Positions 1 to 64,000 of a stretch of DNA of 64,000 nucleotides are shown piece by piece (position 1 is the stretch's first letter; each line of letters begins with the position of its first letter). Position numbers and translations under genes: made by a program. The DNA lies in assembly GCA_030849465.1 (NCBI GenBank), contig JARVLF010000019.1:496001-560000 (forward strand), given 5' to 3'. Below the pieces are notes generated by a model. The model was given only the letters and a program-made list of their open reading frames with translations. It had not been told where the DNA came from and ran no database searches. This DNA comes from Moesziomyces globuligerus (lineage: Eukaryota; Basidiomycota; Ustilaginomycetes; Ustilaginales; Ustilaginaceae).

Positions 1-892
1 TGAAGACGGACGATCCGCTCTCGGTGGCCGCACCCTGCAGCTTGGGCGTGTGGATCTCGACAAAGTCGAGGCCGTCGAGGTACTCGCGGAAGAGCTTGCA
101 GACGCCGTGCGTGAGGCGGAAGATAGCCTGGTTGGTGGTGGTGCGCAGGTCGAGCACGCGGTTGTCGAGACGCGTGTCGAGCGCGATGGGCGGCATCGGA
201 CGGTCGGTCTGCTGCGAAGCCTGGATCTCGAGCTCGGAGCGCGTAGCATCGTCGACGCCAAAGGGCAGCTGCTCAAAGGCGATCTCGCTGGTCGAGTGGA
301 TCTTGGAGATCTTGATCTCGGCCTCCTTGACAGTGACGGTGGCCGACTCGACGGGCTTGGGCGTCTTGACGATGGTGCCCTCGACGAGCACGATGGTCTC
401 GGCGGCGAGGCCGGCAGCCCACTTTGTCATCTGGCGCGAGACCTTTTCGGGCGCCTGGGCGAGCGTGGCCTGAACGCAGTCGACGCCCTGGCGGAAGGTG
501 AGGAAGACGAGCTTGGCCGAGGGCGCACGGCTGGTCTGGACACGCGCCGAGAGAACGATCTGCTCGCCGTCGCGCTCGGGGCTGATCTCGGCGATCTTGG
601 TAAAGGTGCGGCCGGGGCGCTCCTGCGACATGTTGAGCGGGAGCTTGCCGTAGTTCTGCGAGGCAAAGTCGACATCGGCAGCTTCGCGCGCGGCCTTCTC
701 GGCGGCGAGCTTGGCGGCCTTCTCGGCCTTGATGCGCTCCTTCTCGGCCTTGGCGGCGCGCTTCTTCTTCTGGTTGTCCGAGAGCGGGGTTCCGTCCGGG
801 TTGAGCTCCTCGGCGCCATCAGCGGCGGGAGGAGCGGGGGCAGCAGCGGCGGGCTGCTGCTCCTTCTGAGTGGTGGCGGCTTGTTCCGACAT
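1..892 (-). CDS. DPS1: Aspartyl-tRNA synthetase, cytoplasmic (N-terminal part, runs off the window)
   Basis: This gene charges tRNA-Asp with aspartate in the cytosol. Reading from the ATG at 892 toward position 1 gives an unbroken frame of about 297 residues. It starts with an Ala/Pro-rich tail and a Lys/Ala-rich helix (about residues 41-70), which resembles the tRNA-binding extension of eukaryotic AspRS. An OB-fold anticodon-binding region follows (IVLSARVQTSRAPSAKLVF and the VEGTIVKTPKPVESATV stretch). The last part is the start of the class II catalytic domain, with LDTRLDNRVLDLR and FVEIHTPKLQGAATESGSSVF, where family members carry the TPK-(I/L)..AA.EGG/SGS..F motif 1 region. The C-terminal catalytic half lies outside the window. 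No intron is needed. It is transcribed away from the Orc6-like gene across a 358-bp shared upstream region. Identity is by recalled family motifs. Confidence 0.93.
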   Translation of the reverse strand, partial: MSEQAATTQKEQQPAAAAPAPPAADGAEELNPDGTPLSDNQKKKRAAKAEKERIKAEKAAKLAAEKAAREAADVDFASQNYGKLPLNMSQERPGRTFTKIAEISPERDGEQIVLSARVQTSRAPSAKLVFLTFRQGVDCVQATLAQAPEKVSRQMTKWAAGLAAETIVLVEGTIVKTPKPVESATVTVKEAEIKISKIHSTSEIAFEQLPFGVDDATRSELEIQASQQTDRPMPPIALDTRLDNRVLDLRTTTNQAIFRLTHGVCKLFREYLDGLDFVEIHTPKLQGAATESGSSVF

Positions 893-1250
893 GGTTCAGT
901 GCTGCAGTTGTGGAGATGTGGTGGGGGGGAGGGGAGGAGGAGCGGCTGCTTGCGCTCAGCCGACCAGATTTTCTGACTCGAAGGACGCCCGAGATGCGCT
1001 CAGACGACGCTGCGCTTCTCTCGCCTTCACTCGGCCTCGTCTTCTTCTGCCTCGCCGCGCCGCGCCTTTGGTCCGAAAATTTCGGATTTCGGAGGTTCCG
1101 CTCCCACTGGCGGGAGCCGAGGTTGGAGAGTGCTCGGGCCCATGCAAATGCGCAGATGCAGCAGATGCACCACCAACCTCATCCTCACCAAGGAGGAGCA
1201 GCAGGATTCGACATCTACCACGCAAAGCGACACAGCCTTTGGGGACAACG
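893..1250. promoter_or_regulatory. Shared upstream region of DPS1 (-) and the Orc6-like gene (+)
   Basis: This 358-bp divergent interval holds CT/GA-rich stretches on the DPS1 side, probably its 5' leader. I see no clear TATA box and no other gene. Its role as a bidirectional promoter is inferred from gene orientation only. Confidence 0.5.
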
Positions 1251-2240
1251 ATGGCGGCATCGCGACGCGCGCAGATCCAGGCGCTCTGTGGCGTGCGGGC
1301 CGGTCCGCTCATTGATCGAGTCGAGTCGTACCTGGCTGCTGTCGACATCTGGTCGCGCAGAGGCAACGCCAAGGCGGTCAAGAATGCAGGCACGGGCATC
1401 GTAGCCGTCTGCTGCTACCTAGCTGCACAGAGGTGAGTCTGGATCGGACCCGATCCTATCCAGTGTTCGCAGTGTGGTGGTCGACTGACATAGGTTTACC
1501 ATTGCTCTTCCAGTCTCGAGGCGCACATTCCCGATCGAGCGACGGCCATCCGTGCCAGTGGACTGACTCCGGAAAAGTTTGGCGCCGCCGAGCGCGACTT
1601 TCGAACGGCGGTGCAGTCGGTCTCTACGCCATCGGCGCAGGCGCTGTCGGGCCCGTCGGATGCTGCGACGAGTGCGTTTGCAGCGAGCCTGGGCGCCGGC
1701 TCTACGCCCAGTGCCGTACGATCATCGACGCTCGCAGCATCTTCGTCTGCTGGAGCAAGTAGCAAGGAGGCGCTGCTGGCCAAGGCGCAAGCGATTCAAG
1801 CGGGCAGTCTGTTTGACCGTACCATGCGATCTGCACCCGAAACGAGCGCTGCAAAGACGCCGACCCGACCGGGCGCGGTGCAGGCTGGAGGCACGAACAC
1901 AGCTACACCGACGCAGCAAACTAGCGGCGCTGCAGCCGCTGTGTCGAACGGCGAGGCCAACGCGAGTGAAGGTGGTGGAGCGATCGCGACGCGGCAGAGG
2001 GCGGCGAAGCGGAGGCGGATGGGCAAGGTGGTGTTCGGCTTGGCGGTGCACTCGAGTCTGAATCGGCTCAACAACGAGCAGGAGGCGAGCGACGAGCGCG
2101 CACGGCGACGAAGGATCAACGAGATCCAGGCGACGATGGACGAGCTGCGCGCGGGCAAGCCTACGTGGCGCTACCTCGACTCGCCCGGAGACTTTCTCGT
2201 CGCCATCTCGGCTCGTGCCGAGAGCCGGATCGACTCGTAG
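1251..2240 (+). CDS. Origin recognition complex subunit 6-like protein (tentative), two exons
   Basis: The model joins 1251-1432 and 1514-2240. The intron has a GTGAGT donor and a TTCCAG acceptor, and the product is 302 residues. Residues 1-85 resemble the N-terminal cyclin/TFIIB-like fold of Orc6: LIDRVESYLAAV, then AGTGIVAVCCYLAAQ, then PDRATAIRASGLTPEKF. The last segment follows the human Orc6 pattern LAA...P.DRA..I..SGL..E.(Y/F). Orc6 helps load the MCM helicase at replication origins. The middle (about 90-200) is Ser/Ala/Thr-rich and probably disordered. The C-terminus has a basic KRRR patch and a charged helix but no motif I recognise. The ATG at 1251 is the first in frame. The identification rests on weak remote similarity, so a conserved hypothetical is the fallback. 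Confidence 0.5.
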
Positions 2241-2311
2241 CACGCCCAAGTAGCAGCGTGCCAGCAATGCGACGTTCGGAGCTTCTTCTGTTTGTTGCTT
2301 CAGTGTGGGCT

Positions 2312-2335
2312 ATCGGATCGGATCGGATCGGATCG
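2312..2335. repeat. ATCGG pentanucleotide tandem repeat
   Basis: Four perfect ATCGG units followed by a partial ATCG lie just downstream of the Orc6-like gene. It is a short simple repeat with no visible function. Confidence 0.85.
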
Positions 2336-4040
2336 ACGTCAAACGGTGGGATCGGCGATGGTAAGCCTGGAGTGGATTGCGCCAAGCAGATAAGGGTGTG
2401 CCAAGAAGCCGCTTACTATGCTTTCTGGTGGAGGCTCAGTTCTTGGCAGTGCGGAGTCGGCCTCGTGGCGTCGACGGAGGTGCGCATCGTGGGCGTGTTA
2501 GCGTGGTACGGACTTGCGACGACGAGCATCGTGGTGCGTCTGGCGGGTCTACAGGGATGGCGTGCGGCCGACTCTGGCACGAGTCGAGGAGGCTTCCGGG
2601 CGGAGCGATGGGCAGAGTTGTCGGTAACGACGTGACCGTCACCACGTTCTCGGCCACGCGGGTTCTGCCTTGCGTCGCGTGCAAAGCCTCTCGCTGAAGA
2701 GCATCGCCGCTTGGATGGATCGGCCGGATGCTGTAGCGTCCGATCTGCCGCGCGTAGAGTACGAGCGAGCGGAGCTGATCCAGCTGGCCGGCGGGCCAGA
2801 CAGGGACGTTGCAAGAGGCGAGCGCATCGTCCGATGCACGCCTCGGCAGAGCCGGCTGTCGGCACTGCCGAGATCAAAGTGCAGCTCGGTGGGGCTGCAA
2901 ACGCGAGGGCAGGAGCAGACGACGTTGCGTCACGGGCGGCAGCGGAGGTGCCAATTTTGAATACGGCGACGATGGGTGCGAACTCATTTGACGCTTTGAT
3001 TTCAATCGGTTTTCAAAGATGGCTAGCCGTCCACCGCGATGCACGTTTTCTTCAGCTCGTCAGGCTGGCCCAGGCTGCAAAATTCGCGCAGGCGATGCCG
3101 TTTCGGCACGTCTGCTGATGCGGTGCGCTAAGCTCCGGTTTCGGCTGTTGGGCGTAAGGCGAGGATTGTGGGTTGAGGGCGACGCAGATCCCATGATCGT
3201 GAAATTGGACTGCAGGCAAACCAGTGGGGGCCAGGCCAGCAGTCGCAACTGGCCGTAAAAGCAAGGACAGGGCAGAAGCACTTGCGCTGATGGCAGTTCA
3301 TGATGTCCAAGCATCGACGACACAGCTCCTCTCGTGCGGATGAGCCTGCACTTGGATCCAGGCTCGGCCCGATCGATGGCTGGCCCAGCCCAGCAGCGGA
3401 TGGAGGAGCCAAGCCGAACGGTGACGTGCGTCGTGCAAAAGTCTTGGCATTGCCTCCCCCGCTCGCTGCCAAGACTTGGGAATGCCAAGACCTGCGGCTC
3501 GACCACATATGCTAGCTCGGAGGGGAGGAAAAGGGAGCCAGACACAGCAGGGCACTTGGGCAGTCAAAACGAGAGTTCTTGGCATTCGTGTGATGAGCCA
3601 CGCTAGGCTTCGTGCTTGCCCATCGAATTTTAGGCGCGGCCTGGACCAGGATGCGCTGGGCTGTGCTGCTGTACTGCACGGCGCTGAGGCAGCATTTTAG
3701 TGCAATTTTCAGTTCGAGCGCGAGCGCGAAAAAAGCCGCACGTTGTCAGCGGCTGCAACTGGCGACTGCGCAGGGCAGCGCACCGCAGCGCTCAAGCTCC
3801 CATGCTTCCTCTGGCTGCCAAGCTCTTGGCGGGGCGGATGCGCTCACATTGGGCTCGGCGCTCGAGCAGTGCTCCAGCTCGATTTGCCAAGACCTGTCCA
3901 TCTTTGCTGCGAGGCGGCGTGGCTGCCTGGCTGTTTGGCTGCGCTGCCAAAGAGCAGTCAGTCGCCTTCATCCATGGCCCCACTCTGCGACTGCGCCTCT
4001 TCCCTCGTCCCCCCTCTCGCCCCATCAGATCCCCCTTCGT

Positions 4041-4053
4041 GCCAAGACTTGGC
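4041..4053. promoter_or_regulatory. Perfect palindromic double PacC box
   Basis: GCCAAG-A-CTTGGC, a 13-bp inverted pair with a 1-bp centre. It is identical to the copy at 4205-4217. A related pair with a 2-bp centre is at 3817-3830. Confidence 0.75.
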
Positions 4054-4204
4054 GATACGCTTCTCCCTTCCCTCACCCTCGCATTCCATTCACCTCTCAT
4101 CGTCCCCAACTCCCTCATCCTCTCCTCGCAATCACCCGCTTCTTCTGCACCTCGTGCATTGCCAACGCTTCTTTGCCAAGCCCCCTCACTAACGTGGATC
4201 GACT

Positions 4205-4217
4205 GCCAAGACTTGGC
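4205..4217. promoter_or_regulatory. Perfect palindromic double PacC box (second copy)
   Basis: GCCAAG-A-CTTGGC again, about 50 bp upstream of the TATA-like sequence, with one more single box at 4240-4245. Confidence 0.75.
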
Positions 4218-4459
4218 ATTCTCCCCCCGACTTGAGATTCTTGGCATCCACCCATCCACCCCGGAGCATTCATATACTCGACGCATTCCCCACGCTCGCA
4301 GCTGCGCGCCCTTCTTTCCACCCTCCACCTCATCGAGACGTCCCCACCGATCACATCTCTCTCTCTCCCTTGCTACATATCTGCACGCTGGATTCGAGCC
4401 ATCTCTTGCCTCCGGCCCTCCATCTTCACAAGGTGCCGACATCAGCCTCACACGCAGCC

Positions 4460-6859
4460 ATGAGCAACCATCTCTCGCCCGCCTCGCTCAGCGAGCACTC
4501 CAGCTACGCTGCATCCACAAGTCACATCGGCGCTAGCCCCGCCCCTTCCCACCACTCTTCCGCCACATCAATGTCCTCCTCCTCGCCCTCCGACTCGTCC
4601 AAGATCAAGTCCTCCTCCTCGGATAACGGCGACTTTGAGCCCCCTTCCAAGCCCATCATCTGCCGATGGGACGACTGTGGCAAGACCTTCTACGACCCCG
4701 AGGTCGTCTACAAGCATCTCTGCGACGACCACGTCGGTCGCAAGTCCACAAACAACCTCTGCCTCACCTGCAAGTGGGAGGGCTGCGACGTCAGCTGCGC
4801 CAAGCGCGATCACATCACCTCGCACATCCGCGTACACACACCCCTCAAGCCTCACAACTGCGACGTCTGTGGCAAGACCTTCAAGCGTCCGCAGGACCTC
4901 AAGAAGCACGAACGCATCCACACCGAGCAGCACCAGCAGCAGCGCCAGCACAAGGCCGCTCAGAACGCCGCAGCACGCGCATACACCATGGCCGACCACT
5001 CGGCCTCCTTTGGCGCCTACCCCTACTCGCACATGCACGCCAACAGCGCCTACCTCGGCTACCCCTCCCTCGCCACACAGCAGCAGCAGAGCCTCTACCC
5101 CTCCGCCACCCCCTACGCCTCCGCCTACCCCTCGCTGCCCACACGCGACCACTACGCCCACTCCACTTCCAGTGCCTCGCTCTCGCCCATGTCGTCGCGC
5201 ATCGACACCCCACAGGGCACCAGCCCCGTCCCCGCCCACCACGCACAGGACGCCGGCTCGTACATGCACCTCGCCTCCAGCCTCGACTCGCGCAATAAGG
5301 TCACCTCCGACCCCACCTCGTACATCTACCTCGCCCACGGCGCCACCACCAGCCACCACCTCGCAGGCAGCAAGCGCGGCCACGAGCACGTCGAGGACTT
5401 CTTTGGCGACCTCCGCCGCAAGAAGCTCAACCCCGCCTACGACGCCCACATGGCCGACAGGCTCAACCAGACCTTCGGCCTCGGCGGCATCGACGACGTC
5501 TCGCTCAACGCCATCCTCTCCACCTTTGATCCCTCGGCCGCCTACGCACAGGCGCCCGCCAATGGTGCCGTCAAGATGGAGCAGGGCTCTCACGTTCGCC
5601 CGCCCGCAAGGCAGGACTCGAACGACCTTGCTCAGCTCAACGCCTTCCTGCTTCAGCTCGGCGCCAGTGCCGCCTCGGCAGTGCCCGGCGCACACTCGCA
5701 CAGCTTCTCGTCCTCCGCTTCGTCCTCTGCCTCGTCCTCCTTCTCTTCTCAGGGCAACGCCGCCGACTTTGACCTCTCGTCGCTCTCCCAGTACGGCCTC
5801 AATACCATCCCCGGCTTCGACGAATCGCTCATCTCCGGCGCCGCTGCCCAGCGCACCATCGCCCATCTGCCCAGCCGCGCTCATCACCACTACCCGGACA
5901 CCTCCTCCTACTCGTCCGCCGCGCACCAGCAGCACCAGATGCACCAGCCCTCGTTCGACAGCGTGCGCGTTTCGCGCGGGCCTGCCATCGTGCCGCAGCT
6001 CGCAGCCATGGACGCGGGTGGACACAGCTACCGCCGCGTCGAGGCGCTCACCCGCGCTGCCCCCGAGGAGGTGGACGCGATCCGATCCGACGCGCACCGC
6101 GCCGAGCCGATCAAGGCCGAGGCCGAGGCGATGGAGGAGGATGAGCTGGACGAGGCTTCGCGCTACCGTTCGGTGAGCCCTGCCGCCTCGTCCGAGAGCG
6201 GATGGTCCGAGGCTGGTCGTCGCGGCAGCTCGTCGCCCTCGCACGGCCTCTATCCGCGCGTCTCGCCGTCCGAGGCGTCGCGCCGTCTGCCGCCCCTCCG
6301 ATCCAACTCGACGGCGAGCACGTCGGCGTCGATCAGCTCGCTGCTCGACTCGGACGCGCGCCTGCCGTCGATGCGACGCGCGAGCGCCGCTAGCGAGGAT
6401 GGCAGTCGCCACTCGGCGCCAGCCGCCTCTCCCTCGCCTGCCTCGTCGACGGCGTCGCTCTACCCGAGTCTGACGGAGCGCGTCTCGCAGATGCAGGGTC
6501 TCGGTAGGCCGTTTGCCAGATCGCCCTCCGAGTCGGACGAGACCACCGACGCCATGCGCCGCGAGCACGTGCGTCTGATCCGCGACCTGCTCATCGCCAT
6601 CAACTTCCCCGACAAGGCCAGAGCCAAGTTGGCAGAGACCGCAGGCCGAGTCCGCTTGCCCCCCATCCTCACCGCACCTGCCACCGTCAAGGAGGAGGGT
6701 GAGCTCACGCCCGTAGAGAGGGCAGAGGATAGCGATAGGAACTCAACTCCCACCCCTCCCGGTAGGCCTACGCTCCCCACCCTCAGCCAGCTCCTCAACG
6801 ACGTTCCAGAGCCAAGGCAGAGACCCATGGCCGAGCGCGAGATGGAGTGCGACGTTTAA
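4460..6859 (+). CDS. RIM101: pH-response transcription factor PacC/Rim101
   Basis: This is the C2H2 regulator of the fungal ambient-pH response. It is activated by the Pal/Rim endosomal pathway and proteolysis, and it acts in the nucleus. The product is 799 residues. Three zinc fingers lie at about residues 68-154: Cys68/Cys73 with His86/His91, Cys104/Cys109 with His122/His126, and Cys134/Cys137 with His150/His154. The third carries the PacC-typical [17 protein letters not shown]. The rest is Ser/Ala/Gln/His-rich, with a conserved-looking helical segment near the C-terminus (about 690-720). The same frame extends upstream to an ATG at 4232. I chose 4460 because it has a good context (CAGCCATGA), the upstream peptide is unconserved, and a TATA-like box at about 4270 would lie inside the longer frame. 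The promoter is full of GCCAAG boxes, which fits autoregulation. Confidence 0.93.
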
Positions 6860-7341
6860 ACCCCTCTTTTTACCCCCGCCAGTTGTACTTGTAGTTTTTC
6901 GCTCCGGTCGCTGTACTCTAGTTGCCTCGATACCTCTTCCAGATCTTCAGTCGGCCCGATGAGAGAAGGTGAGGGAGAATTGACAGAGAGATGAGACACG
7001 GAGGATGAGATGCTGGGCAAGGATGAGGGACCGAACAAAATGACGGTATGCATGGTGACAAAGATGACGAGACGAGAAGCACGTGAGGAGGTGAAAAGAG
7101 AGCATGACGGGGGAAGAAATGAGGAGGATGAGAGCATGGAAACACAAGCGCACGACGGAGAGGACTCGAGATGGTGGAGAGGCTGGGATGGATGGGAGGA
7201 TGGGATCGAGGTGTTCAGGTGGCAAATGGGCGCGGTCGTGAACTCAGGCCACTCGACCATGTCACAGCACTTGGTGCAGCACTTGGTGCAGCGGTGTGGA
7301 TGCTTGCATTGAGCGAAACAACTAAAGTGGTGGTGTAGCGT
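6860..7341. other. Convergent 3' interval between PacC and MSH3
   Basis: This 482-bp region carries both 3' ends. It is purine-rich on the plus strand in its middle. A short direct duplication of CAGCACTTGGTG lies near 7265-7290. No gene is seen. Confidence 0.5.
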
Positions 7342-10300
7342 TCATTCGATCCCGCTTCGAGTAGCCAGATCGTCGCTCAAGCCCAGCGCACTATGGACGA
7401 GCTTAAGCGCCGTCTTATCCACCCGCGCCTCGGGTTTGAACAATCCAACGATACGTCTTGCGCGTCCTCGGCTTATCTTGTTCTTGTGCAAGCTCTCCAT
7501 CTCTTGCGCCAGCGCCTCGGCCTTATCCAAGATACTGCGTGGCAGCTGAGCGAGCCTAGCACAGTGAATCCCAAACGACCTAGTAGCTCCCGTGCGGAGC
7601 TCGTAGAGAAACTCAATCGCCTCACCCTGCTCAACATATCCCATATGCATACACCGCAACGCCGCATACCTCTTGCCGAGCTCGGCCAACTGCAAGTAGT
7701 GCGTGATAAACACCACGTTCGGCATCCCCCTCCCCAACCCAAGCAGATACTCGAGTACACCGCTCGCAATACACACTCCATCGTGCGTACTCGTACCCCT
7801 ACCGAGCTCATCCAGCACCACCAAGCTACGCCGCGTCACCGCCCGAAGGATCTCGGCCGTCTCGGATACTTCGACCATAAACGTACTGCGTCCTGCAAAC
7901 ATCGCATCGCGCGCACCCATGCGCACAAACACCCCATCGTGCACTCCCAACCTCGCCCTAGCCGCGGGCACGTACGATCCAATCTGCGCCAGCACCACCA
8001 ACAGGCCCAAACTCCGCACCACCGAGCTCTTGCCACCCATGTTGCAGCCCGTCAACAGCACCGCCCTCGACTCGTCATCCGACAGCGTCAGATCGTTCGG
8101 AATGTACGGCAGCGGAGACACGACTTCCAGGATGGCATGTCGCATCGCCTCGATCTCCACCCTCACCCCACCCTCGCCCTGCTCCCGCTCGAACTGCGGC
8201 CGCGTGTACCCGCTGCTCGCCGCCAGCTCCGACAGCGAGACGAGCACGTCGAGCACCGCCAAACTCGTCACCACGTTGCGCAGCACCACGTACTCGGTCG
8301 TGCACATGCCGCGCACAAAGTCGCCAAACGCACCCTCGGCCGCCGCCGCCAGCGTCTCGCGGTGCTGATCGCGCAGCCGCGTGAGCCGCAGCACCTCGGG
8401 CGTGTGGAAGCGCACCATCGCCTTGGTCGCGCTCACCCGCAGCCAGTCCGCCGGCACCTTCTTGGCGTCCGCCACGCGCACCTCGACCAAAAAATCGACA
8501 CCGGCAACGCTAGCGTACTCGAGGCTCGGCCGGTGCAGCGTCCTGCGCACCTCGCGCAGGTGCTCGCGCAGCTCCGTCTCGACAATGGCAATGTTGTCCT
8601 TGGCTGTCTGGATCGCAGGATACCGCTCCGCATCCTGAAACAGATCCGCCTTGTTGTTGGCCCGCGCCTCCTTGATCGAGATCTGGTTCAGGTAAGTCTG
8701 CACCGCCGTCTTGCCCGCAATGAGGTTCAGGATATGCTCCTCCACCAGGCTCGAGTCGAGCTTCCATGCGTCCTGCTCGGCCGCACGGTACTCCTGCGTG
8801 ACACGGTTGAGCGAGAGCAACACCGTCGCGAGCTCGGTGGGCGTGGCGCGGCCGTACGTCATGCGCGCCAGCCCGCGCTCCAGATCCGGTAGGCCCTGCA
8901 GCAAGTTGGGCAGCGTACGTACCGCGTAGCTCTTACCCGCAACGAGGGACTGTACCGCATCGAGGCGCCGCTCGAGCGCATCGACGTCTGTAAGCGGACG
9001 CGAGACCCACTTGCGCAGCAGCCTTCGACCCATGCTGGTGCGACACTTGTCGAGCAGCCAGATGAGGCTGCCCTTCTCCTGCCCGTCGACGGTGTGGAAG
9101 ATCTCGAGATTGGCGAGCGTGTTGCTGTTGAGCAGCATCGTGGTGCGCGACGAAAACGACTGGAAGTTGGTTGAGAGCGTGCAGATGCTCTCCAGGCTGA
9201 ACGCCTGCAGATGCTTGATGATCTGAGCCAGCGCGATGAGCGCGAGATGCGGAAGGCCTTGGATCAACGACATGAGCTGGTCGGGAGCGTCGTTCGTGCC
9301 CGCCGAAGCCATCTCGACTTCGATCGGGTGTTGGCTCCCGCCGGCTCCCTCTTCATCGCGAGAGCGACGTTCGCGGTAGAACTGGGTCACCGACTGAAAA
9401 GCCTGATTGTAGTCAGGCTTGGATGCGAGGCGCTCGATCCTCACGCCGCCTTCGGCGCCACTGCCGAGCAAGTAGCCGATGACCTTTTCGGTAGGCCGGG
9501 TGAGTTCGGCTGGAACGAGCAGCTCAGCAGGTGCGAGGTGCGCGATGCGAGTCTCGAGCTCGGTACGGGCGTGCGAGTCGGAGAACTGATCGTACGTGGC
9601 AAAGCCCGTGTTGACCTCGACGCTGACGAGGCCGATGGCGACGCGATCTTCCGGGCCGTTGCCGCCTTCCGACTGCTCTGCCAGTGCCATGAGAGACTTT
9701 GGCTGGTAGGTGTGTGCGCCTCCCGAGGCGAAGTTGGCATCGTCGGAGCTGGCCAGGTCGTCGATCCACGTGCTGGCGGTGTAGAGCGCGGTGAGCTTGC
9801 GAACGAAGGGGGTATATGCGTTTTTGGAGGCTGCCTTGAGCGCGCGCGTCTCGATCTGACGAACGACGCCGACCTTGTGTCCAGCCTGGATGAGACGCTT
9901 GACGTGGATATGGAGGCGGTGCACGGGGATCATGGCAGTGAGAAGGTTGCGTTCGGGAAAGCACATAATGTTGAGCTCCTTGCTGGCGATGCGCGCATCT
10001 TCGCCGTAGAACTTGAGCTTGTAGCCCACTTCGATGATGAGCAGCACGCCGGGATGAGCGGCCTTGAGTTCGAGGATCTGCTTCTCGAGCGGGGTATACG
10101 TGGGTCCAGAGGATTCCTGAGGGGCATTCGAGCCCTTCTTCTTCGCTGGCGCGCTTTTCCTCTTGTTCGCAGACGAAGAGGGAACCGAACTGGATGTGGA
10201 CGCATCTCCAGCAACGAAGCGTCCGAACCGGTTTGGTGGAGAATTGCCTTCTGCATCTGGGCTGTCGTCCTCGGCACCACTTCCGTCCACGTCGATGGCA

Positions 10301-10719
10301 TTGTCTGCCGAGCCCGCCACCTCGAGAGTGTCTTCTTGCATCGGGCTGTCTGCGGAGGACATGCGTTCGATTTGCATCTGGTTGCGGGCATGGCGGTCGA
10401 TGGCGAAGTCGGAGCCGAGCAGCTTCTTCCGGAACCTTTCATGTCGAGCCTCTGAGTCGGGCAAGCGTGCTGCTTGTGACGATTCTGGCTTCGCTTGCGC
10501 ATCCGTGCCGAGGCCATCGTCGCGTTCGAAGCGCCATCGGTCCATGCGAGCCAGAGTCTCGCGACGAGGTGCTTCAGACACGTCCAGTCGCGGCTTCTTG
10601 AGAGGCGGCTCGGTCGGCGGGCGCGCGGTGGAGGAGCTTGCGCCATTGGAGCCGGCCTTGGGCTTGAAAAAGGCGCTGATGGTGGCCTGACCGGCTGGCT
10701 TTTGGGAAGGTGGCGCCAT
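7342..10719 (-). CDS. MSH3: DNA mismatch repair protein MSH3
   Basis: Msh3 pairs with Msh2 as MutS-beta and recognises insertion/deletion loops in the nucleus. The frame from ATG 10719 gives 1125 residues. A PCNA-binding box, QATISAFF, is at residues 11-18, followed by a disordered charged region. The mismatch-binding MutS domain I begins near YTPLEKQILELKAAHPGVLL and continues through GYKLKFYGEDARIA, features that favour MSH3 over MSH6. The ATPase has Walker A GCNMGGKSS near residue 890 and Walker B VVLDELGRGTSTHDG near 965. An in-frame upstream extension to 10893 exists but lacks conservation, and the PIP box belongs at the N-terminus, so 10719 is preferred. No intron is needed. It is divergent from BET2. 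Confidence 0.95.
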   Translation of the reverse strand: MAPPSQKPAGQATISAFFKPKAGSNGASSSTARPPTEPPLKKPRLDVSEAPRRETLARMDRWRFERDDGLGTDAQAKPESSQAARLPDSEARHERFRKKLLGSDFAIDRHARNQMQIERMSSADSPMQEDTLEVAGSADNAIDVDGSGAEDDSPDAEGNSPPNRFGRFVAGDASTSSSVPSSSANKRKSAPAKKKGSNAPQESSGPTYTPLEKQILELKAAHPGVLLIIEVGYKLKFYGEDARIASKELNIMCFPERNLLTAMIPVHRLHIHVKRLIQAGHKVGVVRQIETRALKAASKNAYTPFVRKLTALYTASTWIDDLASSDDANFASGGAHTYQPKSLMALAEQSEGGNGPEDRVAIGLVSVEVNTGFATYDQFSDSHARTELETRIAHLAPAELLVPAELTRPTEKVIGYLLGSGAEGGVRIERLASKPDYNQAFQSVTQFYRERRSRDEEGAGGSQHPIEVEMASAGTNDAPDQLMSLIQGLPHLALIALAQIIKHLQAFSLESICTLSTNFQSFSSRTTMLLNSNTLANLEIFHTVDGQEKGSLIWLLDKCRTSMGRRLLRKWVSRPLTDVDALERRLDAVQSLVAGKSYAVRTLPNLLQGLPDLERGLARMTYGRATPTELATVLLSLNRVTQEYRAAEQDAWKLDSSLVEEHILNLIAGKTAVQTYLNQISIKEARANNKADLFQDAERYPAIQTAKDNIAIVETELREHLREVRRTLHRPSLEYASVAGVDFLVEVRVADAKKVPADWLRVSATKAMVRFHTPEVLRLTRLRDQHRETLAAAAEGAFGDFVRGMCTTEYVVLRNVVTSLAVLDVLVSLSELAASSGYTRPQFEREQGEGGVRVEIEAMRHAILEVVSPLPYIPNDLTLSDDESRAVLLTGCNMGGKSSVVRSLGLLVVLAQIGSYVPAARARLGVHDGVFVRMGARDAMFAGRSTFMVEVSETAEILRAVTRRSLVVLDELGRGTSTHDGVCIASGVLEYLLGLGRGMPNVVFITHYLQLAELGKRYAALRCMHMGYVEQGEAIEFLYELRTGATRSFGIHCARLAQLPRSILDKAEALAQEMESLHKNKISRGRARRIVGLFKPEARVDKTALKLVHSALGLSDDLATRSGIE

Positions 10720-11151
10720 GGTGTCGTAGAAAGAGAGCGGGGCGATCCGATCCGGATCAGCCGATGGAGACGATGATGGCGGGAATGCGAGGGCGAGCCA
10801 TCTGGCGCTGAAATGCGAACGCCTCGGCCAGAGCAGTGATGAGGTGATGAGGTGATGACAGCTCGGAAGAAGTGGAAACCTCAAGGGAGACACTTCTTGC
10901 AGTCACACGGTGGGCCCGGGCTGATTCACTGCGCGAAGCGGAAAGGAGACTCAGCAGAGTGCGCGTCTGGTCGCAATCATTCCTGGTCTCCTTTGCCAGG
11001 GTCCACGTCTGGGTGGCCAAGTGTTACTTTGGGGCTGAGTTGATTCCGTGTGGAGGGATCCTTCTCAAACGCGCTTTGATCGGTGATTTGCTCTGATCTG
11101 ATGCATATGCAACCGCTTGACGCTCATCATCCTCGACGCTTGACGCCAACC
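10720..11151. promoter_or_regulatory. Divergent upstream region of MSH3 (-) and BET2 (+)
   Basis: This 432-bp interval includes a short direct repeat of GATGAGGT near 10836-10858. No TATA box or gene is recognised. Confidence 0.45.
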
Positions 11152-12579
11152 ATGGCGGCCTCATCTGCGTCTGTGCCAGCTGCGCCAGCCAACGAGCTGC
11201 TGATCCCGCTGCATGTCGCCTTCATCGAGGCGCTCGACAAGAAGCGCGATTCGCTCGCCTACCACTTTACCACCCACCTCCGCATGAACGGCGTCTACTG
11301 GGGCCTCACCGCGCTCGAGATCCTTGGCAGGCCCGACGTGCTCGACCGACAGGCGCTCATCGACTTTGTCTTTAGCTGCTGGAACGACGAGACGGGTGAG
11401 TCGCCCTTCTTGGCCTTGACCAGCCCGCACAGCCGACAGCCGGCACTGACACCCTTGCTTGCCCCTTGTCTCGCAATCTTCCGCCAGGCGGGTTCGGGTC
11501 CTTCCCTGGCCACGATGCACATGTGCACAGCACGCTGTCTGCTATTCAGATCCTCGCCATCAAGGACGCGATAGACGAGCTCGACAAAAGAGAGCTCCGC
11601 GAGAGACTGATTCGATGTATGTTTCACCCCCTCGGCCCCGATGTTGACAACCAAGGTCCGCGCTAACAGGGCCTCCTCTTTGGTGCATGCGTCTCGACGA
11701 TCCAGTCATCCTCGGTCTACAGCTGCCAAATGGAGCCATTCAGGGCGATCGGTGGGGCGAGACGGATACGCGCTTCCTGTATTGCGCCGTCTCGGCGCTC
11801 GCGCATCTCGGGGCGCTCGATCGGCTCGACCGCGATCTGACCGTTGGTTACATCCTGCAGTGCCACAACCCAGACGGTGGCTTCGGCACAGACCCCGGTG
11901 CCGAGAGCCATGCCGCGCAAGGTTCGTTCGCGCCTCACCTTGCCCCTTGTTTTGACTTGACGACAGCAGGCTGATTCTCCTTTGCGTCGCAGCGTGGGTA
12001 TCTGTGGGTGCGCTATCGATCCTCGAGTCGCTGGATACGCTGGACCGCGACCGTGTGGGTGCCTGGCTAGCGGAGCGACAGCTGCCAAACGGCGGCCTCA
12101 ACGGGCGCCCGCAGAAGCTCGAAGACGTCTGCTACAGCTGGTGGGTCCTGTCGACGCTCAGCGTCATCGGCAAGCTCCACTGGATCAACGCCGATAAACT
12201 CAAGCACTTCATCCTCTCCGCACAGGTAAGCCATCCCCTTGCGCTTTGGTACTCGGCGACGACCATAGCTCATACTTCTCCCTTTCTTCGGCGCAGGATC
12301 CGGACGAGGGCGGCATCGCAGACAGGCCCGACAACGTCACCGACGTCTTCCACACCGTCTTTGGCTGTGCCGGTAAGTGCCACCTTGGACCCGGACGGGT
12401 TGCCGCCGTAACGTGTTCTGACTGGACGAGGTTGTGCTCCGTGCTGTGCAGGTTTATCGCTGCTCGGATTCGAGGGCTTGCAACAGGTCGATCCGACCTA
12501 CTGCATGCCCCTCCACGTGACGAGGAGGCTCAAGATCGATCGTCCGTTTCAAAAGCCCCCATCCGCCACCTCGTCATAG
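11152..12579 (+). CDS. BET2: Rab geranylgeranyltransferase (GGTase II) beta subunit, six exons
   Basis: It attaches geranylgeranyl groups to C-terminal cysteines of Rab GTPases, together with the alpha subunit and Rab escort protein. My exon model is 11152-11395, 11488-11616, 11706-11921, 11993-12225, 12297-12372 and 12452-12579. All introns are GT-AG and the joins preserve the family sequence: [91 protein letters not shown] and [20 protein letters not shown]. These are the repeated prenyltransferase barrel motifs, including the zinc-ligand D and C in the DVCYSWW region and a later H in DVFHT. The 11706 acceptor was chosen over 11670 because it restores RFILGLQ. The gene converges on NAA20 with about 106 bp between the stop codons. 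Confidence 0.93.
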
Positions 12580-12685
12580 CTTGGCTCTCCGCTGACATAC
12601 ACATGCAGGTCAAAGTGTATGAGGGTGTCCATGTGTGGCATTGCTCCTATGTTCGAGTCTCGCAAGGTCCTGAGCAAGGGCAAGT

Positions 12686-13382
12686 CTAGGGTCGATATGC
12701 TGGTTCGAAGATGGTGTTTCTGCGGCGCATCGCGGGTGATTGGGGGGAAAGATGAGTGAGTACGAGAGTGTGTGGCAAGGGTTTGTGTGGGGTTCTTTCC
12801 AACGTACTCTGGTTGGACGGTGAAGTTGCGACCGTTCTTGCGGACTGTTTGCCTGGACCGATCTCTTGGGAGGGCCTTTCGCATATCGTAGCCGTCTTCG
12901 TCGTTACCGTCCTTGCCGCCTCTGTAGTAGTAGTCCTTTACGACTCTGTAGACCGAGTAATCCAGACCTTCGTACATGGTGACGGCGGTTGAGTTGGAGG
13001 GTCTGACAAAGAGGTCGACAAAGTAGGCGTTGTAGACGCGGTTCGAGACGTCTTCGAGCAACTGCATCATCCCGTTGGCCAATCCGAGTCGTCGATACTC
13101 GGGTGCTACCGTGATCGCAGTAACATGCCCGTGTAGTGTAGGAATCTCCCGCGAAGCCGTCCCCGAGGACGAGGGCGGATGCGGATCGTGACCTTCGACC
13201 TTACCAATCACATATCCCATCGTCCGCCCCGAAGAAGGCGCAGTCTGGATAAACGACAAGTCAGGCCACTGCGAAAGATACGAGAGGTAGAACGATAACG
13301 TATACGTCTCCGTCCAGTGATCCAGGTTGACATTGTTGAACCGGAACAAGTCCGTCGCCCGAAACGGTCGAAGCAACGACAT
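12686..13382 (-). CDS. NAA20: NatB N-alpha-acetyltransferase catalytic subunit Naa20/Nat3, two exons
   Basis: It acetylates nascent protein N-termini beginning Met-Asp/Glu/Asn/Gln, on the ribosome, with the Naa25 partner. From ATG 13382 the GNAT fold is clear: LFRFNNVNLDHWTETY, MGYVIGKVEG, the acetyl-CoA loop RRLGLA (residues 97-102), FVDLFVRPSN and DEDGYDMRKAL. Read without splicing, the frame would run to 12549, add about 85 unconserved residues and overlap the BET2 end by 31 bp. An 88-nt intron at 12720-12807 (GTACGT donor, CGCAG acceptor, ACTCAC branch candidate) instead gives a compact 202-residue protein ending VQPENTIFEPAYRP. The family normally stops just after this (V)RPE segment. 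I prefer the spliced form. Confidence 0.88.
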
Positions 13383-13907
13383 CTTGCACCTCCCTAAACG
13401 CCCGTGTCGTCCTCCAGCACCAAATCGGTCGATCTATAGAGGCAGTAACAGAGGTTGCTGCGCCGCCAAGGTCCAGTAGCGTCGCTCGTCAGGCGACGTA
13501 GTGCGTGGTAAAGGTTAGGTGGTAGGTGCAAGTGGGGGCGCAAAAGTGCCAAGTCGGCAAACCTCGACCACGGTAGTGGAGGTCTGTGGCTCGGTCTAAC
13601 AAAGTTGAGAAAATCCCGCATCTCGCATCCCGCACCCCGCCTCGTGCGACCTGAACTCCAACACACAACCATGCTGCCGACTTCATCCGCACCGCCATCC
13701 GCACCGCTCGCCTTCGCTCACACGTCACAGTCTACGGCTGCTTGATTGTAGGCCCGCTACGTTGCTTCAGATACGCCCTAAATAGGCCACTTGCTATGCT
13801 ACATGCTTCAACTCAGGGCCACGGTTGGGGTCAGGCGCTCAGACCGAGCCCCCTCGTGCTCCCATCAGCACGGTGATTCTGGCGAGGCCATCTCGCATGT
13901 CATGCCA
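13383..13907. other. Upstream region of NAA20 and 3' end of the large minus-strand gene
   Basis: This 525-bp interval contains no supported gene. It should include the NAA20 promoter (minus strand) and the terminator of the 13908-19067 gene. Confidence 0.4.
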
Positions 13908-16900
13908 CTAGCCCGCGAGTTCGCCCTCGATCGAGGTGACGCTGGGCAGCGAAGGCAGAAAGTGCTTTCCCTGCGGACTGCCCAGGTGCGGGCCCATGAT
14001 CGGGAACGACGTCCCCAGCGGACTCGACGTTGCTGCCTTGTAGCTCGGATGCAGCGAGGGCGAGGGCGGCAGCTGTCCGAACCTCGACCTCGGCGAAGTC
14101 GACGGCAGCCTCCTCACCGATGCGGCCGCCGGTGGTGACCTGGCCAAGCCGTCGATATCCAAGTTCAGCCTCGCCGGCCTCCTCTTCCCACCGGCTCCCA
14201 GGTTGGGCGAAGAGGTGTTGCTTCCTCCGCTCGCGCCCGTCGACGTCAGGTTGAGGCTCGACGTCGAGCCGCGCCTGCGGAACTGGTCTCCCAGCGACGA
14301 GTGGCTCGACAGCGGCGACGTGGGCGACGCCGAGCTCTTGGGCGACAGCGGCACACCCGCCGACGCCGTCGGCAGAACGTTGACGTGGTGCGACGTCGAC
14401 TGCGACAGCGCCTCGCGCACCGCTGCGCGCGTGTCCTCGTTCATCGTCCGGATCTCCTCCTCATCGAGACTGTAGTCGTGCGTACCAGCAAGCGGTCGCG
14501 CCATCCCGAGCGGATCAGCATACACTGGCGACGACGCCAAGCGGTACGCGAGCACAGGCACGCCCGTGCCCTGGCTGAGCTCGTCCTTCGGCTGCCCCTC
14601 AACGGGTTCGCGAGGCTCGTGCTCCTGCATTTCAACGACCTGCGAGGCCACCGTGACCGCGTCTCCGCTCTGTGGAGCCAGAGCAGCTGGGGCATCTCGT
14701 TCGTCTGTAGATCGACGCACCGAAGGACCCGAAAAGAAGGCCTCATCCGACGGGGAGCTCGACATGTACGCCTTGACCACATCCCCAGCAGCCGAAAGGC
14801 CCTCGCCGTCCCGACTGGTGCTGCTGAGCTGCGTGTCGGCCGTGGTGGGCTCGGAGCTGGTCTGAGCGTCGTACGTGAAGTTGGGGGTGCGGGCCTCGTG
14901 GTGCTGGTCTCCCCTTGGGCTGTCGGAATGCAGCGAGAGCCCCGAGGGCTGCTGGCACCAGTGCTTTCCCGTAGCGTACGAGACTTGGCTCCATCGGTCG
15001 TTCGATGCGGCGTCATCCTGCGTCAGTCGTGCGTCCGAGTGCGAGTCAGGCACGTCCCCCTGGTCCGACACACCGGCGGTGCCACCATGCTCAGAGGCCG
15101 GCGGTCGCGGGAAGGAGTTCAAGTCGCTCTCGATGCTGACCGATCGTTCGATGATGGTGGCGTCTGCGCTGGAGGCTTGCGAGTAGTCCGGACCAGGAGC
15201 CGAGAGCTCGCACGTGATGGACGCGTCCGAGTCAGCGGACACGACCTTGCCGCGCAGGAAGCGTTGGATGGAGGCGATGCCGTCGTCGTGGTCGTCTCCG
15301 AGGAAGGCCGACAGTTCATTCGTGTCGTCTCCGTCGATGTGCGAGTCGATTTCATCGTCGCGCGCCTCCAAGATCGGTCCTGACTCAGGCTCGCTGGGTG
15401 GCGCTTCAGGCGCATTCACGGTGAGATCTTCTGCGGGCTCGAGGTGGTCGAGCGCTTGGTTGGCAGCCTTGGGCGTGCCGGCGGGCGATGACTCGAGCTG
15501 CTCTTCTGCAGCTCCGTCCGAGCTGCTTGGTGCTGCCGGGTCTTTGGTCTTGTCCTCGAGCTTGTCATTAAGCTTTACCTCGGGCTGGTCCTCGACCATG
15601 ACCTCAAGCTCGTCCTCGGCATTCTCTTCCGCAACCGATTGCGCGTCCTCGACAGTAGCCGACGGAAGCCCAATGTCCACATGATGCTGGCTATCGGCGG
15701 AGCGGACTGATTCGGTGTCCGCCACCTCGGTCCTCGCCAGGCGGGGCATTGCATCAGCCTTGCTGAACTCGACGAGCCGCGAGGCGCTCAGGGGAGCCTG
15801 CATGCCGATACGCGGAGACAGCATTCTCGAGGCCGACACGGCCGAGGTGCTCGCCGGACGCGGCGAGACCTGGGCTCGGTCAAAGGGGCTGCCGCCCGCT
15901 GCAAACGTGCTTCGTGCGTTGCTCCTGCTCTTGACGGTAGCAGCCTTGGCGCGAGCGATCCACTTGGGGCTCGGCGTGACAGAGGCCGAGAGGCTACGGG
16001 CATATGCAAAGCTGTCCCTGCTCGACATCTTGCGTCCGGCCGGATCCGGGCTGTTGCCTCGACCCGGGTTGGGCGAGCATCCCGGGCTAAGCAGTTCGAG
16101 AGCCTTTTGCATCTCTTCGAGACTGTCGCTCAGATCGCCCGAGCTACGACGGCTCGCGCTGCTGGGCCGACGATCTTGGGGCAACGCCAGCGACGACGGC
16201 GACGAAGGAGGGTGCTGCTGCAGAATCGGCGTCGACACGGAACGCGGCGAAGGAGCTGGGCGAGGCGTGTTGAAGGCGTCTCCGATCGCGGTCGGACTCA
16301 GGAGCTGGGGAGAGAGGGACGCGGTGAGGCCGCCCAGCTGGGGCTTGACACCGCCAAACGAGGCTGCATCGAGGTGAATCGGGCTAAGGAGCGAGATGGC
16401 CGGCGGAGCCGCGTCCAGATTCGCTTCGCCGCTGTGTTGCACGTCCCATCCGCTCAGGGCTCGTGGCTCAAGAACCGAAGTCACCTCCTCTACAGCGGGA
16501 TCGTCATCTGCGTGCACCGAGGCGGACGGTCCGTTGATGTGTGGGACCGCATACGGATCCTGACGGATCTTGGCAGCCCAAAGACCGACGACCTCGTCGA
16601 TGTCTGACTCTGCGGGCAGCTGGAGTTCGTCGTGGTCGATGTCGTGAGCAAAATCGTCATCGAAGCCGCCCGAAGAGTCGGGACGGCCGGTCGGAGTCTT
16701 GCCGATCCAGCTTTGGATGCGAGCCATGTTGGAGCGTCGAGGACTGTAGTAGATGTCGTCGGCGTAGCTAACGGCCGGGTCCGCGCCATGTTGGGCCGTG
16801 GCTGTCTGCATGTGCAGGGGCTGCGATGGTGGCAAAGCCTCGGCGGCCTCGTATGTCTCGGTGTACAGAGGCTCGGCATCGCGAGGAGGCGCATCGGACG

Positions 16901-19067
16901 CTGCTGACGCTTGCTCCTCGTCGAGCATTGGCAGAGCCTGGCTCGGTTCGCGTGGCTCGGGGAAGATGGGGTCCATACCGTGATGATGCAGATCGCGCCA
17001 CATGGCTTCGTCGCCGGCGTCGACGATGAAGCTGTGGCGGAGCGCAAAGCCCTTGGGCTCGTAGCTGGATCCGCGACGCGAAGAGGTGATCTCGTGGGCG
17101 GCGGAGGAAGGCGAATCGGGAAGCGCCGAGTAGTCGCCCGCGTGCGCCAAGGAGGGGGGCTCGTGGCCGAAGCTCAAGTCGTGTTCCGTCTCGCCTTCAT
17201 CCGCGGCTTCGAGGATCTCGGAATAACCTGTTCGACTCTGCCCGGATGTGGATCGCTGGCTGGGCAATGGCGCAGCGTCTGCGAGGTGAAGTTGCGGCGA
17301 TGCTTGCTCCGGCTCGTGAGACGAGGACAGGCTCGAAGAGGCGGCTTGATTCAGGTCGGTCTGGACGGAAGCGCGCGAGACCGAGACGGCGGCTGCGGAC
17401 CGCGTTGCTCCAGAGCTCATCGAGACGATGCTGGCTCGCTGAGATTGGAGAGGCTCATCGGAGGGGGATGCGGGGCCCGTTGGCAGGGTTTGCAGCGAAG
17501 CCTCTTGTGCGTGCTCGGCTTCGGGGGCAGGCTCGGCCTCAGGTGCAGGCTCATCGTCCCGGGCTGTCTGCTCATCGAGCAGAGGTGCTTTCGCGGACGA
17601 GACGGAAAGGCGCTGCACACTCGACTGCTCGTCGTTGTGAGACTCTGCAGCCGCGGGAGCCACTGCGTCGGTGCCGGCGTCGGATCCAGCTCCGCTTTCG
17701 GCTATCGCTTCTGATGCGGAGAGGGACTGGCGTGCCGGTATTGTGGACTGTGTGCGACCCCGGAGCTGCGCAGGTTTAGGATGTTCGGGCTCGGCTGGTT
17801 TCGCTGGGGCTTCGAGCTCGGCTGAAGACGAACGGTCAAGATCTTCAGCGAGGACTCGGTCCATCTCGACATCTGGCGGTTGGTCCTGAGCCTGGGAAAG
17901 GCTTCGCGCGAGATGCATGCTCTTGCGCGTGGGATGCGACGGTCTCTCGCGGACACTGGCGCGAGAGGCGATACGGCTGGGCCACCACGGAGCCTTGGCA
18001 GCATCGACCTGCCACTCGATGCGTGCGACGATGGGAAGGTGTGCGAATGGCGGAGGCAGGATGGGAGTATGGCTCGCTGAGGATGCAGCGTGTGCGGACC
18101 AAGCGGCGCCGCTACGCAAGGAAGGGCTCCAGTCCATTGTCGCCTCTCTGCGCGCAAAGCCGAGAGCGTCGACGCGCGGGGAGGGTCGGGAGGAAAGGTA
18201 GGGGATGCTGGGACGACTGGACGAGGCTTCGCCGAGCGTGGAGCGCGAGAGGTCGGCGGCGTGCGCGCTGGATGACGACGAGGGGTCAGCGAAGGAATCG
18301 CCTGCGCCGAGGGACGAGCGTCGACTTGGCGCAAACGGCTGCGTTGGCCTGTAGGTGGACGCATTGGGTGCGTCGTCGTCGACAAAGTAGCGAGACCACA
18401 GAGCCTGCCAAGCAGCATCGCCGATCCTGGGTCCACGGTGGCCCTGGCCATCGTCGGCGAGGTAAAGCATGAGACCGCCGAGGGAAGGGAGGGCGAATTC
18501 GCGCGAGATGGCCCAGAGCTGACCGCCGAGGGTGGGATAGAGAGGCAGCAGCGATCCACGTTGGAGGCGGTCACGCTCGGGCTGGTTGAGGTCGGAGGAG
18601 GTGAGGAAATCATCTGGGGGGATGACGGTGACGAAGAAGCTGGGGCTGGGCGGATATGGCGATCGCATGGCATTGATGACGGGGCTGACGCCGTGCTCTG
18701 CGCTTCGGACGGCGTTGACGTCGGGGCCGATGTGAGGGGGCTTGGAGGCGAGCGGCCTGTCTACGGCGGCGATGTCGACGGAAGCGGGGTGCTCGAGAGA
18801 AGCCGATTCGGAGTGCATCGGTGCGGATGATGCCGATTGGGATGGCGCATGCGAAGGCAGTTGCGGAGCGGCTGTCATGGATGCGAACTTGAGCTGAGGC
18901 TCTGGTGGGGTGATGGAAGAGTCGAAGGTGGTGAGCAGGGTGGAATCGTGCGCATTGGAGGCGGGAGGTGAGAGGATGGGTGAAGTGGTGGGCGAGATGG
19001 ATTCGGTGTGCTGGGAGGGCGAGCGGAGCGGCGGCGAGATGGGCGCGGGTGGATGCACGAGCGACAT
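13908..19067 (-). CDS. Large fungal protein of unknown function, 1719 residues
   Basis: I do not recognise a named family. The frame is unbroken from ATG 19067 (context CCCATGTCG). One compact, hydrophobic stretch at about residues 125-235 looks globular: SPSFFVTVIPPDDF, LLPLYPTLGGQLWAISREFALPSLGGLMLYL, then GPRIGDAAWQALWSRYF. A second short ordered piece around 340-365 reads LPIVARIEWQVDAAKAPWWPS. Almost everything else is Ser/Pro/Ala/Asp/Glu-rich with short repeats (PAPEAE copies, alternating E/D/K runs) and is probably disordered. No membrane segment or signal peptide is seen. The tail contains many SP sites, possible kinase targets. A signalling or polarity scaffold role is conceivable but unsupported. 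Confidence 0.8.
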   Translation of the reverse strand: MSLVHPPAPISPPLRSPSQHTESISPTTSPILSPPASNAHDSTLLTTFDSSITPPEPQLKFASMTAAPQLPSHAPSQSASSAPMHSESASLEHPASVDIAAVDRPLASKPPHIGPDVNAVRSAEHGVSPVINAMRSPYPPSPSFFVTVIPPDDFLTSSDLNQPERDRLQRGSLLPLYPTLGGQLWAISREFALPSLGGLMLYLADDGQGHRGPRIGDAAWQALWSRYFVDDDAPNASTYRPTQPFAPSRRSSLGAGDSFADPSSSSSAHAADLSRSTLGEASSSRPSIPYLSSRPSPRVDALGFARREATMDWSPSLRSGAAWSAHAASSASHTPILPPPFAHLPIVARIEWQVDAAKAPWWPSRIASRASVRERPSHPTRKSMHLARSLSQAQDQPPDVEMDRVLAEDLDRSSSAELEAPAKPAEPEHPKPAQLRGRTQSTIPARQSLSASEAIAESGAGSDAGTDAVAPAAAESHNDEQSSVQRLSVSSAKAPLLDEQTARDDEPAPEAEPAPEAEHAQEASLQTLPTGPASPSDEPLQSQRASIVSMSSGATRSAAAVSVSRASVQTDLNQAASSSLSSSHEPEQASPQLHLADAAPLPSQRSTSGQSRTGYSEILEAADEGETEHDLSFGHEPPSLAHAGDYSALPDSPSSAAHEITSSRRGSSYEPKGFALRHSFIVDAGDEAMWRDLHHHGMDPIFPEPREPSQALPMLDEEQASAASDAPPRDAEPLYTETYEAAEALPPSQPLHMQTATAQHGADPAVSYADDIYYSPRRSNMARIQSWIGKTPTGRPDSSGGFDDDFAHDIDHDELQLPAESDIDEVVGLWAAKIRQDPYAVPHINGPSASVHADDDPAVEEVTSVLEPRALSGWDVQHSGEANLDAAPPAISLLSPIHLDAASFGGVKPQLGGLTASLSPQLLSPTAIGDAFNTPRPAPSPRSVSTPILQQHPPSSPSSLALPQDRRPSSASRRSSGDLSDSLEEMQKALELLSPGCSPNPGRGNSPDPAGRKMSSRDSFAYARSLSASVTPSPKWIARAKAATVKSRSNARSTFAAGGSPFDRAQVSPRPASTSAVSASRMLSPRIGMQAPLSASRLVEFSKADAMPRLARTEVADTESVRSADSQHHVDIGLPSATVEDAQSVAEENAEDELEVMVEDQPEVKLNDKLEDKTKDPAAPSSSDGAAEEQLESSPAGTPKAANQALDHLEPAEDLTVNAPEAPPSEPESGPILEARDDEIDSHIDGDDTNELSAFLGDDHDDGIASIQRFLRGKVVSADSDASITCELSAPGPDYSQASSADATIIERSVSIESDLNSFPRPPASEHGGTAGVSDQGDVPDSHSDARLTQDDAASNDRWSQVSYATGKHWCQQPSGLSLHSDSPRGDQHHEARTPNFTYDAQTSSEPTTADTQLSSTSRDGEGLSAAGDVVKAYMSSSPSDEAFFSGPSVRRSTDERDAPAALAPQSGDAVTVASQVVEMQEHEPREPVEGQPKDELSQGTGVPVLAYRLASSPVYADPLGMARPLAGTHDYSLDEEEIRTMNEDTRAAVREALSQSTSHHVNVLPTASAGVPLSPKSSASPTSPLSSHSSLGDQFRRRGSTSSLNLTSTGASGGSNTSSPNLGAGGKRRPARLNLDIDGLARSPPAAASVRRLPSTSPRSRFGQLPPSPSLHPSYKAATSSPLGTSFPIMGPHLGSPQGKHFLPSLPSVTSIEGELAG

Positions 19068-22034
19068 GGGATGCGATCGGGTTGCAGACGGCCGCTGCAG
19101 GCTGTGAGGGAGAGGTGGTGAAGGAAGACGGCAACGGACGCAGTCGAGCTAGTACCTAGGGGTGTAGAGCGTCAGATCATGACGAGCACACGAGAGCTTG
19201 GGTGCGGCTTGAAGCAGTTAAGAGCTGCGGGCGTCGAGTTGCGAATGGCTGGATCGATGGATGGTGCGCCGACGGCGATCGGTGTGACCTTATGCGAAGG
19301 GGGGTCGTGAGAGCGCTGGGTTGGTTAATGAGGCGCGTGTGACTATGCGGAGTCGAGGGTGGCTGATGGCAAAGCTTCGTGTAGCGGTCCGAGCGCAGCA
19401 AGCCGGGCAGATGAGGATCAAGCGCTGGCGAGGATGGTGGTGTGGAAGCTCGAAGCGGTGGAGCCAGGGTGTTGGAGGCGCCGAGCTGTGCAGAGCGAGG
19501 GATGTTTGGGGTGGTGCGGAGCAAGGCAAGGACGAGATGGCGCGCTTGGATGTGGATGTGGTGGACGAGGCCAAGAGGGCATGGGCGGTTGGACGAGGTT
19601 TGGGATCGAGGATGGCGGGTGCGGAGCGAGGCGGTGAGAAGCCGCTGCGAGTTGCAACGGCCAGCTGTCAACTCAGCCTTGCTGAAAAGCAAGCGCACTC
19701 TGACTCTGCCAACCCAAGAGGAAAAAAATGCAAACATTAGATAAAAGAAAAAGCCAAAATTAAAAAAGGAACACAACCGTGCAGCATTTATTCGACCGCC
19801 AGTGTTGGCGGCTGCACTTCCGAGACTTCCGGCAGCTGCGACTGTCGGCTGCTGCTCCCAGGGGCATTGTGATGGATGCGCGCTGGGGGAGAAGCTTGTT
19901 TTGGCTTCGAGGCGATCGGTTGTTGTCCGCGCCATTGTGCGCTGCTCCGGCGTGCGAGATGAAGCTGTCTTGTTGAGCAGGTCTCGAGTGGGAGTGGAAA
20001 ATGAATTTTTTTTTGGCCCCTCTCGCTGCACGATTGCCAGCTGGCACTGCGGCATGATTTTGTGATTGCACGCAGCGGTACATGGCATCCGCCCGTTGGC
20101 AGGCGGAGCAGCCGGGCGTCGATCCGTTGCAGCGACTGCAGACCGACTCGCTTCGAGCCAGATTCACCCGGTGCTCCTCGAGCCACGAGCCCTTGGCGCT
20201 TCACCGCACCCACCCCACTGTCCGAGCAGCATCTGCATTGCAGCGAGCCAATCGTCTCGAATCAGGCGAGGAGGTGCGATCGCGGCACTACGCTGCACCG
20301 AGGCTGCAGGTGCGCATCGAAGCGTCATTGTTGGCGGCCGGTCGTTGGTCGGCGGGCATGGATTGCCGACTCGGCCTCCGCCATCCGCTCTGCCCTCCGC
20401 CACTCATTGTTCCTGCCACTTCGTCGCCACATCAAAAGAGCTCGGAGACGATCGACGGCGCTCCTCGGACTACCGGACTGGTGCACTGCCGCACTGACGC
20501 ACTGGCGCAGTGGTGCAGAGCCAAGGACGCCAATGGGGACGGCAGCATGCATGGTTGTCAGGCAGGCATTTGCACGGGTACGTATGCGACGCGAGCTGCG
20601 AAAATTTTCCACCATTTTCATGCCTTTGGGTCAGCTGCTCGCGCGCCGCTCTTCTCGTGGCTCCCGGAACGGAGAGCGCGAGCTGAGTTCGAGTCGAGCA
20701 CCTTTTCGAAATACGGTTGGGGTTGGTTGGGGTTGGGATGCGGGTCTTGGCCCACTCGACCGACGCGCGACGCGTCTCGAGGTCGGGTCGGCATCCGCCT
20801 CGAGTCGGCATCGGTCCGCCATTGTCCCTTTATCGAGGCGACAGGGTGCAGCCAACGATCAGGGTGCAGGGTGCAGCCAGAGTCGTGTTTGGCCGTTGCG
20901 TCAGGCTGCGTCGGAGAGGCGAGTGCAGTGCATGCCCTTTTGCACCTCCGCCATTGGTGCCTGGAAACCCGCATCCGCCTCGGCCAAGCACGACGAGCGA
21001 GCCTTGGACGGTACTGTGGCACGACGCGTCCGCGTCTGGCTCACCGCGTCGACCCCGACGCTAGCAACGAGGCAAGCCAAGAGCTTCAAGCTCCGCACGC
21101 ACTTTGGGCGACCAAGCGGCTGGATCTGACCGGAGCGCGACGGAATGTGCATCGACGTCAGCGCCCGGTGTCCGAGCGAATGCCAAGCTGAGCACGTAGA
21201 GCAGGACATCTCGGCCAACCACACGCAATGCAGGGAGCAAGACGCGGGGGGGTGGGGGGATAGCATGGCGACCAAGCGACGTACACGAGACGATGGTGAG
21301 GTCGCCAAGTTGGATGCGCAGTGTGCTCGAGATGCCTCGCGATCAGGTGCGTCTGCGATGCTGTCTAGCTTGCCGAGCCCGATGAGACATTCTCGACGTG
21401 TGACATCCGAATGGAAGCCGGGCGCGAATACAGTACTGTACGCCAAGTGGGCCTCTCGTCCAGCGGCTACGGGGCGAGGCGAGGCGAGGCGAGGCTGATG
21501 CGAGCGCAGCGCTGCCAAACATGTGCCTCTTCGGCTAGAGCCGAGGGGCTGGCATGCATGCCAGACCAGGCAGGCTTTACGCACCTCACGCGGGCCGGGG
21601 GGGTCAAGGGATGGTGATCCTTGTGGGACGTTCTGCGCAGAAGCAGCATGACCGAGCCTAGCCCTCTCATGCGCGGCAACCGATGCCGAGGACCCGACGC
21701 GAGCTACCCTAAACACCTGACACGCCCCAATGCCGCTGCCGAGGCCGTCCATTTTGCACCAGCACCAGCACCACTCTAACACGAACAAGTTTGTGCGCAG
21801 CGCGTCTCGGCTCGCCTTTTCTCAGCCTCAATTAATCTGCCCTTTTAAAATAGGTCTACCTTTTCTCCCGATTCTCATCGTTGAGAAGAAGCCACGCACA
21901 GCCAGCGTCAGGATCGAGATCGACTAATTTTGCTTTTTGTTTTGAGGAGGAAATGGCAAACGCAGAGAGCGAAGCTAGCCTACAAGTCGGCCACTCGCTG
22001 CCCACGTCTCGGAGGGTCTTGTTGGCTCGCACGC
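19068..22034. other. Gene-poor interval of about 3 kb
   Basis: It lies between the start of the 13908-19067 gene and the end of RPB2. Several long open frames exist on both strands but overlap one another, have no recognisable domain and lack good starts, so none is annotated. The left part should be promoter and leader of the large gene. Visible structure: an A-rich tract near 19725-19770, a T-run near 20005-20014, a G-quadruplex-like run at 20715-20737, direct repeats of AGGGTGCAG near 20845-20880, and eight GCCAAG/CTTGGC hexamers between 20192 and 21447. A non-coding RNA gene cannot be excluded. Confidence 0.5.
20715..20737 (+). other. Potential G-quadruplex run
   Basis: Alternating GG/GGGG and TT (G2T2G4T2G2T2G4T2G3) on the plus strand. 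It fits a two-tetrad G4 pattern; formation is inferred. Confidence 0.45.
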
Positions 22035-25000
22035 CTAGTAGAGACGCAGCGCAACGTTGACACTCTGCAGCTCCTGCATGAGCAGCTTGGCCGCGTAGGG
22101 GATGTGGATCTGCGAGATGGCCGTGCGGTTGCGGCACGATCGGCACTCGTACGTGCCCTTCTTGAGGTTCGCCAGCGCCGTCAACCCGCACAGGTCGCAC
22201 ACGTGGATGCGGTACGGGTCCGATACGTCAAACATGCGCTCCTTGAGGAAGCCCGCGATGCCGTGCGCGATCATGCAGTCGCGCTCCATCTCTCCGAATC
22301 GCAGACCACCGCCGCGCGATCGTCCCTCGACGGGCTGGCGCGTCAGGATCTGCACCGGCCCGCGCGCGCGCGAGTGGATCTTGTCATCCACCATGTGCTT
22401 CAGACGCTGGTAATACGTCGGCCCCAGGTACACCTGCGCCTGCATCTTCCGTCCCGTGTGACCATGGTACATCACTTCGAGTCCACGCGACTGGTATCCG
22501 AGTCCGCGCAGAATCGAAGATACGGCCTCCACCGTGAGCTCCGTGAACGGCGTCGCGTCGCCCTCCTGTCCTGAAAGCGCCGCCACCTTGGACAGCAGAC
22601 ACTCGACCAAGTGTCCGATCGTCATTCGCGACGGAATCGCGTGCGGGTTGATGATGATGTCCGGCGTGATACCCTCCGAAGAAAACGGCATGTCCTCCTG
22701 GCGGTACGAAATGCCCACCGTGCCCTTCTGTCCGTGACGCGAGGCGAACTTGTCGCCCGTCTGCGGAACGCGCACATTGCGCACCCGCACCTTGACGAAC
22801 TTGTTGCCGTTCGAGTTGGTGGTCACCAGCACCTGGTCGATAATGCCATTTTCCGTCGACTTGAGCGAGATGCTGGCGTCTTTCTTCGTGTGCAGCTTGG
22901 AGCGCATCCCAAGCTCCTCCGAGTCCAGCGGCAACGGCGCCGTCTTTCCAATGATGACGTCGTCGCCCGAAACACGCGTGCCCGGCGCGACCAGTCCGTC
23001 GGCATCGATCTTGTCGTATGTGCCGTGCTTCATGCGGATCGTCGTGTCGCGGTGCGGCTTCTCGAATTCCTCGAGTTGCATAACACCAACCTTTTTTTCC
23101 TCCGCCTGGTACCCCCGGTAGTACAGCGATCGGAAAAGGCCTCGATCTATCGACGACTGGTTCATAATCACCGAGTCTTCCTGGTTATATCCTGAATAAC
23201 ACATTATGGCCACGATCGCGTTTTGTCCTGCGGGGAGTTCCCTGAACCTCATGTGTTCCATCGCCCTCGTCGTGCCCAGCGGCTTCTGCGGGTACATCAA
23301 GAGGTGGGCCATCGAGTCGGCACGACACATGACGTTCGAGATGGGAACGCCAACCGCTTGCTTCGCCATCGCCGCTGTAAGGTTGATAGAAGGGATGTTG
23401 TCAGTCTCTTGCACGTTTCATAGCTGGAATGAATGAAGCACTCACACTCTGTAGGAGAAATTGGGTGACAGGAGAGAAGGTCATGGTATACAAAGAAATC
23501 AAGGTGGTCAGTAAGCTGTCTGAGCCTGTTTAAGAGCTTTGTCAAGGAGACTCACCATACACGTTTCGAGGACTTTGGTTGTGATCGGGAAACGGAATAA
23601 TCGAGCAGCATATTCCAAGCACCATCGCCGGATGGATCTCGCAGTGCGTCCAAGTATCAGGTGCGATCGTGAGCGCGGACTTGAGTCGCGCAGTGGGGTC
23701 GGCGGAGGTGAGGTTGAGGTTCCCGTTTCGCAGCTTGTACTCGCGGGACTGCTCGAGGTCGGTGGTGGACATGCAGATGAGGGCGGACTCCTCTTCCTCA
23801 GCATCGAGATACTCGATGACACCTTCCTGGACGAGATGGGTCCAGCGGAACTCTTCGCCGGTGTCGGGGACGGGCTGACCGATCATGTCGACGTGGTGCT
23901 TCTTGATGAGGAGGGTCATGTCGTAAGGGTTGACGATGAAGACGGGACGAAGGACACGGGAGGCGTCGGTGTAGATGCGGAGTTCGCGCTCGCGGATGTC
24001 GCGGACGACCGAGACCTCGTGGGAGATGTCGTCCTTGCGACGGAGGTCGCGGAGGGTGTCGACGAGCTGGCCCGGATCGTCGTGGGTGCCCATCCAGACG
24101 CCGTTGACAAAGATCTTGGTGGCCTTGGCGTGGGCGACCTGCATGTCGACGAGCGAGTCGAGACCGAACTCTTCGAGGAACTCGACGATGGGTGCCGAGG
24201 GCGTGCCGACGGTGACGGTGGCCATGAGACTGAGGTTCTTGACCAGACCGCACGCCTGTCCTTCGGGCGTCTCGGCCGGGCAGACCATGCCCCAGTGGGT
24301 GTTGTGGAGCTGACGAGGCTTGGCGATCTTGCCGTCGCGGCCGATGGGCGTGTTGGTGCGGCGCAGATGGGAGAGGGTGGAGGCGAAGGCGAAGCGGTTG
24401 AGCACCTGAGAGACACCGGCCTTGGCCTGCATGGCCTTCTTCTGGTCGCCCCAGTTGCCGGTGGCGAGCGAGTAGCGAAGACCGTTGGTGATGGTGCTGG
24501 ACTTGACGGCGGCCTGGATGTGGAACTCGCGGTGCTCCTCGACACACTTTTGGAGGTGGCGGTAGACGTCTCGCGTGACCTTGCGGAAGAGCATGCGGAA
24601 GAGGTTGGCCATGAGGGGCCCGCCGAGATCGATACGCTTCTTGCCAAAGTGGTCGCGGTCGTCGATCTCGCGGCGGTCGAGGGCGGCGAGGAGGAGACGG
24701 TGGATCATGTAGCCGAAGAAGTAGGCCTTTTTGGTGTTGGAGCCCTCTGCGGTGGAGACGTGGGGGAGCATCTCCTTCTGGAGGATCTCCTGGGCGTAGA
24801 CGGTACGCTTTGCGCGCGAGAGACCGGTGGTGGTGCCTCTTCGGCCGATGAAGTCGAGGGCGACGTCGCGATCCTGGATGACAAAGGCCTCTTCGATGCA
24901 CGGCTTGAGCATCTCGAGCATGGGCGTGTCGTTAAAGTCGTAGCAGATGTGCTGGAGGACCTCGCGATCGGGGACGATGCCGAGGGCGCGGAAGACGATG

Positions 25001-25938
25001 ACGATGGGAATGTCGTTGCGGATGTAGGGGAGCGTGGCGCGGATGGTGTTGTTGGCGGTCTTCTCCTTGTTGCGCGAGAAGAGCTTGACCTGCATGGTGG
25101 AGATGGTCTTGCCGCCCTTTTCGACGGCGCTGCGGATCTCGGCGAGGAAGGTGACGGGGGCGGGCGGCGCCTTGGAGAAGACGTAGACGTGGTTGGCGGC
25201 CATGCGCTCCTGGGCGATGAGCACCTTTTCGGAGCCGTTGATGACAAAGTAACCTCCTGCGTCGTAGGGGCATTCGTTGAGCGAGTAGGACATTTCGTCG
25301 TCGAGGCCCTTGAGCCAGCAGAAGTCGGACTTGAGCATGATGGGAACCTTGCCGATGAAGATCTGCTGCTCTTCGACGTCGGTCTTGCCATACTCGGGGA
25401 CCCAAGCGGGGTCGCCGTTGAGGTCGAGCTCGTCTTCGCTCTGGACGAGCACCTTTTGGGAGACGTCGACGAAGAGCGAGGCCGAGTAGGTGAGGTTGCG
25501 GTAGCGCGCCTCCTGGGGGAAGAGCTGTGCGGAGCTGCCATCTGATTCGGTCATGGTGGGCTTGTTGAGGTAGATCTGGCCGAACTCGATCTCGTATCTG
25601 CGGGTCTTGTCCTCTGCGTGGCCCGAGTGCTGGTCGCTCTGCTCGAGGGTGAGGCTGCGAACCTCCTCGACGAGCTCCTGGATGGTGTTGGACATGAACT
25701 CGTTGAAACTGTCGAGCTGGTGGCGGACGAGGCCCTTTTCCTCGAAGAAGGCACGGATGACGTCCCAGCAGTCCTCCTGGGAGATCTCCTCCGAATAGCC
25801 ATCATCGTTGTCGTAGTCGGCGCCCTTGCCGTTGGTATAGGACTGGGTGTAGCCAGCCACATCGAGATCATCGACATCGACGGGAGCCTCCTCGAAGGTG
25901 TCCTTCATGTACTTGTCGTACGCCACCGCGTCCGCCAT
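22035..25938 (-). CDS. RPB2: RNA polymerase II second-largest subunit RPB2
   Basis: It forms the catalytic core of RNA polymerase II together with Rpb1. The proposed exons are 23556-25938, a 3-nt exon at 23446-23448, and 22035-23374, giving 1241 residues, close to the yeast length of 1224. Family hallmarks include [82 protein letters not shown] and [16 protein letters not shown]. The C-terminal zinc site reads CDLCGL...CRSC and is followed by [14 protein letters not shown]. Both introns have GTGAGT donors and ACAG acceptors. Without the 3-nt exon the junction would read Y-A-A-M; with it, Y-E-S-A-M, matching the conserved Y-Q-S-A-M of the family. Confidence 0.96.
23446..23448 (-). other. RPB2: Candidate 3-nt micro-exon (AGT) of RPB2
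   Basis: On the minus strand, intron 1 (23449-23555, 107 nt) starts GTGAGT and ends CCTACAG. The next three bases are AGT, followed at once by a second GTGAGT. Intron 2 (23375-23445, 71 nt) has a CTGAC branch candidate about 28 nt before its CTTACAG end. Joining TATG + AGT + CGGCGATG encodes Y-E-S-A-M, the length and near identity expected at this conserved position. Confidence 0.75.
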
Positions 25939-26720
25939 GGTTGCAGCTGATCCGACGCCAAGCGTGCGTGGCTACGTGAGAAAGTGCAACACCCAGGCGA
26001 TGATAGGGACGACACGCAGCGGACGAGGGTGGTAAGCTGCAGTGGCCGAGCGAAGAGCCCGCTAGCGGCGGAGGTGGGAGTGCCGCGCTCTGCTGTGCGC
26101 CTGATGCTGCAACGTGGTTCGCTGGGCGGCTGGAGTGGGGCCACGGGCGGGAAAAGTGAGCGTGATCGAGGCGCAGTCGGCCAGCACCGGCGGCGAACCA
26201 AGGTCGTCGGCGTGTATGCTGGAAAGATGCAGATCAGAGGCTCTGTTGCGGCTGCAACGGAGAGTGGGCGGAAAAGGGGGGAGAAGAGGATGGAGGTTCG
26301 AGTGATGGAGATCCAAGTCGGCGTTGCGACGATTCAGGGATTGGGATGCGCCGATGTCGCCTTTCGCCTTCGGCCAAGCCGAGCGCTGGTTTGCTGCGCC
26401 TTCGCTGCGCCTTTCTCTCGAGACTGCGCTGCTGCTGCTGCTGTCTGCTGCTGTCTGCTGCTAAACACGTCGGAATCGTCGCTGCGCGCCTTTCTTCCTC
26501 TGCGCAGCCAGAAGCGCTGTAGGCTATCGTGCGAGTGAGAGTTCATCTTTATTGGATTTATTTCTGATTTTCTTTGTTTGATCGTCACGCGGCTCAGTCA
26601 CGAGTCGAGTTGCCTAAAGCTCCTCGTTCTTCCCATTCCAACTACCATCGCCTCCACAACGGACCTCTCGGAACTGCCTTCCTGGGGCACCCCACCGGCG
26701 TCAGTGCCCACTCAGCCAAG
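25939..26720. promoter_or_regulatory. Divergent upstream region of RPB2 (-) and CWC25 (+)
   Basis: This 782-bp interval contains a GCT/CTG-rich simple repeat at about 26427-26462 and an AT-rich stretch at about 26545-26580 close to the CWC25 leader. No other gene is seen. Confidence 0.5.
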
Positions 26721-28091
26721 ATGGGTGGCGGCGACCTCAACATGAAAAAGTCGTGGCATCCTCTCCTCCAGGTCAACCAGGAGAGGGTGTGGAAGCGCGA
26801 GAAGGAGGCGCTCGAGGAGCGCAAGAAGCTCGAGGAGCTTCGGCGCGAGCGGGAGCAGGAGCGTGAGATGCAGGAGCTTCAACGTCTCCAGGAGGAGGCA
26901 GGTGGGAAGAAGCGCATCGATCGCGTCGACTGGATGTACGCCACTCCCGCCACCAACGGCTCCAAGTCGGCCGCCGAGATGGAAGAGTATCTGCTCGGCA
27001 AGAAGCGCGTCGACAAGCTCCTCCAAGGCGACGAGGCCGACAAGGTGTCCAAATCCAGCCAGCAGAGCCTCATCTCGCTTCAGAACGCCAATTCGGCGCG
27101 AGACTTGGCGGCCAAGGTGCGCGAGGATCCCATGCTCGCCATCAAGCAGCAGGAGCAAGCCGCCTACGAGGCGCTGCTGCGCGATCCCGCAAGGCTGCGC
27201 AAGCTCAAGATGCAGGCCGGCATCGACGTGGACGCCGATTCGAAGCAAGAATCGCGACGTAGGAAGGAGGAGAAGCGACGCCGCCATGATCACGAAAGCA
27301 GCCGCCGACGACATCGCGACGAGGACGACAGCAGTCGCCGCCGAACGAGGGACCAACGCCATCACGACTCGGAGTCGCGTCGTCACCGCCACCATCGACA
27401 CGAAGACGACAAGCAAAGAGATCGCAGCCCAAGCCGCAGAGATAGCGAGCGCCGCTCGTCCCGCAGGTACTCCCCTGATCCTCGGCATGAGGCGGATCGA
27501 GACATCAAACGCAGCCACGAGCGCCGCTCTCGCGACGACGAACGCGAGCACGCCAGCCGCAGCTCGCGCTCCACGCACGAAGAGCACGACCGAGACACAT
27601 CCGCCGCCGACCGAGCTTATAGACCCCGCACAGCAACACGATCGCGCAGTCGCAGTAGGTCCCCAGAGCAGGAGCGTCGAGGGCTTGACGATTACGCCCG
27701 GCGTCCGCGAGATGATCACCGGCCGTCGGAAGATCGCCGTGACCGCTTCAGCTCTCGCGATCGGCCCTCTGGCCCTTCATCGCGCGCTAACGAGGACGAC
27801 AAAAGGCGCAAGGAGGCGCTGCGGCTGGAGCGACTGCGCGAGATGGAGCAAAACGCAAAGTCGATGGAGCAACAACGAAGCTCCTACGTCCACAAGATCA
27901 ACGCCGAAGAAGAGCAGCAGGACCGTCGCGAGGCAGAGCTGCGCCAAAAGCTTCTCGACGCGCGTGCCAAAGGCCGCAGCGACGGCAAAGGCGACTTCCT
28001 CCACGATCAGCAGCGCAAGACGTTCGGTGACGCTGTCGATCTTGCCGAGCGCATGCGAAGGGATCGTGGCAGACTGCAGCGCTTGGACTGA
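26721..28091 (+). CDS. CWC25: Pre-mRNA-splicing factor CWC25
   Basis: Cwc25 joins the activated spliceosome (NineTeen complex associated) and supports the first transesterification step. The 456-residue product begins MGGGDLNMKKSWHPLL, then NQERVWKREKEALEE, the Cir_N-type N-terminus characteristic of the family. RVDWMYATP and EEYLLGKKRVDKLL follow, and then the ARDLAAKVREDPMLAIKQQEQ helix. Residues about 180-370 form a long Arg/Ser/His/Asp-rich RS-like region (SRRRHRDEDD, RSRSRSRSPEQ). The C-terminus is a conserved charged helix ending near KTFGDAVDLAERMRRDRGRLQRLD. The frame is open 49 codons further upstream, but the family starts at MGGGDLN, so 26721 is the start. Confidence 0.93.
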   Translation: MGGGDLNMKKSWHPLLQVNQERVWKREKEALEERKKLEELRREREQEREMQELQRLQEEAGGKKRIDRVDWMYATPATNGSKSAAEMEEYLLGKKRVDKLLQGDEADKVSKSSQQSLISLQNANSARDLAAKVREDPMLAIKQQEQAAYEALLRDPARLRKLKMQAGIDVDADSKQESRRRKEEKRRRHDHESSRRRHRDEDDSSRRRTRDQRHHDSESRRHRHHRHEDDKQRDRSPSRRDSERRSSRRYSPDPRHEADRDIKRSHERRSRDDEREHASRSSRSTHEEHDRDTSAADRAYRPRTATRSRSRSRSPEQERRGLDDYARRPRDDHRPSEDRRDRFSSRDRPSGPSSRANEDDKRRKEALRLERLREMEQNAKSMEQQRSSYVHKINAEEEQQDRREAELRQKLLDARAKGRSDGKGDFLHDQQRKTFGDAVDLAERMRRDRGRLQRLD

Positions 28092-28675
28092 CGGGATGCA
28101 CCAGCCCCATCCTCCCGTGACGGTTTAGTCTCTCACCCTCATCCTAGGATGCCTCTGCATCAATATACCCTCGGCAGCACTCTAACCTTGCCCATGTCTT
28201 TCCGCGTTGAGCTCTCACCATAATTACTTGAACGATGTTGTACGGGGACGTTATGTTCGTGCAGAACCACAAGCAACTTTGAGCACTATGCCAAGGGGCG
28301 ACCGAACGCGCAAGGGTGCGGAAAAGGAGTGGGAATTTCAGGGTCCAGACGTCTGTCGGCTGCAGACATGCAGCTGTCCGTGCGCCTCAAACTCATCGTC
28401 GTGCAGCCGAGCCAAGTCGATGAAGCTGAGTTGCTCCCTGCTCAACCCCCACCACCATCATCATCATCATCGCCGCAGCCATCGTGCGCACTGATCATCC
28501 ATCAGCCTGCTCATAGTGCGTCTCCTCGCTCGGACCGCGCGACTGGCACACGGTGGTGCTCGATCACCACATCGTCAGATGCGGCTCCGTCCTACTGCGC
28601 ACGGTCGAGCTGAGCTAAAGTAATAACGGAGCCTATCCTAGAACGACACTGCACGCCCTCGCGCACACATGCAGC
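28092..28675. other. Interval between CWC25 and the BTB gene
   Basis: This 584-bp interval holds the CWC25 3' end and the BTB gene promoter. It includes a CAC/CAT trinucleotide-type run at about 28448-28475. No supported gene. Confidence 0.45.
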
Positions 28676-30883
28676 ATGAACACGACGGGCTCATCGTTGA
28701 CCAATAACCCCGTACCCGCACTGATCGCGCGACGGACCACGGTGCTCGCGCCACCGAGCTTGTCGACGATCAATCATCTCGATGGTGCTACAGTGCCGGT
28801 TGGGCGGAATGCTGGCTCTCCTTCGCTTCGAGCTGCGCCCGATCGTCGCCACGTAGGCTCTCAGACTCTGCCGCGCATCTCGCACTCGCACCATCGATCC
28901 GATCTGCAGCAAGCCGTCTCGCAAGCCACGGCGGCGGTCCCCGTCTCTACGCGCGAAAACATCTCCACCTCCAAGTCGTGGTCCAGCGGACTCGCGCTCA
29001 AGAACGCCAACTATCCCACCGCACGCACTTCCAACACGCACCACGAGTTCGTACTCCATCCGACCTTCCGCAGCGACGCGGAACATCGCGGCGACGTGCT
29101 CGTCCGCGTCGAGGGCGTCGACTTTTTCGTCCACAAACACGTGCTCCTCTTTTCCTCGCCCTTCTTCGCCTCAGTCTTGCTCGGGGAGTGGAAGGAATCC
29201 CGTCTCTCGCAGCTGCTGCAGGATGAAACGAGCGTAGATGCAGTCGACGAGCAGGACGTACATATTGACTCGGCGGCTGAGTCGGAAGCTACTGCCTCGG
29301 AGAACACAGCTGCCTGCAATGTGGATTCGCAAAGCGACCACAACACGGCGCGCACGAGCAACAATGCATCGCCTTCCATGCGCGACGTCCAGTTACAAGC
29401 AAACTCTGCTGCGCCTCCCGAGTCCGTTGGGATGCATCTCAAGCCGGCCTCTGCCACTCTCTTTACGAGCGCTGAGTCTGGTCAGGGGCAGGACCCCGAG
29501 CACCTCGGATCCGACGATCGGCGTCGGAGCCTCCTGCGTGCTTCGTATCACACGGCATTATGGAGCCAGGAGGATGCAGCGTCCTCATCGTCCTCGCTCG
29601 GGCATTCCACAGGGGCTGCGGCGAGCCCGGCGGAAGACGGTCCGTCCACGGCAGATGGTACGGACGACGAGAGCGAAGCTGACTGTTCGGATGCCAGCGA
29701 AGCCAAAGTGGAGGACGATGCGGCGCCTAGATCCGAGGGCGCAGAAGTAGCGCTCAGCGAGCGCAAAAAGGACGTGACCGGGCTGCGCAAGGTGCGGTCG
29801 AAGTCGAAGCATCTTGCGGCGCGACTGACGCTGCGCAAGCTCGAGTCGGCGTCCAAGAGCCAGACGATCCCCACGCGCAGCACGAGCAAGAGCCTCAGCA
29901 GCCTCGTCACGGCTGCAGCGGATCCAGCCGAGGCTTCGACTCCGGACGAGAGAGCGGCGGACAGGGCGAGGGCGAGTCCGCTAGCGAGGCTCGAGTCGCT
30001 CGCCACTCCGCCGCTCTCTCGTCGAACCAGCCAGGAGCGCATGGATGCGGTGCCTGTAGATGAAGCCTCCGTCGCTTCAAACAGTCCAGCGGATCAGGCT
30101 GCGCGGGGCGCGAGTGCAGCAGAGGTAGCTGGAGGTAGGCTCGGCGCGGGCAGGGGTGCGCGACGCTACCGCGGGGTAGTGGCGGTTGTGGAGCTGGAGG
30201 AAGAAGCGGCGGGTACGTTTCACGATTTCCTCTTCCACATCTATCCGCATCTGGATCTGGCGGTGACGTGGTGGAACTGCGGGCACTTGCTGCGGTTCTC
30301 GGACAAGTTTCAGGTGCCGTATCTGCGGCGGAGCTGCGTGAGCTTTCTGCGGGCTGCGCTGGCGGGGCGACCGATCGAAGCGATGCGCCTCGCCGAGCTG
30401 CACGGTATGGACGACCTATACAAGGAAGCGAGTCGGCATGTGCTCGACAATTTTGCCGCCTGGGAGCCCGAGGAGCTCGAGTGCCTGTCCAAGGAGACGC
30501 TGCTCAAGCTCGAACGCAAGCGCACGTGGTTCTTGGAGCGACTGCTCAAGCTCGGCCTCGCCAATCCGGCGCGCGACTACGAGTGCCATGCGAGCTGTGC
30601 GGATCCGCAGACGTGCGCCCGGCTGCTGCACGAAAAGTGGCAGTCGGCCTACGCAAACGCCTTCCGCTTCTCGCCGCCTCAGCCCAGCGTCATCTTCCGC
30701 CATCTGAGGGAACTCGACAATGCTTCGGTGCTGCACATGAGCGCGTGCCAGAGCGCAGCGAGGTCGTGGGTTCAGGGCCTCTTTGATCGCATGTTCTCCC
30801 TCGGAACCCTGCATACGCCGCGCCAGTTCCTCGCCGTCAAACTCGAGCCGCCACCCACCAAACCCAGCACGAGCCTCACCTGA
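28676..30883 (+). CDS. BTB/POZ domain protein with a long insertion
   Basis: The product has 735 residues from ATG 28676. The first half of a BTB/POZ fold is at about residues 123-185: a GDVLVRVEGVDFFVHKHVL-type strand-helix, then LLFSSPFFASVLLGEWKES. The second half appears only at about residues 497-560: FHDFLFHIYPHLDLAVTWWN, then LLRFSDKFQVPYLRR. About 310 low-complexity, Ser/Ala/Asp/Glu-rich residues separate them, including a basic KVRSKSKHLAARLTLRKLES patch. A BACK-like helical region follows (MRLAELHGMDDLYKEASRHVLDNF) together with Cys/His residues (ECHASC..PQTCARL). BTB proteins often dimerise or act as adaptors for Cul3 ligases; which applies here is unknown. No intron is seen. Confidence 0.82.
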   Translation: MNTTGSSLTNNPVPALIARRTTVLAPPSLSTINHLDGATVPVGRNAGSPSLRAAPDRRHVGSQTLPRISHSHHRSDLQQAVSQATAAVPVSTRENISTSKSWSSGLALKNANYPTARTSNTHHEFVLHPTFRSDAEHRGDVLVRVEGVDFFVHKHVLLFSSPFFASVLLGEWKESRLSQLLQDETSVDAVDEQDVHIDSAAESEATASENTAACNVDSQSDHNTARTSNNASPSMRDVQLQANSAAPPESVGMHLKPASATLFTSAESGQGQDPEHLGSDDRRRSLLRASYHTALWSQEDAASSSSSLGHSTGAAASPAEDGPSTADGTDDESEADCSDASEAKVEDDAAPRSEGAEVALSERKKDVTGLRKVRSKSKHLAARLTLRKLESASKSQTIPTRSTSKSLSSLVTAAADPAEASTPDERAADRARASPLARLESLATPPLSRRTSQERMDAVPVDEASVASNSPADQAARGASAAEVAGGRLGAGRGARRYRGVVAVVELEEEAAGTFHDFLFHIYPHLDLAVTWWNCGHLLRFSDKFQVPYLRRSCVSFLRAALAGRPIEAMRLAELHGMDDLYKEASRHVLDNFAAWEPEELECLSKETLLKLERKRTWFLERLLKLGLANPARDYECHASCADPQTCARLLHEKWQSAYANAFRFSPPQPSVIFRHLRELDNASVLHMSACQSAARSWVQGLFDRMFSLGTLHTPRQFLAVKLEPPPTKPSTSLT

Positions 30884-30999
30884 TCCACTCCACGTGCACA
30901 CTGCCTATTCTCGCTTTCCATCAGCATCGCACATGGGAACGTTTCCGCCTGGTGAGAGTCATGGTCTCATATTGCGCGCACGGTGTGCCGGTATCGAGG

Positions 31000-33237
31000 T
31001 CAACGGGAAGATTGGGCGGAGAGGGGAGCTTTGGGCTTGACGTAGCGGAACGAGGGACGGCCGAGGAAGCGGAGGAGGATGTAGCCGATGGCGAGGAAGA
31101 CGACGGTGATGGCGCCGAGGAAGCCTGCGTTTTCGGCGATGGTGAAGCGTTCGAGGTCGTACTGGTTGAGGACGTCCTGACCGGAGCGGTAGCACTGGGA
31201 CGAGTCATCGGAGCAGCTAAAGTTGAGGCCTCGGAACTCGTTCTGCGCGAGAGCCGAGTAGGTGTAGGTGATGGGCGAGAGCCAATGGAGCCAGATGAAC
31301 CACGGCGGGATGGACGAGAGCGGGAGCAAGTTGCCACCGAAGAGAAGGAAGACGACGTTGATGACGGGGGCAAAGATGTTTGCCAACTCGATCGACTGTG
31401 CGCCGCAGCCGATGACGAGACCGAGCCCCACAGCAGTACCGACCTGGAGCACGTTGATGGCCAGCCAAATGAAAAAGGCCGAGGCGGTTTGACGGAGGCC
31501 TAGCATCCAGTATACGACAATGTAGAAGAGGAGACGCTGGAAGAGCTGGTTGGGAACTTCGGTTACGATCTTGCCCAGGTAGAACGACGAGATGCGGTAG
31601 GTGCCCGCGGAGCGTTCGCGCAGCATGATGTTGCGCTGCAGCGGAAAGATGGCGAGGATCGGAAAGAGGACCGCGAACGAGGCGTTGACGGGGACGATGA
31701 AGAGCGCTCCGATGCGCGCCAGCGCACCGCCCTGGTCGAGGTTGAGCCGGAAAAAGGCGAAGCCGATGATGATGAGCAGCACAATGTTCTGGCCGAACGA
31801 GGCAAAGACGATGGTCGGATCCTTGAACACGAGCATCGCATTGCGGTGCGTCAGCACCACGAGCTCGTGCCACCACGAGTTGGGCCACGAGCCCGCCACG
31901 TCGTTGGCATCGCTGCTCTTGGGCACGATGCGCGAGAGCCTGCGCTCGACATTGGGCCTACCGGCCCCTGGCTCGACGCCGGAAGCCTCCGCTTCGGATC
32001 CAGCCAACTTGACTGCCTGGTTGGCGAGGAAGGCGGCGCCATGCTCGCGCCAGGACGAGAGAAGGCCGCGGACGCGGTTTTCGGCGTCGTTGGTCTTTTC
32101 GTAGTTCTCGGCGATGGTGATGTAGTAGTCTGCGGGGTTGACGCCCTCGGGCGGCGTATGACCGAGCGAGGAGAACCAGGCGGGAGCGGCGGTGGGAGGG
32201 CCCGAGTAGTAGGTCTGACCGCGGGTGAGGAGGATGACGCGGTCAAAGTGTTTGAAGATGTTCCACGAGGGCTGGTGGATGGTCATGAGCGTATAGAGGT
32301 CGCGTTCGCGCGTGATCTCCTTGAGGTTCTTGACGAGGTTGAGCGCGGCAAAGGCGTCGAGGCCCGAAGTGGGTTCGTCGAGGAGGAGGACGCTGACGTC
32401 TGCGACGAGCTCGGTGGCGACGGCGACGCGCTTGCGTTCGCCGCCCGAGATGCCGCGCTGGTTGGGCCCGCCGATGCGCGTGTCTGCGCACTTTTCGAGG
32501 CGGAGCATGGCGATGCTGTCGAGCACGCGCTGGCGACGTTCGTGCTTCGAGTAGAGGCGGTTGGGCAGCCGAAGGTCGGCCGAGTACTGCAGCGTCTCGG
32601 TGACGGTGAGCGCGGAAAACATGAGGTCGTCCTGCTCGACAAAGCCGGTGAGGCGCTTCCAGGTGACTGGATTGCGCTGCTCGCCCTGGTAGAGCACCTC
32701 GCCGGCGATGTCGGACGACTTGTCGAGACGCGCAGAGAGGACCGAGAGGAGCGAGGTCTTGCCTGCGCCGGAAGCGCCGAGGATGGCGACCATCTCGCCG
32801 CGCTTGACGTGGCCGCTGACGCCGTTGAGCACGCGCCGGCGCATGGGGTCGAGAGGCGGGAGGTGCGCAAACGTATCCTGCTGCTCCGACAGCATCTCCT
32901 CCTCGCTCGTTGCGGGCGAGACGGAGCCGTTCTCGGCCTCGAGCGCCTTTTCGTGCGTTGTCGCCTTTTCGACGGCGGCAGAGTTCGAGGTGGGCGCGGC
33001 GGCACCGTGCTTCTTGATTTGCTTGCGTCGCGCCTTGGAGAGGAGGACGTCGTAGGTGATGTCGCGCCAGGAGAAGACGTCTTGGCCGGGGGCGACTTGC
33101 GCATGGCTGGATGATGCGTGGGGCAGAGCTTCGACCTCGGAGGCTGGCGCTGGGCTGGAGAGCGAAGAGGCGGATCGCATCGCGTGCGTCGACGGCGACG
33201 AGGACGCGTCCGCCGTGGGCTGCGTTGTGGTCGCCAT
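31000..33237 (-). CDS. ABCG-type half transporter
   Basis: An ATP-driven membrane exporter of the white/brown (ABCG) half-size class, 745 residues, with the nucleotide-binding domain before the membrane domain. Walker A GASGAGKTS is near residue 154, the signature ISGGERKRV near 261, and Walker B LLLDEPTSGLDA near 284, followed by the H-loop in TIHQPSWNIF. About six hydrophobic segments lie between residues 470 and 735 (for example IVFASFGQNIVLLIIIGFAF). The substrate cannot be told; family members move sterols, lipids or drugs. The start at 33237 is preferred over the longer frame because no ATG opens the extension and a TATATA at 33327-33332 sits about 90 bp upstream. The upstream 850 bp carries four GCCAAG boxes. 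Confidence 0.9.
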   Translation of the reverse strand: MATTTQPTADASSSPSTHAMRSASSLSSPAPASEVEALPHASSSHAQVAPGQDVFSWRDITYDVLLSKARRKQIKKHGAAAPTSNSAAVEKATTHEKALEAENGSVSPATSEEEMLSEQQDTFAHLPPLDPMRRRVLNGVSGHVKRGEMVAILGASGAGKTSLLSVLSARLDKSSDIAGEVLYQGEQRNPVTWKRLTGFVEQDDLMFSALTVTETLQYSADLRLPNRLYSKHERRQRVLDSIAMLRLEKCADTRIGGPNQRGISGGERKRVAVATELVADVSVLLLDEPTSGLDAFAALNLVKNLKEITRERDLYTLMTIHQPSWNIFKHFDRVILLTRGQTYYSGPPTAAPAWFSSLGHTPPEGVNPADYYITIAENYEKTNDAENRVRGLLSSWREHGAAFLANQAVKLAGSEAEASGVEPGAGRPNVERRLSRIVPKSSDANDVAGSWPNSWWHELVVLTHRNAMLVFKDPTIVFASFGQNIVLLIIIGFAFFRLNLDQGGALARIGALFIVPVNASFAVLFPILAIFPLQRNIMLRERSAGTYRISSFYLGKIVTEVPNQLFQRLLFYIVVYWMLGLRQTASAFFIWLAINVLQVGTAVGLGLVIGCGAQSIELANIFAPVINVVFLLFGGNLLPLSSIPPWFIWLHWLSPITYTYSALAQNEFRGLNFSCSDDSSQCYRSGQDVLNQYDLERFTIAENAGFLGAITVVFLAIGYILLRFLGRPSFRYVKPKAPLSAQSSR

Positions 33238-34305
33238 GGTGAGCGACGGAGAGATGCGGACGGGCTGTGCGATGTTGCAGGATATGGGGGATTCGAACAA
33301 TGCCTTGGGAGCGAGGGGACGTCGACTATATACGGATAGGTTCGCAGAGGGGTCCAACGTTCGACACAGAGCGAGCCAGCGATGCAGCTAGGAGCGAGGC
33401 CTGTCGATGCGCAGCTGCTTGAATGCTGCGCTGCTAGAAAACGCTTTACTGCAACTTGTTACCGAAGCGGCATTTTTTGACAGCATCCGCGCCTCGGTCG
33501 GTGGATGGCTAGGAAGACGGATGATGAGCTGCCGACCTTTTCTGACGGAAAGCTGCCAAGATTGAGTCTCCCGCGGGAGTTTGGCCTCCACGTGGAGTGA
33601 TAGCAACGAGCCGCGGAATCCCCGCGGAAGCGCCGTGGATCCCGCTCTTAGCTGAGCATGCGCACGCACCCAACTCGCAAATGCAACAGCATCTTGCATC
33701 TTGCGCCCCCTTCCCGACCTTGACACGCCTCGACTCGGAGCTCCGGGTCGCGCATCCACGACATGTGCTGTCATTGGATGCCAAGCTCGCCGCACGCTTA
33801 TCTCACTCGTCCATCTAGTTCCCTTCATGCTCCTCGATGCGTCGAAGGATCCAGCTCGACTCCGCGGGAAGCCATGATGCAAAGTGTTTGTGCCGCCTCC
33901 GCGGAGCGGGCTAGAAGGTCGAACGAATGCTCGAAAGCTTGGCTAAGGTTGGATGTTTTGGGACTGCATGAGTGCAGGAAGCTGCAACGCTGCAAACAGA
34001 CGCGCCTCGTTGATTTCTCCGCTCCGATGTCGGATGCCCATCGGCACACTCCTCAAAACTTACGTCGCGCGGTCTCGGCCTTCAACTTGGCTCGGCCATT
34101 CGCACATCCGAGTTCCGACACCCGTCTACATGTCCAGCCCGGGGGAATCGACATCGGAGGGTGGCCATCGGTGATGCTGCCATACGAACCACAGCATCAT
34201 CCTCGCACTCTACACTTTGAACAGAAGCATGCAAGACTTGGATTCTGGAAATGCGCTCGGATTGGCCGAGGATAGTAGTGTACAGGGAAGGGTAGCAGCA
34301 GCTCG
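33238..34305. other. Upstream region of the ABCG gene, 3' end of isocitrate lyase
   Basis: A 1.07-kb interval without a supported gene. Besides the TATA box it has GCCAAG-type hexamers at 33555, 33780, 33938 (complement) and 34086 (complement), more than expected by chance. Confidence 0.5.
33327..33332 (-). promoter_or_regulatory. TATA box of the ABCG transporter
   Basis: TATATA read on the minus strand, 90 bp before the ATG at 33237. Confidence 0.55.
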
Positions 34306-35901
34306 TCACTTGAACTGCGACTCGGTGACGCCCTTGCCCATGGCCGAGGTCGAGGCGGCTTTGAGCACCGTGTTGAGGCAGGCGTCGACAAAGTTGGCGC
34401 CCGACCACTTCTGGTGCGTGAGCACGTCGCAGCCAATCTCGCGCTCCTTGCGCTGCACCAGCTCCACGTATGCCTTCATGCCCTCCTTGGCAAAGCCCGC
34501 AGCAAAGAGGTCCGAGATGTAGGCGTTCGAGTGCAGGCCGCCGAGCGTGATAAACTGCCACACGAACCCGAGCTTGCCCAGGTCCCACACGTAGCTCTTC
34601 ATCTGCTCGGTGCTCAGCTTGGCCGCGTCCCAGTTGAACGACGGCGAGAGGTTGTACGCCAGCCACTGGTGCGGGCGCGCCGCCTTGACGCCCTCGGCAA
34701 ACTCCTTGGCCTGCGCAAGGATGGGCGACTTGGTCTCCATCCACAGCAGATCCGCATACGGTCCAAACGCAATCGCGCGGTTGATCGCGCAGTCGGTGCC
34801 GCCCTGGTAGCGGTAGTAGCCCTCGCGCGTGCGGCACGCATCCCAGTCGAAGTTCACCTCGACGCCGAGGCTCTTGGCCTTGGCCTTGGCCTTGAGCAGC
34901 GAAATACCGATCACCTCCTTGCGGAACTGGTCCGCCTCGGCCTTCTTGCCCTTCTTCTCCAGCTCGGCCGCCACAGCGTCGCCGTAGCGGACGGGCTGCG
35001 CCTTGGTCAGCCACTCGTCCTCGAGCGCGATCAGCTTGGGGCCGTCGGCACCCTCGGCCTCGGCGCGGTTGAGAATGTCGACGAGCGGCTCGAGCGAAGC
35101 GTCGGTGGTGCCGAGGATGAACGCGTGGTCGCGCTCGTCGACGTTGGTCGTGATGAGCGTAGCCGCCTCCGAGTCGGTACGTGCGACGACCAGGTTGTTG
35201 ACGCCCATAATGTCGTACTGCAGGCGGATGGCCACGAGTCGGTTGATGTGCTCCTGGATGGGCACCAGCACCTTGCCCGCCATGTGGCCACACTTCTTGG
35301 TGCCGGGCGCCTGGTCCTCAATGTGGATGCCCGCCGCACCCTTCTCGACAAAGAGCTTGGTGAGCTTCATCACGGCGGTCAGACCACCGTGGCCCGTGTC
35401 GGCGTCGGCGACGATGGGACGGAGGTAGTCGACGACGGGCGCCTTTGCGCGCTGCTCGGGCGACATGTTGGAGCGCTCCTCGCGCTGCTTGCGGTCGTGG
35501 AAGAGCTGCGCCATAAAGAGGTGCTCCACCTTGAGCGGCACCGTGTTGTACGGGTAGTCGGCCAGATCCGGACCGGGCTCGTTGGTCGACGAGGCGGTCG
35601 ACGAGCACTGCCAGCCCGAGACGTAGACCGTCTCGAGGTGCTTGGCCATCTGCGTCACCTGCACCGGGTCGAGCGCACCGTACGTGTGCGAGGTGGTGCC
35701 CTTGGAAGCGTGGCCCTCGAGCGTCTTCCAGAGCTTCTTGGCCTGGACGTCGGAAGGGTAGGTCTGCTTGAGCGTGCCTCGTTTCGAGACAACCTGCTCG
35801 GCGGTGTAGGGTCGGGTGGTGTTGGCGAAGCGCGGCTCCTTCCACCACTGCTTGACCGCCTCGACCTCCTCCTGGAACTGTCTGAGCTCCTGATCAGCCA
35901 T
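34306..35901 (-). CDS. ICL1: Isocitrate lyase (glyoxylate cycle)
   Basis: It splits isocitrate to glyoxylate and succinate, allowing growth on C2 compounds and fatty acids. The product is 531 residues from ATG 35901. It has the expected motifs: [32 protein letters not shown] for metal binding, [19 protein letters not shown] with the catalytic Cys204 in KKCGH (202-206), and the NLSPSFNW segment. The C-terminus GVTESQFK ends without a canonical SKL-type peroxisomal signal, so location is open. The frame extends upstream to about 36018 but without conservation; [13 protein letters not shown] is a plausible start. A TATATA at 36090-36095 lies 189 bp upstream. Confidence 0.95.
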
Positions 35902-37242
35902 GATTGCGAACGGGGGGTGGGGGGATTGTGCTTTTGGTGGGGATGTATGCGTGTCGATGGGGCGTGCACGTGCGTGTTCTGGTAGAGAGTAGCTGGCCTG
36001 CTGGTGAGTCCGATGCAAGGAGAACCGACACGAGCGATGGAAAGGCGAATGGGTGACGGAGAAGGGGAAAGGTGCAGCCGCAGCTTAGGTATATACTCTT
36101 TGCGCCCATCCTGGCCTAGTCATCCTCGGGCAGCATTCGCAAGTCCTCGCTCGATCGAGCGGAGAGACGAAGCCAAGGCGGCGATCCGAGTCGTCCGCGC
36201 AGCTCCACACACACAAACGCTCGGGTCCCAGGCCTGTGTGACGGCGTTGGCAGCTAGCGACCGGCCAGACGAGGGTCAAGCCCAGTCCGGATCGAAGGCG
36301 ACTTTCCCGGCAGCAGACGAGTCCGTACTGTACCGGAGGCACGCTGCGCGCTGCTCGACAGTGTTGAAACCCGTCGGACCAAGCGGACGCAGAGCGCTGA
36401 TGCGGTGTGCTGATGCGGTGCGCTGCCGGACACCTGGCGTGGCTCTCCGAGTGTGGAGGCGGTTGGCGCCTCCGATCCCCGCATCGCGCCTTGGAGTCCA
36501 CTCGACTCACTCACGGCTGTTCGAGAGGCCGTTGGACCGGTTTCTCTCTAGCGCACGGCGCCTTTTTTTCTCGAAATGAGACCCTCTCCACATGCGTCTT
36601 TGAAATCGACGCTTTGGAGCCAGGCTAACAGTGCAGCGTCACTTTTCACGCAGCCCATGCCGACTGTCGACATGCACAGTCGCGTGCACAGGGCGCTGCC
36701 TGTCGCTCCTGGACCGCTTGGCTGCATCTCCGAAGCGTCCGCCGCCGTCACCGCTTGCACAAGTCCGAGCGTGAAAGCAAGAAAGCATTCGAGGATCGAC
36801 GTCCTTCTCGAGCCCCACCAAGGCTTGCCCGTGCCATTCCTGTCCAGAAGCGATTTATCCTCATCAGAAGCTTCGACACCAAAGCTCACAATCATGCTTG
36901 CGCTCGAAGCTAGTTGTGAAGCCCTGTTCTTGTGAGATGATACGCGGTAGCAACTTTGGTCAAGCTCAGCTGGAGAGCGGCAGCTAGGATAGCGCAGCGA
37001 GGTGAGGGCGGCGAAGAGGTCCAGCAGGCCGAGATGGCCGTCCCGGCTCCAAACGGACATTCGAGCTCGCGCGTTGCATGTCCTCGCAAAGCCGTCGATT
37101 TCTTGGTTTCTCGTACGAATGAAATCATCATGACCGAATCCCGAGCTTGAGCTCACAAAAAATCTCCACAACTCGGCACTTGCGCTACGTTGCGTAACCG
37201 CTCTCGGCGCACCGACCCAACGTATCGAGCGCATCTGGGACG
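35902..37242. promoter_or_regulatory. Divergent upstream region of ICL1 (-) and TSR3 (+)
   Basis: A 1.34-kb interval with no supported gene. The side near 35902-36110 is the likely ICL1 leader and promoter. Long open frames at 36004-36579 and on the minus strand at 36548-37540 have no family resemblance. Confidence 0.45.
36090..36095 (-). promoter_or_regulatory. Candidate TATA box of isocitrate lyase
   Basis: A TATATA core within GTATATAC, 189 bp before the ATG on the minus strand. The distance is long, so this is tentative. Confidence 0.4.
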
Positions 37243-38316
37243 ATGGGCAAGCCTTCCGCATCAGCGAGAGGAGGCAAGGGAGCACGAGGCGGCGCTGGAA
37301 GAGGTCGTGGTCGCGGCGGTGGTCGCGGCGGTGGTCGCGGCGGCGGCCGCAGTCTTGCCGATCGATACGCATCTGCGTTCGAGAACGACAGCTGGCGGCC
37401 GGATAGCGCCATCGACCAACCACGACGACGAGGCGCCGACAGCTCAGCGAGTGGATCCGAAGGGTCGGGCTCGGAGGAGGAAGAGCAAGATAGCGATGCC
37501 GAATCCGACGACGAGGACGCAACGAGCAGCGAGGAATCATGCGAGGGCGTAAGGGAGGATGGAGCGAGCGAAGCGGATAGCGAGGCCAACTCGATTGACG
37601 GCGAGAGCGATGTCGAGTCGATCGACGTGCCTGTGGCCATGTGGGACTTTAACCACTGCGATCCGAAGCGATGCTCGGGCAAGAAGCTTTCGCGGCTGGG
37701 GCTGATCCAGGAGCTACGTGTGGGGCAAAAGTTCCGTGGGATTGTGCTGACGCCCAACGCGACGCAGACGCTCTCGCCCGCGGATGCTCACATTGTCGCC
37801 GAGAACGGCGTGGCGGTGGTCGAGTGCAGCTGGGCGCGGCTGGACGAGGTGCCGTTCGGCAAGCTCAAGAGCCCCAACGAGCGTCTGCTGCCGCACATGA
37901 TCGCCACGAATCCGGTCAACTACGGCAAGCCGATGAAGCTCAACTGCGTCGAGGCGCTGGCCGCCGCGTTCTACGTCTGCTCGATGCCGGCGCAGGGTCG
38001 ACTGCTGCTCTCCAAGTTTGGCTGGGGCGAGCACTTCCCCAAGATCAATGCGCGCTGGATCCGCGCCTACCGCGGCTGCGCCGATGCACGCGAGGTGGAC
38101 GAGCTCAGCCGCAAGATGGTGGAAGAGGACCGGCTGGAGAAGCAGGAGCTCAAGAAGCGCTTCGACGAGTCTGGTGGCATCCAGGGAACGCTCGACCGCA
38201 TCGCCGACGAGGCTGACGAGCTCGACAGCGACGACGAGCGCGAGGCGCAAGAGCGCGCGCTCCAACAAGACTTTTCCAAGATTGTGCGCATCACCGACAG
38301 CTCGGCACAGGCCTGA
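37243..38316 (+). CDS. TSR3: 18S rRNA aminocarboxypropyltransferase TSR3
   Basis: Tsr3 transfers the acp group from S-adenosylmethionine to the hypermodified pseudouridine of 18S rRNA, a late step of 40S maturation. The product is 357 residues. The conserved core starts at about residue 130 with MWDFNHCDPKRCSGKKLSR, then GIVLTPNATQTLSPAD, then VVECSWARLDEVP. PHMIATNPVNYGKPMKLNCVEALAA and FGWGEHFPKIN follow. The N-terminus is unusual: residues about 10-36 are a Gly/Arg (RGG-like) repeat, followed by a long Ser/Glu/Asp acidic tract up to about 125. The C-terminus is acidic and helical, as in the fungal family. No intron. ATG 37243 is the first in frame and follows directly on the divergent promoter. 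Confidence 0.93.
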   Translation: MGKPSASARGGKGARGGAGRGRGRGGGRGGGRGGGRSLADRYASAFENDSWRPDSAIDQPRRRGADSSASGSEGSGSEEEEQDSDAESDDEDATSSEESCEGVREDGASEADSEANSIDGESDVESIDVPVAMWDFNHCDPKRCSGKKLSRLGLIQELRVGQKFRGIVLTPNATQTLSPADAHIVAENGVAVVECSWARLDEVPFGKLKSPNERLLPHMIATNPVNYGKPMKLNCVEALAAAFYVCSMPAQGRLLLSKFGWGEHFPKINARWIRAYRGCADAREVDELSRKMVEEDRLEKQELKKRFDESGGIQGTLDRIADEADELDSDDEREAQERALQQDFSKIVRITDSSAQA

Positions 38317-39668
38317 AGCAGCTGTCGTCATTTGTACTTGTATCTCGCTCTCTCTCTCACATACATACACACACACACACGTTGTTCTTTTGCTTGCATG
38401 CTCGCATGCTCGCATGCTTGGCCGGCGGTACGATCGAAGCAGGTGGTGAGACAGACTGGCTCGATCGAAGCCTCCGACACCCGATGTGGATGGTGATCCG
38501 ACGATGAGGTGCCGAACGACGCATGAATGGGTGCAGCCAAGTGCGACAAGATGACTTCACTGATGCAGCTCGAGCGCTGGGCCCTTTGCGCAACGGCGAC
38601 CATTTGGGGGATTTTCGAATTGGAATTCGAGCAGAGGCGGATCTCGACATTCCTCGGTTCAACTTTACCAAGTTTTCTTGGGCCATGCTTGGCAGACGAG
38701 GCCCAGCGGACTGGGCTGGGTCGAAAGGTCGAAAGCGGCGAATGGGTTGCGCATAAGAATTCTTGGCAGGTCCGTTTGCACAAGACGCTCTAGGCTCCGG
38801 CACGCTACAGCATGCGCTGCGGGGACGAGCAGCCGAGCCAACGTGTAGCGTGGTGGTGCTGATTGGGACGAGGTGGGCCCATCGATACGGATCCAGCCTC
38901 GCTTAGCAGGATCGCATTGGACAGGGTGCTGGGCACTCGCTGCTCGTCGAGAGAGAAGGGTGTTGACCGACGCAACAAAACGTTGCATGGCCCAAAGGTG
39001 ACGAGAAGCAGAGTGGCGCAACCGGACTGCAAAAATGTGGATGCAGATCTGCACGCATGCCACTGCGTCACCGTAACAATTAAATTGGTTGTCGCCCTCG
39101 CTCCCTCTGCTCGGCTGCTGGAAATTCCAAATTCCGAAAGAAACATCCAAAGGCAAAAGCCAAAGCAGAAGCCAGCAGAGGCAGTAATTCTGCTGTACGC
39201 TTGACGCTTCGCAGCTGCAGGCGGCGTTGAGATCGGCGCGCTGACAGCCAAACGACAGCCGACAGCCGACAGGCGCTGCTCCTACTGCATGGTGGGCGCA
39301 CCGACGCAACCTTGACCAGCTCCTCTTGCAATCCTCCGATCCTCCCTGTCATCCGCTTCATCACCATCATCCGCTCCCGCTCCCGTTCACATATACGCTC
39401 ACCAACATCCTACACGCTCGTGCGCTTCCACTTTGCATCCATGCTTTGATCCACACCATCCTCGTCTCGGCCGCTGCACCGCTTGCTACTCGCCATCGCC
39501 TCCCATCTTTTGCAATCACCTCCACCGACCCTTATCGCGCCTTCATCTGCCCCTCCCGTCCAACCTTGTTTCTATTGCGCCTAGAGTCAAACTCTGCACA
39601 TCCTCCACGCTAGAGCATCCTCGCGCACAAACGCACGCTCCGACGCAATCCACTCGCTTCCTCTCGCC
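38317..39668. other. Interval between TSR3 and the 39669 gene
   Basis: A 1.35-kb interval without a supported gene. It has the microsatellite at its left end and a long pyrimidine-rich leader (about 39320-39668) before the next gene. Confidence 0.45.
38346..38380. repeat. CT/CA dinucleotide microsatellite
   Basis: A CT run passes into CACATACATACACACACACACAC in the TSR3 3' region. A GCATGCTC triplicate follows at about 38394-38417. Confidence 0.85.
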
Positions 39669-42600
39669 ATGCCCATGCAATCTCCTCCATCCGCCTCGTC
39701 CGCACGTGCAGGCGCAGACGCACACGCACACGCAGACGCACACGCAGACGCACACGCAAGCACAAGCGCAAGCACTAGCACTAACACAGGCACAACCACA
39801 CACGCTCAGCCCCTCGCCTCCACCACGCGCTCCTCCAATTTCTTTCGCCGCTCCTCCACAACCTCCATCGGTGCCAACATGCTCGCCCGCATCACAAGCT
39901 CCTCGTCCCAGCGCCCGCACGCCAAGGACGCCGTGCCCGACACTTCCTCCCGCGACAGGCGTCCCTCTATCGGAAGACGCATCTCCTCCCGCGCTTCCCG
40001 CAAATCGGCGGACAGCGCTTCCGGCGCAAACCTCGCAGAACTCAGCAGAGCTACCGGAAAGTTCAGGAGCGGTGTCAATTGGGGCCCACAACAGGCTCCA
40101 GAGCCCTTCATGGAGGCTTTCGACACCTCTCCCTCCGACCAACAGCTCGTACAGTCCCTCCGCGCAGAAGCCAGCCTCGCCTCGGGCAGCACCGCCGCCG
40201 CACAGGCTCACCTCCAGAGTCGCGGCCTCGGCCAGCCCATCTTTGCCGAGCGCCCATCAATATCATCCGCCGCCGCTTCAGCCACCACAGCCTCCAGCCC
40301 CCCTTCTCCCACCTCCCCAATCGCACAAGCGTCCATATCCCAGCTTCCTACCGTCTCCCAGACCATCTCAGCTCTCGGCTCTAGTGGTGTCAATCCCGAC
40401 GTGCTTGGCGATTCATACACCTACCCATCTCGTCCACCCCCGTCCGCATCCGCTGCCGTCCCCACCATGCACGTCGAAGACGACGCGTCCCCAGCCATCG
40501 ATCCTACCGCCGCCGTAGACGGCGCTTCGCCGCCCATGACACCCCCCGTCAAAAGCAGACAGCCATCGCACAGCGACAATGGCGAAGGCACCACCGACAA
40601 TCACATGGTCGCACGTGCCGCTCAGCTCGTCCTCGAGGCCGCCCGCCAGCAGGCCCGCGTCGAGACGCGCCGCAAAGGTCGTTCGGCTCCTGCTTCCCCC
40701 AAGCGCATGAGCTCCAGCCTCTCCCCCATCCCGACCGTCTCAAATGACGTCAACGGTCCAGAATCCGCCGTCGTCCTATCCGACGAGACAGAGGCCGATC
40801 TCTCGCGCAGTCCGTCGCAGCGCAACCGCTCCAAGTCGGATGCTGGCGGCGAAGGCGTTCAAAGGCGCAAGAGCTTCCTTCGCGCCATGAGTTCCCGCTC
40901 CCGCCGCGACAAGAAGAACGCTTCCGAAGGCTCCGAGACGCCCACACCCACCTCCAACAGTCCGGCCATCGCCTCCACCACCTCGTCCGGCACCACCACT
41001 CCTGGAGGTCGTCGACGCCGATACGTCGACACGCGCGACCTCGACCTGCTCGCGCGCGAGCTCGCAGCCGAAGCCATCGCCGACCAGCTGCAGAAGCAGC
41101 AAAGCGTTCCGCCCTTTGCCAGAGCCAGCCGCAGCGGTAGCTCGTCGCCCCTGCGCTCCAAGGCCGCCAACGTCGCCTTCAACGACCCACGCCGCCGCTC
41201 TTTCCCCAGCATCCTCGAGGACGCGCCCCTTCAGGACGACAGCATCACTCCGGCCAGCCTCGCCTCCAGCGGCCTCAAGCCCATGACCCCTTTGTCGCCT
41301 CGCCTCAACGCACGCACCCGCGCAGCCGAAGCCAGAAGCGCTTCGGGTTTCGGGCCCAACTCGGGTGCCGCCCCTCCCGATCCCACCAACGGTCTCGTTC
41401 CCAAAGAGATGTTTCTTGGTCTGGGCGGCTCACCCTATCCGAGCCTTCCACCAAGTGCAGCACGCGCCGGTGTTTCGCAGCTCGACAGCCTCGATCCCTT
41501 CGGCATCCCGCTCACCCAGGAAAGCTCCCCCTTCGACGCCACCACGGCGTACGCCAACAAGACGAGCGTCTACCACACTCCCAACCAGGTCGCCGTCTCG
41601 CGCAGCCTGTCCGGCGCCTCGACCTGGTCGACCGCGCAGACCTCGCCCAACGCCAAGCGTCGCCCCGTGCTCACCATGACCATGAACGACCCCGAGACTG
41701 AGCTGCAAGGACTCACCAAGCCTCCCAAGGAGCAGGCCAAACGACTCGCGCCCTTTGGCAGCCGCTCGGCAAGCCGCGCCGGAAGCCGCGCCGGAAGCCG
41801 CGCCAGCAGCCGCGCACCCAGTCCCAGCCCTTCCTTCACCGACCTCAGAAAGGAGGCCGCGGCTGCCTCCAACGCCTCTGACGGCAGCACCGAGGCGGTC
41901 ACCGCAAACGACGCGTCCATCGTCGAGAGCAAGCCGGTCTCGGCTCCACACTCCGAAGGCAACAGCATCCACGTATCCAGCCGACGCAATTCGATGGCCA
42001 CGTCGGACAATGGCTCGCGCAGTGCGCTTGCGCTACCCAAGTCCAAGAAGATGAGCCGCCTCTCGACGATCTTCCGCCCCAACCGCGCCAAGGAAGAGGC
42101 GGGTGCCGGCTTTCCTGCGATCGACTCGTCTGTCAAAGCGTCGTCGACGGCTGCTTCGTCGGCGGCTGCCAGCACCTACGGCACACCGGCGGGTGAGATG
42201 AGCACCCTGGCGCTCTCGCCCGAGTCGGCTGCGGTGTCGGCGGACAGCGATGCGGACGTCTCTCCCGTCGCCTTCCGTGCGGTTGAGCTACCTTCAACGC
42301 AGGATCCTCGACGAAGCGCGCCTGCAAGCACGAATGCAAGCTGCCGATCGAGCGTGGCTCTCGAACCAACCGACCGACCTGCACCCAAGAAGCGACCCAT
42401 CCGCGCCCTGCTGCGCCGGCTCAGCAGCTTCAGCAAGGGCGACAGCAAGGAGGCAGCCAAGGAGACCAGCGCCAAGGCCAACTTCCCCGACGCGAGCACC
42501 ATGCCTGTCGTGGACATGGACAAGATCAGGCAGCTCGCCGCGCAGCCGGACGCAAAGACGGCTGCGCCGATCGCACAGGAAGCCATGCCCGAGACAAGCA

Positions 42601-43283
42601 ACGAGGCCGCGAGTCCAGGCGCAAAGGCCGACGAGGCGGCGGCGAGCAAGAAGGCGGACCTGGACCTTTCCAATGCGTCCCCCGCACCCCTCAACGAGGA
42701 GATGGCCAAGAACGGCTTCGGCACGCGCTCGGCCTACAAGCTCGGTCCCGTCGCTGTCGCCCCGAGCGACGCGCACGATCACGGCGGCATGAAGGAGGGT
42801 GCAGAGAAGGAAACCACCAAGACCGCAACCGTCGAGTCGGAAGACAACCCAGGCGTGCCTAGTCTGGACGAGGCCAGCAAGGAGGCGGACAAGGGAGCAG
42901 ACAGGGAGGATGGATGGGATCGGCCTCGGGCGGCGCTTCTCCAGCGTGCTGATTCGCAGACGCCGTGCTCGGAGGATTCGTTCTTCCTCGGTAGCGGCCA
43001 GAGCAGCAACAGTCGGCCGGGGAGCGGTGCGCTGATGAAGCACGGGAGCGAGAGCGCCATGAGCGAAGAGCTCCACACGCCCGATCCGTCGACCGCCTAC
43101 CTCCCCGCGACCAAGGCCGACGCGATCGACGAGGCGACGCTCTCCTCGGCCGTCAGCGACGTCACTGCCGCTGCTGTGGCCGCGGCGACGGCGTCCGGCC
43201 AGGTGGCTTCGCCGGCGCCGGGGATGGCAGCCGTGGTGACGACGATGCCCATCGACGAGACGCAGCGCTTGACAGCTGTCTAA
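39669..43283 (+). CDS. Large disordered fungal protein of unknown function, 1204 residues
   Basis: I do not recognise a family. Residues about 14-45 are an Ala-His/Ala-Asp alternation followed by Ser/Thr repeats, encoded by near-perfect hexamers. A basic segment with FFRRSS, SIGRRISSRASRKS and RRKSFLRAMSSRSRRDKK recurs, typical of kinase-target or lipid-contact sites. The most helix-like conserved candidate is RRRYVDTRDLDLLARELAAEAIADQLQ at about residues 445-470. There is a Ser/Arg repeat (SASRAGSRAGSRASSRA) around 700 and a basic PKSKKMSRLSTIFRP near 790. The C-terminal third is Ala/Glu/Lys-rich. No signal peptide or membrane span. The start at 39669 (CGCCATGCC) is the first good ATG after a long pyrimidine-rich leader. 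Confidence 0.78.
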   Translation: MPMQSPPSASSARAGADAHAHADAHADAHASTSASTSTNTGTTTHAQPLASTTRSSNFFRRSSTTSIGANMLARITSSSSQRPHAKDAVPDTSSRDRRPSIGRRISSRASRKSADSASGANLAELSRATGKFRSGVNWGPQQAPEPFMEAFDTSPSDQQLVQSLRAEASLASGSTAAAQAHLQSRGLGQPIFAERPSISSAAASATTASSPPSPTSPIAQASISQLPTVSQTISALGSSGVNPDVLGDSYTYPSRPPPSASAAVPTMHVEDDASPAIDPTAAVDGASPPMTPPVKSRQPSHSDNGEGTTDNHMVARAAQLVLEAARQQARVETRRKGRSAPASPKRMSSSLSPIPTVSNDVNGPESAVVLSDETEADLSRSPSQRNRSKSDAGGEGVQRRKSFLRAMSSRSRRDKKNASEGSETPTPTSNSPAIASTTSSGTTTPGGRRRRYVDTRDLDLLARELAAEAIADQLQKQQSVPPFARASRSGSSSPLRSKAANVAFNDPRRRSFPSILEDAPLQDDSITPASLASSGLKPMTPLSPRLNARTRAAEARSASGFGPNSGAAPPDPTNGLVPKEMFLGLGGSPYPSLPPSAARAGVSQLDSLDPFGIPLTQESSPFDATTAYANKTSVYHTPNQVAVSRSLSGASTWSTAQTSPNAKRRPVLTMTMNDPETELQGLTKPPKEQAKRLAPFGSRSASRAGSRAGSRASSRAPSPSPSFTDLRKEAAAASNASDGSTEAVTANDASIVESKPVSAPHSEGNSIHVSSRRNSMATSDNGSRSALALPKSKKMSRLSTIFRPNRAKEEAGAGFPAIDSSVKASSTAASSAAASTYGTPAGEMSTLALSPESAAVSADSDADVSPVAFRAVELPSTQDPRRSAPASTNASCRSSVALEPTDRPAPKKRPIRALLRRLSSFSKGDSKEAAKETSAKANFPDASTMPVVDMDKIRQLAAQPDAKTAAPIAQEAMPETSNEAASPGAKADEAAASKKADLDLSNASPAPLNEEMAKNGFGTRSAYKLGPVAVAPSDAHDHGGMKEGAEKETTKTATVESEDNPGVPSLDEASKEADKGADREDGWDRPRAALLQRADSQTPCSEDSFFLGSGQSSNSRPGSGALMKHGSESAMSEELHTPDPSTAYLPATKADAIDEATLSSAVSDVTAAAVAAATASGQVASPAPGMAAVVTTMPIDETQRLTAV
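39708..39800 (+). repeat. In-frame hexanucleotide repeat (GCACAC/GCAGAC) coding Ala-His/Ala-Asp
   Basis: Units of GCA-CAC and GCA-GAC alternate, decaying into GCAAGC and ACTAGC-type units. The unit is in frame, so gain or loss changes length by two residues. Confidence 0.8.
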
Positions 43284-44080
43284 CCGCGCACGACCTGCTT
43301 CGGCTGCAAACGTAGATAAGGATCCTCCGTGGAGGAAAGAGATCAATGGACAATTCTATCCGCTTCCGCGATCGACCGAAGAGTCTGTGATTACGTGCTG
43401 TGGTTAGGATGGGTTCGCACAGGCAAGGGTGGAAGCATGTTCGGAAATATGTGTGGCGGTTCAGGGTCCAGCTGTCGCAAGCCTTCATCTGTTATGCGCT
43501 GTCGCTCGGAAATTTCAAAGCGCCACGGAGGATTCCACGCTCGAAAGGCGATATGCTGTAAGTTACAGTAGATTATGTCCGAGGTCGACGGGAGGTTGAT
43601 GCGTAGCTCAGCTTTCCGGTGTCAGCCACTCTGCCCGTTTGCGTGCCGCCCTACGCCCATTGTCCCTGGACCTTTTGCAGGCAGGTCGGCAGGTGTTGTG
43701 TCAATCCATGCGAAAAGGAAGGTCCGGCTTCACCAAACCCTTTTGGCAAGCCGATCATGCTCAGCTCGTTGCCGAATCGCACTCGCACCGAAGCGTATCC
43801 GTGATTGCGACTCCGAGTTGACACGGAGCGAGAACAACGGTGTACACCTCGTCCCTGAGCCTGATGCAATCAATCCCAAGGCGATACAGCGTGGCCAGCT
43901 GCTGGCCCAAAAGCCTGCATTCCCATCCGACGAGTATAAGAGACCCCCCCCGAGTCGAGACCTCATATGGATCCCTCATTACGCCCCTGCACTTGCTCGC
44001 CCAGCCAAGATCAGTCTGGCCAAAGCCCTGAAGCTCCATCGTAGTCAGAGACCCTTCGGCAGCAAAGGGTGCTTCCCACC
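43284..44080. promoter_or_regulatory. Upstream region of the MFS transporter
   Basis: A 797-bp interval with the 39669-gene 3' end, no supported gene, and a TATA box at 43935. Confidence 0.5.
43935..43940 (+). promoter_or_regulatory. TATA box of the MFS transporter
   Basis: TATAAG, 141 bp upstream of the ATG at 44081. Confidence 0.5.
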
Positions 44081-45808
44081 ATGCATATCGGTGATACCGC
44101 TTTCGGCCAACTTGCGCGCACCCTCAGCCGAGGGAGGCTCTTTGCCCATCCCGAGCCCCCCTCGCATCGTGCCTCTGACCGTCTCGATGACCCCACCAGC
44201 AAGCACAGCAGGCATGAAGATTCCTCGCTCGAGCATGGCGATTCCAGCGCCCCCGCCTGGCTCTACTGGGCCGCACGCTGGGGCACTCCTCCGACAGAGA
44301 CCTCTTCCTCTTCCGCATCAGACTCCAGCGGTGCCCCGGAGTCGACTTCTGCCAGCGAGCTCGATTCGGCCAAACTGGTCGGTTGGTACGGAGACGACGA
44401 TGGTGCGAATCCGCAGAACTGGTCCTCGGGAGAAAAGGCGTTTGTGGCGGGCCTCATCTGCCTGTATACGTTTGCGGTTTACCTGGGCTCGGCGATCTAC
44501 ACGCCTTCGATGTACGGCGTCATGGCGCAGTACGGCGTCTCGTACGCGGCGGCCAACCTCGGTCTGGCGCTCTTCGTCTTTGGCTACGGCGCAGGCGCGA
44601 TGCTCTTTTCGCCGCTCTCCGAGATCCCCTCGCTCGGTCGCAACTGGATCTACATCGTCACGTTTGTCCTCTACCTCGGCTTCACCGTCGGTACCGCCGT
44701 CGCACCCAACTTTGGCGCACTCATCAGCTTCCGTTTCCTAGCCGGCTTCTTTGGATCGCCAGCGCTCGCTACCGGGGGGGCTACGCTGCAGGACATGTAC
44801 AGCATCGTCAAGCTTCCCTACGGTATCGCGCTTTGGGTCGCAGCAGCGAGTATGGGTCCCGCTCTCGGACCCGTCATGGGTGGCTTTGCTGCGCAAGCAG
44901 AGACGTGGCGCTGGCCAATGTGGATCCAGGTTTGGCTCTGCGGACCGGTGCTCATCGTCATGTTCTTCTGCATGCCCGAGACGAGCGCACAGAACATCCT
45001 CTACCGCCGTGCCCGACGACTTCGAGCTGCTACGCAGTGGAAGCACCTTCGATGCCAGGCCGAGCTCGAGCAGGAGGCGCTCACCATGCGCAAGCTCGTG
45101 GTCGAATCGCTCGTGCGTCCGATCCAGATCTCGATCCTCGATCCGGGCACCGGGTTCATGAACGTCTACGTCTCGCTCGTCTACGCCATCTACTACAGCT
45201 TCTTCGAAAGCTTCCCGCTCATCTACCCACCGCTGTACGGGTTCGGACTCGGCACGGCAGGCCTCACCTTCCTCAGCGTCGTGGTCACCACGAGTCTCGG
45301 AGCAGCAGGATACATGCTCTACGTCCACTACGTCGTCGAAGCCAAGATCCGCGCGACGGGCCAACTGCCCTCGCTCGAATCGCGCCTCATCCCCGCCATC
45401 CCGGCTAGCGTACTCATGCCCATCGGACTGTTCATCTTCGGCTGGACCTCGCGCGCATCGATCCACTGGATGGTGGGTCTCATCGGCGTCGCGATCTACA
45501 GCCTCGGCTTCTACGTCTTCCTCCAGTGCGTGCTGCTCTACATCAACATCATGTACCCAAAGTACTCGGCTTCACTCCTCGCCGCAAATGACTTTTGCCG
45601 CTCCTCGCTCGCCGCCGCTTTCGTCATGGTCGGTCGGCCGCTCTTCAAGAACCTCGGCATCGCACCTGGCATCTCGCTCATCGCAGGCCTCACCTGCGTC
45701 TGCGTGCCTCTCCTCCTCCTCCTCTACCGATTCGGCCCCTACCTCCGCAGCAAGTCCCGATTCGCAAGCATGCCCCCCAGCCTCATGCCCCTCCCTGTCA
45801 AGGCATAG
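44081..45808 (+). CDS. Major facilitator superfamily transporter, DHA1-like
   Basis: A proton-coupled exporter of the 12-helix drug:H+ antiporter 1 type, 575 residues. The cytoplasmic N-terminus (about 1-115) ends in the DHA1-typical GDDDGANPQNWSSGEK. Twelve hydrophobic segments follow; helix 1 begins at AFVAGLICLYTFAVYLGSAIY. Motif-like features include the SEIPSLGRNWIYI loop between helices 2 and 3, the helix 4 FRFLAGFFGSPALATGGATL with the following DMY, and the antiporter-motif-like GPALGPVMGGF in helix 5. The substrate is unknown; relatives export fungicides, polyamines or metabolites. The frame is open upstream to a GTG at 44069, but the first ATG is 44081 (CCACCATGC). Confidence 0.9.
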   Translation: MHIGDTAFGQLARTLSRGRLFAHPEPPSHRASDRLDDPTSKHSRHEDSSLEHGDSSAPAWLYWAARWGTPPTETSSSSASDSSGAPESTSASELDSAKLVGWYGDDDGANPQNWSSGEKAFVAGLICLYTFAVYLGSAIYTPSMYGVMAQYGVSYAAANLGLALFVFGYGAGAMLFSPLSEIPSLGRNWIYIVTFVLYLGFTVGTAVAPNFGALISFRFLAGFFGSPALATGGATLQDMYSIVKLPYGIALWVAAASMGPALGPVMGGFAAQAETWRWPMWIQVWLCGPVLIVMFFCMPETSAQNILYRRARRLRAATQWKHLRCQAELEQEALTMRKLVVESLVRPIQISILDPGTGFMNVYVSLVYAIYYSFFESFPLIYPPLYGFGLGTAGLTFLSVVVTTSLGAAGYMLYVHYVVEAKIRATGQLPSLESRLIPAIPASVLMPIGLFIFGWTSRASIHWMVGLIGVAIYSLGFYVFLQCVLLYINIMYPKYSASLLAANDFCRSSLAAAFVMVGRPLFKNLGIAPGISLIAGLTCVCVPLLLLLYRFGPYLRSKSRFASMPPSLMPLPVKA

Positions 45809-46690
45809 GCAATGTTGTTGGGCCACGAGTAGCAGCATGGCCGACATGATAGCCCTGTTCGTTCGCATCGCCCTCCTCCCCGCTCCTCTATTTCGATTCA
45901 TGCCTCCGTCGCCTTACCTTTTCCGCTAGAACACATTGGCAGTAGTCTGCATGCCCCACCCTCTCAATTAGACTGCATTTGCCTTGAAAGCCAGATTGCC
46001 GATTTGTTTCCTGGTCTTGACTCGGACACCTTGCATATCTGCAAGCAGAGCCTTTGAAGTGCGAGCGCTTCTGCATATCTGTGTCTCAGGCAGAACATGC
46101 ATCCATGCCAACGTTACTCTGCAAAGCTCGCTAAAGTTGCTTTGCATGGTTGCCGCCGTCTTTTCCGCTCCCCACAAAATACTGTGAGAGTGTTACCGCC
46201 CCGTGCCACGACCCGAGCTGCTGGAACGGAATAGACGGCGCACCAGCGCCCAGACCCTCCGCTCCACCTTGACGCTCCTTCTCCGCGGTCCGTATCCGGT
46301 TCGATAACGAAGGCTCTTGGTGGTCTTGAACCAGCATCCCTCGCTCTCTCATGCACGCGTGCATTGGAACAAGGTCGCTTCCATGCATGCCCCCACGGCT
46401 TTCCCCGCATTCACGCTCGCTTTCCCCGCATCCATGCTTCACGACGGGCAATAGGGCCATGCCAAGGCACAGGGACCTGTGTTTAGCGCTTGTCCCAACA
46501 TTGACTAGCCTTTGCCCTGCCTCGTGTCGCTCTGCATAGGCCCATTCTATAGGTATAGAGGCGCTGTACCTTGTGGTGGAAGGCGAGCTGCGGTGGCTGC
46601 CAGGACTCTCCGCTTCTACCCCAACCCAGGCGGCGCTCACCTTGCATGATGGCTCCAGCTCGAGGCCCGTTCGCTTTCTTTGGACAGCGA

Positions 46691-46716
46691 CCCCCCCCCC
46701 CCTCCCCTCCCCCACC
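46691..46716 (-). other. Poly-C / G-quadruplex tract
   Basis: Twelve C, then T, four C, T, five C, A, two C on the plus strand. The minus strand carries runs of 12, 4 and 5 G. It is 90-115 bp before the hydrolase ATG and just upstream of its TATA box. Structure formation is inferred. Confidence 0.6.
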
Positions 46717-46740
46717 TGCGCCCACAAGGACCTCGCACCG

Positions 46741-46746
46741 TATAAG
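46741..46746 (+). promoter_or_regulatory. TATA box of the beta-lactamase-like gene
   Basis: TATAAG, 60-65 bp upstream of the ATG at 46806. Confidence 0.55.
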
Positions 46747-46805
46747 ACAGCGCTGCATCCTGGTGGTGGCATCTCTCACGCTTCCCCGGTAACACGATAT
46801 CAACC

Positions 46806-48333
46806 ATGACCGCTGCCTCTGACAAGACCGCCGCCCTCCAAGAGCAGATCCAGAAGGTGCTGGACACCTACACCGCCGGTAAGACTGCCAAGCACGTGCC
46901 CGGCGCCGTCGCCTACGTCTCGGACAAGCATGGCAACGAGGTGGCCTGGGCTTCGGCCGGAGTGAGGGAGGTGGGCAAGCCCGAGCCGATCGGAAAGGAT
47001 GCCGTCTTCTGGATCGCCAGCTGCTCCAAGATCGTGATTGCCATCGCCTGCATGCAGCTGCACGAGCAGGGTCGACTCGACCTCAACGACCGGATCGACA
47101 AGTTCCTGCCCGAGGCAGGCCAGCTTCGCATGCTCAAGGACGGCTCCGAACCCAAGAAGATCCCCACCATCCACGACTGCCTCACCCACCTCTCGGGTCA
47201 GGCTTGCGCGCTCTTCAACCAGGAGCTTGCCGACTGGTTCGCAGCCAAAGGCCTTCCGCCCACGGCCAACCTCGACTCGTCTCGAGCCAGCCACTTCTCG
47301 CCGTACGCCTCCCAGCCCGGCGAGGAGTGGAACTACGGCTTCAACATCGATTGGGTAGGCCTGGCGATCGAGGTCATCACCGGTATGGACCTCGAGGCGT
47401 ACTACCGCACCTACATCTTTGAACCGCTCGGCGTCAAGGACATCACCTTCAAGCCTCGATCGGCGGGTCTTATGGACCGTCTCGTGTCGAGCCATGCGAG
47501 AAACGAAGAGGGAGAGGTGATTCCCTTCATGCATCTGCTCTTGCCAGAGGAGGACAAGATGGAGGCCATCTACCCGGGTGCCGGCCTCTGGGCGAGCGCG
47601 AAGGAGTACACCAAGCTGCTCGTGACGCTGCTCAACAAAGGCACGCATCCGGTCAGCGGCGCCACCATCCTCAAGCCCGAAAGCGTCGAGCTCCTCAAGA
47701 AGGATCAGTTCTCGCCCGAACTCGCTCGCACCCTGGAGCGCAGCTTCGACCCCGTCATCCCCCCGGTCATCAGCCCTCGTTTCACCGGCTGCCTCTCGCC
47801 CGGGCTCAAAAAGAACTGGTCCTACGGCGGTCTCAGGCTCAAGGGTGAGTATGCTTGGCTTGGACGCCATCGTGTTGGTTTCTTTCGCCGTGTCTGACGC
47901 TCCAACCCTGAGGAACTTTTGGCGTTGGCTCCTCGACTCACCTTGCAGAAAAGCATCCTACTCGCGGTCTCAGTGATGATGTGAGTACGGTCTTCAGCAG
48001 CAATGCGCCATCAGATGCGAATAGAGCTGACCCCCGATCCACTCCTTTCGACTGCCAACGCAACGCGACCATAGTCGATCAGCTGGTGTGGCGTGCAGAA
48101 CAGCTTCTGTAAGTTCGCATACGATCTGACCCTAACATCAGATGGGAGCCTAGTCTGACCGCCTGCGTTCTTGTCTTGCCATGGCGCACGCTGGGTCTCC
48201 AACAGGGTGGTGCGACTTCAAAGACGGCACCTGTGGCATCGTCCTTGCACAGATCAGCCCTTTCCCGGACCAGGCCACCGAGAACATGCTCGCCGACGTC
48301 GAAAGCAAGGTGCATGCTGCGTACGCAGCCTGA
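46806..48333 (+). CDS. Serine beta-lactamase-like hydrolase (class C/EstB/LovD fold), four exons
   Basis: A penicillin-binding-fold serine hydrolase, probably an esterase or transesterase; the substrate is unknown. Exons are 46806-47844, 47949-47980, 48075-48108 and 48206-48333, giving 410 residues. The nucleophile motif is S72-C-S-K75, the second catalytic Tyr is probably Y177 in EEWNYGFNIDW, and the C-terminal W-x-G equivalent lies in SISWCGVQNSFWWCDF. That last motif appears only after splicing across two very short exons (32 and 34 nt). All three introns are GT-AG and the joins keep the frame: GGLRLK, EKHPTRGLSDD, SISWCGVQNSF, WWCDFKDG. Read unspliced, the frame ends at 47897 and lacks the final strand. 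No signal peptide, so it is likely cytosolic. Confidence 0.88.
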
Positions 48334-49196
48334 TCGTTCATCACGCACGGATGCTGTGCTTGCTCCTCCGGCCGCGCCGTCCCAGCGAGTCAGAATGCCG
48401 AGCGACCCACCTGGGTGCTCTGTCGCCCTTGTCGCTCATCACACAACGCCTCGGGTTCCTCATAACTTTGGCACGGTACCTGTGCAGTATCTTGAATGCA
48501 GACGGTTTGCACAACTTGTGCCGTGTGCAGCTGGTCTCAGCCCGAGTTCTGGCGCTTTGACGATCTTGTGAGAAGATCAGGAACGGAAAGGAACTCTCCC
48601 ATGTTGGTTCATCCGTGGGCATGATCGATAGTGTACACAGTCGATACAGCGAACATATTTTACGATGCCGAGATGAAGCAGCTAACGGCAAGTGTGTCCA
48701 CGTTCCTGGGGCTGTGGATCGGCATCCCACATTTGCGCACGGAGCGGTGCAAATCAGGATGGCGCAGAAGCGACCCGGTTCCCGCGTGGAAACGAAGAAC
48801 GTGCTCAGCGCGATCTCCTCGTGCAAGCATCTCATGCAAGCATAGGCTCGGCAGAGCTGGACGGGAAGCGTAAAGGCAGAAAAAATCCGCTCCCTCTTGA
48901 TCGTTTGCTTCTTCTTGCGAACCAAACCCCGCAGCCGGCGGCGATGCACATCCACTGCCGCCGGCCTCAGCGGCTTCCAAATTCAGCCTCGCTTGGTCCA
49001 TCCGCAGAGGTGCTCCGTTTCAGGCTCGGCTGCAAACACAACTCTTCTGCGCCGGATGATGCTTGGGCGCCCACCTTTTCAGGTGTGGATCCGTGTGCAG
49101 ATCCACATATAAGAACCTTGCCTTGCACAGATCATCTAGCACTTGACCGCCACATCTTCCCCGCTCCTCTTCGGCCCCTAGATCTTCTTGCACCCC
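48334..49196. promoter_or_regulatory. Upstream region of the acid phosphatase
   Basis: An 863-bp interval with no supported gene. A TATA box lies at 49108. Confidence 0.5.
49108..49113 (+). promoter_or_regulatory. TATA box of the acid phosphatase
   Basis: TATAAG, 84-89 bp upstream of the ATG at 49197. Confidence 0.6.
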
Positions 49197-50843
49197 ATGC
49201 AGATCGCTGCGCACTTCTTGGCCCTGCACGCCGTGGTGGCCGCCGCCGTCTCGGCTGGGCTCGTGCCACGCCAGGCCGCCACCAATGCGTCGGCGCCCAC
49301 CTCGATCAGTCCGGAGATGCCGTTCCCCACCAATGTGGGCTACGCGGGCAAGGTCAAGTCCGGCGCTTCTCCCTCGCTTGCCGAATCCGACCGCATCCCA
49401 GGTCAGCTCAAGGACAGCTCGATCGAGACTCGCTGGCAGCCGATCGACGCGTGCGAAGCCGAAGACTTCAACCTCTTCCAGCACCTCGGCAACGAGTCGC
49501 CCTACTTTTCGTCGCCCATCTTTGCCGAGTTCCAGAAGGAGAATGCGGTGCTGCCGGAAACGTGCTCGGTCAAGCAGGTCCACATCCTCCACCGCCACGG
49601 TGCGCGCTACCCGACCTCGTTCGCCACCGAGGGAGCGCCTTACTTTGGCCAGGTGATCGCCAACGTCTCGAAGCTCACCCACCCGGACTCGGACTTCTCG
49701 GCCTGGGGCCCGCTCGCCTTCCTCAATGACTGGTCCTACGAGCTCGGCGCCGAGGTGCTCAACCCGGTCGGCGCGCAGCAGCTCTTTGACTCGGGCGTCA
49801 AGCACTTCTACCGCTACGGCAACCTGTACAACGCTACGAGCGAGAAGCACAAGCCCGTCATCCGCACCACCAGCCAGCAGCGCATCCTCGACTCGGCCCG
49901 CTACTGGACGCTCGGATTCTTCGGTTGGGATGCTCCCGCCAAGATCAACCTCGAGATCATCCTCGAGGGCGGCAGTGGGCTGGGACCGGCGGATGCGTTC
50001 AACAACACGCTCGCCTCGTACGACACGTGCAACAACTCGGACACCATCACCGTCGGCGATACGTACCTGCGCCCGACGTGGGATGCCATCTACCTGCCCA
50101 GCGCTACGCAGCGTCTGCAGCAGTACGTCTCGGGTCTCGAGCTCAACGACGAGATGGTCTATGGCATGCAGAGCCTCTGCGCCTACGAGACCGCCGCGCT
50201 CGGCTACTCGAACTTCTGCGGCCTCTTCACCAAGCAGGAGTGGCAAGGCTTTGAGTACGACTTGGATCTCCAGTTCAGCGGCGACTACGGCATCATGAGT
50301 CCGAACGGCAAAGCGCAGGGCATCGGCTGGGTCAACGAATTCCTCGACCGACTCACCAACACCACCTTTGACGCCACCACGATCACGACCGAAAACAGCA
50401 CGCTCGACGCCAATCCGCTCTACTTCCCGCTCGACCAGAGCATGTACGTCGACTTTACGCACGACGACATCATCGTCTCGGTGCTCACCGCGCTCAACTA
50501 CACGCAGGTCATTGGCGATTTCCTCGACCCCACCTACGCCGACGCCGAGCGCACCTTTGTGCTGAGCCACATCACCCCCTTTGCCGCCCGCCTCGTGTTC
50601 GAGGTCGTCGAGTGCGGCGCCGATAAGCACCAGTACGTGCGCACGCTGCTCAACGAGGCCGTGATCCCCTACAGCGCAGCGCAGGGCTGCCCGGACGGCA
50701 AGCCGCTCTGCCCGCTCAAGGACTTTGTCAACTTCCAGCACGCCCACGCCTACGCCGACGCCAACTTCAACAAGGCGTGCTTCGGCCAGAACGGCACCGA
50801 CTTTGTCGTCACCGGGCCCGTGCGCAACGGCACCATCTACTAG
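49197..50843 (+). CDS. Secreted histidine acid phosphatase (phytase-like)
   Basis: It hydrolyses phosphomonoesters outside the cell through a phosphohistidine intermediate. The product is 548 residues from ATG 49197; the frame reaches a TTG at 49188 but no earlier ATG. Residues 1 to about 20 (MQIAAHFLALHAVVAAAVSAG) form a signal peptide, perhaps followed by a dibasic-type LVPRQ processing site. The catalytic RHGARYP starts at Arg133 (His134 nucleophile) and the proton donor pair His422-Asp423 sits in DFTHDD. There are many N-glycosylation sites (NTT, NST, NYT, NGT) and paired cysteines, as expected for a secreted enzyme. Whether it prefers phytate cannot be read from sequence. No intron; phosphate-responsive sites were not identified. 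Confidence 0.92.
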   Translation: MQIAAHFLALHAVVAAAVSAGLVPRQAATNASAPTSISPEMPFPTNVGYAGKVKSGASPSLAESDRIPGQLKDSSIETRWQPIDACEAEDFNLFQHLGNESPYFSSPIFAEFQKENAVLPETCSVKQVHILHRHGARYPTSFATEGAPYFGQVIANVSKLTHPDSDFSAWGPLAFLNDWSYELGAEVLNPVGAQQLFDSGVKHFYRYGNLYNATSEKHKPVIRTTSQQRILDSARYWTLGFFGWDAPAKINLEIILEGGSGLGPADAFNNTLASYDTCNNSDTITVGDTYLRPTWDAIYLPSATQRLQQYVSGLELNDEMVYGMQSLCAYETAALGYSNFCGLFTKQEWQGFEYDLDLQFSGDYGIMSPNGKAQGIGWVNEFLDRLTNTTFDATTITTENSTLDANPLYFPLDQSMYVDFTHDDIIVSVLTALNYTQVIGDFLDPTYADAERTFVLSHITPFAARLVFEVVECGADKHQYVRTLLNEAVIPYSAAQGCPDGKPLCPLKDFVNFQHAHAYADANFNKACFGQNGTDFVVTGPVRNGTIY

Positions 50844-51351
50844 AGTTGCGGTCCTCTGCGATCCCCAGGCCCGCCTTTTGCAAAGAGAAAGGCGGGCGTC
50901 ACAGCGGATGGTCTGTTCGCAATAGAACGTTTGTTCAATAGAGGCTTGCCACGTTGAGTGTGAGATTCGAGCTGCGGGACGCTAGCATGTCCTCGAGCTG
51001 GTCGTTGTTGGGCCGAGGCGGAGCTTTGTGCGGCAATATCTGGGAGATTGGAGCGGGAGAAAAGGGCGACTGGTGACGCGCAATGCGGGCGGTCGAAACT
51101 TATTCGCGGCCTGCGTTTCACGTCAGTGCGCAGGGTCCAAGGGTCTCCACCGGAGCACCGGCTCGGGGAGGAGGAGCCCACCACGCCATGGACCGGCTCA
51201 CTCGAAGCGTCCATCTAGCCGGAGGTCGTGCTTGGAGCAAGCATCCATATATCCGCCGATCTGCAGCGGGCTTCCTTGCCGTTAGCCTCACACGGTGCAG
51301 CCTACGCCCTCACGCCACCACGCAAAGTTACAAAGCAAGCAGGACGGGACC
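50844..51351. promoter_or_regulatory. Upstream region of the SDR gene
   Basis: A 508-bp interval with no other gene. ATATAT at 51247-51252, about 100 bp before the ATG, may be a TATA box. Confidence 0.45.
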
Positions 51352-52542
51352 ATGACGAGCGGAGCCAAGGTGGCTGCAAAGTCGGCGGGCAACGAGGACA
51401 AGAGCAGTGCTCGGCAGGGGAGGAAGGATCTGCTGGAGCCGGACTTTACGCCGCACGATCGCGTGGAGCGGTTGGGTCAAGATGTGCTGCACGGTCCACG
51501 GCTGGAGGAGCATATCGTCGTGGTGCTCGGCGTTGGACCGGGACTGGGTTTGTCGATCGCAAGCGTGTTTGCTGCGCGTGGGTATACGACGGCGATCCTC
51601 TCGCGGAGCAAGCAGCGTCTGGAGGCGTGGGCGGATGCGTTGCACCACGATGCACTCGCCTTCCGCAAGGCCCACAACCTCCCGCTCGGATGCGCGGGCG
51701 AGCGACTGTCGGCAGCCTTTGCCTGCGATGCGTTGGACAACGCCTCGATCCAACGAGCCATCGACGAGATCTGCGCATTCTGGCCCAGCAAGAAGATCGG
51801 TACGGCATGCTACAACGCCTCGATCCGAAAACGTGGGCCCTTTCTCGAGCAGAGGCTCGATCAGATCCAGCAGGGCGTTCAGGGCTCCATCCTCGCCGGC
51901 TTCACCTTTGCCCAGGCGGTCATCGCAAGGATCGAGGCGCACAACCACGGCGGCAACCTCCTCGTCACCGGCGCCACCTCGTCGACGCGCGGTCGAGAGG
52001 GCTTTGCTGGCTTCGCCGCCAGCAGTGAGTACATCCCGCTTCCCCCTGCCTCGTTGTGAGCTCTCTGTAGACGCTGATCGTTGGTGCTTGGATTCCTCAC
52101 GCGACAGAATCGGGACTCCGAGCCCTCTGCCAGGTACGTTCTCACCGTGACCATTGCGATCGCCGTGGCGTCAGCACCATTCAGACTGACCTCTTGCTTG
52201 CGATGCGATGGTCGTGCTTTGTCTCCAGTCGGTGGCGCGCGAGTACGGACCCAAGTCGGTTCACGTCGCCCACGTCATTGTCGATGGCCTCATCGAGTCG
52301 GATACCGCGCTCGAGTACCTCGGCATGCCAAAAGGTAGCCGCTTTCCCAACGGCTCGGTACGTCCTCGCTCCCGCTTTGCCCCCGCCGCCCTGTTGCATT
52401 GCTCGCCATCCTGACACCCACCCCCAAACCACAGGCTCTGCTGCCGCCACAAATGGCAAAGACGTGGCTCTTCCTCGCCCAACAGCATCCGTCCGCTTGG
52501 ACCTTTGAGATGGACCTCCGCCCGGCTCGCGAACACTGGTGA
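51352..52542 (+). CDS. Short-chain dehydrogenase/reductase, four exons
   Basis: An NAD(P)-binding Rossmann-fold protein of unknown substrate. Exons are 51352-52024, 52108-52133, 52229-52357 and 52435-52542, giving 311 residues. The cofactor motif VVLGVGPGLGLSIA is at about residues 60-73. The catalytic Ser region is LLVTGATSSTRG. The spliced GFAGFAASKSGLRALCQ holds the active-site Lys, but Phe stands where the usual YxxxK Tyr would be. I recall the same substitution in a subset of this family that shares the AREYGPKSVHVAHVIVDG and AWTFEMDLRP segments. The 26-nt second exon supplies KSGLRALCQ. All introns are GT-AG and the frame is kept throughout. Confidence 0.88.
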
Positions 52543-53007
52543 AAGCATCGTCGTCACATTTGCACGTCTTTATCTTTCTCATCCATCTTCCAACGCGTGT
52601 ACCGTCCACAAGCAGTGCGAGATGTAAAGTGTTGAAAACGCTTAGATTTTTAGAGTGTGGAGGACGACGACGCAAAGACAAGCGACGCCGCCAAACACGA
52701 GAGAGATTTGGGTGTTGTGTTGTTTTTGGCCGATTGGGGGTTGCCGGTGAAAGGGTCGTGCCGAGCCGAAAAGTTTGGGTCCAATCGCAGAGCCAGTCGC
52801 AGAGAAGACTGTGGTGTTTCCAGCAACGATGATGACGGGCAACGGAGATCAGCAACAGGCCGAGTGGGCAAGTGTCCACGACTGCCGGATTGCGTCTTGC
52901 TTGCGAGCAACCGAACGAGGAAAACACATACCATCCTGAGGGCTAGCCTTTGAAGAGAACCAGACGGGAGAATCCGGACCGATGATGCACTAGTTTCCGC
53001 CGACGTT
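52543..53007. other. Convergent 3' interval between the SDR gene and eL41
   Basis: A 465-bp interval with the two 3' ends. No gene is recognised. Confidence 0.45.
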
Positions 53008-53046
53008 GTAAACGGTTCGCCGCAGCGAGTGGGGCGAGCCGTTTAC
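53008..53046 (-). terminator. 39-nt imperfect inverted repeat across the eL41 stop codon
   Basis: Arms 53033-53046 and 53008-53021 (GTAAACGGCTCGCC and its complement) pair at 13 of 14 positions around an 11-nt loop. The TAA stop of eL41 lies inside the upstream arm. It could act in 3'-end formation or mRNA stability; function is inferred. Confidence 0.6.
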
Positions 53047-53120
53047 TTGGATCGGGCGCGCATCTTTCTGCGCTTACGACGAAGTCGGCGCATACGCTTC
53101 TTCCTCCACTTGGCTCGCAT
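53043..53120 (-). CDS. RPL41: 60S ribosomal protein eL41 (25 residues)
   Basis: One of the smallest known proteins, part of the large ribosomal subunit near the subunit interface. From ATG 53120 to TAA 53043-53045 the product is 25 residues, beginning MRAKWRKKRMRRLRRKRR and ending KMRARSK. This is nearly identical to the eL41 sequence of other eukaryotes: an all-basic single helix. The same frame is open upstream to an ATG at 53243, but that extension is unconserved. An AG preceded by a pyrimidine-poor CATTCCGAACAG about 12 nt before the ATG may be the acceptor of a leader intron. Immediately downstream is a strong inverted repeat overlapping the stop. Confidence 0.95.
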   Translation of the reverse strand: MRAKWRKKRMRRLRRKRRKMRARSK

Positions 53121-54229
53121 GTTGACAAAGCTGTTCGGAATGAAAAATGTGCAGAGTGCGAACGTACGTGTGAGCGATTGCTCTCGAGACTGCGAATGGT
53201 TGGCAAGGCGACTGCTTTGGCTGCTGGAGATCGACTGATGCACCGTCGGGGTGGCGTTGCCGGAACGATGCTACGATGGCGAGCCCGAGGAGTGTCGCAA
53301 TGTCGGGCGCTTGGCCATCGTTGCTGCGTCGTTGCGATGGTGCTGCAACGATCTCGAGTGCCTGCAAAAGGGATTGGTACCTACCTGACTTGATCAAATG
53401 AGAGCTACTTGGTGGGGGAGAAGAGAGGAAGAGGTAACAGCCCGACGAGCTTTGTAGCCCTCTCTGGCTCCACACCTCTCGATCCACTGGCACGCTCCAC
53501 TTTTGGGATGCCGCAATTAGCAGCTGCACTGCGGTACTGCCTCTGCGCCTCCAAAGGCGCTTTGGCCCGGGGCTTGACCACCTGACCAGCGCCTCGGCTG
53601 CAGATGGTTGCCCGATCACCACCGCCAACCGGGCTTTACTCGAGATCATGTGACGCGTCACAAGCTCGGCCGAGCTTCACATCTGCATCGGGCGGAGATG
53701 AGCTTCTAGATCGGCTCAAAATTGCTGCTAGAAAGTAGGGCGTAACACCGAAAGCCGAAGAATTTCGACATCCCGAAGTCGTTCCATCTCGCCTGGCCGT
53801 AGATGTCCGCCTTGGAGGAACTCGGGATTCGGGGGGGAGTTGTTCGCTGTGAGCCGAGCCTGCCCTCGTTGCCATCGTCCTGGCCAAGTCTGAAGTGGAG
53901 GTTGGTGGACTGGCAGCGAGCGCAACATCATGTTGCGCCGGGGCAATGCACGCGGGGAGTTGATGCAAGGGATAGGGCCTGGTATGGGATGGATTGGGAG
54001 GCGAGATAAAGTACAATGGCGGGGGGAGAGGGCTGGATGACATCGCCCGGATGGAAGGCAGCTGGTGGGAAGACGCCGTTCCCGAGGCCTGCCAGCTGAC
54101 AGCATGGTCTGGAATGGATGGAATGCGGAGACACGTGGTGTGGCAGGCGTGGCGTACGAAAGGTCTTGCTGTGAAGGCCTGCGAGGCGCGGACAAGGGGA
54201 TGGCAAGCACAAGGTCGTGGCGGAGCGCA
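53121..54229. promoter_or_regulatory. Upstream region of eL41, 3' end of RPB6
   Basis: A 1.1-kb interval without another supported gene. It should hold the ribosomal protein promoter and a possible leader intron close to 53133-53160. Confidence 0.45.
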
Positions 54230-54848
54230 TCACTCTGTGACGATGAGCTCGCTGACGGTCCAGTCCTCGTAGCTGCCGTCTGGAAGGTATCTCCTGACGA
54301 CGAGGGGGATCTTCTTGGCGGCGAGCTCCTTCATGGCGATTTCGAGCGGGTCGGTTTCGCCCTCGGTCGGGACGAGGACGGGTGCGTTCATGCTGTCGAT
54401 AGCCAAGTGCGGTGAGTATGGTAAAGGATCGAATGAGCGGTTTGCAAGAGCACTGGCAGCAGGGCGTGAAGGTCACTTACGAGATCTGAAGGGCGCGCGT
54501 GCCGAGGATCCTGGCGCGCTCGTATTTGGTCATGTAGGGGGTGGTGATGCGCTCGGCGTTAGCCTGACCGGCCATGGATGTGGAAGGGTCGCCGCCTGCA
54601 GAGGAGTGGACGATACCGTTTGCGGCGGCGTCGTTGGCGTCATCGTACTGCTCATCTCCAAGGTCATCGCCATCGTAGACGGGCTCCTCCTCCTCGTAGA
54701 AACTGCGGATGGTCAAAGGGAAGCCGAAGAAGCCGGAGAGTCAGCGAGCTGCGGTGGCTGCGCATGCAAGTCGAGAGAGCAGCAGATGGCGTTGGACGAG
54801 TGGTTGAGATACTCACGTCTCCTCTCCTCCCTCCTCGCGGTCCGACAT
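54230..54848 (-). CDS. RPB6: RNA polymerase I/II/III common subunit RPB6 (RPABC2), three exons
   Basis: A subunit shared by all three nuclear RNA polymerases that stabilises the largest subunit and clamp. Exons (minus) are 54817-54848, 54481-54702 and 54230-54392, giving 138 residues. The first exon encodes only about ten residues ([10 protein letters not shown]). An acidic N-terminal tail follows, then the family core [48 protein letters not shown] and the C-terminal [12 protein letters not shown]. Donors are GTGAGT and GTAAGT; acceptors are CCGCAG and GACAG. The order acidic tail then omega-like core is that of all eukaryotic RPB6 proteins. Confidence 0.95.
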
Positions 54849-56041
54849 GGTTCAGATGGGCTGAAGAGGTCTTGCAGGAACGGTTGTGGTCTGATGCGAG
54901 CCTACGGAAGGTGACCGAGCGGCAATCACTGTCTACACGGGATGGTGTGACTTTGAACGGAGTGTGTGAGCCGTGGGTGAGCGTGGTGGTGCGGATTGCT
55001 ACGAGAGTTGGCAGGGCATGGAAGCGACCAACACCATCAAAGAAGAAACCGCGTCGAAAGAGCAAGGCCGATACCCGAAATTTTGACTGGCGTGTGGAGA
55101 AGCGTGATCTGGAAATTTCATCGGGACTGGGTGGCATCGGGACTCTGATTCGGAACGCTTTCCTTGCAATGCGGCTACGATCCTGTAATTCACTTGAGCC
55201 AAGCAAGTCGAGATTTTGGCAAGCCTCTATGCTGAGACCTGCATTGATCAGGTTGAGAAGACTTTGCGCAAGCTCAAAGGGGCGGGTCAGAGGCAATGGC
55301 AAGTCGCTTTGCCACAGCCAGGCGCGTTGCGGTCTTCGGATGGCCCGACAGGGGTTTGACAGCGGCTCGAGATATTTTAGAAAGCCGGGGGCGCGAGACC
55401 CTTTGTGCCTTTTTCGTGGGCGCGAGTGGCGAGGCGCGCTGGCATCCAACACGGCAGCGGAGCTTGGAATTGTGGATTCTACAATGTGCTCACCAGCCGC
55501 GCTCTCCCGCAAGCTGTCACATAGTTTCATCCAAGTCTACAACGAGCTCGGCGCCCACTTCTGTGAGCAGCCTCGGAAGCGCCGCTACGACCGTGCGCAG
55601 TGTGGGTCTAATCTGAGTCTGAGGGGGGGAAAAGGCGGAGAGTGCAAGGGCGGCTCGGTTGTAACTTAGGGATGCGAGCGCGCGCTCAGACATGCATGCA
55701 CGTCTGGCTCCTTTGCAGCTCCTCCTTGCTGGCTTGCTGGCTTGTTGGCGGCAGACCAGAGAGAGTTTTGGACTGCATCCCCTTTTGGACCCCGTCGACT
55801 CGGGTTGAACCACACTCACCCCTGCATCATCCTCGAGGTCTTGCCGGTGCATTCACCACGAGGACAAACCTCCCTTCCACCACCACGACCGCCATCACCA
55901 CCATCATCGTTGTCTGGAAGCACTCCTCGAGATCCCCTTTAGAAGGACGCTGCTGCTGCTCTTGTCTGCTGCATTGGAGCCTCGCGCTCAGCATACCAAC
56001 ACCTCATACATACCCGCGCAGCCGTGCGCCCGCAAGCCACA
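54849..56041. promoter_or_regulatory. Divergent upstream region of RPB6 (-) and the chitin synthase (+)
   Basis: A 1.19-kb interval. No gene is supported. The part at about 55800-56041 is pyrimidine-rich and likely the chitin synthase leader. Confidence 0.45.
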
Positions 56042-59000
56042 ATGAGCCAGTACCACCGCCAGGGTGCCAACCCTAATCCTTACGACTCGCACGCCAACCC
56101 TCAGCATCCCTACACCGAACACGCCTCGCAGTCGCGCCGCTACGACGCGGAACCTTACCACGCGCACCAACCCTATTACTCGCAACCTTCCTACGATGCA
56201 GCACAGCCCGAGTACCAGGCTGCGCCCGTCAAGCCCCAAAGGTAGGTGACTGCACTTCTCACGCTCCGCCGCCACAATGCGCGCCTTCATTCGCTCCCGA
56301 GTCTCCTGGCACTGACCTGGTTCGCGTTTCGTCCATTCCCTTTGTTCGCCCCTTTCTCATCAGGCAACCCTCGCGCCTGAGGTCCAACTCTTCTTCCAGC
56401 CGCTCCGCCTCTCACACGCCTGCAGCTTACCCGGACCAAGTGCCCCCCGTCCCCTCCAACCTCTCGGCAGCCAGGCAGCGCTCAGCCCCTGGCGCCAACC
56501 CTGCCGCCTCCTCAGCACCCCACTACCAGGACGGCTTCTCCAGGCCCTCCTACAACTCGAACCGCAGCGGGCCCGCCGATCATCCGAGACACTGGGATCC
56601 CAACGCCGCCTACGACGCAGCTCCCGCCACTCCCCTCTACGACCCGGCTCCACTCCCAGCTACCACTCAGCTCTATCCCGACCCCTCCCAGCACAGCATC
56701 GATCTGGGCTCCCAAGACCCGCACTACGATGAGCGAGCCATGCAGCAGCATTATCCTTACGCTGGCGCCGCTTCTTTCCAACGCTCAGACAGCTACCAGC
56801 AGGCTCGTTCAGCCGGCACCGGCTACCATCAGGTCGACGACGAGAAGAGCATCTACTCCAAGAACAGCACGCAGCTTCCCGGCGCTTGGAACACCGCCCC
56901 TCCCGCCATGCCGTACAACGACGTGCACAACTCCAACTCCATGGCTCATCTCGCTCAGCCCGCCTATCCTCCCACCCCTTACGGAGAGTATGCCATGCAG
57001 TCCCAACCCATGCCCGAAGCCCACGTCTCCATCGGCGGACTCGGCATGCCTGGCGCCGTGATCGCTTCCGCACCCACACACACCCTCCAGCACCAGGACT
57101 CGAGCTTCCAGCGCGAGAACCGCGAGCGCATCATGCGCAAGCGCACCGTCAAACGCATCCCCCTCCAGGACGGCAACCTCGTCCTCGACATCCCCGTAGC
57201 AAAGAGCATCAGCAAGTCCGACTCCAACATCCCCGAGTTCAGCGAGATGCGCTACCAGGCATGCACCTCCGACCCAGACACCTTCATCGACGACAAGTAC
57301 ACGCTCCGCCCTTGGCTCTACGGCAGAGACACCGAGATGGCCATCGTCCTCACCTGCTACAACGAAGACGACGTCCTATTCGCCCGCACCATGGGCGGCG
57401 TCATCAAGAACATCGCACACCTCTGCACAAGAACGCGCTCCAAGACTTGGGGGCCCGACGCTTGGAAGAAGGTGGTCGTCATCATCGTCGCAGACGGCCG
57501 CAAGAAGGCCAACGAGCGCATGCTCAAGGCACTCGGCCTCATGGGCTGCTACAACGAAGGCGTCATGAAGGACCACGTCCTCAAGAAGCCCGTCGAGGCG
57601 CACATCTTTGAGTACACCACGCGCGTCCAAGTCACCGAAAAGGGCGAGGTGCAGGTGACCCCGTGTCCCATCCAGGTCGTCTTCTGCCTCAAGGAGCAGA
57701 ACAAGAAGAAGCTCAACAGTCATCGCTGGTACTTCAACGCCTTCTGCCGTATGCTCCAGCCCAACGTGTGCATCCTGCTCGACGTCGGCACCAAACCTAC
57801 CGGCACCTCGATCTACGAGCTTTGGAAGAGCTTCGACAAGCATCCGCGCGTCGGCGGCGCCTGCGGAGAGATCTGCGTCGACACGGGCCGCGGATGCGTC
57901 TCGCTCTTCAACCCGCTCGTCGCCTCGCAGAACTTCGAGTACAAGATGTCCAACATCCTCGACAAGCCGACCGAGTCCGTCTTTGGCTTCATCTCGGTCT
58001 TGCCCGGCGCCTTCTCGGCCTACCGCTACAAGGCGCTCCTCGGCCGCCCGCTGCAGATGTACTTCAAGGGCGAAAAGCTGCACTCGGGCGAGGGCGGCAA
58101 TTCGATCTTTTCCGGCAACATGTACCTCGCCGAAGACCGCATCCTCTGCTTCGAGCTCGTCACCAAGGAGCGCGAGGGTTGGCTCCTCCGCTACGTCAAG
58201 TCGGCCAAGGCTTACACGGACGTGCCGGACAAGGTGCCCGAGTTCATCTCGCAGCGCCGACGTTGGCTCAACGGCTCGCTCTTCGCGTCGTACTATGCGA
58301 CCTGGCACTGGTACCGCATCTTCCAATCCGGACAGCCGTTCTTCCGCAAGCTCTGGCTGCTCTTCCAGGTCATCTACAACCTCGTCCTGCTCGTCTTCAG
58401 CTGGTTCGCCATCGCCAACTTCTTCCTCGCCTTCTACTTTCTGCTCAACTCGGCTACCAGCAGCACCGGCAAGGATCCGTTCGGCGGGCAGGGCGACGCC
58501 ATCATCGAGATCTTCCAAAACATCTTCATCGCCATGGTCATCGTCGTGCTCGTCTGTTCGCTCGGCAACCGGCCGCAGGGCTCCAACTTTGCCTACACCT
58601 CGGCGATCGTCATCTTTGCGCTCATCATGGGGCTCGCGCTCTACGCAGCCGGCTACACCACCTATCTGGCGCTCGAAGCCTCGGGTCTGACGCATACGAG
58701 CGGATGGAGCATCAAGAACCTCGAGCAGCTCTTCAAGACGTCGGGCTTCCGCGACATTGTCATCTCGCTCGCGGCGACGTACGTCATGTGGCTCGTGTGC
58801 TCGATCCTGCACTTCGAGCCGTGGCACATGTTGACCTCGTTCGTGCAGTATCTCTTCCTGACGCCGACGTACATCATCATCCTCTCGATGTATTCGATGT
58901 GCAACACCAACGACCTTTCGTGGGGCACCAAGCAGTCCAACGGTCCGGCGACCGACTTGGGTGGTGCGACCGGCGCGGGCGCCAAGCAGGACGACAAGGG

Positions 59001-59382
59001 GCAGATGGTCGAAGTCAAGATCCCAACGTCGGCCGACGACGCCGAGGAGCTCTGGTCGCACTACCGCCAGACACTCTCCCAGCCCACGGCCGAGGTCAAG
59101 CAGAAGCGAGACAAGGCGACGCGGCAGGAAGACCACGCCAAGAACTTCCGCACCAACCTCGTGCTGGTGTGGATGTGCACGAATGCCTTGGTGGTCATCG
59201 TCTTCACGAGCACGTGGTGGAACAAGTACGTGCGCAACCACGTCTACGCCGGCGCGGTGCGCAGGGGCGAGCCCGTCGTCAATCCGTACCAGTCGGTCAT
59301 CTTCTGGTCCACCGCGGGTCTCTCGGCGATTCGCTTTGTCGGCAGCGTGGCCTTCCTCATCATGCGCCTGTTTGGCCACTGA
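56042..59382 (+). CDS. Chitin synthase, division 1 (class I-III type), two exons
   Basis: A plasma-membrane glycosyltransferase that polymerises UDP-GlcNAc into chitin for the cell wall. Exons 56042-56241 and 56364-59382 give 1072 residues. The first about 230 residues are Pro/Tyr/Gln/Ser-rich and disordered. The catalytic core holds the CYNEDD donor-binding segment, VIIVADGRKKANER, LLDVGTKPTG, the NMYLAEDRILCFEL acceptor-site Asp near residue 657 and the hallmark QRRRWLNGSLFAS near 697. Multiple membrane segments follow (about 735-900), with a final pair at the C-terminus (LVLVWMCTNALVVIVF and the last helix). The N-terminal TVKRIPLQDGNLVLDIPV motif is the chitin synthase N-terminal domain. 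The exact class needs a tree. Confidence 0.93.
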
Positions 59383-59994
59383 ACTCCATCCCGGCTTTGT
59401 CTCTGGCTGGTCCGACCCACCTTCGCTCCTTGTTTCCCTCGACCCCCGCTGCTTTCGTTTCATTCGTGGTGTCGCGCGTTTCGGACAATGCTACGTTTGA
59501 CGTTTTCGCCAGCCCTGTCTCGTCTGCACAAGCTGCAGTCACTGAATTAAATAAAATCGCGTTTTTCGCTGCTCGCTGATGATGAGGTTAGAGGGCAGAT
59601 CTGGGGAATATCGAGAAAATAAAGCTCCAAAAAAGAGGTGGAGAAAAGCGGAACGGCAGAAGCCGTGCCACCGAGGGTTTGAGCCCTGTGAGAGTCCGAA
59701 ATCCGAGGTTTTTCCAGATGCACTTTTTTGCGGGTCGACGAGAATTTTTTGGCAGAAATGCACAGCACAAGGGCGCAGAGTGCCACGGCGGTTGTCCGCT
59801 ACCTTCCAGCGTCCACACACCTCTGCATCTTCTTCTCTCGATCGCCATCGCTGATCGCCTCGCCGACCTAATCGAGTGGCAGACGCTTGCCATCTTCGAA
59901 GCTGAGGCAGGCTCACTCAGCTGTCCTTCCCACTGCGTCTCGTCGCTCCACATCCACCGAGAGCAGACCGAAGCCAAGCTCACGGACACCCGAC
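59383..59994. other. Interval between the chitin synthase and UTP17
   Basis: A 612-bp interval. An AATAAA at 59550-59555 may be the polyadenylation signal of the chitin synthase. The rest should be the UTP17 promoter and leader. No gene is supported. Confidence 0.4.
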
Positions 59995-62900
59995 ATGCCG
60001 CGCTCTGCCGCCTCGTCGCCGGTGAAGAAGGCGCAGCCTTCATCCAAAACGCAGCTGGCCTCACCCGCTGCGGCCAAGCCGACCGCGCAGCCTCACACCG
60101 CCATGGAGGTAGATGCTGAAGAGCCGCCGGCCAACCAGGACGCCTCGACGAGCCATGCGGCCGGCTCGAGCAAGAACCGGAGTCGCAAGAGCAAGAAGAG
60201 CATCTTTCGATCCAAGGATCGCACCGCCGACTTCTCTCCCTTCCACACCATCGGCGAGGGTCGCGTCTCGCGCCTTCCCATCGTCTTCACGCGCGATGCC
60301 GACTACTTCTTCGCCGTCTCCAAGACGTCGGTCCGTATCTACTCGCGCACCACCGGCCAGGTGGTCTCCACGCTCTCCAGTGGTCCTGGCTCGCACTTTG
60401 CCGACATCACCGCCATCATGATCAACCCCGCCAATCCTCTGCAGCTGCTCACCGCCTCGCTCGACGGCTGCGTCAAGGTCTGGGACTTCCTCGACGGCAT
60501 CCTCCTCTCCTCTTTCGACCTCCAGCTCCCCGTCTCGGGCATGGCCGCACACGAGTCGAATCCCAACACCGTCTTCGTCCTCCTCAAGAAGTTCCGCCAC
60601 CGCGATGCCGACACTGCACCCAAGAACCTCGCCGAGATCCTCGCAGTCCTCGAGAGCGGCGCGCCCTTCAACAGCATCATCGCTCACTTCAGCCTCGATC
60701 CCGCCGCCCACGCTCACACCTTCACCGCCCTGCCCAAGTTCGCCCGTGGCGCCTCCATCCGTCCCGACGTGGTGCGCATCGGCAAGACGCGCGAGGCTGT
60801 CTCCATCGGCGTCTCGCCCAACGGCGAGTGGCTCGTCGTCGTCGGCAACGATAAGGTCCAGGTCGCCAGGACCCACGACCTTGGCTCGGGCTTCACGCGC
60901 TTCATCTCGTCCCATCCCGGCGCTCAGCGTCAGCGCGATTCGATGACCTGCATGGCTTTCCATCCCACCGATCCCACCCGTCTCGTGACCGGCGACGCCT
61001 CGGGTCGCATCCGCGTCTGGTACTGTCTGCAGAAGAGCTTCATGGCTCCGTCCAAAGCCGAGGCGGACGACGGAATGGAAAGGCATGCGCCCTCGACCGT
61101 CCTTCACTGGCACGCGCATGCTGTCTCCTCGCTTTGCTTCTCGCCCAACGGCGTCCACCTGCTCTCGGGAGGTGAGGAGGGCGTCCTCGTCGTCTGGCAC
61201 CTCGGCGCTTCCGGCAACGCCGCCTCGAAAGAGTTTGTCCCGCGCCTAGGAGCTCCGCTCTCCGCCATCGCTGTCGCCCACGGTCTCGATGGGAGGGAGC
61301 AGGAGTACGCGGTCTCTCTGGCCGATGGCAGCATCAGCTTCGTGTCGGCCATGTCGCTCAAACCCACCAGGAGCTTCACGCGCATCAAGATCGACGCATC
61401 TCGCTACCTCCCCGGCGCGGCGCAGCCGGCCAGCACACCTGTGCCGCTGGCTGTGCATCCCGCCAGCCGCAACCTCGTTCTTCTGGCCGGCCATCCCTCG
61501 TCGCTGCAGTTCTACGACCCAATCAAAGACGCCAACACGGCCGAGCTCGAGGTGGCGCCCTCGAACCGCGTCTCGCGCGTCGAGGACGAGCAGATCGAGC
61601 CCACGCGCGTCGAGCGCGTCGTCTTCTCCCCCTTCGTCTCGACCAAGACGGCCGAAGCTGGCGAGTGGATGATCACGTTCGACAGCCGCAACCTTGCCGA
61701 CGGCGAGGACGACGTCGAGGTGATCGCCGAGTCGAGTCTCAAGTTCTGGCGATGGAATCCGATCAACCGCCGCTACGTGCTCAACACGCGCATCGACCGT
61801 CCTCACAACGGTCGTCGCATCACCTCGATCACCTACTCGCCCAGCACGGCGCTCGTCGTCACCACCGCCAGCGATGGCAAGGTACGCACCTGGCACCTCG
61901 CCTCCCGCAAGCTCAAGTCGGGCAAGCAGGAGAGCTACTGGGCCTGCCGCTCCGTCTTTGGCTACCGACAACAGCTGCCGACCACCAGCGCCTTCTCCTC
62001 CGACGGCTCCATCCTCGCCGTCGGCCAGGTCGGATCCGTGACGCTGTGGAACCCCGAGAGCAACCTCATGTCGATGGTCATCTCGGCGCCCGAGCTGGCC
62101 AACGGCGTCGACAGCGTCGCCTTCTCCGGCCGATACCTCGGTATCGCTGCAGGCTCGGCGGTGCTCGTGTGGGATCTCATCCTCTCGCGCCAGGTCTCGC
62201 GCAAGGGCCTCGAGGCTGGACAGCGTGCGAGTCTGCTGCTCCCGTCCGTTGCTTCGATCGAAGCTGCCGACGAAGCCGACCGACCCGTCTTCACTCTGGT
62301 CTCGTCTAGCTCGGCCGTCGACCAATCTTCCGAAGCGGACAACGCACCCAGCTCGCAGACCGCTGCGTCTCGACAGGCAAAGACGATCGTCGAACCGGTA
62401 TCGCTCATCTCGGACAGGGAGATGGCTACCTCGTCGGCTGCAGCACCGCTCAACGCCATCAGCAAGCCGGTGCAGGGCTCAGCCGGTCAGCGGGCCGTGT
62501 TCCGCGCATCGGTCGCGGCTGTAGCGCCCATCCCCTTGCCGTCTGGAGCGCGAGCGCAGGCGCAGGACTTTGTCGCCATCAGCCACGACATGGATCTCGT
62601 CACGTTTTCCTCTTCGCCTTCTGCGTCGACTGCAGCTGGTGCGGGCGCTGCGGCGGAGAGCATCCGCGGCATCTCGAACGTCAGAAAGACGCTCTTCGAC
62701 GATCTGTTCGGACCGTCGGCCTTCCGCGATGCACGCGACGAAGCGCAGGACGACGACGATGAGGCTGCAGCAATGGCCAGCGTCGACGCCGTCGCTGGCG
62801 GCGTGGGCTCGGGTGTCGCTTCGCTCTTCTCGACGGCTCCGCATCTTCTGCCGCCAGCCACGCTGCTGTTCGACGCGTTCCTGTCCAAGATGCTGGCTCC

Positions 62901-63318
62901 CGCTACTGCGGCGACTGCGGATGCATCTGCATCGACAGCGGTGGACACGTCTGTCGTTACGGGCAGTGGTGCGGTGCAGGAAAGAGCAGACGCATCGAAG
63001 CCAGACACGGCCGTTCCAGGCCAACGCGGCATTTCGGACGTTCTGTCGGCGGATACCGACGAGCTTGTGGAGCTGTTCAAGAACCAGATCCTGGTCGAGA
63101 CAGGTGCGGGCACGGGCTCGCCGGTCAAGGTGAATGGCGGTCCTGCTGCTGCAACGCCGTCGAAGAGATCGACTCCACTCAAGGCAAACGGCGTCTCGGC
63201 GAGTCCCCATCCCAAGAGCGCGCTCGGCGACATCGGCACGCCCCGTACGCCCGCTAGCTCCAAGGGAGAGGCGCACGCCCAGTCGCCCTCGACCTCGTCT
63301 AGGAAGCGCAAGCACTGA
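59995..63318 (+). CDS. UTP17: U3 snoRNP t-UTP subcomplex protein UTP17/NAN1 (WDR75 homologue)
   Basis: A nucleolar WD-repeat component of the small-subunit processome that links rDNA transcription with pre-18S processing. The product is 1107 residues. The frame is open upstream to 59887 without an ATG, so 59995 is the first start. After a Lys/Ser/Ala-rich N-terminus (about 1-70), tandem WD propellers follow. They include LLTASLDGCVKVWDFLDGIL, LVTGDASGRIRVWY, HLLSGGEEGVLVVWHLG, EFVPRLGAPLSAIAVA, VVTTASDGKVRTWHLA and SDGSILAVGQVGSVTLWNPE. The order and wording match human WDR75. The C-terminal part has a conserved-looking VRKTLFDDLFG and APHLLPPATLLFDAFLSKML, resembling the WDR75 tail, then a Ser/Ala-rich end with a KRKH nuclear signal. 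No intron. Confidence 0.88.
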   Translation: MPRSAASSPVKKAQPSSKTQLASPAAAKPTAQPHTAMEVDAEEPPANQDASTSHAAGSSKNRSRKSKKSIFRSKDRTADFSPFHTIGEGRVSRLPIVFTRDADYFFAVSKTSVRIYSRTTGQVVSTLSSGPGSHFADITAIMINPANPLQLLTASLDGCVKVWDFLDGILLSSFDLQLPVSGMAAHESNPNTVFVLLKKFRHRDADTAPKNLAEILAVLESGAPFNSIIAHFSLDPAAHAHTFTALPKFARGASIRPDVVRIGKTREAVSIGVSPNGEWLVVVGNDKVQVARTHDLGSGFTRFISSHPGAQRQRDSMTCMAFHPTDPTRLVTGDASGRIRVWYCLQKSFMAPSKAEADDGMERHAPSTVLHWHAHAVSSLCFSPNGVHLLSGGEEGVLVVWHLGASGNAASKEFVPRLGAPLSAIAVAHGLDGREQEYAVSLADGSISFVSAMSLKPTRSFTRIKIDASRYLPGAAQPASTPVPLAVHPASRNLVLLAGHPSSLQFYDPIKDANTAELEVAPSNRVSRVEDEQIEPTRVERVVFSPFVSTKTAEAGEWMITFDSRNLADGEDDVEVIAESSLKFWRWNPINRRYVLNTRIDRPHNGRRITSITYSPSTALVVTTASDGKVRTWHLASRKLKSGKQESYWACRSVFGYRQQLPTTSAFSSDGSILAVGQVGSVTLWNPESNLMSMVISAPELANGVDSVAFSGRYLGIAAGSAVLVWDLILSRQVSRKGLEAGQRASLLLPSVASIEAADEADRPVFTLVSSSSAVDQSSEADNAPSSQTAASRQAKTIVEPVSLISDREMATSSAAAPLNAISKPVQGSAGQRAVFRASVAAVAPIPLPSGARAQAQDFVAISHDMDLVTFSSSPSASTAAGAGAAAESIRGISNVRKTLFDDLFGPSAFRDARDEAQDDDDEAAAMASVDAVAGGVGSGVASLFSTAPHLLPPATLLFDAFLSKMLAPATAATADASASTAVDTSVVTGSGAVQERADASKPDTAVPGQRGISDVLSADTDELVELFKNQILVETGAGTGSPVKVNGGPAAATPSKRSTPLKANGVSASPHPKSALGDIGTPRTPASSKGEAHAQSPSTSSRKRKH

Positions 63319-63878
63319 GTCTCTGTAGTTGCAATGCACCCAGTCACACCAGGACGTCCCCTCTCGCTACCGTGAACACGGCACAGGAAGCGCAGCAAGC
63401 AAGTGGGGCCCGCGGATGAAAGCTGTGATTGTGCATCACACTTCCGTGAGCAAGCGTATCAATCATGCACTCAGACCCAGCCGGAATGGGTACTCGAGCC
63501 TGCTGAGAGTGCGCGCGCATTGCAGCAGCCCGAATTGAGTGCCGTGCCAGGCGCAGCGATCCAACTTTGAGCTTATGAGTGGCGACACGAGAGCCCGTTC
63601 TGCGCAGAGGATCCGTAGGATGATGGAAGTGAAAGCGCAGTCTAGGCAGCGACTCTGCTCTCCACTTCCCTCGTGGCTCCTTCCTATAAGAGCAGGTTTC
63701 CTTTGTGGCCTCGTCTCAATGTTCTCCCAAACTTGCCCTTCCAAAGACAGGTTCCTGCTCTTGACGATCGCCGACTGCGCCATCCAAGCAGGCTCAACAT
63801 TAAGACGGCAAGTGGCTCATCCGAACATCCTCGAGGCTCCAGGAAGCTGACTGCTTGTGCGTGCGCTTCCGCTTGCAG
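63319..63878. promoter_or_regulatory. Upstream region of the gene at the window edge
   Basis: A 560-bp interval, no other gene. TATAAG at 63685-63690 is about 190 bp before the ATG. Confidence 0.4.
63685..63690 (+). promoter_or_regulatory. Candidate TATA box
   Basis: TATAAG upstream of the partial gene at 63879. A possible leader intron ending in GCTTGCAG right before the ATG could explain the distance. Confidence 0.4.
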
Positions 63879-64000
63879 ATGAGCGAAGGTCACGATCGGG
63901 AGCTCTGTGATCTGCTCCGAAGCCTCGAGAGCAGCGACTGGCAGAAGGCGCTCGCGCGTTTCAAAGCCAACATCGACGAGATCGAAGCCGTGTCTCAGAT
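63879..64000 (+). CDS. Start of an unidentified gene (runs off the window)
   Basis: An ATG at 63879 opens a frame of about 40 residues to the window end, starting MSEGHDRELCDLLRSLESSDW. It is charged and predicted helical, with codon use like its neighbours. I cannot assign a family from this fragment. The ATG follows directly on CTTGCAG, which looks like a 3' splice site, so there may be a leader intron. It could also be an internal exon of a longer gene. Confidence 0.5.
   Translation, partial: MSEGHDRELCDLLRSLESSDWQKALARFKANIDEIEAVSQ

What the first reader, a model, noticed from the sequence alone, without database searches (positions are those of the whole stretch)
23375..23555. A 3-nt micro-exon in RPB2 that restores a conserved motif
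Between the two long RPB2 exons the minus strand reads GTGAGT...CCTACAG | AGT | GTGAGT...CTTACAG. Splicing out one 181-nt intron gives Y-A-A-M, one residue short of the family consensus Y-Q-S-A-M. Treating AGT (23446-23448) as its own exon gives Y-E-S-A-M, with both flanking introns (107 and 71 nt) fully canonical and each holding a CTGAC branch candidate. Exons of 3 nt are extraordinarily rare and hard for gene finders, so databases may show this universally used phylogenetic marker one residue short here.
Basis: partly seen in the sequence, partly recalled or inferred. Interest (0 to 1): 0.78.

Follow-up and report, generated by a model that had tools for sequence, protein, structure and literature searches.

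The report
Three-base exon in smut RPB2

Summary
On the minus strand, RPB2 exon 1 (25938-23556) and exon 2 (23374-22035) are separated by 181 nt holding CTACAG|AGT|GTGAGT. Joining AGT as an exon gives Y-E-S-A-M; skipping it gives Y-A-A-M. Of 171 scored GT-AG paths the AGT path is clearly best (116 of 125; next 73). Of 20,000 shuffles, 6 held both a site this strong and a triplet for E-S. Of 348 relatives fetched, 244 show the motif; none reads Y-A-A-M and 238 read YQSAMGKQ. I judge the micro-exon real (0.87), but no RNA and no relative's genomic DNA was available. The motif is restored in length and at Y, S, A, M only: Q is E, and the next invariant G is A. The tyrosine is yeast Y769, the gating tyrosine. 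Exons of 3 nt and 1 nt are known, so this is a new member of a known kind, unusual as an apparently obligatory exon in a core gene. Unexpected: Tilletia RPB2 has an intein at this very point, and this genome's Pol III paralogue RPC2 carries a 730-aa intein at the same point. Cause or coincidence is open.

The parts
23556..25938 (-). RPB2 exon 1 (2383 nt), ending ...AAC GTG TAT G
   Evidence: the joined protein is 93-95% identical to P0001-P0009, seven of them named and from smut fungi
23449..23555 (-). Intron 1, 107 nt, GTGAGT...CCTACAG; CTGAC 59 nt and ATGAC 32 nt from the acceptor; 65 nt free of AG before the acceptor
   Evidence: only the self match in the assembly
23446..23448 (-). Proposed 3-nt micro-exon AGT (completes GAG and starts TCG: Glu-Ser)
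23375..23445 (-). Intron 2, 71 nt, GTGAGT...CTTACAG; CTGAC 26 nt from the acceptor
   Evidence: only the self match in the assembly
22035..23374 (-). RPB2 exon 2 (1340 nt including stop), starting CG GCG ATG GCG AAG
   Evidence: PF00562 match at C19:518314-519393, which is window 22314-23393

Best explanation
AGT at 23448-23446 is a genuine, normally included 3-nt exon of RPB2 in this smut genome (the other two PF00562 genes found are RPC2 and RPA2). The pre-mRNA has two short spliceosomal introns (107 and 71 nt) separated by AGT. The splicing machinery cannot sit on both sides of three bases at once, so the introns are most likely removed one after the other. Removing intron 1 first leaves a normal donor (TATGAGT|GTGAGT); removing intron 2 first leaves a normal acceptor (CTACAG|AGTCGG). 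The mRNA then reads TAT GAG TCG GCG ATG (Y-E-S-A-M), keeping the spacing next to the gating tyrosine. Shown: sequence, frame, splice signals, family spacing. Inferred: inclusion in mRNA, order of removal, constitutive use.
For: Exact sequence and frame. Best of 171 scored GT-AG paths, 116 against 73 for the runner-up and 125 for a perfect match. Strong site and E-S triplet together in 6 of 20,000 shuffles; 65-nt AG-free tract. After exon 1's last G, only the triplets AAT and AGT of 64 give E-S, the closest reachable to Q-S (follows from the code). Spacing: of 244 proteins with a readable motif, 238 have YQSAMGKQ, 4 have an intein there, 2 look like gene-model errors, none reads Y-A-A-M (104 of the 348 fetched had no readable motif). 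Y794 aligns to yeast Y769, called the gating tyrosine in PMC8528822 (passages). Weak: 6 of 24 rough intron predictions in 264 kb have GTRAGT donors, lengths 71-126 nt, nearer to 107 and 71 than to 181.
Against: No RNA evidence. No DNA of relatives, so conservation of the exon is untested. The joined motif still departs from Q (present in 119 of 120, one gap) and G (120 of 120), so this patch is altered in this species anyway, which weakens the argument from conservation. The CTGAC of intron 1 is far from its acceptor (59 nt). The shuffle test was framed after seeing the site. The path score was ungapped, so it cannot rank the one-residue-short path fairly. The rough intron finder did not list the RPB2 gap at all, so its yardstick is poor.
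Confidence: 0.87

Rival explanations
1. A single 181-nt intron is removed and this species' RPB2 really is one residue short (Y-A-A-M). The AGT with its flanking signals is chance.
For: In frame without AGT; GTGAGT and CTTACAG at the ends are canonical; the patch is already unusual in this species: C778, E795, A799 and M837 depart from residues found in 109 of 109 sequences outside P0001-P0011.
Against: None of 244 relatives with a readable motif reads Y-A-A-M. It needs the loss of a residue next to the gating tyrosine, and the inner splice signals with an E-S triplet would be a 6 in 20,000 coincidence (post hoc).
Confidence: 0.07
2. Both forms are made: the 3-nt exon is alternatively included and the two proteins (Y-E-S-A-M and Y-A-A-M) differ next to the gating tyrosine. 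This overlaps with the best explanation, which concerns the main form.
For: Both forms are in frame. Some known 3-nt exons are alternative (PMC7392893 abstract and passages; PMC4674806 abstract). Donors 1 and 2 share the hexamer GTGAGT, so competition is plausible.
Against: The skipped form was not seen in the family and would probably be a poor polymerase (inference).
Confidence: 0.15
3. Local sequence or assembly error: the real gene has one ordinary intron at YQ|S as inferred for two relatives, and the odd letters are artefacts.
For: P0008 resumes exactly at S and P0006 has HS in place of VY before QSAMG, which fits wrong splice-site choice around one phase-0 intron between Q and S (inference from proteins). 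The window departs at both edges of that junction.
Against: It needs several independent errors that together keep the frame and add a strong acceptor and donor pair inside; the flanking exons are open and 93-95% identical to relatives. Raw reads were not available.
Confidence: 0.04
4. Intron 2 is a recently inserted introner-like or repeated element that happened to leave AGT behind.
For: Two introns three bases apart need an explanation of origin.
Against: Each intron query found one match in the 18.5-Mb assembly, itself (the tool skips very common words).
Confidence: 0.03

Closest known systems
1-nt exon of Arabidopsis APC11 (PMC4674806; abstract and passages)
   Same: Single-copy conserved gene, constitutive ultra-short exon needed for the protein, missed by annotation; removal of the two introns one after another proposed
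   Different: 1 nt not 3; plant; 422-nt intronic stretch; shown by cDNA and reporter constructs; skipping breaks the frame, whereas skipping here keeps it
3-bp micro-exon of Drosophila homothorax (PMC7392893; abstract and passages)
   Same: 3 nt and in frame
   Different: Alternatively spliced from a 48-bp exon, between two domains rather than at an active site; conservation traced across insects. The same paper lists other 3-bp exons (troponin T, NCAM)
Micro-exon of Trichoderma virens Xlr2 (PMC11121469; abstract and passages)
   Same: Functional micro-exon in a filamentous fungus; the paper calls microexon work in fungi relatively limited
   Different: Regulated by glucose, in a transcription factor gene, ascomycete
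RPB2 and RPB2-like inteins of Tilletiales (PMC10849329, passages; P0019, P0021, P0023; P0020)
   Same: The four Tilletia proteins are interrupted at exactly this point, YQ|SAMGKQ; the paper places the Salmacisia inteins between two common reverse PCR primers
   Different: Removed from protein, not RNA; 399-407 aa in the four Tilletia proteins against two introns here

Membership tests
Micro-exon (about 3-30 nt internal exon) | Flanked by canonical GT-AG introns of workable size | tested here: met
   107 and 71 nt, GTGAGT...CTACAG and GTGAGT...TTACAG
Micro-exon (about 3-30 nt internal exon) | Inclusion keeps frame and improves the match to the family | tested here: met
   Best of 171 scored paths; 1241 aa, full length
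Micro-exon (about 3-30 nt internal exon) | Present in mature mRNA | not testable with these tools
   No transcript data were available for this genome
Micro-exon (about 3-30 nt internal exon) | Conserved exon and splice sites in close relatives | not testable with these tools
   Relatives were seen as proteins only; the assembly tool offers no relatives of this genome
Zero-length recursive splice site (AG|GT) | Acceptor directly joined to donor | tested here: not met
   Three bases AGT lie between; it may work in a similar stepwise way
Introner-like element | Multiple similar copies in the genome | tested here: not met
   Only the self match for each intron
RPB2 (Pol II second-largest subunit) | Full-length homology to named RPB2, distinct from the Pol I and Pol III paralogues | tested here: met
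   95% identity over 100% of the query to annotated RPB2; a 149-aa piece is closest to RPB2 chains of the PDB. The other two PF00562 genes are closest to RPC2 and RPA2
Intein (in RPC2, outside the window) | Starts C, ends N, followed by C/S/T at a conserved extein site | tested here: met
   TYQ|C...FTGN|CAMGKQ, 730 aa, uninterrupted frame
Intein (in RPC2, outside the window) | Similarity to known inteins at both ends | tested here: met
   BLASTP to the insert of Tilletia P0023: 39% over 166 columns (E 5e-29) and 39% over 105 (E 9e-15), in a database of 4 sequences. That these inserts are inteins rests on their ends and on PMC10849329 for the group
Intein (in RPC2, outside the window) | Match to the Pfam or NCBIfam intein models | tested here: not met
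   No intein family. The Tilletia proteins P0021 and P0023 gave none in Pfam either, so Pfam's models seem insensitive to this group
LAGLIDADG homing endonuclease (in the RPC2 intein) | Two LAGLIDADG motifs | tested here: inconclusive
   FVGFVMGDG at 160 and ILEGHSAADG at 564 of the insert, the first by pattern and the second by eye; no profile match

The most novel reading that the evidence does not exclude
The micro-exon and its two introns are the mark of a conflict with a homing intein. The same genome carries an intein with LAGLIDADG-like motifs and an open frame in RPC2, at the paralogous point of the same motif (YQ|C). AGT holds exactly the three letters that straddle that point in RPB2 (AG of the Q/E codon and T of the S codon). 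Cutting of RPB2 by this endonuclease, or an ancestor of it, followed by error-prone repair, could have created or moved introns at the cut; or the split site and the Q-to-E and G-to-A changes persist because they hide RPB2 from the endonuclease. This would be spliceosomal introns made or kept by intein pressure.
Probability: 0.08. Interest if true: 0.92.

Novelty: new member of a known kind. Interest (0 to 1): 0.7.

Why it matters
If confirmed, this is an apparently obligatory 3-nt exon in a fungal core gene, next to the gating tyrosine of RNA polymerase II, and a clean natural test of how a spliceosome handles two introns three bases apart. It also matters for annotation and phylogeny: RPB2 is a standard fungal marker, inteins at this junction were reported to lie between two frequently used reverse primers (PMC10849329), and two smut database proteins look damaged at the same junction. 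The shared position with an intein in the paralogue of the same genome makes a link between homing endonucleases and intron gain testable in one clade.

Tried and rejected
Introner origin: each intron has one genome match, itself. Other splice paths, including donors inside AACGTGTATG and acceptors up to 20 nt into exon 2: none comes near the AGT path (GT-AG only, introns of 40 nt or more, so GC-AG and AT-AC were not enumerated). A first unsupervised intron finder gave no splice consensus; a stricter one gave 24 candidates, of which only the 6 with GTRAGT donors look believable to me, and it missed the RPB2 gap. A split or truncated database copy of this species' own RPB2 was not among the 120 hits listed. 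Intein by Pfam model in this genome: none, although the RPC2 frame holds one. PDB search with the intein's N-terminal part: four weak hits, best an intein at E 0.21. The Pol I paralogue RPA2 reads VYQTQMMKQ here, without insert. Ten paper searches in an open-access library were made. Those aimed at this exon were microexon with 3-nt and fungi (0 papers), rpb2 with intron, smut fungi and Ustilaginales, microexon with fungal and basidiomycete and Ustilago maydis with microexon; no title or abstract start in these listings names it, and most of those papers were not opened. An intron at YQ|SAM in mushroom RPB2 is recalled and comes from no call; the grouping of the unnamed P0004 and P0007 with the smut sequences rests on identity alone.

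Full report
What is there. The minus strand of the window encodes RPB2 in two long exons, 25938-23556 and 23374-22035. The 181 nt between them begin GTGAGT and end CTTACAG, and contain CTACAG AGT GTGAGT at 23454-23440. With AGT as an exon the protein has 1241 residues and reads NVYESAMAKQ; without it, 1240 and NVYAAMAKQ.

Is the extra exon more than chance? Three tests. First, I listed one- and two-intron GT-AG paths across the gap (12 donors, 10 acceptors, introns of 40 nt or more, middle exon up to 60 nt): 171 gave a scorable protein, 30 of them with one intron. The AGT path scores 116 of a possible 125; the next is 73. The score is ungapped, so the one-residue-short path is not fairly ranked by it and is judged separately below. 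Second, in 20,000 dinucleotide shuffles of the gap, a strong YAG-NNN-GTRAG arose in 54, a triplet encoding E-S in 285, and both in the same shuffle in 6. Third, the acceptor before AGT is preceded by 65 nt without AG; 60 such bases at that place occurred in 0.9% of shuffles. Intron 2 has CTGAC 26 nt from its acceptor. Intron 1 has CTGAC at 59 nt and ATGAC at 32 nt, so its branch site is less certain. All three tests were chosen after seeing the site.

Does the family demand the residue? Of 348 proteins fetched in three searches that list at most 120 each, 244 show the motif: 238 YQSAMGKQ, 4 with an intein between Q and S (Tilletia), 1 SQSAMGKQ (P0006, Melanopsichium) and 1 RNSAMGKQ (P0008, Sporisorium scitamineum). 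The other 104 have no readable motif. None reads Y-A-A-M. P0008 resumes exactly at S after losing V-Y-Q, and P0006 has H-S in place of V-Y; both look like gene-model errors around one phase-0 intron between Q and S, an inference from proteins. The tyrosine is yeast Y769 by alignment, named the gating tyrosine, which blocks backtracked RNA, in PMC8528822 (passages). A missing residue directly after it is therefore unlikely to be tolerated.

What does not fit neatly. The joined motif has E for Q and A for G. In 120 full-length relatives Q is present in 119 (one gap) and G in 120. At 778, 795, 799 and 837 the window departs from residues found in 109 of 109 sequences outside P0001-P0011. So this patch is unusual in this species whichever way it is spliced, and the argument from conservation is strong for spacing but weaker for identity.

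The block just downstream (801-840) is the main divergence hot spot of the smut sequences P0001-P0009 against the 109 others: 8 of 15 strongly conserved columns changed at 801-820 in their consensus and 7 of 15 in the window; at 821-840, 3 and 5 of 19. No other listed 20-residue block has more than 3 changes in either (residues 1-40 had no column that qualified). Codon use also shifts near codon 750, from C-ending to G-ending. I cannot explain either.

How it most likely works. Fungal introns are short and recognised as introns (established knowledge). Two introns three bases apart cannot be handled at once, so I infer stepwise removal: either order leaves a normal splice site for the second step. 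A similar proposal was made for the 1-nt exon of Arabidopsis APC11 (PMC4674806, passages). Because skipping keeps the frame, a low level of the Y-A-A-M form is possible and would not be removed by nonsense-mediated decay (inference).

An unexpected link. Four Tilletia proteins have an in-frame insert of 399-407 aa, C...GN, exactly between Q and S; PMC10849329 reports RPB2 and RPB2-like inteins in the related Salmacisia, placed between two frequently used reverse primers, and its tree legend includes Ustilaginales (passages). I then looked at the paralogues in this genome. The gene on contig C13 is RPC2: its first 722 residues match a Pol III RPC2 chain at 1030 bits, against at most 380 bits for chains named RPB2. 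It carries a 730-aa insert at the same point, TYQ|C...FTGN|CAMGKQ (C13:944355-946544, minus strand), in an uninterrupted 1904-aa frame. The ends match the Tilletia RPB2 inserts (39% over 166 columns, E 5e-29; 39% over 105, E 9e-15, against 4 sequences). It has two LAGLIDADG-like motifs, FVGFVMGDG and ILEGHSAADG, which look degraded in the three Tilletia inserts where my pattern found the place. A search with its first 224 residues found no second copy in the assembly. Neither Pfam nor NCBIfam recognises it as an intein. The third paralogue, RPA2, reads VYQTQMMKQ without insert. Polymerase inteins at several sites are long known (PMC1635734, abstract and passages); that paper states that polymerase introns, unlike inteins, do not favour conserved sites, which speaks against a general link. 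The empty RPC2 site and the spliced RPB2 site agree in 19 of 26 bases from -6 to +20, 21 of 35 from -13 to +22, and 33 of 56 more widely.

The three letters of the micro-exon are the ones that straddle the intein point. That invites the idea that endonuclease cutting or escape shaped this junction. I give it 0.08: the position match is real, but introns at this boundary may be old, no relative's DNA was seen, and endonuclease activity is unknown.

Verdict. The micro-exon is very likely real (0.87), obligatory or nearly so, and a new member of a known kind. RNA from this strain would settle it at once.

Noticed in passing
L026:1856-4045 (G000:C13:944355-946544, minus strand): RPC2 (Pol III second-largest subunit) of the same genome carries a 730-aa in-frame intein at TYQ|CAMGKQ with two LAGLIDADG-like motifs, at the point homologous to the RPB2 micro-exon; not recognised by Pfam or NCBIfam intein models.
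   Followed up: partly
window 23360-23241, minus strand (RPB2 residues 801-840): Divergence hot spot of the smut RPB2 sequences P0001-P0009 against 109 others just downstream of the junction: 8 of 15 strongly conserved columns changed at 801-820 in their consensus.
   Followed up: partly
window 25938-22035, minus strand, switch near codon 750 (about 23691): Third-position bases shift from mostly C to a G-rich mix along one gene, about 45 codons before the first intron.
   Followed up: no
proteins P0006 and P0008: Database RPB2 of Melanopsichium pennsylvanicum (RNHSQSAMG) and Sporisorium scitamineum (RNSAMG) look mis-spliced at this same junction.
   Followed up: partly
proteins P0019, P0020, P0021, P0023: Tilletia RPB2 inteins of 399-407 aa at YQ|SAMGKQ; in P0019, P0021 and P0023 the LAGLIDADG-like motifs look degraded compared with the RPC2 intein of this genome.
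   Followed up: partly
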